Below are positions 1 through 37,930 of a DNA stretch of 37,930 nucleotides, piece by piece. Made by a program: the position numbers and the translations under genes. The notes beneath the pieces were generated by a model. The model was not told the DNA's origin and did not search any database. It was given only the letters and a program-made list of their open reading frames with translations. Positions within the stretch are counted from its first letter, which is position 1. Every line of letters starts with the position of its first letter. The DNA lies in contig JACQAL010000028.1 in the NCBI GenBank assembly GCA_016195025.1, positions 1 to 37,930 on the forward strand, written 5' to 3'. The DNA is from Bacteroidota bacterium (lineage in GTDB: Bacteria > Bacteroidota > Bacteroidia > Palsa-948).

Positions 1-105
1 AAATCGGGCTCGACAGCAGCATAGCATCTATTGTGTATGGAGGATAACCAAGCCGCGAAAATCAAAACATCATTGTCCGTTAATTCGAACCGTGATTGTA
101 CCTGA

Positions 106-144
106 CCCCGGAGAAGCATAGTAACCGGGGTTTGGTGTTTTTAG
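106..144 (+). terminator. Putative rho-independent terminator
   Basis: CCCCGG (106-111) pairs with CCGGGG (125-130) across a 13-nt loop and is followed by a T-rich tract (131-141, interrupted by GG). It would end transcription coming from upstream of the window. A short open frame at 3-47 (ending IVYGG, stop) could be the tail of that upstream gene, but it is too short to identify. Nothing else is visible in 1-105. Confidence 0.4.
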
Positions 145-169
145 GCGGGTATTTGTTTTATAATTTCCT

Positions 170-177
170 TACTTTTG
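170..177 (+). promoter_or_regulatory. Bacteroidota -7 box for the 199 gene
   Basis: TACTTTTG matches the Bacteroidota -7 consensus TAnnTTTG exactly and ends 21 nt before the ATG at 199, giving a short leader. No convincing -33 TTG lies at the usual 17-21 nt spacing, so the call rests on the -7 box and its position. Confidence 0.5.
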
Positions 178-198
178 CTTTATCAAAAAAAATTCCGG

Positions 199-1542
199 AT
201 GAAAAAAATCTACCTCTTCTTTTTATTTTCTTCCTGCATGCTTGCGGGAAAACTATTTTCACAAAACAATAACGTGGGCATCGGCACGCTCACGCCAAAT
301 TCCACTGCCATTCTTGATTTAAGCCCTCCGGGAAATGATAAAGGGCTTCTCGTTCCGCGCTTAACCACTGCGCAGCGCACCGCCATTCCTTCTCCCGCAA
401 ACGGATTGCTCGTGTATGATACCAACTTCAATTGTCTTTTTTATTTTTCTTCCACTGCGGGGTGGCTTTCTCTCTGCCAACTTTCAGGACCTACCGGTGC
501 AACAGGCGCGCAGGGAGCTGCGGGCGCAACAGGAGCGGCAGGAGCAAACGGACCAACGGGACCAACAGGCGCAACCGGAGTGAATGGAGCAACAGGAATT
601 GCAGGGGTTACAGGAGCAACTGGCGCAACTGGCGCGCAAGGCAATACAGGTCCCGGAGGTTATTGCGCAAATGCAATGGCAGGATTCATTACCCTGTTCA
701 CTTCGCCCACTGCAGTTTGCAACTCGGTTATGTTTCAGGATGCAAATAATAAAATCGGTGTGCAAACAACAACGCCTGCGGTTTCATTTCACATCAACAC
801 CACCGATGCCATTGCCATTCCCACCGGAACCACTGCGCAGCAGCCGCCCGCTCCTCCCGCGGGTTCCATTCGCTTCAACACAACACTGGGAGTGCTCGAA
901 GTTTTCAATGGCACCTGCTGGCAAAATGCCGATACGCCTCCTATTGGCGCAACCTATCTTCAATGGTTTAGCGCCTCTGACCCGAACACGCTTTATCCCT
1001 GCACCATCTGGATTTCATCCGACATTGCAAACGGAGAATTCCTCCGCGCCACAGGAGGATTATCAAATGTTGCAGCGCCTCCGCTCACCGGAGTTGTTCA
1101 GCAATGGGCAACGGAAGACCACACGCATTTTTCTTCCGGCTCCATAGGCGCTGACCCGGGCATGACCACTTCCACCGATGGCTCGCATAGTCATGGCGGC
1201 TCCACAACGGGAGTGAATTCCTTCAACGGCTCAACCTGGATTCCCTATGACGATAACTTAAGCAGCGATGCCGGAAATTCAGGGGACTTCTCCGGAAATA
1301 ATCCTTCTACTTGCGGAGTTGGCTGGGATGGAAGACCGACTGCAGGAAATTTCATGGGGCAGCAGAACCAAAGTTGCCTCGACCATACGCATGTAATCAA
1401 TCCGGATGGTTTGCATTTTCATACCACTCCGCCACACACGCACACGCTCACTCTTTCTGTAGGTTTGATGAGCAGCGGAAACATTGCAACGGAAACCCGC
1501 CCGACTAATGTAGCAGTTACTTTCTGGAGGCGCACTCAATGA
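199..1542 (+). CDS. Secreted collagen-like protein with HxH-rich, tail-fibre-like C-terminus
   Basis: A 447-residue exported protein. The ATG at 199 is preferred over an upstream TTG at 175 because it begins a clean signal peptide ([13 protein letters not shown]...LFSQ) and lies just after a -7 box. The mature start ([13 protein letters not shown], then [13 protein letters not shown]) is the pattern of Bacteroidota surface fibre proteins. Residues about 97-152 are collagen-like Gly-X-Y triplets ([10 protein letters not shown]). The C-terminal third carries five His-X-His motifs (H308/310, H330/332, H396/398, H406/408, H413/415) and ends [16 protein letters not shown], resembling the ETRPxNxA ending of phage tail-collar and Mdp-type proteins. 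It is probably a trimeric surface fibre; the ligand is unknown. The stop overlaps the next start by 4 bp, so the two are likely co-translated. Confidence 0.85.
487..660 (+). repeat. Collagen-like Gly-X-Y coding repeat
   Basis: Imperfect 9-nt periodicity (GGN-NCN-ACN codons) encodes about 19 Gly-X-Y triplets, mainly GAT, GAA, GPT and GAN. The repeat keeps other frames and the reverse strand open, which explains the shadow reading frames here. Confidence 0.85.
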
Positions 1543-2855
1543 AAAAGAGGTTTATAGTTTACGGTCTTCAGTTTACGGTTTTCTGTATTTCATTTCTCTT
1601 TTCCCTAACCGGAAACTGGAAACTGAAGACCGGAAACTGTTTTGCACAAATCACTTTTCTTAACACCGGCATTGACATAACTGTTTCTTCCAACTGCACC
1701 ACGTTTGTAGACGGTCATGTAATAGATTCGCTCGGTAAAATTCACAACAGCGGAAATATTTTTCTCACAGGCGATTGGTCGAACTTTGAACCTTCGGGAT
1801 GTTTAGACCCCGCAGCCGGAACAGTGATTCTCTCCGGAGGAAATCAATTCATCAAAGGAAATCAAACAACCACCTTCAATAATTTAGATTGCGCGGGAAG
1901 CGGAACAAAAACGCTGATCATAAATACAATCGTTGGAGGAAACACCGGAGTTCTATCGCTGAATGGAAATCCATTTGATTTAAATTCAAATACGCTAATT
2001 GTTACCAATCCTTCTTCTTCTGCCATTACGCGCAGCAGCGGCTACATCATTTCCGAAACACCGCCTGCAAACGGCTATGGAACCATTCAATGGAATCTCG
2101 GAAACGCGGCAGGCAATTATGAATTTCCTTTCGGAACTTTTTCGGCAGAATATATTCCGTTTCATTTCAACATTTCTTCGGCAGGAAATGCAGCGAACGG
2201 AAATATTTCTGTGGCAACTTATCCCACTGCTGCCGGAAATAATCCCAACAACCGCCCGCTGCCAACGGGAGTTGCAAATTTAGATGACCCGCAAAAAGGA
2301 AAAGATGTTTCGGAAAAATGTGCCGACCGCTTCTGGCTCATTGATGCGAACAATTATTCATCGAACCCCACTGCCGATATGATTTTTACTTACCGCGATT
2401 TGGAATGGGACGGTTCGAACGGAAGCACGAATAATATTTTAGAAGATAGTTTGCGCGCGTGGCGATGGGATGGAACAAAATGGCTGCCGCCTTCGGGAAC
2501 GGATAATCCTTCCGCCAACACGGTTACCATCACCGGCATAAATACTTTTTCTCCGTGGACGCTTTACTCGCGCGAGTTTCCCTGCCCTCTCTATGTACCC
2601 AATGCTTTTTCTCCGAATGGCGACAGCGAAAATGATTCGTGGAAACCCATCAGCGCCTGCCTGAAAAAAGTTCATTTCGAAATTTATAACCGCTGGGGTG
2701 AAAGAGTTTTTGAAACCGATGATGTGAAAAAAAGCTGGGACGGAACTTTTCATGGCGAAACGGAAGGCACAGCCGTGTTTACCTACATTATGACGTATGA
2801 ATTATATTCGGGTGATGCGGGCTCACGGAAAGGAAATATTTCTTTGATGCACTAA
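1539..2855 (+). CDS. T9SS type-B cargo protein (gliding-motility C-terminal domain)
   Basis: A 438-residue secreted protein. The ATG at 1539 overlaps the previous stop (ATGA), indicating translational coupling. An unusually long signal peptide, about 37 residues ending CFAQ, precedes a beta-rich region of unknown fold with Gly/Asn-rich segments (residues about 60-330). The last 90 residues are a typical gliding motility-associated C-terminal (CHU_C) domain: [16 protein letters not shown], then [13 protein letters not shown] and SWDG. In this family the domain directs export by the type IX secretion system and cell-surface attachment. The signal-peptide codons consist largely of an inverted repeat (1556-1638). 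The passenger function is unknown; surface location is well supported. Confidence 0.88.
1556..1638. repeat. 19-bp inverted repeat inside signal-peptide codons
   Basis: The arm at 1556-1574 (AGTTTACGGTCTTCAGTTT) is complementary to 1620-1638 with one mismatch, and the decamer AGTTTACGGT occurs twice in direct orientation (1556-1565, 1570-1579). The pair encloses the hydrophobic core of the signal peptide and starts 14 nt after the start codon. It resembles dispersed intergenic repeats rather than ordinary coding sequence. Confidence 0.75.
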
Positions 2856-2905
2856 ATCGGTATCGGGTATTTGTGGAATAACTTTTGTTTATCATCTTGC
2901 AACAA

Positions 2906-3505
2906 ATGAATCCTGCTAAACTATTTTTAATTTGTTTTCTTTTTTCGCTTTGCGGAATGCAGGAATCGTTGGCGCAGAAGAAATCTTCCGGAAAACATAA
3001 ATCAAAAATACAAGCAGCGCAATCGGAAATAAAACCACCGGAGAAAAAAGTTGCTGTCTCCGGAACTGTTACGCAAACCTTTCCGTATTGCGGAGGCGCC
3101 CGCCCTACCAAAGAAGTGATGGACGCGATTTCCCAATCAAAACCATACAGCGGAAAAAAGTTTCACGTAATCAAAGGAGAAACCAATACGGCTTCGCATA
3201 AAATAATTTTATCCTTCACAACAGATTCGGCAGGAAATTTTTCGTTTCAACTTCCTGCGGGAACTTATTCCATTCTTCTCGATGAGCAGGTTGCTGCGCC
3301 CGATTCAAAAAAATATACTTCGCAGTTTGTAAAAATGGATGAAGCGTGTTTCAAGGATTGGTGGGCGAAGCCATATTATTTATTGGAAGTTCCAGCCGCA
3401 ACAACCAACACAAACATCAAAGGGCTGAATTTTGAATTTCATCACCGCTGCTTTTTGCAGAACGATATTCCGTGCCTGCAGTACGATGGCCCGCTGCCTC
3501 CTTAG
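2906..3505 (+). CDS. Secreted protein with carboxypeptidase-regulatory-like fold, unknown function
   Basis: A 199-residue protein. The ATG at 2906 is chosen because it opens a signal peptide (MNPAKLFLICFLFSLCG...SLAQ); the frame continues up to a TTG at 2885 but that adds nothing useful. The mature part has a Lys-rich linker, then SGTVTQTFPYCGGARPT and a segment DSAGNFSFQLPAGTYSILLDE, which matches the pattern of CarboxypepD_reg/prealbumin-like beta-sandwich domains. Four cysteines in the mature part (Y-C-G-G, E-A-C-F, HRC, IPC) could form disulfides. A -7-like TAACTTTTG (one base longer than consensus) lies at 2879-2887. The end overlaps the convergent gene at 3502 by 4 bp. I do not recognise a specific family. 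Confidence 0.7.
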   Translation: MNPAKLFLICFLFSLCGMQESLAQKKSSGKHKSKIQAAQSEIKPPEKKVAVSGTVTQTFPYCGGARPTKEVMDAISQSKPYSGKKFHVIKGETNTASHKIILSFTTDSAGNFSFQLPAGTYSILLDEQVAAPDSKKYTSQFVKMDEACFKDWWAKPYYLLEVPAATTNTNIKGLNFEFHHRCFLQNDIPCLQYDGPLPP

Positions 3506-3837
3506 TTTCTGAATTTTATTTTCCCTGTCAGCAATTCCCAGAACATAATAAAATCGGAAGCCAAACTATAGAAAGGATATTGGAATGTAGCCGGTTTGTT
3601 CTTCTCAAAGAAAGCATGGCCCGTCCATGCGAAACCATAACCTGCAACAGGAATGAAAGCAAGCAGCCACCACTGCTGTAAAACAATTCCTGCGACCAAT
3701 AAAATAAAAACAAACAATGTTCCGGTGAAGTGCAGGATTCTTGAAGTTGAATCGTTGTGTTCGGTCAGATAGAACGGATAAAATTCTTTAAGGGATTTGA
3801 ATATTTGCTCCGGCTCGGCAGAAATTTTTTCTTTCAC
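3502..3837 (-). CDS. Mpo1-like/DUF962 small membrane protein
   Basis: A 111-residue protein matching the Mpo1/YGL010w (DUF962) pattern: FYLTEHNDSTSRILHFTGT near the start (the conserved HxxxxxRxxHFxGT element), hydrophobic helices at about 38-70, then PATFQYPFYSLASDFIMFWELLTGK. In yeast, Mpo1 is an Fe(II)-dependent dioxygenase for 2-hydroxy fatty acids. The His residues here (H27, H36 and H74 in GHAFF) are compatible with metal binding, but bacterial members are mostly uncharacterised. The start is GTG at 3837, overlapping the upstream stop as GTGA, so it is the last gene of a minus-strand run. The final 4 bp overlap the convergent gene. Confidence 0.8.
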   Translation of the reverse strand: MKEKISAEPEQIFKSLKEFYPFYLTEHNDSTSRILHFTGTLFVFILLVAGIVLQQWWLLAFIPVAGYGFAWTGHAFFEKNKPATFQYPFYSLASDFIMFWELLTGKIKFRN

Positions 3838-4091
3838 TTACTAATGAAGTTCTCTGTGAGAAAAATATTTTTCCTGCCGGAAGAAAGAATTTTTAAATGC
3901 GTTTCTTTGCTCTTTTTTCTTTCCGCCTGAATTTTATCATCTATGCAGTGGGCAAGTTCGCGGAGTTGCTTATCGGAATGCCGGTGGAATTTTTCTTCGG
4001 AATAAAATTTATCTTTTCGCTTAATAAAACTGACAAGTTGCTGGCGGTTCATTCCGCTGATAATTATTTTTCTGACTCCTCCTTTTGGCAT
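3834..4091 (-). CDS. Small basic protein, unknown
   Basis: About 85 residues from an ATG at 4091 (MPKGGVRKIIISGM...); a later ATG at 4052 (MNRQQLVSF) is an alternative start. The product is soluble, rich in Lys, Arg and Glu, probably helical in the middle (EEKFHRHSDKQLRELAHCIDDKIQAERKK), with no signal or membrane segment. It begins 15 nt after the stop of the large secreted-protein gene and its own stop overlaps the GTG start of the Mpo1-like gene (GTGA). That tight packing is the main evidence that it is real. Family not recognised. Confidence 0.55.
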   Translation of the reverse strand: MPKGGVRKIIISGMNRQQLVSFIKRKDKFYSEEKFHRHSDKQLRELAHCIDDKIQAERKKSKETHLKILSSGRKNIFLTENFISK

Positions 4092-4105
4092 ACGTTCTAA
4101 AAGTA

Positions 4106-6700
4106 TTATAATTTTCCCGCCACCACGCAACTCTTTTTATATTTTTTCACATTGCCTTTATCATCGAACACTTCAAGCCAAATCACATAAATTCCAATCC
4201 GCGCTTTTGTTTTTTCATCGGTGATTCCATCCCAGAAAAAAGTTCCGCTTGCTGCAAGAAGTTCATTGCGCACTAAATTTTTTATCAGCCGCCCGCGCGA
4301 ATCAAAAATCTGAACATTGCCCACCAGTCCCGGATTGTCAAATGAATAATTTATTGTAAGCACATCGTTGTAGCCGTCATTGTCGGGAGAAAAAACTTCG
4401 GGGGAAATTGTAATTTCATTTCCTGTTTCTCCGGCTGTGTACTGAGAATTTTTATACGCGGGCGTTGCTCCTCCCACGCTTTCCGCAGCGGAATGCCAGT
4501 TGGTTGCATCCTGAGTGGGCATATCGTAATTAATCCGCTCGAGAGAAATTCCTTTTGAACTTGAAAGCAGCGGCAATTCCCATCCCGAACTATAATGCAA
4601 ACTGTCAATAATATTTTGCGAAGCGTTGATGAGAATCACATACGCGCTGTCGTTGCTGAGCGAAATGAATGAGCTCATATCAATAAATCCCTCGGGGTTC
4701 GGAGTGCTGTATTGCGCCTTGATAGCACTCTGGTCGGTGCTCAACACAAAATAATCTCCGGGAAAAATTAAAAATCCGCTGGGAGCAATTTGTTTTATGT
4801 TGGAAAAATTTCCCGAAGAACTTAAGTTGCAAACAGAAATTTCTTTCAGGTCAATAATCTTATCCGAGCGGTTATAAATTTCTGTCCACTCCACTCCGTT
4901 ATCAAGCGGGTCGAACATCACTTCGTTCACCACAATATCGTTTCGCGAAGCCGGCTGCGCGAGCGCAAACCGCGCTGAATTTTTTATGCCGATAGAATTT
5001 CCCGCACAATCTTTCACCGATGAATTTACAGTGACAGTATAAATTATTCCGGATGAAATTGGCGAAGCAAGCGCAATCATCACCGAAGAATAATCGGGCG
5101 CAACGGGATTTGCATAGTTAGGATTTCCGATTCCGTTATCAATTATATAGGCAGAAAGATTTGCGAGTGAAGTATTATCCATCGGCTCGTCAAAAAATAA
5201 TTGCACCGTATCTGCAGCAACCGGATACGCGCGTAAAAGTTTTGGCGCAGCATTATCGGGATTCAAGCCGTTAATCGAGTTTATTTTTCCAGGAGTTCCC
5301 CCGCTTGGATTCACCGAAGCGCGCCAGTTATTTTTTCCTCCGCAAAAATTATTCGGGTCAATTTGTTCAAGCGACCATCCTCCGTTTCCCTTGTTTGCAT
5401 CCTGATACCATGTGTCGCTGTAGGTAACCGTATGAATTAAATTTCCCGATTGGTCTTTGAGCGTAAGCGTTGTTCCGGCATCCGTCAATGTGGTGGAAGA
5501 AGAAAAAAGTCCGAGCGTGTTTCCGTATGGCTGAAAAGAACTCACCGCAGAAGTCAAACAGAGAATCAAATAACTTTTCGGCTGAAGAGTAATGCTTGAA
5601 AAAGTTTTTGTGGTCGAACTTGCGGAAAAAGTCCAGTTGCTCAGATTAATCGGATAAGGCGTGCGGTTGTATAATTCCGCGTATTCATAATTCGGCAGCG
5701 AAGTTACCGAACTCGGATGCGCCATGATTTCGTTTATCACCACATCGTATTTCTGCGGAACATAATAAAGAAAAGAATCCACCGACTGCACCATCGTGTT
5801 CAGCGAAAAATCCTGAACGCTGTCGGTCGTGAGCGTGTTCCATAGCCCGCTCTGAAAATTGGTGGCGAACGTTAAATGCACTAGAGAAAAATTGGAAGCA
5901 TCACGTTTTGCCGAAGAGGGATTTCCCAATCCGTTGCTCGCAAAATAATTTGAAACTTTATTCGCGCGCGTTGAATCCACCCCTTCGCTGAACTGAACAT
6001 CGAGTTGAGTTTGCGAAATTACATTGAGAGAAGTTACAGCCGGAGGAACTGTGTCCACGATAATCGGTCCCGCATAAAAATCATCAAAGTAATGCTTGCC
6101 GAAAAAACTGGAAGTGGATTGTTTCACCAGTAATCCAAAATAACTACTCGTGAAAAAAGTTGCGTCCGTTGCCGTTCCTTCGCTCTTGTAATAATTTCCT
6201 GTTCCGGTTGTGTCGCGCCAAAGTGTCCAGAGATTGGAAGCATCTCTTGTAATTTTCACTTTCAAAATATTATTGGAATGATTTAACACTCCTCCGGCTC
6301 CGGTGATTAACGCTGTGGAAGTGGCTCCGTTTTTTTTATAAAGCACAAGATTGTCGGCAGTGTTTCCGAGTTCTACAAAATATCCGCTGTTGTTTCCTTT
6401 CAGGTTCGCCATATCAGAAGTCAAAAATACTTTCACATAATTTGTAGAAGATGTATTGAACGCCAGGTTTATCCAAAACTCCCATTGTGCAGTTGTTGCA
6501 AGAGCCGAAGGCGTACTCAAATAGAAAGTATCGCTCGCAATGCTGTCAATGGAATGAAGTTGAAAATTCAGAACTTCCCACCGCGATGTGTCACCGCTCC
6601 ATATTGGATTGTTCGTAAAATCTCCATCCGAAAAATCATCGGTGAATTGTGCGGAGGCAAGCACCGGCAGAAACAATATTGAGAATAAAAATTTTTTCAT
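4106..6700 (-). CDS. Large secreted protein with two lamin-tail domains and a T9SS/FlgD-like C-terminus
   Basis: An 864-residue exported protein. It has a signal peptide (MKKFLFSILFLPVLASAQ), then a beta-sandwich-like region (about 20-215), a Big_5-type Ig domain (about 217-310, PPAVTSLNVISQTQLDVQFSE), lamin-tail domain 1 (about 317-430, YDVVINEIMAHPSS...YAELYNRT...LSNWTF), a second Big_5 Ig domain (about 480-575), lamin-tail domain 2 (about 583-700, NDIVVNEVMFDP...EWTEIYNRS) and a C-terminal domain (about 760-864) starting SPEVFSPDNDGYNDVLTINY and ending with a FlgD-like fold (GTFFWDGITDE...GIYVIWLEVFD). Such proteins in Bacteroidota are T9SS-exported surface or extracellular proteins, and some bind DNA or carry nucleases, but no nuclease domain is seen here. 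It is first in a minus-strand run with the two small genes at 4091 and 3837. A perfect -7 box precedes it. Confidence 0.88.
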   Translation of the reverse strand: MKKFLFSILFLPVLASAQFTDDFSDGDFTNNPIWSGDTSRWEVLNFQLHSIDSIASDTFYLSTPSALATTAQWEFWINLAFNTSSTNYVKVFLTSDMANLKGNNSGYFVELGNTADNLVLYKKNGATSTALITGAGGVLNHSNNILKVKITRDASNLWTLWRDTTGTGNYYKSEGTATDATFFTSSYFGLLVKQSTSSFFGKHYFDDFYAGPIIVDTVPPAVTSLNVISQTQLDVQFSEGVDSTRANKVSNYFASNGLGNPSSAKRDASNFSLVHLTFATNFQSGLWNTLTTDSVQDFSLNTMVQSVDSFLYYVPQKYDVVINEIMAHPSSVTSLPNYEYAELYNRTPYPINLSNWTFSASSTTKTFSSITLQPKSYLILCLTSAVSSFQPYGNTLGLFSSSTTLTDAGTTLTLKDQSGNLIHTVTYSDTWYQDANKGNGGWSLEQIDPNNFCGGKNNWRASVNPSGGTPGKINSINGLNPDNAAPKLLRAYPVAADTVQLFFDEPMDNTSLANLSAYIIDNGIGNPNYANPVAPDYSSVMIALASPISSGIIYTVTVNSSVKDCAGNSIGIKNSARFALAQPASRNDIVVNEVMFDPLDNGVEWTEIYNRSDKIIDLKEISVCNLSSSGNFSNIKQIAPSGFLIFPGDYFVLSTDQSAIKAQYSTPNPEGFIDMSSFISLSNDSAYVILINASQNIIDSLHYSSGWELPLLSSSKGISLERINYDMPTQDATNWHSAAESVGGATPAYKNSQYTAGETGNEITISPEVFSPDNDGYNDVLTINYSFDNPGLVGNVQIFDSRGRLIKNLVRNELLAASGTFFWDGITDEKTKARIGIYVIWLEVFDDKGNVKKYKKSCVVAGKL

Positions 6701-6717
6701 TGCTTTCGAAAGGAGAG

Positions 6718-6725
6718 CAAAAATA
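6718..6725 (-). promoter_or_regulatory. Bacteroidota -7 box for the minus-strand 6700 gene
   Basis: On the minus strand this reads TATTTTTG, an exact TAnnTTTG match, ending 17 nt before the ATG at 6700. It lies in the 130-bp divergent region shared with the ABC ATPase gene. Confidence 0.5.
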
Positions 6726-6795
6726 ATAATTTGCCCGCTTGCCCATGTAAAAGTTAAAAAGTGTTAAGTGAATCATTTTAATCTGTAACAAAACA

Positions 6796-6803
6796 TACCT
6801 TCG
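6796..6803 (+). promoter_or_regulatory. Possible -7 box for the ABC ATPase gene
   Basis: TACCTTCG differs from TAnnTTTG at one position and lies 27 nt before the ATG at 6831. No clear -33 element, so weak on its own. Confidence 0.35.
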
Positions 6804-6830
6804 CTCGTCTCATTTCAAAAATTTATCTCT

Positions 6831-7715
6831 ATGGAACTAATCATTACCAATCTCAGTAAAACTTATTCGAATGGTGTTCAGGCGCTGAAAAATGTTTCGC
6901 TCACAATTCCGCGCGGCATGTTTGGTTTGCTCGGACCGAATGGCGCGGGAAAATCTACGCTCATGCGCACGGTTGCAACTTTACAGGAAGCAGATTCCGG
7001 TTCAATCACGCTTGACGGACTCGATGTGCTGAAAGAAAAACACGAAGTGCGGAAAGTCCTCGGCTATCTTCCGCAGGAGTTTGGCGTGTATCCGAAAGTT
7101 TCTGCAGAAAGTTTGCTCGGCCATTTTGCAGTGCTAAAAGGTGTGGCAAATAAAAAAGAAAGAAAAGAATTAGTTGATGCGCTTCTTCAGCAGACAAATC
7201 TCTGGGATGTACGCAAAAAAAATCTCGGAACTTTTTCCGGGGGAATGAAACAGCGATTTGGAATTGCGCAGGCGCTGTTGGGAAATCCGAAACTTATTAT
7301 TGTAGATGAACCCACCGCTGGATTAGATCCCGCGGAGCGAAACCGTTTTCATAATCTTCTCAGCGAAATCGGGGAAAATATTATTGTGATTCTTTCCACG
7401 CATATTGTGGAAGACGTAACCGATCTCTGCGCGAACATGGCAATTATTAACAAAGGCGAAGTGCTGGTGAAGGGCGAGCCGCTCAAATTGATGGAATCAC
7501 TTCGGGGAAAAATCTGGGAGAAGATGATTGAAAAATCCGAACTTCCGAATTATAAAACAATGTTCAATGTGATTTCTTCGCGGATGTATGCGGGCAAAAG
7601 CATTGTTCATGTGCACAGTGACGCGCAGCCCGATTCTTTCAAACAGGTTGAAGCAAATCTGGAGGATGTTTACTTCTCCAATATTTCCTTACATAAAGAA
7701 GCAGCAACCACATAA
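6831..7715 (+). CDS. ABC transporter ATP-binding protein
   Basis: 294 residues. A complete ABC ATPase: Walker A GPNGAGKST (residues 35-43, K41), Q-loop in YLPQEFGVYP, signature FSGGMKQRFGIAQAL, Walker B LIIVDEPTAGLDP and an H-loop STHIVEDV. The C-terminal 70 residues are the accessory tail usual in ABC-2 type exporters. It lies 17 nt before the permease/peptidase gene, which is its obvious membrane partner. The pair is common in Bacteroidota and the substrate is unknown. It is probably a peripheral inner-membrane protein energising export or a membrane-embedded mechanical task. Confidence 0.95.
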   Translation: MELIITNLSKTYSNGVQALKNVSLTIPRGMFGLLGPNGAGKSTLMRTVATLQEADSGSITLDGLDVLKEKHEVRKVLGYLPQEFGVYPKVSAESLLGHFAVLKGVANKKERKELVDALLQQTNLWDVRKKNLGTFSGGMKQRFGIAQALLGNPKLIIVDEPTAGLDPAERNRFHNLLSEIGENIIVILSTHIVEDVTDLCANMAIINKGEVLVKGEPLKLMESLRGKIWEKMIEKSELPNYKTMFNVISSRMYAGKSIVHVHSDAQPDSFKQVEANLEDVYFSNISLHKEAATT

Positions 7716-7732
7716 AATATTTTTCATCGCCA

Positions 7733-10700
7733 ATGTTCACAGAAATTTTTCTCTTCGAATTAAAATACCGGCTCAAGCGCCCGGCAACCTGGATTTACTT
7801 CGGAATTTTTTTCGCGCTTTCATTTCTCGCCATTAATGTAATGGGCGGATTGCTTACCGATATCATACAGGTTTCCGGTGCGGGCGGAAAAGTAAATGCA
7901 AACTCTCCCTATAATCTTAACGGATTAATTCAGGGATTAAGTTTGTATGGAATCCTCATCGTGAGCGCGATTGTGGGAAATCCCACTTACAGAGATTTTG
8001 AGCACGACACGCACGCATTGTTTTACACAAAACCAATTACAAAATTCGGTTATCTCGGAGGAAGATTTTTTGGCTCGATTGCAATTGCAATTTTAGTTCT
8101 TTGCTCCATCGGACTCGGAATTTTCATTGGATCCCTGATGCCGTATCTCGACCGCGAAAAATTCGGGGCGATTAATTTGATGGCGTACATACAACCGTAT
8201 CTGATTTTTATAATTCCGAATACAATTTTTGCAGGCGCAATTTTTTTCACGCTCTCCACGCTCACCAGGAAAATCCTTCCTGTATATATCGGTTCAGTAG
8301 TTTTTCTTGTGCTTTATGGAGTTTCAAGCACGCTTACGCGCGATCTCGACAATAAAATTATTTCTGCACTGATTGACCCGCTTGGCGGAGGAGCGCTGCG
8401 CGACACTACAAAATACTGGACCACCGCAGAAAAAAATTCTTTGCTTGTTCCGCTCACGGGATTATTATTTGTGAACCGAATCATCTGGCTATCTATAGGA
8501 ATGCTGATTTGGTTTTGGGCATATTGGAAATTCAAATTCTCGCATCTCGCTTCCGACAAAAAGAAAAAAATAAAACGCTCTTTGGAATATATTGAGAAAG
8601 GAGAAGAGGAAGTTCAAAAAGTAAAATTGTCTTTGCCGAAAGTTTCCCAGATTTTTTCTCCTGCTTTATATAGGAGCCAGCTCTGGACATTTACTAAGCA
8701 GGAATTTTTTGGTATCATAAAAAATATTTATTTCATTGCCATTGTTTTCACGGGAATGGTTTTGCTTTTTGTAAACGGAACGCAGGTTGGAAAATTTTAC
8801 GACACGCCAACTTATCCGGTCACCTACCAGATTTTAGATTTCATGGGCGGAACTTTTGATTTGTTCATGCTCATCATAATTGTTTTTTATGCGGGAGAAT
8901 TGGTCTGGAAGGAGCGCACGGTGAAAATAAATCAGATAGTTGACGCAATGCCGATTCCGAACGGATTGCAGTTTATGTCAAAACTTTTTGCGTTGATGCT
9001 CGTGCAGGTTGTTCTGGAAATTGTAGTGATGTTCAGCGGAATTATTGTACAATCATTCAAGGGCTATTATAATTTCGAAATCATTTTATATATGAAAGGT
9101 TTGTTCGGAATAAATTTAATCGGCTGGCTTTTTATTTGCGTGCTTGCGATGCTTGTGCAAACGCTCGTCAACCATAAATTCATCGGGCACTTCATAATGA
9201 TAGTTTATTTTCTCTACTCGCTTTTCCAAACTCCGCTCGGTATGGAGCATAAACTTTACCAGTACGGCTCCGACATCGGGATGCCTTATTCCGATATGAA
9301 CGGCTACGGGCATTTTGTTTTTCCCTATGTGATTTTTAAAATTTACTGGGCTGCGTTCGCGCTCATTTTGGCAATGCTTTCAAATCTTTTCTGGATTCGC
9401 GGAACTGAAACAAAATTCAGTGTGCGCTGGCAATTAGCAAAACAAAAATTTAATCGGCCTGCAAAATTTGTTACTCTCGCTTCGCTGATTGTATTTTTTG
9501 CCTGCGGAAGTTTTATTTTCTACAACACAAATATTCTGAATAAATACAAAACAGAAAGTCAAAAGCGCAACGAGCAGGCGGAGTTCGAGAAAAAATATAA
9601 GAAGTATGAAAAACTTCCTCAGCCGAAAATTACTGCCGTAAAATTAAACGTGAATGTTTTCCCCTATGAAAGAAACGCATTTGTAAAAGGAACTTATCAA
9701 ATAAAAAATAAAACTTCAAAGCCGGTTGACAGCGTGATTGTAGTTCTTGTTCCTGAAACAGAAATCAACAAGATGGAATTTTCCTGCGGGGCAAAACAAA
9801 TTCTGGAAGATAAAGAAAGCGGGTTCAGAATTTTTCGGCTTAGCAAAACTTTAATGCCGAATGATTCCGCCACGCTCACGATGGATGTTGCAATGCTCAC
9901 AAAAGGATTTTCAAACAGCGGAGGCGGCACCGAAATTGTTTACAACGGAACTTTCTTCAATAATTTTTCTCTGCCGCATTTTGGTTATCCTTCCGAAGCC
10001 GAACTTGGCGATGACGATACGCGCAGGCGGCATGGATTGAAACCGAAAGAAAGAGTTCCGAGCGTGTACGATTCCACCAACTGGCGCGTGAATGAAATTA
10101 CTCCCGATGCCGACTGGGTGAATTATGAATGCACCATCAGCACTTCGTCCGACCAGATTGCGATTTCTCCCGGCTACTTGCAAAAAGAATGGACCGAGAA
10201 TGGCAGAAGATATTTTCATTACAAGATGGACACAAAGATTTTTGATTTCTTTTCTTTTCTCTCTGCGCGCTATGAAGTCAAGCGCGATAAATGGAATGAT
10301 GTGAATATCGAAATTTATTATAACAAAGGTCACGAATACAATGTAGACAGAATGATTTACGCTGTGAAAAAATCGCTCGACTATTACACGAAAAATTTTT
10401 CTCCGTATCAATATCAGCAGGTGCGCATTCTGGAATTTCCGCGCTACGCAACTTTTGCGCAGTCGTTTCCGAATACAATTCCTTATTCCGAGGGAATTGG
10501 ATTCATAGCGCAAGTTGACGAAAACGATCCGGAAAATATAAATTATCCTTTGTATGTTACCGCGCACGAAGTGGCGCATCAGTGGTGGGGGCACCAGGTT
10601 TGCGGAGCGAATACGCAGGGCGATGCGCTGATGGTGGAAACGATGGCGCAATATTCCGCGCTCATGGTGATGGAGCACGAATACGGAAAAGAGAAGATGA

Positions 10701-11371
10701 AAAAGTTTTTAAAATATGAAATGGATAGGTATTTAAAAGGTCGAGCGAACGAACGAAAAAAAGAAATGCCAATGGTTACGATGGAAGGACAAGCATACAT
10801 TCATTATCAAAAAGGAAGTGTGGTGATGTATGCGCTGAAAGATTACATAGGAGAAGATTCTCTGAATGCCGCGCTGAAAAAATATGTGAAGGCGTGCGCG
10901 TTCCGCGATAATCCGTACACCACTTCGCTGGAGTTTGTAAAATACATCCGCAATGCTGTGCCCGATTCGCTGAAATATATTGTAAGCGATATGTTTGAGA
11001 AAATTACGCTCTATGAAAACCGCGTGCTCGATGCGAATTATAAAAAAACAAAAGAAGGAAAATACATTGTGAAATTTAAAATCGAAGCGAAAAAATTTGT
11101 CGCTGATAGTTTGGGAAATGAAAACGAAATTCCTGTGAACGACTGGATAGACATTGGAATTTTTACAAAGGCAAAAGATAAAAATGGAAATTCCATAGAC
11201 AAAGAATTATACTTCGCGAAGAAAAAAATTAATAAGCCGGAGATGGAATTTGAAATCACCGTGGATGAGCTGCCGGCTGAAGTCGGAATTGACCCGTATA
11301 ACAAACTCATTGACCGCCATCCGGACGACAACACAAAAAAGATGGGCGCGTTTGCTATGATGGGAATGTAG
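7733..11371 (+). CDS. ABC-2 permease fused to an M1-family metallopeptidase
   Basis: 1212 residues. Residues 1-600 form an ABC-2 type permease with about a dozen hydrophobic segments, the last at about 577-600 (FVTLASLIVFFACGSFIFY). From about 640 a gluzincin M1 peptidase follows on the far side of the membrane: zinc motif HEVAH (H945, E946, H949) with the downstream Glu at 969 (LMVETMAQYSA) and a YQKGSVVMYAL segment matching the M1 catalytic-Tyr region. The usual GxMEN exopeptidase motif is replaced by PYSEGIGF. The spacing from HEVAH to the third ligand is one residue longer than in classical M1 enzymes. The fusion is an established Bacteroidota architecture annotated as ABC transporter permease/M1 aminopeptidase. 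It presumably works with the ATPase at 6831; the peptidase substrate is unknown. Confidence 0.93.
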   Translation: MFTEIFLFELKYRLKRPATWIYFGIFFALSFLAINVMGGLLTDIIQVSGAGGKVNANSPYNLNGLIQGLSLYGILIVSAIVGNPTYRDFEHDTHALFYTKPITKFGYLGGRFFGSIAIAILVLCSIGLGIFIGSLMPYLDREKFGAINLMAYIQPYLIFIIPNTIFAGAIFFTLSTLTRKILPVYIGSVVFLVLYGVSSTLTRDLDNKIISALIDPLGGGALRDTTKYWTTAEKNSLLVPLTGLLFVNRIIWLSIGMLIWFWAYWKFKFSHLASDKKKKIKRSLEYIEKGEEEVQKVKLSLPKVSQIFSPALYRSQLWTFTKQEFFGIIKNIYFIAIVFTGMVLLFVNGTQVGKFYDTPTYPVTYQILDFMGGTFDLFMLIIIVFYAGELVWKERTVKINQIVDAMPIPNGLQFMSKLFALMLVQVVLEIVVMFSGIIVQSFKGYYNFEIILYMKGLFGINLIGWLFICVLAMLVQTLVNHKFIGHFIMIVYFLYSLFQTPLGMEHKLYQYGSDIGMPYSDMNGYGHFVFPYVIFKIYWAAFALILAMLSNLFWIRGTETKFSVRWQLAKQKFNRPAKFVTLASLIVFFACGSFIFYNTNILNKYKTESQKRNEQAEFEKKYKKYEKLPQPKITAVKLNVNVFPYERNAFVKGTYQIKNKTSKPVDSVIVVLVPETEINKMEFSCGAKQILEDKESGFRIFRLSKTLMPNDSATLTMDVAMLTKGFSNSGGGTEIVYNGTFFNNFSLPHFGYPSEAELGDDDTRRRHGLKPKERVPSVYDSTNWRVNEITPDADWVNYECTISTSSDQIAISPGYLQKEWTENGRRYFHYKMDTKIFDFFSFLSARYEVKRDKWNDVNIEIYYNKGHEYNVDRMIYAVKKSLDYYTKNFSPYQYQQVRILEFPRYATFAQSFPNTIPYSEGIGFIAQVDENDPENINYPLYVTAHEVAHQWWGHQVCGANTQGDALMVETMAQYSALMVMEHEYGKEKMKKFLKYEMDRYLKGRANERKKEMPMVTMEGQAYIHYQKGSVVMYALKDYIGEDSLNAALKKYVKACAFRDNPYTTSLEFVKYIRNAVPDSLKYIVSDMFEKITLYENRVLDANYKKTKEGKYIVKFKIEAKKFVADSLGNENEIPVNDWIDIGIFTKAKDKNGNSIDKELYFAKKKINKPEMEFEITVDELPAEVGIDPYNKLIDRHPDDNTKKMGAFAMMGM

Positions 11372-11378
11372 CGCGCAA

Positions 11379-11431
11379 GGGCGAATTGCATTCGCCCGAA
11401 AAAGAATAGGAAAGGCGCGTATGCGATACGC
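11379..11431. repeat. Two adjacent intergenic hairpins (dispersed repeat type)
   Basis: GGGCGAAT/ATTCGCCC (11379-11386 with 11390-11397, loop TGC) is a perfect 8-bp stem 8 nt after the permease stop. GCGTAT/ATACGC (11417-11422 with 11426-11431, loop GCG) is a second perfect stem. Both resemble short palindromes found in many copies in bacterial genomes. The first could act as a terminator, although it lacks a T tract. Confidence 0.65.
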
Positions 11432-11451
11432 TCCTACATTTGTGCAACTCC

Positions 11452-11482
11452 TACGAATTACGAATGCGGATAAATTACGAAT
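11452..11482 (+). repeat. TACGAAT heptamer repeats containing the start codon of the DUF5686 gene
   Basis: Three exact TACGAAT copies occur at 11452-11458, 11459-11465 and 11476-11482; the first two are directly adjacent. The chosen ATG (11464-11466) is formed by the end of the second copy plus the next G. Confidence 0.6.
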
Positions 11483-14097
11483 CAAGAATTTTCTTTGTCT
11501 CCTTATTATTTTCTGTTTGCTATTTGTTTTCTGCTGCTGCTACTATCTCCGGAAAAATTACCGATGAGAATAATGAGCCCCTTCCCTATGTGAGCGTATA
11601 TCTTGCCGGCACAACACAAGGCGCCACTTCAAACAAGGATGGAAATTTCTCGTTGGAAGTTTTTGCCGGTCCGAAGGACTCCTTACGGAGAAAACAGGAA
11701 ATTGTTTTCAAATATATCGGCTATAAAACTCATTCCGAAACTGTAAATGTAGAAAGCGCGGAACAAAAAATAATTCTGAATGTTCAACTGCAGCCGCAGC
11801 CGTATGAAATCGCAGAAGTAACCGTGAATGCAAATGCAGAAGACCCTGCCTATGAAATCATGCGCAAGGCAATCAAGATGAGAAAATATTATCACGACCA
11901 GGTGCAGTCCTATTCCTGCGATGTATATATAAAAGGATTGCAGCGCGTGACAAGTTATCCGAAAAAATTTATGGGCTTTGATGTGAACGCGGAAGGCGAC
12001 ATTGATTCGAAGACGGGAATTTTTTACCTCTCTGAATCTGTTTCAAAATTTTATTTCGCACAGCCGGATAAAATCCATGAGGAAATGATTTCTTCCAAAG
12101 TGAGCGGAAATTCAAAAGCATTCAGTTATAACCGCACTTCCGATTTGCTTCTGAATTTTTACAACAACATTGTGGATGTGAAAGTCATCAGCGAGCGCGG
12201 GTTTGTTTCTCCCATAGCGGAAGGCGCAATGTTCTACTACAAATATCATCTTGCAGGGACATTTTATGAAAACGGAAAGGAGATAAATAAAATTCAAGTT
12301 ATGCCAAAACGCGAACACGACCCGGTTTTTCGCGGATACATTTATATATGTGAAAACACATGGCGCATTCACAGCACCGATTTATATTTGGTGAAAGATG
12401 CGGGCATTCAGTTTGTGGATACGCTGCGAATCAATCACGTTTATCTTCCTGTAAAAACTTCTGCCCAGGAAGATGTGTGGATGCTTTTCTCAAATAAACT
12501 CACTTTTACTTTTTCCATTCTCGGCTTCAAGGGAAATGGAGTTTATGTCAGCGTGAATTCAAAATATAATTTGAAAACAGATTTCTCGGTGAAGAATCCG
12601 ATGCCGCAACAAACAAATTTTCTACCTGCTACTGCAATTACAAAAAAGGAAGCGAAAGAAAAAAAGAAAGAAGCAAATGTTGAGAAAAAAGTTTTCGGGG
12701 CGGAGGAAATGAAAGTGAATGACGATGCGAATAAAAAAGATTCTGTGTATTGGAAAGAAATCCGCCCGGTACCGTTAACTTCCGAAGAAGTTTTTGACTA
12801 TAAAAAGAAAGACAGCATCCAAGTAGTGCATGAATCAAAACCATTTTTAGATTCGGTGGATAAGAAGACAAATAAATTTCATGCATCCGATTTGCTTTTT
12901 GGATATTCTCATAGCAACCGCTATAAGAAAAGAGATGTTTCATTTTCCCCGCTGATTGAAAACGTGCAGTTCAACACCGTGCAGGGCTGGGTGGGCGCGA
13001 TGGAATTAAGCATAGCAAGAAAATATAAATTGGAAAAAAGATTTGTAAAAAAGTTTTCTGCATCTTACGGATTTTCTGACCAACGCTGGAATGGCGCAGG
13101 AGAATTGCGCTACTACTACAACCCGAAAAAAATTGCTTCGGCAGATTTGAAATCTGGATTGCAAACTGTTCAGTTTTTTTCTCCGAATGCTGCTTCCTTC
13201 CGCGAAAATCAATCGCTGCCTATTTCACCGTTCATAAATTCACTTTATAGTTTGCTCGATGAAAGAAATTATGCAAAGCTTTTTGAAAAAAAGTTTTTGG
13301 AAGTTTCACACAGCTCAGAAATTGTGAATGGATTTTTTCTTAAGACAGCATTGGAATATGACGACCGCTCCCCGCTGAAGAACGCAACTAATTTTTCTTT
13401 TGTAAAAAAATCACAAACAACTTATACATCGAACGGCCCGCTTAATCCAAAAAATGACAGCACGTTTTCTTTTTTACAGAATCAACTGTTCGAGTTCAGC
13501 ATTAATGTGCGCATCCGTTTCGGACAAAAATATATTACGCGCCCCGATGAAAAATGGATTTCGGGTTCGAAATATCCTACTATATATATAAAGTACCGAA
13601 AAGCAATTCCAAATCTCTTCGGCTCGGATATGAATTATGATTTTGCAAAACTCAGCGTGAGCGATGAAGTGGATATGAAACTTTTTGGGAAATCACAATA
13701 TATTATTTCTGCAGGGAAATTTCTGAACGCGGCAACTATTTCTTTCATGGATTACAATCACTTTTTCGGAAATCAAACTATTTATTCTAATTTTTCATTC
13801 ACAAGTTTTCAATTGCTCGATTATTATTATTACAGCACGAAAAATTATTTCATTGAAGCGCATTACGAACATAATTTCTCGGGATTTATTTTAAATAAAT
13901 TTCCATTGCTGAGAAAATTAAAGTTGAATGAGTTGGCCGGTATTCACTTTCTTCATACAGAAAAAATTTCCGGTTATACCGAAGTTTTTTTCGGAATTGA
14001 GAAATTTAATTTTGCGCGGGCAGATTTTGTAATGGCATTTTCAGACCAAAGAAAAATTTTCTCCGGAATAAGAGTGGGATTAAAATTAAGCAGATAA
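11464..14097 (+). CDS. DUF5686/CarboxypepD_reg-like outer-membrane protein
   Basis: 877 residues from ATG 11464; a TTG at 11440 would add eight residues of no signal-peptide character. The signal peptide (MRINYESRIFFVSLLFSVC, then YLFSAAA) is followed by a CarboxypepD_reg-like beta-sandwich (about 26-110, ISGKITDENNEPLPYVSVYLAGTTQGATSNKDGNFSLEV) and the DUF5686 region starting near PYEIAEVTVNANAEDPAYEIMRKAIKMRKYY. The C-terminal half has alternating beta-strand patterns (AELRYYYNPKK, FFLKTALEYDDRS, RADFVMAFSDQRKIFSGIRVGLKLS) expected of an outer-membrane beta-barrel ending in an amphipathic strand. The family is Bacteroidota-specific and has no assigned biochemical function. It follows the ABC/M1 genes after a 92-bp repeat-filled gap, so co-transcription is uncertain. 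Confidence 0.88.
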   Translation: MRINYESRIFFVSLLFSVCYLFSAAATISGKITDENNEPLPYVSVYLAGTTQGATSNKDGNFSLEVFAGPKDSLRRKQEIVFKYIGYKTHSETVNVESAEQKIILNVQLQPQPYEIAEVTVNANAEDPAYEIMRKAIKMRKYYHDQVQSYSCDVYIKGLQRVTSYPKKFMGFDVNAEGDIDSKTGIFYLSESVSKFYFAQPDKIHEEMISSKVSGNSKAFSYNRTSDLLLNFYNNIVDVKVISERGFVSPIAEGAMFYYKYHLAGTFYENGKEINKIQVMPKREHDPVFRGYIYICENTWRIHSTDLYLVKDAGIQFVDTLRINHVYLPVKTSAQEDVWMLFSNKLTFTFSILGFKGNGVYVSVNSKYNLKTDFSVKNPMPQQTNFLPATAITKKEAKEKKKEANVEKKVFGAEEMKVNDDANKKDSVYWKEIRPVPLTSEEVFDYKKKDSIQVVHESKPFLDSVDKKTNKFHASDLLFGYSHSNRYKKRDVSFSPLIENVQFNTVQGWVGAMELSIARKYKLEKRFVKKFSASYGFSDQRWNGAGELRYYYNPKKIASADLKSGLQTVQFFSPNAASFRENQSLPISPFINSLYSLLDERNYAKLFEKKFLEVSHSSEIVNGFFLKTALEYDDRSPLKNATNFSFVKKSQTTYTSNGPLNPKNDSTFSFLQNQLFEFSINVRIRFGQKYITRPDEKWISGSKYPTIYIKYRKAIPNLFGSDMNYDFAKLSVSDEVDMKLFGKSQYIISAGKFLNAATISFMDYNHFFGNQTIYSNFSFTSFQLLDYYYYSTKNYFIEAHYEHNFSGFILNKFPLLRKLKLNELAGIHFLHTEKISGYTEVFFGIEKFNFARADFVMAFSDQRKIFSGIRVGLKLSR

Positions 14098-14122
14098 TAT
14101 GTGTCCGATTGTTTCCTATTAT

Positions 14123-14130
14123 TAAATTTG
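14123..14130 (+). promoter_or_regulatory. Bacteroidota -7 box for the aminotransferase operon
   Basis: TAAATTTG is an exact TAnnTTTG match ending 7 nt before the ATG at 14138, so transcripts starting just downstream would be nearly leaderless. No -33 TTG at standard spacing. Confidence 0.4.
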
Positions 14131-14137
14131 TTTTCTT

Positions 14138-15292
14138 ATGAAATATCCGAATTCCATTTCTTCCAAACTTCCCAAAGTCGGCACAACAATTTTTACTGTG
14201 ATGAGCGCGCTCGCAAATGAGCACAAGGCAATTAATCTTTCGCAGGGGTTTCCGAATTTTAATGTGAATTCAAAATTAATTTCTCTTGTTAACCAAAAAA
14301 TGAAAGAGGGATTAAATCAGTACGCGCCTATGCAGGGAGTTCCGCAGTTGCGCGAAGTGCTTTGCGGGAAGATGGAAAAACTTTACGGAGCAAAATATCA
14401 TCCTGACAAAGAAATAAATATTACTTCAGGAGGAACACAGGCAATTTATTCTGCGCTCACAGCCGTGATACGCGAAGGCGATGAAGTGATTGTGATTGAG
14501 CCTGCATACGATTGTTATGTTCCCGCGATTGAACTCAACGGAGGGATTCCAATTTATATTCAGTTAAAACCTCCGCATCATAAAATCGACTGGAACGATG
14601 TGAAGAAAGTTATTTCTCCGCGCACAAAAGTAATTATGATAAATACTCCTCATAATCCAATGGGCTCGGTGATGAGCGCGAACGATATGAAAGAGCTGGA
14701 AAAAATTGTGAAGGGCACGAACATTATCATCATCAGCGATGAAGTATATGAGCATATAATTTTTGACGGACTGAAACACGAAAGCGTTTGCAAATATCCG
14801 CGCCTCGCGGAAAGAAGTTTCGTGATTTTTTCTTTCGGGAAAACGTATCACGCCACCGGATGGAAAATGGGTTATTGTTTCGCTCCGGAAAATCTGATGA
14901 CGGAATTCCGAAGAGTGCATCAGTTTATTGTTTTCACTTCCAACACTCCGTTTCAGCACGCGCTGGCAGAATACATCAGCGATTGCGATGACTACAATGA
15001 ACTCTCAGAATTTTACCAGGCAAAACGGGATTTTTTTCTGAAGCAGTTGAAGGGCTCGCGTTTTAAATTTGTTCCCGCATCGGGCTCTTATTTTCAATTG
15101 CTCGATTACAGCGCGATCACAAATGAAAAAGATACTGACTTCGCTGTGAGAATGACAAAAGAAAACGGAGTGGCAAGCATTCCCACTTCTGTTTTTTATC
15201 ACAAGCCAATTGATAATAAACTTTTGAGATTTTGTTTTGCTAAGACCGATGAAACATTAAAAAAAGCCGCAGAGAAATTATGCAGGATTTAA
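14138..15292 (+). CDS. PLP-dependent aminotransferase, methionine/glutamine transaminase type (YbdL-like)
   Basis: 384 residues, a fold-type I class I/II aminotransferase. Visible signatures: INLSQGFPNF near the N-terminus, NQYAPMQGVPQLRE, ITSGGTQAIYSAL (cofactor phosphate loop), NTPHNPMG, SDEVYEHIIFDG (the Asp contacting the PLP ring nitrogen) and the Schiff-base lysine K235 in SFGKTYHATGWKMGY; R in LLRFCFAKTDE is the expected substrate-carboxylate arginine. The pattern is closest to bacterial YbdL-type methionine aminotransferases. It overlaps the omega-amidase gene by 13 bp. Together these perform the known glutamine transaminase-omega-amidase pathway, in which a 2-oxo acid such as 2-oxo-4-methylthiobutyrate is aminated with glutamine and the resulting 2-oxoglutaramate is hydrolysed. 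The exact amino-acid preference is inferred. Confidence 0.92.
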   Translation: MKYPNSISSKLPKVGTTIFTVMSALANEHKAINLSQGFPNFNVNSKLISLVNQKMKEGLNQYAPMQGVPQLREVLCGKMEKLYGAKYHPDKEINITSGGTQAIYSALTAVIREGDEVIVIEPAYDCYVPAIELNGGIPIYIQLKPPHHKIDWNDVKKVISPRTKVIMINTPHNPMGSVMSANDMKELEKIVKGTNIIIISDEVYEHIIFDGLKHESVCKYPRLAERSFVIFSFGKTYHATGWKMGYCFAPENLMTEFRRVHQFIVFTSNTPFQHALAEYISDCDDYNELSEFYQAKRDFFLKQLKGSRFKFVPASGSYFQLLDYSAITNEKDTDFAVRMTKENGVASIPTSVFYHKPIDNKLLRFCFAKTDETLKKAAEKLCRI

Positions 15293-16092
15293 AAATTACA
15301 ATCATACAATCTAATCTTCACTGGGAAAATATTGAGGCGAACCTCAAAATGTTTTCAGAAAAAATTTCTTCCATCAAAGAAGAAACTGATTTGGTTGTTC
15401 TGCCGGAAATGTTCAGTACGGGTTTTACTATGAATAATAAATTTCTTGCGGAAAAAATGAATGGAAAAACTTTGAACTGGATGAAGCAAATGGCAAAAGA
15501 AAAAAATTGCGTTGTAACCGGAAGTGTAATTATCGAGGAGAAAAAAAAATATTACAATCGTTTAATCTGGATGCCTCCAAGCGGCAAATACAAAACGTAT
15601 GACAAGCGGCATTTGTTCCGCTATGCCGGAGAAGAAAAATATTATTCAGCAGGAAAAAAAAAATTAATTGTGGAATTGAATGGCTGGAAAATTTGCCCGA
15701 TGGTTTGTTATGATTTGCGTTTCCCGGTATGGATTCGGAATAAAATAAAAAAAGACCCTTCGACTTCGCTCGGAATGACAGCCGAATATGATTTATTATT
15801 GTTCGTTGCGAATTGGCCTGAGCGCAGAAATCACCCATGGAAAACTTTGCTGATGGCGCGCGCTATGGAAAATCAATCTTATGTTATCGGAATAAATCGG
15901 GTAGGTAATGACGGAAATAATATTTATCACTCAGGAGATTCTGCAGTGATAAATTTCAAAGGAGAAATCATCAGCAAAACTCCAGCGCACGAAGAATCCA
16001 TCGAGACAATTACAATTTCAAAAAAAGATTTAGACGATTGGCGAAAAAATTTTCCTGCATGGATGGACGCGGATAAATTCAAACTGCTTTAA
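15280..16092 (+). CDS. Omega-amidase, nitrilase superfamily (YafV-like)
   Basis: 270 residues. The Glu-Lys-Cys catalytic triad is visible: E43 (LPEMFSTGF), K109 (YDKRHLF) and C143 (VCYDLRFPVW), with ANWPERRNHPWKTLLMARAMENQ downstream as in omega-amidases. It is translationally coupled to the aminotransferase (13-bp overlap) and presumably hydrolyses 2-oxoglutaramate or 2-oxosuccinamate from that enzyme. Residues 159-167 (DPSTSLGMT) are encoded by a dispersed DNA repeat inserted in the surface loop between VWIRN and YDLLLFVANWP. Since the insertion keeps the frame and the triad is intact, the enzyme is probably active. Confidence 0.92.
   Translation: MQDLKITIIQSNLHWENIEANLKMFSEKISSIKEETDLVVLPEMFSTGFTMNNKFLAEKMNGKTLNWMKQMAKEKNCVVTGSVIIEEKKKYYNRLIWMPPSGKYKTYDKRHLFRYAGEEKYYSAGKKKLIVELNGWKICPMVCYDLRFPVWIRNKIKKDPSTSLGMTAEYDLLLFVANWPERRNHPWKTLLMARAMENQSYVIGINRVGNDGNNIYHSGDSAVINFKGEIISKTPAHEESIETITISKKDLDDWRKNFPAWMDADKFKLL
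15754..15780 (-). repeat. 27-bp dispersed repeat, copy A, in frame inside the omega-amidase
   Basis: Read on the minus strand it is a TGTCAT...GAGCGAAGTCGAAGGGT-type element. It matches 23 of 27 bases of copy B at 26314-26340 by direct comparison. Here it encodes DPSTSLGMT. Confidence 0.75.
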
Positions 16093-16191
16093 ACAACAAT
16101 TTCATCGAAGTACGAAAAAATACAATGCGAACTTACGAACTGCGAACAATTCGTACTTCGTAGATTCGTAAAAGTTCGTACTTCGGTGATG
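16093..16191. repeat. Convergent intergenic region built of CGAAGTACGAA repeats
   Basis: CGAAGTACGAA at 16106-16116 is inverted relative to two TTCGTACTTCG copies at 16150-16160 and 16175-16185; further degenerate units (GAACTTACGAACTGCGAAC) lie between. The stems can form alternative hairpins. Sitting between converging genes, it is a plausible bidirectional terminator. Confidence 0.6.
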
Positions 16192-17820
16192 TCACTCGGC
16201 TTTCCATTCCAATTCCAAATCCCAGTTTGAACGAATCGTAATCGGATTGGAATAATAAATTACGGTTTCCGGTTTTCGTTTCTGCAAATAATTTCCGGTT
16301 GTCCAATTATCGTCTCCGTTTTTATCGTAGATAATTCGAATTTTATAAGAGCCGGGGGGAAGAAAAGTGTACATGAAAACTTCTTTATCGGAATTTGCAT
16401 AATCAACTATTTCTCCTTTCTCGTTCATCAGTTGTAAAATATATTTGGTTTGATTTTTAATTTTCAAAGTTAATTTCAATGTGCCATAATATTTTTCTTC
16501 CTGTGTTTTGAAATTAATTTTTATGGTGTCGTTCTTCAACCCGAAAATATCCGTAAAAGTTGCGGGAGGAATGAATAATTTATAGGAAGAATCCTGATTC
16601 AGAGGAAAACTGAAAAAGAAATTTCTTTTTACTTCATCAGAAAACTTTTCATTCGTATAGTTTATTTTTTTATCTCCTGCAGAAAGATTTATTAAATCCG
16701 GTTTTGCCTCTTTAATCGGATGATTAAACTTGATGATTACATCTTTTTTATAGTCGAATGGCTTGTCTTTGCTCACATTTAAAAAAGGAATCAACATCCA
16801 TTTATTTCCACGGGCTGAGATTTTAGTTATCTCAGGTGTAATCGGGCGCAAGCGAACTGTGTCAAGATTTTTTCCCTTCTCCGAAACAATTATTTTTAAA
16901 GTATCTTTTATATCTCCGGCAAACCAGTAATGAAGCGTATCTTTCTCTTTTGAGAATTCATAGACAACATTTTCTTTTGACTCATTAGAAAGAAATTTTA
17001 ATTGCAAGGAATCTGCGCGCTTCGAGAATGAAAAAACAATATGCCCGCGCTCTGCGAAAGTTGCTTTTTTCAGTTTTTGTTTTACTGGCTCTTCCTTGAA
17101 CAAAATTAAATTCAATGAAGTGTTCCCGGAAATTTTTATCAGCGTGTCGGAAAATCCGATGAGTTCTTCAGGAGAATCATAGAGATAATTCGAATTAATA
17201 TCTTTCAGCGCGAATGCTTTGTATGTGCCCGCTCGAATGTTATTTATTTTATAAGAACCATCGGCATTTGTTTTTCCAAAGTAAGACGGAAGTTTTTTAT
17301 ACGGCACCGAATCATCGTAAGAATCGTAAAGCATCACAAGAATTCCTTTATCCGTTTTCCCATCGAAAGCATTTTTTACTGTGCCAGAAAGTTTCAGCGA
17401 GTCAATATAATTTCCGGTGGAGAAAACATATTGAAAATCTTCCAGCATATTTCCCTCTGTGAAATCGCGTATAGAATTTCCGAAATTAAAAGTGTAAGTG
17501 GTGTTTTTCTTCAGCGTATCTTTCACTTCAATCAAAAGCATTTTGCCTTTTGCTTTCACATCAGGCTGAATATTCATAGGAGGAGAAATGAGTAACTGCT
17601 TTTGCAAATCGCCAACCTGGATGTACTCATTAAAAACAATCGCAATATTTTTCGCGGAGAAATTTTTTGCAGCGCTGTCAGGAATATATTTTACTGCGCG
17701 GGGCGGTCTGGTGTCTTTCGGACCTCCGGAGGGATTTACAATTTGCGCACAACTAAAAAAAAACAATGAGACAATAAAACAATAAAACAATTTGAAAATG
17801 ATATTCGGAAAATTTTTCAT
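16192..17820 (-). CDS. Big_5 Ig-like domain lipoprotein
   Basis: 542 residues from ATG 17820; the frame could begin two codons earlier at a TTG (17826), but the ATG is preferred. A lipoprotein signal peptide ends LFFFSC with the lipidated Cys at 24. Next comes a bacterial Ig-like (Big_5) domain at about 38-130 (NPSGGPKDTRPPRAVKYIPDSAA is the hallmark start of this Bacteroidota family), a carboxypeptidase-regulatory or SdrD-B-like domain at about 140-230 (LSGTVKNAFDGKTDKGILVMLYDS...KTNADGSYKINNIRAGTYKAFALKD) and further beta-rich sequence to the end. It is probably anchored at the outer membrane; function unknown. It starts 2 nt after the sulfoxide reductase stop, so it is third in the comF run. 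Its hydrophobic core is written in TTTTATTG repeats. Confidence 0.88.
   Translation of the reverse strand: MKNFPNIIFKLFYCFIVSLFFFSCAQIVNPSGGPKDTRPPRAVKYIPDSAAKNFSAKNIAIVFNEYIQVGDLQKQLLISPPMNIQPDVKAKGKMLLIEVKDTLKKNTTYTFNFGNSIRDFTEGNMLEDFQYVFSTGNYIDSLKLSGTVKNAFDGKTDKGILVMLYDSYDDSVPYKKLPSYFGKTNADGSYKINNIRAGTYKAFALKDINSNYLYDSPEELIGFSDTLIKISGNTSLNLILFKEEPVKQKLKKATFAERGHIVFSFSKRADSLQLKFLSNESKENVVYEFSKEKDTLHYWFAGDIKDTLKIIVSEKGKNLDTVRLRPITPEITKISARGNKWMLIPFLNVSKDKPFDYKKDVIIKFNHPIKEAKPDLINLSAGDKKINYTNEKFSDEVKRNFFFSFPLNQDSSYKLFIPPATFTDIFGLKNDTIKINFKTQEEKYYGTLKLTLKIKNQTKYILQLMNEKGEIVDYANSDKEVFMYTFLPPGSYKIRIIYDKNGDDNWTTGNYLQKRKPETVIYYSNPITIRSNWDLELEWKAE
17764..17795 (-). repeat. 8-nt tandem repeat in lipoprotein signal-peptide codons
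   Basis: On the minus strand two perfect TTTTATTG units (17780-17787, 17772-17779) are flanked by the variants TCAAATTG (17788-17795) and TCTCATTG (17764-17771). The unit length is not a multiple of three, so gain or loss of one unit would shift the reading frame. Confidence 0.6.
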
Positions 17821-17822
17821 CT

Positions 17823-18308
17823 TCAAACTTTTACTAACCGGGAAATTAATTCAGAAACTTCTTCCAGATATATTTTATCCGTCTCATCAAAATCATTCAA
17901 CTTGTTCGAATCAACATCGAGTATGGCAAAAACCTCTCCGTTGTTGAAACAAGGAACTACAATTTCCGATTTTGAATCTGCACTGCAGGCAATGTGGTTG
18001 GGAAATTTTTCCACGTCATCAACTATAATTGCTTTTTTTTCTTTCCACGCAGTTCCGCAAACTCCTTTGCCGAATGAAATTCTCGTGCAAGCCACCGGAC
18101 CCTGAAACGGGCCGAGCACTAATTCATTTTGTTTTGCGAAATAAATTCCCACCCAGAAAAAATCCATTCCATATTTCAGCGCACTCATGATGTTTGAAAC
18201 ATTCGCGATAAAATCTTTTTCACTTTCCACCAGCGCTTTGATTTGCGGAAGAAGCGATTCGTATTTTTCTTTTTTAGTTGCGCCTGAAACAAGAATGGAT
18301 TCTGACAT
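17823..18308 (-). CDS. msrC: Free methionine-(R)-sulfoxide reductase (GAF domain)
   Basis: 161 residues from ATG 18308 (MSESILVS); the frame is open further upstream but without a better start. A single GAF domain with the fRMsr signatures: FFWVGIYF, LGPFQGPVACTRISFGKGVCGTAW, then HIACSADSKSEIVVP and FAILDVDSNKLNDFDETD. The three cysteines used in catalysis and resolution in this family are present (C74, C84, C108). The enzyme reduces free L-methionine-(R)-sulfoxide to methionine with thioredoxin as reductant, in the cytoplasm. It lies 16 nt after comF and 2 nt before the lipoprotein gene. Confidence 0.93.
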   Translation of the reverse strand: MSESILVSGATKKEKYESLLPQIKALVESEKDFIANVSNIMSALKYGMDFFWVGIYFAKQNELVLGPFQGPVACTRISFGKGVCGTAWKEKKAIIVDDVEKFPNHIACSADSKSEIVVPCFNNGEVFAILDVDSNKLNDFDETDKIYLEEVSELISRLVKV

Positions 18309-18324
18309 AGCGGCAAAGATAAGA

Positions 18325-19011
18325 TTAGTGCGCCATCGTAGTGGCGATTGTTGCAATGCTCACTTTTGTGTCGGGCACTTCCAGAATTTTATTCGCGCAT
18401 GCTTCGAGTGTTGCTCCGGTTGTCACCACATCGTCCACGAGCAGCACATGCTTGCCGCGAATTTTTTCAGGGAAAATTACTTTGAAAATTTCTTCTACAT
18501 TTTTCCATCGGGCAAAGCGGGATTTTTTTGTCTGCGTTTCAGAAGCGTAAGTCCGGATTAAAATTTCACCGGAAGATTCCGCGCTCATGGATTCGGCAAT
18601 TCCCTGCGCGAACGTTTCGCTTTGATTGTAGCCGCGCTTTTTAAATTTCTTCGGATGAAGCGGGACAGGAATGACCACATTCGCGGATGAAAACATCGGA
18701 GCCATTTTTAATTCCTTGCCGTAATATTTTCCGAGCGTGTTGCCGATTTCTTTTTTACCGCGATATTTCAACTGGTGAATCAAATGCTGCACTTTGCTTC
18801 CTTTGCTGAATGAATAAAGCGATGACGCGGAATAAATAGTTGTTCTTCCCCAGAAAAGTTTCACCACCGGATTGTCGGTATATAAATGAAAATTTGTTTT
18901 CGGCAAATGATAGAGGCAATACGTGCAAATGCTTTCTTCCGTCTTGAATAAACTTTTTCCGCATGCCGCGCACACTTTCGGAAAAATCAGCGAGAGAAAA
19001 TCGTTTAACAT
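18325..19011 (-). CDS. comF: ComF family phosphoribosyltransferase-like protein
   Basis: 228 residues. An N-terminal four-cysteine zinc-finger-like motif (C14, C17, C29, C32 in CAACG...CTYC) is followed by a phosphoribosyltransferase fold: VIPVPLHPKKFKKRGYNQSE and the PRPP loop VLLVDDVVTTGATLEAC near residues 190-206. ComF/GntX proteins are linked to DNA uptake in competent bacteria; their enzymatic activity is not settled. It is first gene of the minus-strand run at 19011-16192. A TAATCTTTG sequence on the minus strand (19033-19041), one base longer than the -7 consensus, lies 21 nt before the start. Confidence 0.93.
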   Translation of the reverse strand: MLNDFLSLIFPKVCAACGKSLFKTEESICTYCLYHLPKTNFHLYTDNPVVKLFWGRTTIYSASSLYSFSKGSKVQHLIHQLKYRGKKEIGNTLGKYYGKELKMAPMFSSANVVIPVPLHPKKFKKRGYNQSETFAQGIAESMSAESSGEILIRTYASETQTKKSRFARWKNVEEIFKVIFPEKIRGKHVLLVDDVVTTGATLEACANKILEVPDTKVSIATIATTMAH

Positions 19012-19047
19012 GAATTTAATAACTTCGCTTTACAAAGATTAACATAA

Positions 19048-19986
19048 ATGTCCGAATCACAAAATTCACCTGAGCGAAAAGAAAAAAAGAAAAGCGAATG
19101 GCTTTATCTCATTCTGCTTTTGTTTTTGCTCTGCTCGAACGGAGCGTTCGGCTGGTTATGGTGGAAGGATAAGGGAAGATTGCAAATCATCACTGTGGAA
19201 AAAGAAAATGTGGAGAAAGATGCGGAGATTGTGAAACAGGAACTCATCGCGCTGAAAGCCGAATATGAAAATCTGAAAGTGGACAACAAGACCATGCAGG
19301 CAAATATTGAAGAGAAGAAAAAAGAAATTGAGGAACTTCAAAAAATTGCCGCGAAGCATAAAGACGATGCGTACATCATAGCGAAACTGAAACGCGAAAC
19401 GCAAACGCTCCGCGACATCATGCAGCATTTTGTGCACGAGATTGATTCGCTGCATACATTAAATAATAATGTGATTGCCGAACGCGAAACGGTGAAGAAA
19501 GAATTGAAAACGGAAAAAGAAAAAACCACTCAACTTACAAAAGAAAAAGATGATTTGCAGAACACGGTGAACATTGCGAGCATGTTAAAAGCGGTGGATT
19601 TGACTGTAGAAGGAATCACGGAAAAGAAAGGAGGAAAAAAAGAAGTGGAAACTAAAAAAGCAAAACGCACCGACAAAATAAAAATAAAACTTACGCTGGC
19701 AGAAAATCCTGTAGCGAAAAAAGGCGAGCACATAGTTTATGCGCGCATTGTTACGCCCGATGGAAAAGAACTCACGCAGTCGGATGATTCAACGCATATT
19801 TTTTCTTTCGGAAAATCGAAGGGCTATTGGGCAACGAAAAAAAACGTGAACTATGAAAATGAAAACACCGAAGTCATCATGTATGCGCACGCGAAGCAAG
19901 GAGATAAATTCATTAATGGAAAATATATTGTCGAAGTAAACGCGGATGGCAACACCATCGGAAGTACAACACTTGAACTGGAATGA
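19048..19986 (+). CDS. Single-pass membrane coiled-coil protein, paralogue 1
   Basis: 312 residues. A basic cytoplasmic N-terminus is followed by one transmembrane helix (about 16-39, EWLYLILLLFLLCSNGAFGW), a long coiled coil (about 47-185) including TLRDIMQHFVHEIDSLHTLN, and a C-terminal beta-type domain (about 215-312, IVYARIVTPDGKELT...GKYIVEVNADGNTIGSTTLELE). The C-terminal half is predicted outside the inner membrane. It is a clear paralogue of the product at 22287, sharing membrane anchor, coiled coil and C-domain. Its stop overlaps the WG-repeat gene start (ATGA). The sequence suggests a structural or scaffold protein of the periplasm; I do not recognise a named family. A TAACTTCG box at 19020-19027 is a weak -7 candidate. 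Confidence 0.85.
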   Translation: MSESQNSPERKEKKKSEWLYLILLLFLLCSNGAFGWLWWKDKGRLQIITVEKENVEKDAEIVKQELIALKAEYENLKVDNKTMQANIEEKKKEIEELQKIAAKHKDDAYIIAKLKRETQTLRDIMQHFVHEIDSLHTLNNNVIAERETVKKELKTEKEKTTQLTKEKDDLQNTVNIASMLKAVDLTVEGITEKKGGKKEVETKKAKRTDKIKIKLTLAENPVAKKGEHIVYARIVTPDGKELTQSDDSTHIFSFGKSKGYWATKKNVNYENENTEVIMYAHAKQGDKFINGKYIVEVNADGNTIGSTTLELE

Positions 19987-22094
19987 GAAAGAATTTTTTT
20001 CTTTTCCTTTTAACTTCGTCCTCTCTCTTTACCAGCCCGCTCGAAAAAGGTTTTGAGGCGCTGAAGATTTACAATTACTTCGAAGCGAAAAAACTTTTTA
20101 CGAGTTCATTGCGACATCATCTTTCAGGCGCTTCGTATGGGCTGAGCATAATTTTTTACCGCAACGATAATCCGTTTTACAATATTGATTCCGCGTATAA
20201 ATATATTCTGATTTCAGAAAAAAAATTTAAAACAGATTCTCCGAAAGAGAAGGAAAATCTTTCCAAGCTCAGCATTAATCAGAAAGCAATCGAAGAGCAA
20301 AAAGAAAAAATTATTCAGCGCGCGTTTGAAAAAGCAAAAACAGAAAATTTGGTAGAAACATATAATTGGTTTATCAAAAATTTTTCACACGATGAATTAA
20401 AGAAGCAAGCAACTGCGCTTCGAAACAAAGTTGCTTTTGAAAATGCCAAGAAGGCAAACACTGCGCAGGCATATAAAGATTTTATTTCCACCTATCCTGA
20501 TGCGGAAGAAATCAAAGATGCGAAATGGCTCTATGATTTCACACTATTCAATTCCATGACGAAGCCCAACAACATGGAAACCTATGAAGAGTTCATAAAA
20601 AAATTTCCGAAGAGCCCGTACCGTTTGCAGGCGCAAGACAGCGTGTTTACCTATTCGACTCGAGGCGAAAGCATTGAAGAATATCGCACGTTCATAAAAA
20701 AATTTCCCGACAACCACAATGTGAAAATTTCCTGGGAAAAAATTTATTCCCTCTCCACGTTGGATTTTACTCCGAAGGCATTTCAGAATTTCCTTTTTGA
20801 TAATCCGGATTTCCCCGATAAAGAAAAAGTGAAAGCAGATTTGCTCCGCGCGAAAATGAATTTACTGCCGGTTGTTCAGGATGGAAAATGGGGATTCATT
20901 GATTCGCTCGGCAACATGCAGATTCCGCCAACGTATGATTGGGCGGATGAATTTTCGGAAGGCGCTGCGGCTGTAACGCGCAATGAAAAATCGGGCTACA
21001 TCAACAAGGCGGGAAATATTTTTATTCCGCTTTCTTATGATGAAACAAATTCATTTCATAATGGAATGGCGGTGGTGAAAAAAGAAAATAAGTCCGGGCT
21101 CATTTCAAAAACAGGAAAACAAATTCTTCCCCTTGAGTTTGAAGATATCAGCGGAAATGAAGGTGAAGAAAAAATTTTGCTCGCGCTGAAAGAAGGCGTT
21201 TACAACTATTTTGATTCGAAAGGAAAACTTCTGACAGGGGGAAAATTTGAGAAGGCGGGAGATTTTTCTTCCGGCAGAGCGTACATTGTTCAGAACGGTC
21301 AGTATGGTTTCATCAACCGCAAAGGAGAAATAATTATTCCTGCCGTTTATAATTGGGCGGAGAGTTTTAAACCGAACGGAACAGCGCGCGTGAAACTTGC
21401 AGATAAATTCGGAATGATTGACACGAGCGGAAAATCCATTTTGCAATGCGAGTATGACCGCATTGATGATTTTTCCGAAGGGCTTGTGCTGGTGGTGAAA
21501 AATAAAAAGTTTGGCTTCGCGGATGAAAAAGGAAACAGCGTCATTCCCATAAAGTTTGATTACTCTCCTGAAATTTCTGAGGTGAAAGGATTTCAAAACG
21601 GTTTGGCAAAGGTGGAGCAGAATAAAAAACGAGGGCTCATTAATAAATCCGGAAACAGTTATCTTCCTTTAGAATACGATGACATCCGGAATTTTTCAGA
21701 GGAACTTTGCGCGGTGAAGCGCGCAGGAAAATGGAGTTATATTTCGCGCGACAAAAAACAAAAAATAAATTTTCAGTTTGATTATGCCTGGGATTTTTCC
21801 GGTGACCTGGCGAGAGTGGAACAGAAAAAGAAAAAGGGATTCATCAATCAGAAAGGAGAATTTATTATTCCTGCAACGTACGATGAAGCCACCGATTTCA
21901 AAAATGGAATTTCTATTGCAACGTTAGCGGGGAAAAAAGGTGCGCTTGATTCATCGGGGAAAATTATTATTCCTTTCGAGATGGATGAAATCACTGAAGT
22001 TCATAGCGGAATTCTGAAACTGGAAAAAAATAATAAGACGGCTTACTTTAATCTTTCGCTTCAGAAACAAATCTGGACGGAAACAGGATTCTAA
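19983..22094 (+). CDS. WG-repeat protein with N-terminal helical repeats
   Basis: 703 residues, translationally coupled to the coiled-coil gene (4-bp overlap). A short hydrophobic N-terminus (MRKNFFLFLLTSSSLFTS) is a likely signal peptide. Residues about 40-290 are helical TPR-like repeats with a YxxFIxxFPxxxxxxxA pattern (AYKDFISTYPDAEEIKDA, TYEEFIKKFPKSPYRLQA, EYRTFIKKFPDNHN). From about 298 roughly a dozen WG repeats follow (KWGFIDSLGNMQIPPTYDWA, YGFINRKGEIIIPAVYNWA, KKGFINQKGEFIIPATYDEA). WG (KWG) repeats form beta-rich surface or periplasmic structures of unknown ligand. The pairing with a membrane coiled-coil protein suggests a joint envelope role. Confidence 0.88.
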   Translation: MRKNFFLFLLTSSSLFTSPLEKGFEALKIYNYFEAKKLFTSSLRHHLSGASYGLSIIFYRNDNPFYNIDSAYKYILISEKKFKTDSPKEKENLSKLSINQKAIEEQKEKIIQRAFEKAKTENLVETYNWFIKNFSHDELKKQATALRNKVAFENAKKANTAQAYKDFISTYPDAEEIKDAKWLYDFTLFNSMTKPNNMETYEEFIKKFPKSPYRLQAQDSVFTYSTRGESIEEYRTFIKKFPDNHNVKISWEKIYSLSTLDFTPKAFQNFLFDNPDFPDKEKVKADLLRAKMNLLPVVQDGKWGFIDSLGNMQIPPTYDWADEFSEGAAAVTRNEKSGYINKAGNIFIPLSYDETNSFHNGMAVVKKENKSGLISKTGKQILPLEFEDISGNEGEEKILLALKEGVYNYFDSKGKLLTGGKFEKAGDFSSGRAYIVQNGQYGFINRKGEIIIPAVYNWAESFKPNGTARVKLADKFGMIDTSGKSILQCEYDRIDDFSEGLVLVVKNKKFGFADEKGNSVIPIKFDYSPEISEVKGFQNGLAKVEQNKKRGLINKSGNSYLPLEYDDIRNFSEELCAVKRAGKWSYISRDKKQKINFQFDYAWDFSGDLARVEQKKKKGFINQKGEFIIPATYDEATDFKNGISIATLAGKKGALDSSGKIIIPFEMDEITEVHSGILKLEKNNKTAYFNLSLQKQIWTETGF

Positions 22095-22286
22095 AAAGAT
22101 AACATAATGCTAAAAACACGAATGTATGCGAATGATGCGAAAGTTTTATTCGCGACATTCCCTTCAATTCGCATAGTGCGCATTAGTTTAACATTCTTAT
22201 GTTAACATTTCACAATTTTTAACTATATGTTTTCGTTAAGTATCCATAGTTTTGTTAAGGCATAAATTTTTAGTAAAGGAAAAATC
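22095..22286. repeat. Intergenic region with a long imperfect inverted repeat and a promoter
   Basis: Between about 22101 and 22205 the two halves are imperfectly complementary: an AACATAA...TGCTAAA...ATGCGAAT arm near 22103-22145 and a TTCGCAT...TTTAACATT...TTATGTTAAC arm near 22172-22205. It may terminate transcription from the WG gene. The promoter of the next gene lies just after. Confidence 0.45.
22247..22254 (+). promoter_or_regulatory. Bacteroidota -7 box for the 22287 gene
   Basis: TAGTTTTG is an exact TAnnTTTG match 32 nt before the ATG at 22287. A purine-rich AAAGGA (about 22276-22281) before the ATG is one of the few Shine-Dalgarno-like sites in this window. Confidence 0.5.
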
Positions 22287-23204
22287 ATGGCTGAAGAAAC
22301 ACCCAAAGAAAATAAACCCAGGCGCGATAAACTCACGCTCTTTCTTCTGATTGTGATGACGCTTTCCTGCGCGGCATTCGCGTGGATGTACTGGAACCAG
22401 AAGCAGGAAAAAGAAACCGTAGTTACTGAAAATATTCAAATCACACAGGAGTCGGAAGAGGTAAAAAAAGATTTGAACCAGCTTCAAACGGAATATGGCG
22501 GATTGAAAACCGATGACGAAAGTTTGAAAAAAGAAATTGACGAGAAGAAAACAGAAATAGAAAAACTGCAGGCGGAGGCAGAGAAACATAAAAATGATGC
22601 TTACATTATTTCCAAACTGAAAAAGGAAACGAAAACATTGCGCGACATCATGCAGCATTTTGTGGTGGAGATTGATTCGCTGAACACAGCGAACAAAACG
22701 CTGACTGCCGAAAGAGATTCGGCAACTGTTCATTTGAAAACGGAAAAAGAAAAAAGCACTTCGCTGCTAACCGAAAAGGAAAAACTTTACAAAATGGGTT
22801 CCGCGCTCAAGGCGGGAAACATAAATGTGAAAGCATATAACGTGCGGGGAAAAGACCGGCAGTCGGAAACGAACAAAGCGAAGAAGACCGATAAGATTCA
22901 GGTTTCATTTACGTTGGCGGAAAATAAAATCGCACCTGCCGGCAGCAGAATAATTTATTTGCGAATGGTAACTCCCGATGGAAAAGAATGGACCGAAGCC
23001 GCAGATGCCGACCACATGTTCACCTTCAACGGCTCGAAAGGTTTTTACGCGGTGAAAAAATCCGTTCAGTACGATAACAACGAAACCGAAGTGGTACTCT
23101 CCGTAAAGAAAAAAGATACCGAAGAATTTGTTCCGGGAAAATACCTCATTGAACTCAGCGCTGAGAATACTTCGATAGGAAGCGCTTCGCTGGAACTTGA
23201 GTGA
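22287..23204 (+). CDS. Single-pass membrane coiled-coil protein, paralogue 2
   Basis: 305 residues with the same layout as the 19048 product: Lys/Arg-rich N-terminus, transmembrane helix (about 15-37, LTLFLLIVMTLSCAAFAWMYW), coiled coil (about 45-170) with TLRDIMQHFVVEIDSLNTAN, and a C-terminal beta domain (RIIYLRMVTPDGKEWTEA...GKYLIELSAENTSIGSASLELE). The segment around IMQHFV-EIDSL is nearly identical at DNA level between the paralogues, consistent with duplication or strong constraint. It lies 250 bp upstream of bactofilin, so a link with cell-shape or envelope scaffolding is possible but inferred. Family not recognised. Confidence 0.85.
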   Translation: MAEETPKENKPRRDKLTLFLLIVMTLSCAAFAWMYWNQKQEKETVVTENIQITQESEEVKKDLNQLQTEYGGLKTDDESLKKEIDEKKTEIEKLQAEAEKHKNDAYIISKLKKETKTLRDIMQHFVVEIDSLNTANKTLTAERDSATVHLKTEKEKSTSLLTEKEKLYKMGSALKAGNINVKAYNVRGKDRQSETNKAKKTDKIQVSFTLAENKIAPAGSRIIYLRMVTPDGKEWTEAADADHMFTFNGSKGFYAVKKSVQYDNNETEVVLSVKKKDTEEFVPGKYLIELSAENTSIGSASLELE

Positions 23205-23286
23205 GTTTCAGGTTTCAGGTTGTGGAATAGTTTTTTATTCTTCCTCTGAAAAACTATTTCCGATGGAAAACCGCTATAAACATCCG

Positions 23287-23302
23287 CCTGTTTACAAACA
23301 GG
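23287..23302. repeat. Perfect intergenic hairpin
   Basis: CCTGTTT (23287-23293) and AAACAGG (23296-23302) form a 7-bp stem with a 2-nt centre, 82 nt after the 22287 gene ends. It could terminate that transcript or be a dispersed palindrome. Confidence 0.5.
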
Positions 23303-23313
23303 TGTGGCTGCAC

Positions 23314-23343
23314 TTGCCCGCCAAACAAAAACAGTTATCTTCG
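23314..23343 (+). promoter_or_regulatory. Candidate promoter for bactofilin-AtpZ
   Basis: TTG at 23314-23316 and TATCTTCG at 23336-23343 are separated by 19 nt, matching the Bacteroidota TTG-N19-TAnnTTTG layout with one -7 mismatch. The resulting leader of about 100 nt contains the AATACTT-type inverted repeat. Confidence 0.5.
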
Positions 23344-23383
23344 CTTCAGAAAATAAAATACAAGTACAAAGTAGTAAGTAGTG

Positions 23384-23447
23384 AGTATTATGAAAAAGTC
23401 AAAGCGCATTTTTCTTTCGTAATACTTAATACTTTCTACATAATACT
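23384..23447. repeat. Inverted AGTATTATG repeat in the bactofilin leader
   Basis: AGTATTATG (23384-23392) is perfectly inverted at 23439-23447 (CATAATACT), with extra AATACTT copies between (near 23421-23433) and AAGTAGTAAGTAGTG just upstream. An mRNA stem here would end only 7 nt before the bactofilin ATG and could affect translation. Confidence 0.55.
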
Positions 23448-23454
23448 TTCAAGG

Positions 23455-23886
23455 ATGTTCAACTTAAAATCCAGTTCTATGGCAAATCCAAAAACAACGG
23501 AGGCACCTTCCGTAAATATTATTGGCGCGGGAACGGTAATTGAAGGCGACATAAAATCTGACAGCGACATCCGCATTGACGGAACGCTCAACGGTTCTTT
23601 AAACACAAATGGAAAATTAGTGCTCGGCTCCACGGGAATGGTGGACGGAGAAGTGAATTGCCAGAACGCAGATATTTCAGGAACCATCAACGGAAAAATA
23701 AAAGTGGGCGAACTGCTCGCGCTCAAAGCCACCAGCAAACTCACGGGCGATATTGTTACCAACAAACTGAGCATTGAACCGGGCGCGAACTTCAGCGGTT
23801 CGTGCGCGATGGCGGGTACTGTGCCGAACATTAATTTGGTGAGCAATGGAGCAGAAACCGCCAAAGAAAAAGCAGCCGCTTTCTGA
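23455..23886 (+). CDS. Bactofilin (polymer-forming cytoskeletal protein)
   Basis: 143 residues from ATG 23455; ATG 23479 (MANPKTT) is an alternative start. The central bactofilin domain is a right-handed beta-helix built from short repeats: NIIGAGTVIEGDIKSDSDIRIDG...GSLNTNGKLVLGSTGMVDGEVNCQNADISGTINGKIKVGELLALKATSKLTGDI. Bactofilins polymerise without nucleotide into filaments that localise envelope enzymes. The frame is open upstream to 23197, but that part is repeat-rich non-coding leader. The last 41 bp overlap the AtpZ gene, a coupling typical for Bacteroidota. Confidence 0.93.
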   Translation: MFNLKSSSMANPKTTEAPSVNIIGAGTVIEGDIKSDSDIRIDGTLNGSLNTNGKLVLGSTGMVDGEVNCQNADISGTINGKIKVGELLALKATSKLTGDIVTNKLSIEPGANFSGSCAMAGTVPNINLVSNGAETAKEKAAAF

Positions 23887-24070
23887 TTACGGAAAATATG
23901 CAGGGCTCACCATGCAGATGGCAGCCACCATTGCGCTGGGCATTTGGGCAGGAATAAAGTTAGACGGTTATTTCGGTTTTAAAAAATTTCCGATCTTTAC
24001 TGTAACGCTTTCTCTCCTTTCGGTTTTTGTCGCCATGTATTTTGTGATTCGGAATGTCATGAAAAAATAA
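23846..24070 (+). CDS. atpZ: AtpZ/AtpI-family membrane protein
   Basis: 74 residues with two transmembrane helices (about 19-38 and 47-69) and a KYAGLTMQMAATIALGIWAGIKLDGYFG segment matching the AtpZ/AtpI family, which assists F1Fo ATP synthase assembly or cation uptake. ATG 23846 lies inside the bactofilin gene (41-bp overlap in another frame). In related genomes this gene usually leads into the ATP synthase operon, but here the next gene is a convergent cyclase and no atp genes follow in the window. Confidence 0.88.
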   Translation: MEQKPPKKKQPLSDYGKYAGLTMQMAATIALGIWAGIKLDGYFGFKKFPIFTVTLSLLSVFVAMYFVIRNVMKK

Positions 24071-24145
24071 AAGATGCAGAAGGGAGTGTTCTTTGGCTGC
24101 AGAAACTGCAATGGCTCCGCCTTATTAAACAAGAGGACAAAGGGG

Positions 24146-26053
24146 TTATCGCCCAACAAAATACATTTCGATTTCTCCTTTGTTCTTGGCAGGAATTTTT
24201 CCTCGGAACTTGAATTCTAATCCTTCAAGGTTTTGAAAACCTTGAAGGATTTGGTAAGTTGCCCCTGAGATATTTATTTTTCCTGCTTCACCGGATGATT
24301 CCATCCTGCTTGCAGTATTTACTGTATCTCCCCAAATATCATAAGCAAATTTTTTATCTCCAACTACTCCAGCGGTAACAGGTCCGGAATGAATCCCCAT
24401 CCTTAAACTCCATTTATTATTTTGTGAAATCATCCATTGCTGAATTTCCAATCCTGCATTCACAATATTCTCCGCGTGATTATTATTCGGTGTCGGTAAT
24501 CCCGAAACGCACATGTACGCATCACCGATTGTTTTTATTTTTTCGATGTTGTACTTGGAAATAATTTCATCAAACTTTTTGAAAAGAAAATCTAATTCTG
24601 AAACCAATTCTTCGGCAGATAACTTTTCTGCAATAGTTGTGAATCCTTTGAAGTCGGTGAACATCACCGTTACGCTCTCATAATATTTTGGAGATGCTTT
24701 TCCTTTTTGCTTCAACTCTTTTGCTGTTTCAACGGGAAGAATGTTCAGCAAAAGTTTTTCTGATTTCTTTCTTTCTCGGAAAATAAAGATGGAAAGAAAA
24801 ACAACAATCAGCAATCCGCCAACCACTGACCAAATCACAATCTTCTGCCGGTTGAGTTGTGCGTCTTGTAATTCTTTGTCCTTATTCAATAAAGTAATTT
24901 GCTGTTCTTTTTTTTCGGTTTCGTATTTGGTTTGCATTTCGGCAATTTGCTTTGAGGATTCTTCGTTGAGTAAACTGTCTTTTGTATCTGAATAAAGTTT
25001 ATGAAACTCATAGGCATTTTTATACTCTTTTTTCTTTTCAAAAATCTGAGATAAACTGTTGCAGGCATTTTTTATCCACTCTCTTGAAGTGATTTCTTTG
25101 GCGGCATCCAATCCTTTTTTAAAATATTCGATTGCCGTTTCATCGTTTCCGTTTTCTTCATAAGCAACTCCTAAATTTACATACGAAGAAGCGATTCCCT
25201 CCTTATCGTTAATTTCCTGATGCAGTTTGAGCGCTTGCAAATGATAGTCGAGCCCTTTTTCTTTTTTCCCGAGTTCTGCATAAATGCTTCCTATATTATC
25301 CAGCGCCATGGCTTCGCCTTTTTTATCGCCAAGTTCCTGGCGCAATTTCAATCCTTTATTTATGTAATCGAGCGCCTTGTCCGGTTCTTTCCTCTGCAGA
25401 TAAATACTTCCGAGATTATTTAATGCATGTGACATTCCCTCCTTATCTCCGATTTCTTTTTCTATCTGAAGCGCTTTTTCAATATACTCAATGGTTTTGT
25501 CATACTCTCCCCTGCTGAAATAAACTCCTCCGATATTATTATAGGTGGCGGCAATGGCTTTTTTATCTCCGACCTCTTCGCGAAGGGCGAGCGCGCGGAA
25601 ATTAAGTTCGAGGGCTTTGGAATGGTTGCCCTGCATGTATTGAATTCTTGCAAGATTGAAAACAGAGGCGGCAATCAAACTCTTTTCCTGAAGTTGCTCG
25701 CGTATTTTCAGCGCACGCGAATGATATTCTTCCGCTTTGTCAAGTGCGCCCAATTCTATGAAAGCATTTCCAAGATTTGAGTATGCAAATGAAATTCCTT
25801 TTTTATATTCTGACTTTTCGGAAAGTTCCAATGCCCGCTGCGCATATTCAATGGACTTGTCCGGATAAACTTCTTCGTAGGAAAGCGCATTCAATATATT
25901 GGCTTTAGCAGTATCTTCTTTCGCAGTTTTCAAAATGTTTTGCAAAGAATCTGTTTTGCTTTGCCCGGCAAAACAAAAATTGCAGATACTAAAAAAAATA
26001 ATATGAAAATAATTTCGCATGAAAGAAAAACAAGTATAGAAAAAAGAGTTCAT
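24146..26053 (-). CDS. TPR-containing class III adenylyl cyclase
   Basis: 635 residues. An N-terminal export signal (from M1, or from M12 MRNYFHIIFF...CFAG, i.e. ATG 26020) is followed by about seven TPR units (30-330), a coiled coil (365-398), one transmembrane helix (about 400-420) and a cytoplasmic class III cyclase domain (452-635). Metal-binding Asp residues are D467 (MFTDFKGFTT) and D511 (IGDAYM); the adenine-specifying pair K507 (KIKTIG) and D572 (YDIWG) and the transition-state residues N579 and R583 (DTVNTASRMES) are all present, so ATP is the predicted substrate. The layout suggests a periplasmic TPR sensor controlling cAMP production. Residues 601-612 are encoded by a perfect DNA palindrome inserted near the C-terminus. 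Confidence 0.93.
   Translation of the reverse strand: MNSFFYTCFSFMRNYFHIIFFSICNFCFAGQSKTDSLQNILKTAKEDTAKANILNALSYEEVYPDKSIEYAQRALELSEKSEYKKGISFAYSNLGNAFIELGALDKAEEYHSRALKIREQLQEKSLIAASVFNLARIQYMQGNHSKALELNFRALALREEVGDKKAIAATYNNIGGVYFSRGEYDKTIEYIEKALQIEKEIGDKEGMSHALNNLGSIYLQRKEPDKALDYINKGLKLRQELGDKKGEAMALDNIGSIYAELGKKEKGLDYHLQALKLHQEINDKEGIASSYVNLGVAYEENGNDETAIEYFKKGLDAAKEITSREWIKNACNSLSQIFEKKKEYKNAYEFHKLYSDTKDSLLNEESSKQIAEMQTKYETEKKEQQITLLNKDKELQDAQLNRQKIVIWSVVGGLLIVVFLSIFIFRERKKSEKLLLNILPVETAKELKQKGKASPKYYESVTVMFTDFKGFTTIAEKLSAEELVSELDFLFKKFDEIISKYNIEKIKTIGDAYMCVSGLPTPNNNHAENIVNAGLEIQQWMISQNNKWSLRMGIHSGPVTAGVVGDKKFAYDIWGDTVNTASRMESSGEAGKINISGATYQILQGFQNLEGLEFKFRGKIPAKNKGEIEMYFVGR
24219..24251. 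repeat. Perfect 33-bp palindrome inside the cyclase gene
   Basis: Arms of 16 bp (24219-24234 and 24236-24251, right arm AAAACCTTGAAGGATT) are exactly complementary around a single central G. On the coding strand it encodes QILQGFQNLEGL, a stretch absent from the usual end of class III cyclases in this phylum. Confidence 0.9.
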
Positions 26054-26154
26054 TGATTTGCTGAGCTGCCGGAAAAAGTTTGGAGATGCAGGATGCTTGG
26101 CAAGAAAAAAAATCCAAAAACGCTATTTCTTAAACTGTATGCTGCTTTATGATT

Positions 26155-26183
26155 TTTGAGTCGGGTGCTTTTTATTACCTTTA
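26155..26183 (+). promoter_or_regulatory. Candidate promoter for the 1688-residue T9SS protein
   Basis: TTTG at 26155-26158 and TACCTTTA at 26176-26183 (7 of 8 matches to TAnnTTTG) are 17 nt apart, compatible with the Bacteroidota layout. The leader would be about 50 nt. The rest of the 185-bp divergent gap (26054-26238) shows nothing else I can support. Confidence 0.4.
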
Positions 26184-26238
26184 TGTTGTTTTTGACGCAA
26201 CTTTTCGCCCGGTTTGTTCGTCTTAAGGTTTAGGATAC

Positions 26239-29200
26239 ATGAAAATACTTTTTCATTCATTTCTTACTGCTTTTATTTTTTCGGCAAGAAAAATATTTTT
26301 TCTTTCCCTGCTTGTCATCCTGAGCGAAGTTGAAGGGTTGTTTGCCCAGCCCGATACGTGGATGAAAAAGGCGGATATGATAACCATTGGCGCTGCTCCC
26401 CGCAACCGCGCAGCAGGAATGGCTATTAACGGAAAAGGATATATTGGAACAGGGTGGAATGGCTCAACTTATTTTACAGGATGGTGGCAATACGACCCTG
26501 TAAAAGATTCCTGGGCTGTGGATACGGCTTTTACCGGCAACGCCAGAAACAGAACGCAATATTTTTCTTTAAACGGAAAAGGATATGTGATAATGGGTCA
26601 GGATGGTAGTTCTCTTTTTACAGGAACCTATGAATTTGATGCGGCACTTCATTCATGGAAAACAGTAAATTCTTTTTCTCCCAAGAGATATTCCGGTGTG
26701 GGATTTACTGTCGGAAATTATGGTTATGTATGCACCGGTTTCGACTTTGGTAATGTTTACTACAATGACCTCTGGCAATACGACCAAGCCACAGATTCGT
26801 GGTCACAGAAAGCATCTCTTCCCGGCTTGGCAAGATATTCTGCCGTTGTATTTTCAATCGGCAATTATGGTTATGTGGGAACAGGATGGAGTTCTTTGAA
26901 TTTTGCTTTGAATGATTTCTGGCAATACAACCCGCTTACAAATACCTGGTCGCAAAAGGCAAATGTTCCCGGTCCCGCACGGGTAATGGCTTCCGGGTTT
27001 TCCATCGGGAATAAAGGATATATGGGATTGGGTTATAAAGGGAGCGGCTTCAGCAATAACACCTACAGCGATTTTTACGAATACAACCCGATTAACGATA
27101 CGTGGGTGCCGCGCGCAAACTTTGTTGGCGGGCAGCGATGCGGAGCCGTTGCTTTTACTATTAACGGGGAAGGATATATCGGAACCGGCTCGGTGGGATA
27201 TGACAGCGCATTTGTAAGCGACCTTTGGAAATACACCCCCGCCAACATTCCCGTTACCACTTTTCAAAAAACTTACGGGGGCACCAGCGATGATGCCGAC
27301 TCGCTGAAAATGCCTTCGGGAAGGCAGACAGCCGATGGAGGATATGTGATTGTTTCTTCCTCGAAAAGTTTTACTTCCACTTCTGATTTGTATGTTGTAA
27401 AAACCGATAACATTGGCAATATACAATGGAGCAACCGATATGGAAATACAATAGGAGATGATTTTGGATACGATATAACGCAAACCACCGATGGAGGATA
27501 TATTCTCAGCGGACAGTATAAGCCCTTTCTTTCTCCTGCCGCCTATCTTATTAAACTGAATTCATCCGGAGGAATAACCTGGAGCCACGCGCAGGGAACC
27601 GCGCTTGCCTATGCCGCCAATGTGATTGACCAGAATGTGGATGGCACCTATATTGCTGCGGGCGCAAGAGGAGGCGGAATCAATAAAGATGTTCTGCTGA
27701 GCAAATTTGACGGCTCGGGCAATTTGCAGTGGAGCAAACAATACGGCTCCACGCTTTCCGATAACGAAGCATTTTCCATTCAGCGCATGTCCAGTGGAAA
27801 TTATATTGTGAGCGGGCATACCAACCAGGCAGGCAACTACGATGCTTTCTTTATCATTGCCGACCCCAACACAGGCATCGGCACATCGCTTGTTTTTCCT
27901 TCCGCCAATAACGATTACCATGCCTGGGCGGATGAAACCCAGGACGGAAATATTATTATTGCCGGCTCCACGCAGGTTGCCGCAAACGGGCTGGATGTGT
28001 TTGTGCTGAAATGCAGCACGAACGGGAACATCACCGGCTTTTGGTCAAACACCTACGGGGGAAGCAAAGCCGATGTGGCGCGCTCTGTTATTCCTACCTA
28101 CGATGGCGGCTATGCTGTTGCCGGCTTTACCAAAAGTTTCGGCTTTGGCGATAACGATGCCTTCCTGCTGAAATTAAATTCTGCAGGGCAGAAACAATGG
28201 CTTAAAACGTATGGCGGCACGGGCGATGACCGCGCCAACAATGTAATTGAAACAGGTGATGGAGGATTTGCCATCTTCGGCTATACGAGAAGTTTCGGCA
28301 AAGGCGGTTCGGATATATGGTTCATCAAAACAGATAGTTTGGGAAACGCGGGCTGCAGCCAGCAATCCCCTTCTCCCTCAACAAATAGTTTTGTTGTATC
28401 TGCTTCCGGTTCGCTTACGGCATCAAGTATAACAAATACCATTACGCCCACAACAACTACAAATACCGTATCCACCACCTCCATCAAGCAATGCATCAAC
28501 TGCACCTTTCCGATTACCCTCAGCCAAACCGACAATAAATGTTTTGGCTATTGCAACGGCACAGCAACGGTAATTAATGCGAGCGGTGCGCCTCCGTTTA
28601 CGTATGTCTGGAGCAACGCAGCCACCACTTCGGCAATCTCCAACCTCTGTGCAGGAAATTACATTGCCACCGTTACCGATGCCAACGGCTGCGTTGCCGT
28701 TGACTCGGTAAAAATTCTTGAGCCCCCGCAACTGCTTATAAATAATCTGCCGGATACAATTAATATTTGCAAAGGAGATACTGCTTTTATAAACGAAAGC
28801 ATTTCGGGCGGAGTTCCGCCTTATACTTTCAGTTGGTCGCCTTCCTTGGCGCTAAGTTGCACGGCTTGTCCAACGCCCGCTGCCAATCCTGCTTCCACAC
28901 AAAGTTATGTCCTGACTGTAACCGACAGTAATTCCTGCGGGGCGAAAGATACAGTAGTGGTGGCGGTGCATAGCGTTTCAGTAACTACTACCGGAAATAA
29001 AATTATCTGCGCGGGAAAAAGCGCAACGCTGGGCGCAAGTGGCGCGTCAAACTATGTCTGGTCGCCTGCAACAGGATTAAGCAATCCGAACATTTCAAAT
29101 CCTGTTGCCAACCCTTCGGCAACTACCACTTATACGGTAACCGGCACGGATGCAATTGGCTGTACGGGAACAAACACGGTGAGTGTAACAGTGCTTTCAA

Positions 29201-31305
29201 ATCCTTCCGCAACTATTGCTGCCAATCCGAGCACGGCTATGATTTGCAGCGGAAAAAGTATTTTGCTCACGGCTTCGGGAGGAATTACGTATTCCTGGAG
29301 CACCGGGCAATCCACCGCTTCGATTACTGTTTTTCCCACGCTCACCACCGCTTACACCGCCACCGTTACAAATTCCAGCGGCTGCACGGCAACGGCTACA
29401 AAAACAGTAACGGTGAATCCTGTTCCGATTCCCAGTTTTTCCGTAACGAATGTGTTGTGCAATTTGCAATGCAACGGAAAAGCAATTGCAACCGCCACCA
29501 CCACTCCGGCTTATACTTATTCATGGAACCCGGGCGGACAAACTACTTCTGCCGCTACGGGTCTCTGCGCGGGAAATTATTCCGTTACCATCACCGATGG
29601 AAAGGGCTGCACCGCCACCGGCACAACCAGCGTTACTCAGCCGGCAGCGCTTGTCTTAGCCAACACTATCGGCAATGCCGGCTGCACCTGCGATGGAAGC
29701 ATTTCGGAATCGCCTTCGGGGGGAACTCCGCCTTATACTTATTTGTGGAATCCCACCGGGCAAACCACCAGCGCTATTTCCAATTTATGCGGAGGAAATT
29801 ATTCCGTTACGGTTACCGATAACAACGGCTGCAAGCAAACACAATCTCTTTCCGTTTCGCAATCAACCACTGTTACGGTAGGAATTTCTCCCCCCTCGCA
29901 AACCATTTGCAGCGGAACCGTCACTTCGCTTTCGGCTTCTGCAAGCGGAAACGCTTTGTACTCGTGGAATATAGGGCAGACAACCACTTCGGTGAATGTT
30001 TCGCCAACTTCCACTGCCACTTATTCTGTGTTTGTAACGAACGGCACTTGTTCGGCAACCGCAACGGCAACAGTAAATGTTGTGCCAACGCCAACAGTTG
30101 CAATCGGTGGGCCTTCTTCAATTTGCATGGGGCAAACCATAACGCTCAATGGCAGCGGCAACGGAAGTTATTCCTGGAGCAACGGACAAACTACCCCGCT
30201 CATTGTTGTGTCGCCCACTTCTTCCACGCAATATTCGCTTACGGTAACTTCGCCTTCTTATACTTGTTCCGCCACTGCCGTTCATCCGGTTTCGATTGTT
30301 GCAAATCCGAATGCCTCCATTGCCTCCACGTATTCGGTGATTTGCGCGGGCGTTGCCGTGGACACGCTCATCGCTTCGGGCGGAGTGAATTATTCGTGGA
30401 CATCTTCTCCCGCTTCTCCTCTTCCGAATAATGATACGGTGCTGGTCAGCCCGGATGTAACCACCAGTTATACGGTGTTTGTTGGAAACGGAAGCGGATG
30501 CTTTGGCATTTCCACTTTTACACTGACTGTAATTCCCGGCTTCAATCCGCCCATTGTCTCTCCGCAAAATTCTTCTTACTGTTTGGGTGATTCCATTCTT
30601 CCGGTGGTGGCAACTCCTTCGGCTTCGGCAACCGTTGTGTGGGTGGATACGCTGGGAACTATTGTACAGGTTGGAAATACTTATTTCCCTCCGCAAAACC
30701 TGCCGGTGGGAACGTATTCGATTTACTGCGTGCAGGGAACCGGTGCGCAGTGCGCAAGTTATCCCACTATTGTAACGGCAACCATTCACGCGCTTCCGAA
30801 TGCCGATGCGGGAAGCGACATTACGATTTGCAGCGGGCACACCGCGCAATTAACTGCAAGCGGGGGCACAACTTATTTATGGAGTCCGCCAACGTATTTG
30901 AGTTCGGTTACCGATGCAAGCCCGGTGTCTTCTCCCGATTCCGCCATTGCTTATCAGGTGATTGTTGCCGATGTGAATAATTGCCGCGATACCGACAGCG
31001 TAAATGTTTTTGTAATTGTCAACGATACCTGCGGCATTCATATTTACAATGTGCTTTCGCCTAACGGAGACGGGCACAACGATACGTGGTGGATTGACGG
31101 AATAAATTTATTCGATGATAACTTCGTGGAAGTTTTCAACCGATGGGGAAGTTCCGTGTGGCACGGGAAAAATTACGACAACAAAACGGTTTACTGGCAC
31201 GGGCAGAACGAGCAGAACCAGCCGCTTCCCGCAGGCACTTACTATTACGTGATTGACATTAAAACTGAAAAGCGCCATACCGGCTGGGTGGAATTGCTGC
31301 GATGA
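26239..31305 (+). CDS. Giant Kelch/beta-propeller/PKD-like T9SS type-B surface protein
   Basis: 1688 residues. A signal peptide of about 37 residues ends LFAQ and includes VILSEVEGL from a dispersed repeat. Residues about 40-335 contain six Kelch-type repeats (GKGYIGTGW...WWQYDPVKDSW; GNYGYVGTGW...DFWQYNPLTNTW). About 340-720 is a second propeller of TYGGTSDDA...DGGYVIVSSS...LYVVKTDNIGN units. About 754-1600 is a chain of PKD/SprB-like and Ig-like modules (CNGTATVINASGAPPFTYVWSN, then GNYIATVTDANGC; later ICSGKSILLTASGGITYSWSTGQST). From about 1603 comes the gliding-motility CHU_C domain (VLSPNGDGHNDTWWI...EVFNRWGSSVWHG...GTYYYVIDIKTEK), which marks T9SS type-B export. It is likely a cell-surface adhesin or gliding-related filament protein; the ligand is unknown. 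Confidence 0.92.
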   Translation: MKILFHSFLTAFIFSARKIFFLSLLVILSEVEGLFAQPDTWMKKADMITIGAAPRNRAAGMAINGKGYIGTGWNGSTYFTGWWQYDPVKDSWAVDTAFTGNARNRTQYFSLNGKGYVIMGQDGSSLFTGTYEFDAALHSWKTVNSFSPKRYSGVGFTVGNYGYVCTGFDFGNVYYNDLWQYDQATDSWSQKASLPGLARYSAVVFSIGNYGYVGTGWSSLNFALNDFWQYNPLTNTWSQKANVPGPARVMASGFSIGNKGYMGLGYKGSGFSNNTYSDFYEYNPINDTWVPRANFVGGQRCGAVAFTINGEGYIGTGSVGYDSAFVSDLWKYTPANIPVTTFQKTYGGTSDDADSLKMPSGRQTADGGYVIVSSSKSFTSTSDLYVVKTDNIGNIQWSNRYGNTIGDDFGYDITQTTDGGYILSGQYKPFLSPAAYLIKLNSSGGITWSHAQGTALAYAANVIDQNVDGTYIAAGARGGGINKDVLLSKFDGSGNLQWSKQYGSTLSDNEAFSIQRMSSGNYIVSGHTNQAGNYDAFFIIADPNTGIGTSLVFPSANNDYHAWADETQDGNIIIAGSTQVAANGLDVFVLKCSTNGNITGFWSNTYGGSKADVARSVIPTYDGGYAVAGFTKSFGFGDNDAFLLKLNSAGQKQWLKTYGGTGDDRANNVIETGDGGFAIFGYTRSFGKGGSDIWFIKTDSLGNAGCSQQSPSPSTNSFVVSASGSLTASSITNTITPTTTTNTVSTTSIKQCINCTFPITLSQTDNKCFGYCNGTATVINASGAPPFTYVWSNAATTSAISNLCAGNYIATVTDANGCVAVDSVKILEPPQLLINNLPDTINICKGDTAFINESISGGVPPYTFSWSPSLALSCTACPTPAANPASTQSYVLTVTDSNSCGAKDTVVVAVHSVSVTTTGNKIICAGKSATLGASGASNYVWSPATGLSNPNISNPVANPSATTTYTVTGTDAIGCTGTNTVSVTVLSNPSATIAANPSTAMICSGKSILLTASGGITYSWSTGQSTASITVFPTLTTAYTATVTNSSGCTATATKTVTVNPVPIPSFSVTNVLCNLQCNGKAIATATTTPAYTYSWNPGGQTTSAATGLCAGNYSVTITDGKGCTATGTTSVTQPAALVLANTIGNAGCTCDGSISESPSGGTPPYTYLWNPTGQTTSAISNLCGGNYSVTVTDNNGCKQTQSLSVSQSTTVTVGISPPSQTICSGTVTSLSASASGNALYSWNIGQTTTSVNVSPTSTATYSVFVTNGTCSATATATVNVVPTPTVAIGGPSSICMGQTITLNGSGNGSYSWSNGQTTPLIVVSPTSSTQYSLTVTSPSYTCSATAVHPVSIVANPNASIASTYSVICAGVAVDTLIASGGVNYSWTSSPASPLPNNDTVLVSPDVTTSYTVFVGNGSGCFGISTFTLTVIPGFNPPIVSPQNSSYCLGDSILPVVATPSASATVVWVDTLGTIVQVGNTYFPPQNLPVGTYSIYCVQGTGAQCASYPTIVTATIHALPNADAGSDITICSGHTAQLTASGGTTYLWSPPTYLSSVTDASPVSSPDSAIAYQVIVADVNNCRDTDSVNVFVIVNDTCGIHIYNVLSPNGDGHNDTWWIDGINLFDDNFVEVFNRWGSSVWHGKNYDNKTVYWHGQNEQNQPLPAGTYYYVIDIKTEKRHTGWVELLR
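26314..26340 (+). repeat. 27-bp dispersed repeat, copy B, in signal-peptide codons
   Basis: Plus-strand copy of the GAGCGAAGT-core element, 23 of 27 bases identical to copy A (15754-15780, opposite strand). In this orientation and frame it encodes VILSEVEGL at the end of the signal-peptide region. Confidence 0.75.
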
Positions 31306-31317
31306 TTATTTTTGCGG

Positions 31318-32479
31318 ATGCAGCGCAATAAATTTTTTCTTCCGCTTGTTTGTTTTCTTTTCTGCATTGCCTTTTTTCTCTGGACGGATTCAGCAATTGA
31401 CCCGGCTCTGCCGCTGCGCCAAACGTATGTGTCGGTTTTACTTCTCGCCCTCTGCGCATTTTTTTCGCTGAAGAAAATTCCCTTCGTGTTTTTTCCTCTT
31501 CTGAAAAAATCAAAAGCGCTGTGGCTGCTCAGCGGCTATGTGCTGGTTTGCGTGCTTTCGCTTTTATCTGCAAAAAATAGTTCATTGGGAATTTACGAAG
31601 CAAGCAAGGCGCTGCTTTTTTATTTGCTCGTTCTTTTTTTCTGCGCTATGTGTTTTCTCTACAAAGAAAATTTTTTCTGCCGAAGAAAAATTCATGGCGG
31701 GCGCGCTGCTCTGGGGAATTTTATGCTTTGCGGTGGTTTCGTGTTTTTCTTTTCCGAAAGAGCGGATGGAACATTTGCTGCTGTTAAGTATGCTCGGAGC
31801 GCCTCTGATTTTTCTTTTTCATAAAAATAATTTCGCGGCAGCAGCGCAAGCACAGCAGAAAAGTATTCGGATAAATTTTCCGGCAATGATTGTTCTTTTT
31901 TTCATTGCGGTTGTGAGCGCCTTCAACCTGAGAGGAGAAATGCATGCAAAGAAAGCAGAGCAGTTTCGCCTTGAAGGAAATTTTCAAAAGACAATTGACG
32001 AGGCATTGCTTGCAAAAAACTTTTTCTTCAACACCACGCCTATGGGAATCCCCGCGGATTTTTATGCGGGTATCGGAAATTACCAGTCGGAAAATTACCG
32101 GCAGGCAATTTCTTTTTTTCAGTCCTCGCTTGCATGCGCGCCTTATCATTTACTCTCGCTTCATTTCACGGGCACGTGTTACGGAATGCTGGGCGATGAA
32201 AAATCTGCCGTAAAGTATTACCGGCAGGCGCTGGAAATTTCAGACGACCTCGACTATTCAAAAATAAATCTGGCAATGAGTTATTACAACCTGAAACAAT
32301 ACGAAGATGCTTTTACTGCGCTGGCGGCAATAACTGATACGAGCGTTATCAAATCAAATGCGGAAAGCGTGAAAGCCATTTTGCAGCGCCCGGAAAACGC
32401 AAAGCAAATGAACTTTTCCCCCGGCAAGCCCGTCCTTGAGAGTTTTAAGGAAATAAGGCAGATAAATAAAATTCACTAA
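31318..32479 (+). pseudogene. O-antigen-ligase-like/TPR membrane protein, frameshifted and shortened
   Basis: The frame from ATG 31318 (MQRNKFFLPLVCF) encodes four transmembrane helices with DPALPLRQTYVSVLLLALC and WLLSGYVLVCVLSLLSAKNSSLGIYEASKALLFYLLV, the N-terminal pattern of Bacteroidota O-antigen ligases. It continues as KENFFCRRK and drifts into unlikely sequence, while the +1 frame supplies the natural continuation (SAEEKFMAGALLWGILCFAVVS) and runs to 32479 with two more hydrophobic stretches and TPR repeats (YRQAISFFQSSLACAPYH, AVKYYRQALEISDD). One extra T in the six-T run at 31671-31676 would explain the shift. The product, about 387 residues, also seems to lack the central helices and periplasmic loop expected of the ligase. 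It could be a decayed gene, a sequencing error on top of a short variant, or a slippage-expressed gene. It starts 12 nt after the T9SS gene. Confidence 0.6.
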
Positions 32480-32578
32480 CCTGTTGGCTGAAAGAAAAAT
32501 TAATTACATATTTGCTGAAACCTTTAAGCAACTTTTTGCGTTCAAAAAGCGTCTTTCATTTTAACTTATACTTCCCTC

Positions 32579-35500
32579 ATGAAAAAATATGTATCCTCCC
32601 TTTTACTTTTTACTTTTTACTTTTTACTTTTTACTTGTGCCTTCGCGCAGGCGCCCCAGGGAATCAACTACCAGGCGGTGGCGCGCGATGTGAATGGAAA
32701 TCCAATAGCCACGCAAACAATTTCCATTGAATTCAAAATTCATCAAACTACTTCGGGCGGAACAGTGGTGTATGATGAAACCCAAAGCAAAACCACGAAC
32801 CAGTTCGGTTTGTTCACAGCAGTTATCGGACAAGGAAGTTGTATTGTTTGTCCTTTTTCGGCAATCGCATGGGGAAGCGATATTTATTTTCTCGAAGTAT
32901 TTGTAAATGGAAACAACATGGGGAATTCCCAATTCATGTCCGTTCCTTATGCGCTTAACTCTCTTAATCCAGGTCCTGCTGGCGCTACCGGTCCGACTGG
33001 CGCAGCAGGTTCGAACGGAAGCAACGGAACAACCGGTCCGACTGGCGCAGCAGGTTCGAACGGCACAAATGGAGTAACCGGTGCAACAGGCGCAGCAGGA
33101 ACTAACGGTACAAATGGAGTAACAGGTGCAACAGGCGCAGCAGGAACTAACGGAAGTAACGGAGCAACCGGTCCAACAGGTGCAGCAGGAACAAACGGCA
33201 CAAATGGTGTCACGGGCGCAACAGGTGCAGCAGGAACTAACGGTAGCAACGGAGTAACAGGTGCAACAGGCGCAGCAGGAACTAACGGCACAAATGGAGT
33301 AACAGGCGCAACAGGCGCAGCAGGAACTAACGGCACAAATGGAGTAACAGGCGCGACTGGCGCAGCAGGAACTAACGGAAGTAACGGAGCAACCGGTCCA
33401 ACAGGTGCAGCAGGAACAAACGGCACAAATGGTGTCACGGGCGCAACAGGCGCAGCAGGAACTAACGGCTCTAATGGAGTTACGGGAGCAACTGGCGCTG
33501 CGGGAACAAACGGTACAAATGGAGTAACAGGCGCAACAGGTGCAGCAGGATCAAACGGTACAAATGGTGTAACAGGTGCCACAGGCGCAGCAGGAACTAA
33601 CGGCACAAATGGAGTCACAGGCGCAACAGGCGCAGCAGGAACCAACGGCAGTAATGGAGTAACGGGCGCAACAGGCGCAGCAGGAACTAACGGCTCTAAT
33701 GGAGTTACGGGAGCAACTGGCGCTGCGGGAACAAACGGTACAAATGGAGTAACAGGCGCAACAGGTGCAGCAGGAACAAACGGTACAAATGGAGTCACGG
33801 GCGCAACAGGTGCCACAGGCGCAGCAGGAACAAACGGCTCTAACGGAGTAACGGGAGCAACTGGCGCAGCAGGAACAAACGGTACAAATGGTGTTACGGG
33901 TGCCACAGGCGCAGCAGGAACAAACGGTTCTAACGGAGTAACGGGAGCAACTGGCGCAGCAGGAACAAACGGTACAAATGGAGCAACCGGACCAACCGGG
34001 CTTTTACAAAACGGCACTTCCGCAGGACAAACTCCCTACTGGGATGGAACATCATGGATTATCAATACAAACATTTATAATAACGGAGGCAGCGTGGGAA
34101 TAGGAATTACTTCCGGGTTTAGCGGGTTGTTGCATGTAAAACAAACCACAGCCACTCAACATGCAGGTTATTTCGAAATTAACAATGCCTCGAACAGCAA
34201 TGCTGCCGTTTACGGAACAACCAACAGCACTGCCGGCAATGCAGGATATTTTTCCAACACCAATGCAAGCAACAGCGCTTCGGCTGTGTATATTTCGCAT
34301 ATCGGAAGCGGAATTGCATTGAATGTGGCGCATACAGGAAGCAATGCCGCTGTTTATTCCAGCGCTTCAGGAACAGGTGAAGCAGGACATTTTCAAATTT
34401 TCAATAATGCCAATTCATCTTCGGCATTAACGGCAATAACAAATGGAACCGGCAATGCAGGGCTGTTTTCTATAAACAATGCTACAAGCGCTGCTGATGC
34501 AATTTATTCAACCACTAATGGAACAGGCAGGGCAGGAGTTTTTTATATAAACAATGCAACAAGTAGCGCAGATGCTTTGTATTGTTATACTAACGGCAGT
34601 GGGAGGTCGGTTTATAGTTATAACACCGGAGGAGGTAATGCAGGACAATTTTCTATAAACAATGCTACAAGCACTGCTGATGCAATTTATGTAACTACCA
34701 ATGGAACCGGCAACGCGGGAAATTTTATAGGAAAACTTAAAACCGACAGCATCCGCATAACGGGCAATGCGCCCGCGGCAGGAAAAGTGCTGACGGCAAA
34801 AGATGCTCTCGGAAATGCGCAATGGCAAAACCCTTCCGGCTTGCCTTCGGGAACCGTTAACCAAACGCTGCGGCACGATGGCACCAACTGGGTGGCGAAT
34901 TCATTCTTATATAATACAGCAAGCGCCATTGGAATAGGAACTACCGCTCCGCAAAACGCACTTGATGTTGCAGGTGCCGCAGTGATAGGCGCAACGTATT
35001 CAGGCGCCAATATTGCTCCCACAAGCGGATTGCTTGTAGAAGGCAATGTGGGCATCGGAACAACCTCTCCGCTCACCAAACTTCATGTTGAGGGAAGTTC
35101 GGCAGACCTTTTCCTGAGATTATCTACCATTGTGGGAGGCGCAGGCAACCCATTACCCGGAATTGCTTTTGGAGACGCAAATTCAACCGGTGCGCAGGCA
35201 TCTATTACGACAATACGAGATGCAGCAAGCGGTGGAGCAGCCGATTTACCAACAGCCATTTTATTTAAAACCACCCCAGATGGCAGTTCAACTTCTGCCG
35301 AAAGAATGCGAATTGATAATGCCGGCAATGTGGGCATCGGAACATCCTCTCCAACTGAAAAATTAGATGTTAACGTAGGAAATATAAGAACAACAAATTC
35401 TTTAAGTACTTACTTAACCGCATACTCTACTGCCTCCAGTTCTCAATCCTATCTTGACCTTGTTGCGCAAAATGCTGTTCCTTCAAGCATTGAATGGAGA

Positions 35501-36151
35501 ATTATAAACAACGCAGCCCCCGGGCGGCTTGAGTTTTATCACGCAACTTCGGGCAATACGAGAATGGTAATTGACGCATCAGGCAATGTGGGCATTGGAA
35601 CAACTGCACCTGCTTACATGCTTCACATCCATAAGTCAGGCGGAATAAATCCCTATGCGCATTTTACAGATGCGTCTACCGGCACAACCACTACCGATGG
35701 CTTAATTGTTGGCACTAACGGAGCAGGTACATCTTACATCATTAATTATGAAACCGCCTACGACCTTCATATAGGAAATTCAACAGACAATAATCTTATC
35801 ACTGTAGCGGGGGGAGCTAATAATGTCGGCATCGGAACAACTGCGCCAGATACAAAACTGCAAGTAAATGGCGGAATAAGTTTACCAATTTCGGTTCCCG
35901 CCTCCAGTTTAACTCTGGACCAAACCAATTACACTGTTATACTGCAGGGCGCAGTAACCGCTACTCTTCCTGCAGCGGCAGCAACCAATACCGGGTGGAT
36001 TTATGTTATTGTGAACCAAACTGCCGCAGCAAAAACTCTGGGCGGTGCTTACAATTATATGAATATGGCTGGTGTCAGCACCAATAGTATCAATCCAAGT
36101 TCAAGCATTATGATTCAAAGCAACGGAGGAACTTGGTTTCAGATAAAGTAA
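32579..36151 (+). CDS. Long collagen-like surface fibre protein
   Basis: 1190 residues. A signal peptide ([20 protein letters not shown], then AFAQ) written in ACTTTTT repeats is followed by a conserved N-terminal module (about 25-130, [20 protein letters not shown]...[24 protein letters not shown]) shared with the 36656 product. Residues about 132-475 are an almost unbroken Gly-X-Y array of 15-residue units ([15 protein letters not shown]). Then come about six units of [21 protein letters not shown] type (about 520-720), VGIGTTxP tail-fibre-like repeats ([17 protein letters not shown]) and a C-terminal beta segment ending GGTWFQIK. It lacks a recognisable T9SS C-terminal domain. Probably a trimeric, very elongated exported fibre. 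Stops at 32691 and 32728 lie in the two other frames just after the repeat. Confidence 0.9.
32605..32632 (+). repeat. Heptanucleotide tandem repeat (ACTTTTT x4) in signal-peptide codons
   Basis: Four perfect ACTTTTT units at 32605-32611, 32612-32618, 32619-32625 and 32626-32632, preceded by TTTT and followed by a partial ACTT. They encode LFTFYFLLF, the hydrophobic core. Since seven is not a multiple of three, any single-unit change breaks the reading frame. Confidence 0.9.
32972..34008 (+). repeat. 45-bp collagen-coding tandem array
   Basis: About 22-23 units of 45 bp, encoding [15 protein letters not shown] and close variants ([15 protein letters not shown]). One unit near 33803-33821 has an extra 9 bp (GATGATGAAG). 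Units stay in frame when gained or lost, so the stalk length can vary without loss of the protein. Confidence 0.92.
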
Positions 36152-36184
36152 TAGAAAAGTGAAATATTTGATATAAACACAATT

Positions 36185-36643
36185 TTGAGCAAAAAACTGG
36201 CATATCAGATAAGGGAAGCGCACACAACGAGAAGAGGAGTGAACACAACGACAGAAGGAGTGAGTACAACGATAGGAGGAGTGAATACAACGCTCGAAGG
36301 AGTGAGTACAACGATAGGAGGAGTGAATACAACGCTCGAAGGAGTGAGTACAACGCTCGAAGGAGTGAACACAACGCTCGAAGGAGTGAGTACAACGCTC
36401 GAAGGAGTGAGTACAACGAGAGGAGAAGTGAGTACAACGCTCGAAGGAGTGAGTACAACGCTCGAAGGAGTGAGTACAACGAGAGGAGAAGTGAGTACAA
36501 CGCTCGAAGGAGTGAGTACAACGCTCGAAGGAGTGAGTACAACGCTCGAAGGAGTGAGTACAACGATAGAAGGAGTGAGTACAACGATAGAAGGAATGCA
36601 GACAATGACAGGAAGAACAATTGAAACTATAAAATTTGCTTAA
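36185..36643 (+). CDS. Possible heptad-repeat protein over the 21-bp array
   Basis: An open frame of 152 residues from TTG 36185 (no upstream ATG) to TAA 36641-36643. It consists of a short N-terminus (MSKKLAYQIREAHTT), 17 heptads of VSTTLEG/VNTTIGG type and a C-terminus (MQTMTGRTIETIKFA). If Leu/Ile is taken as position a and Val as position d, the 3-4 spacing fits a coiled coil, although Gly and Thr content would make it unusual. Coding status is doubtful: the 21-bp period keeps other frames open too, the start is not ATG, and no promoter or ribosome site is evident. It sits in the gap between two fibre genes, which would otherwise be about 500 bp without a gene. Confidence 0.3.
   Translation: MSKKLAYQIREAHTTRRGVNTTTEGVSTTIGGVNTTLEGVSTTIGGVNTTLEGVSTTLEGVNTTLEGVSTTLEGVSTTRGEVSTTLEGVSTTLEGVSTTRGEVSTTLEGVSTTLEGVSTTLEGVSTTIEGVSTTIEGMQTMTGRTIETIKFA
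36239..36595. repeat. 21-bp tandem array (17 units)
   Basis: Seventeen consecutive 21-bp units, majority form GTGAGTACAACGCTCGAAGG plus A, with variants at three places: AGT/AAT/AAC, CTCGAA/ATAGGA/ATAGAA/ACAGAA, and an AGAGGAGAA ending in two units. Degenerate half-units flank it on both sides. There are no spacers, so it is not CRISPR. The period equals two turns of B-DNA. Confidence 0.93.
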
Positions 36644-36655
36644 ATTAAGCGACAA

Positions 36656-37930
36656 ATGAATAAAATGATGAAAAAAACCACATACATAAGGAAGGGACAA
36701 GGGACGAGGGACAAGGGACGAGTTAAAAAATTAGTAATTTTCATTATACTTCTTACTTCTTACTTCTTACCTCTCACTTCTGCCTTCTCCCAATCCCCCA
36801 ACGGCATCAACTACCAGGCGGTGGCGCGTGATGTGAATGGAACTCCGCTTGCAACCCAGGCGGTTACTGTTGTTTTTAATATTCACATGGGCAGCGGCAG
36901 CGGTCCGGTTTCATGCAGCGAAACGCAAACGCTCACCACCAATCCGTTCGGGCTTTTCACCTGGGTAATCGGCTCTTCCAACCATCCCAACTTTGATACG
37001 ATTGCATGGGAAAATCATGCTTACTTCCTCGAAGTAATCGTGAACGGAAGTTCCATGGGCGCCACGCAGTTTGTTTCCGTTCCTTATTCATTGCACGCGC
37101 ACACGGCTGATTTGGCAGGAGCAGCAGTAAACGGATGGTCAACCCTCGGAAACGCAGGCACCATTCCTCCGGCAAATTTTATGGGCACAACAGATAACCA
37201 GCCGCTTTTCTTCCGCACAAATAATGTTTCAAAACTATTTCTCGATAATGACAGCGCGCACTTAGGCGTTTCGGGAACGGGAGCGCTGTTTGTGGTGCAG
37301 GAAACTCCGGTCAGCCAGGGCGCATCGCTCTTTCTGCAAAGCCATCATGCCTGGCAGCAGGTTTCAGATGCAGCCGGATTCTTTCGCATTAATGATGCAA
37401 CAGCAGGACAGCCCCGCATGAGCATTGACAGCATGGGCAGGGTGGGAATAGGAACAACTGCACCTACGAATTTATTACATGTAGTGAATACAACTACTCT
37501 TTCCGCTGCAGGACTATTTCAAATCAACAACGCATCCAACGCATCCAATGCTTTGTATGCTACTACCAACGGTACGAGTGCAGCTGGAAATTTTCAAATC
37601 AACAATGCAAGCAATTCTCAAGGTGCATTAATTGGTCAAACCAACGGTACGGGTTCTGCTCTTTATGGTTTAAGCACGGGTAACGGCAATGCAGGAAATT
37701 TTCAAATCAGCAATTCCTCAAACAATCAACCAGCTTTATATGTAACCACCAACGGCACTGGTGCTTCCGCGGTGTTTACGGGTGGCAATGTGGGCATCGG
37801 GATCACTGTTCCTAAAAATACCCTTTCGGTAGTGGGAAGTTTGGCATTGAAAAAAGTTTCTGTTAATGCCAGCACATATTCCATGAGTTCTTCAGATTGT
37901 TTTATTGAAGTTACAGGTGGTTCTTCCTCA
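36656..37930 (+). CDS. Surface fibre protein, paralogue of the 32579 product (3' partial)
   Basis: At least 425 residues, running off the window. ATG 36656 is the first in frame; ATGs at 36665 and 36668 are alternatives. The export signal is long: a basic n-region (RKGQGTRDKGRVKK) written in GGGACRA repeats and a hydrophobic core (LVIFIILLTSYFLPLTSAFS) written in ACTTCTT repeats. The mature start [22 protein letters not shown]...YFLEVIVNGSSMGATQFVSVPYSL matches the 32579 product. Instead of a collagen stalk it continues with GTTDNQPLFFRTNNVSKLFLD, then [15 protein letters not shown] and NNASNSQGALIGQTNGTG-type repeats. It is probably another exported trimeric fibre. Stops at 36829 and 36834 lie in the other two frames shortly after the repeats. 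Confidence 0.88.
   Translation, partial: MNKMMKKTTYIRKGQGTRDKGRVKKLVIFIILLTSYFLPLTSAFSQSPNGINYQAVARDVNGTPLATQAVTVVFNIHMGSGSGPVSCSETQTLTTNPFGLFTWVIGSSNHPNFDTIAWENHAYFLEVIVNGSSMGATQFVSVPYSLHAHTADLAGAAVNGWSTLGNAGTIPPANFMGTTDNQPLFFRTNNVSKLFLDNDSAHLGVSGTGALFVVQETPVSQGASLFLQSHHAWQQVSDAAGFFRINDATAGQPRMSIDSMGRVGIGTTAPTNLLHVVNTTTLSAAGLFQINNASNASNALYATTNGTSAAGNFQINNASNSQGALIGQTNGTGSALYGLSTGNGNAGNFQISNSSNNQPALYVTTNGTGASAVFTGGNVGIGITVPKNTLSVVGSLALKKVSVNASTYSMSSSDCFIEVTGGSSS
36694..36721 (+). repeat. GGGACAA/GGGACGA tandem heptamers (x4)
   Basis: Four exact 7-nt units alternating GGGACAA and GGGACGA, encoding the basic n-region of the following signal peptide. A one-unit change would shift the frame unless translation starts downstream. 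Confidence 0.85.
36748..36782 (+). repeat. ACTTCTT tandem heptamers in signal-peptide codons
   Basis: Three perfect ACTTCTT units (36748-36768) are followed by two variants (ACCTCTC, ACTTCTG), together 35 nt with 7-nt period, encoding the hydrophobic core and the region before the cleavage site. Confidence 0.85.

Follow-up and report, generated by a model that had tools for sequence, protein, structure and literature searches.

The leader-peptide coding region of the Neisseria opa genes contains CTCTT pentamer repeats, for which phase variation at a high rate has been proven (PMC3960869; PMC3899988). The Opa leader is a single-gene precedent for the one described here. In both, a tandem unit whose length is not a multiple of three lies within signal peptide (SP) coding DNA, and changes in unit number shift the reading frame. 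However, opa represents one gene family, one unit and proven switching, whereas in the genome studied here dozens of unrelated genes and about 50 units are involved. Unlike in opa, the arrays are found in the n-region as well as in the hydrophobic core, and the assemblies contain no clear OFF copies (one is doubtful).

Heptamer arrays are also known in bacteria. TAACTGA repeats are known from Beggiatoaceae, some Bacteroidetes and Cyanobacteria, and in Beggiatoaceae and a few Bacteroidetes arrays of this unit adjoin start codons (PMC4679880). GGGAATC repeats were found in Xanthomonas and Nostoc (PMC4692102), and both of these papers cite Mrazek (2007) for the over-representation of heptamers in bacteria. 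As with these dispersed repeats, the genome studied here shows a genome-wide excess of period 7, and some arrays lie directly 5' of start codons. Nevertheless, the earlier studies each concerned one unit at mainly intergenic sites, whereas the arrays described here have varying units and lie mainly in SP coding DNA. Tandem repeats of constant size and variable sequence, with periods of 20-21 and 52 nt, were described by Subirana and Messeguer (PMC8161180). The arrays reported here are similar in that the period is constant and the sequence differs at each locus, but both the period and the genomic location are different. In Rickettsia, palindromic elements (RPE) are found in frame within protein genes. 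Here too, repeat DNA is kept in frame inside genes at permissive sites; unlike RPE, the arrays have no common consensus element and only a minority have inverted arms. A search of the open literature found no description of heptamer-encoded SPs, or of arrays with constant period and varying unit concentrated in SPs genome-wide, and the genome-wide habit of array-encoded SPs seems to be undescribed. What is added to the known heptamer arrays is their concentration in SPs, with unrelated units, also in two sister species.

The window analysed is a whole contig (C28) of 37,930 nt, from the genome of an uncultured bacterium, of 3.5 Mb and 41% GC and assembled in 79 contigs. Export features of the gliding and Q-rule types suggest that the bacterium belongs to the Bacteroidota. 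Its last gene encodes a fibre-like protein whose leader contains two heptamer tracts (Table 1). Both tracts lie within one ORF that runs from the first ATG to the contig end, and an in-frame stop is found upstream of this ATG at 36641. Re-examination of the sequence showed that the initial annotation was correct in the tracts, their frame and their coordinates. The two tracts encode the n-region and the core of an export signal, the 7-nt unit is frame-breaking as it is not a multiple of three, and stops in the other two frames are found downstream of the tracts at 36829 and 36834. The gene was also rightly described as a second fibre paralogue, with 50% identity over about 156 aa to the first. 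Residues 1-45 of its product are MNKMMKKTTYIRKGQGTRDKGRVKKLVIFIILLTSYFLPLTSAFS. Judged by sequence, the leader MNKMMKKTTYIRKGQGTRDKGRVKK-LVIFIILLTSYFLPLTSAFS, predicted to be cleaved before QSPN, has the basic n-region, hydrophobic core, small residue at -1 and Q at +1 of a Bacteroidetes-type Sec/SPI signal; the Q-rule for signal peptidase I sites in Bacteroidetes is known from previous work (PMC5837995). A low-confidence structure model has a helix at residues 19-37 and strands at 51-130, and a structure search with it found nothing beyond a weak Ig-like match (E 0.03) to adhesin domains.

Table 1. Features of the dual-tract leader, related genes of the window, and arrays upstream of start codons (positions are those of the window; loci outside it are given by name)
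Feature	Position	Strand	Remarks
Fibre-like secreted protein gene	36656..37930	+	425+ aa, truncated by contig end at 37930
Possible start codons	36656..36670	+	ATG 36656, 36665, 36668; all in frame, all 5' of both tracts
n-region heptamer tract	36692..36719	+	AAGGGAC/GAGGGAC x4 (= GGGACRA x4); encodes basic RKGQGTRDKGR
Spacer between tracts	36720..36746	+	Stops in both other frames: TAA 36724; TAG 36732, TAA 36735; without start codon
h-region heptamer tract	36747..36788	+	TACTTCT x3, TACCTCT, CACTTCT, GCCTTCT (TACTTCT-like x6); encodes LLTSYFLPLTSAF, hydrophobic core
Predicted signal peptidase I site	36782..36793	+	A-F-S, then Q; Q46 exposed, fits Bacteroidetes Q-rule; from sequence
Predicted signal peptide, then beta-sandwich domain			Signal peptide aa 1-45, domain aa ~50-130 of fibre-like protein; low-confidence model
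First fibre paralogue	32579..36151	+	1190 aa, collagen-like repeats
h-region heptamer tract of first fibre paralogue	32601..32636	+	TTTTACT x5; codes its SP core
Third window gene, leader of heptameric repeats	1539..1655	+	14-nt unit AGTTTACGGTCTTC x2 (1556-1583), AACTGGA x4.7 (1607-1639)
Stop-containing heptamer arrays before starts			Loci L103, L114, L116, L117, L130, L144

When the peptide was kept and its codons were drawn from the window's own usage, the score of the n-tract was reached in 3 of 20,000 synonymous recodings and that of the h-tract in none of 20,000. Since recoding almost never reproduces them, the two tracts are a feature of the DNA that does not simply follow from the peptide. 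The same result, together with the absence of periods 6 and 9, shows that the arrays do not stem from amino-acid or codon bias. A programmed -1 frameshift heptamer (X XXY YYZ) was also considered and rejected, as neither GGGACRA nor TACTTCT fits it and the frame is open anyway from the ATG to the contig end. Rfam gave no match.

The dual-tract gene is one of dozens of array-bearing leaders in this genome. A genome search with the units found in the window showed that in most loci tested a TTACTTY tract forms the hydrophobic core of an SP or lipoprotein leader. To avoid bias from the choice of motif, a sample was then made up of the initial 20 kb of each contig (1.365 Mb, 39% of the genome). 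Genes were called by a dicodon model instead of Prodigal, and SPs by a simple home-made rule instead of SignalP (basic n-region, core, and AxSQ-like or lipobox site). The sample contains 80 arrays of period 7, with 49 distinct units, and 25 of period 8, while each of the other periods from 4 to 13 has 0-2. A Markov-4 random-sequence control contained no period-7 array. Period-7 arrays are found in 33 of 262 SP+ leaders, or about one in eight, compared to 4 of 774 SP- N-termini and 5 of 917 internal coding windows (Fisher p~1e-16). Internal transmembrane helices are equally hydrophobic and contain arrays in 2 of 344 cases (p=6e-11 against the SP leaders), which rules out mere hydrophobicity as the cause of the excess.

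Array density is highest in SPs, at 114.6 per 100 kb, followed by the 40 nt that precede starts (28), the remaining intergenic DNA (6.0) and the remaining coding DNA (2.9). SPs thus exceed the remaining intergenic DNA 19-fold and the remaining coding DNA 40-fold, and the mainly intergenic location of the dispersed heptamer repeats is not found here. Mere tolerance of arrays would predict the highest density in intergenic DNA, which is not what was observed. The excess in SPs may be due to selection, slower decay or targeting. Two congeners, sampled over 400 kb each, gave 92.6 and 61.7 arrays per 100 kb in SPs, 17.6 and 5.5 in intergenic DNA, and 2.5 and 1.4 in coding DNA. The two-tract leader is itself a recurring type, as two arrays are also found in leaders L015 (and its orthologue L158 from genome G006), L101, L119, L140, and L272 from genome G001. 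As in the dual-tract gene, a purine-rich n-region array precedes a pyrimidine-rich core array in L015 (KSKVKSQ), L101 (KIQNSKF), L140 and L119 (both KPQVSSPK), and L272. Arrays that contain stops (TAATCAT, AACGATT and others) end from a few to about 30 nt 5' of the start codons of non-exported genes (Table 1).

The coding properties of a 7-nt unit are unusual. In tandem it has a coding cycle of 21 nt, and because 7 is not a multiple of three the same heptapeptide, only rotated, is read in all three frames. An array is therefore free of stops in all frames or in none, and 69% of all heptamers are stop-free as tandem arrays. It follows from this frame independence that an array with a pyrimidine-rich sense strand is always hydrophobic (TTACTTY reads LLLTSYF in any frame) and a purine-rich one always basic (KGQGTRD). 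The units are sorted accordingly, with a median hydropathy of +1.0 in SP zones versus -0.9 in other coding DNA (p=3e-6). Many intergenic units contain stops.

Comparison between species revealed that orthologues whose mature parts are 65-90% identical have unrelated leaders. Three species have an array in the SurA-like leader, ATTAGTC-like in one, CATCTGC/CATCTTA in the next and CCTTTTG-like in the last; three further species have little or no array there. In the adjoining gene, for a peptidyl-prolyl isomerase (PPIase), the array is CTGCCAA in one species and CATCTGC/TCTTACC in a second, and five species have no array. In a TPR-like gene all copies of the array are TTGTACT in one species and TTTTACT in another, and this uniformity within species combined with the difference between them suggests, from the sequences, homogenisation.

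The explanation that we favour, and hold to be fairly probable, is that a repeat-generating process with a 7-nt register repeatedly rewrites signal peptides and is filtered by peptide chemistry. The mutational process, presumably slippage or duplication, would make, homogenise and replace arrays, and selection would retain them where the peptide fits, that is, hydrophobic arrays in SP cores, basic ones in n-regions and hydrophilic ones in loops. In the dual-tract gene the arrays would then simply form a functional Sec signal peptide, whose translation begins at an ATG 5' of the two. A wider reading is plausible, although it falls somewhat short of being probable. Across the genus, secretion signals might be renewed by an array-forming process that overwrites SPs with new hydrophobic and basic arrays. 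In place of point mutation, the birth, homogenisation and replacement of arrays would then drive the evolution of leaders, and the export of dozens of proteins might be tuned or switched in this way.

Switching had been proposed for the dual-tract gene in the initial annotation, and as an alternative to the rewriting of SPs it is unlikely. The gene would be a contingency locus of the Opa kind, where slipped-strand changes in unit number turn the fibre on and off by frameshift, and dozens of exported proteins would have to be phase-variable at once. A unit not divisible by three that lies within SP coding DNA is what such a locus requires, the product is of a surface type, arrays turn over between species, and the opa leaders provide a precedent (PMC3960869; PMC3899988). 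Only net changes of three units per tract, with seven residues gained or lost, preserve the frame; other changes put the mature protein out of frame, towards the stops of the spacer or those at 36829 and 36834. Yet with random phase many leaders should be OFF, and array-bearing leaders are instead practically all in frame. When both strands of 2.2 Mb from three species were searched, 62 array-leader combinations were in frame and one was doubtfully OFF, in consensus assemblies where minority variants are invisible. Moreover, most tracts have only 4-5 units, many of them imperfect, and arrays are also carried by housekeeping exported proteins (SurA-like, PPIase, and GldD-like). Rapid switching is not supported by these data; slow or rare switching may occur.

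Two further suggestions, that changes in one tract are compensated in the other and that translation may start between them, did not hold. The spacer stops had been overlooked, and if the first tract gains or loses one or two units net, the reading frame runs into one of them (36724 or 36732/36735). Because translation ends there before the second tract is reached, the second tract cannot compensate the first. Alternative starts are excluded in that no ATG, GTG or TTG occurs in any frame from 36669 to 36799.

A less probable alternative is that the arrays arrive as blocks of repeats that are mobile or copied, some of them having inverted arms as palindromic elements do, and settle in leaders because leaders tolerate them. 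The near-identical leaders of two recent paralogues, L119:60-310 and L140:60-420 share an octamer array (TGTTCGAT), and one of them has an extra in-frame block of 120 nt made of inverted heptamer arrays (AAGTYCC/GGAATTT). The block speaks for an insertion, but the difference may just as well have arisen when DNA between short direct repeats (TTTTCTT) was deleted. Inverted partner arrays (at least 13/14 match) were observed four times versus 0.4 expected; most arrays, however, have no inverted partner, and a general inverted-repeat element is thereby ruled out. Units are common to congeners, as with GCCATCT x2.4, which six of the seven genomes of the genus contain when one mismatch is allowed and which has no exact match in the 147 other genomes of the phylum. 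Nevertheless, 49 unit types in 80 tracts fit a small number of mobile elements poorly. Very improbable is a 5'-proximal mRNA element, by which arrays near the start codon would regulate translation as proposed for the TAACTGA repeats upstream of start codons in Beggiatoaceae (PMC4679880): arrays are indeed enriched in the 40 nt upstream of starts over other intergenic DNA (p=0.002), but SP- N-termini at the same distance from the start are not enriched, the hydropathy of the encoded peptide predicts where arrays are located, and folding of the dual-tract leader is ordinary (z = -1.0), with no significant hairpin between purine and pyrimidine tracts.

In the collection compared, the order consists of this genus alone, with seven genomes, and the genus is known from assemblies only. 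Other families were compared with two motifs in 148 genomes. TTACTTY arrays were found in eight of these, among them one other genome with an SP array and one other genus of the class (G027, G031, G090) where they seem to lie between genes and no open frame crosses them. Since these arrays look intergenic, the SP array habit is not general in the phylum. No period-7 arrays were found in 155 kb of named loci, nearly all from Bacteroidota.

The concentration of arrays in SPs suggests a specific way in which repeat DNA gives rise to new export signals, and the dozens of loci offer a system for measuring array mutation, frame independence and secretion. For annotation, it is a warning that odd leaders such as QLPTANC, SAICHLP, and LLLTSYF are repeat-encoded.

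Arrays were also noted outside leaders. In-frame heptamer arrays lie inside apparently housekeeping enzymes (L137:7745-7776, L093:16822-16854 and 19799-19830, and L126:12774-12804), namely LipB and, as assigned by eye, aminotransferase-like, AroB-like and AroE-like proteins. The LipB array falls within a stretch of extra residues relative to solved LipB structures, and in AroE the array encodes an N-terminal extension that the G001 orthologue lacks. Further arrays lie towards the C terminus, in stretches that look like sorting domains of type IX secretion (PNPTSG ... IYNVMGEKVY; L105:5858 and 7585, L116:4849, L119:11473), where the enrichment over other coding DNA is weak (3 tracts, p=0.04).

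Just 5' of the dual-tract gene, a 21-nt (3 x 7) tandem array of 17 copies (36235-36595) encodes GVSTTLE repeats within a possible 152-aa ORF at 36185-36643. Period-21 arrays are a further genome-wide class, with 28 in the 1.37 Mb sample. Other apparently repeated strings occur in leaders (L041, L049, L213-L215, and L246, and at 26239 and 19983 of the window), and repeat-like leaders of this kind encode peptides such as PLLWGGTEGG, PSLWEGSG, ILSEVEG, and SPLEKG. Given these strings, repeat DNA may in general tend to collect in signal peptides.
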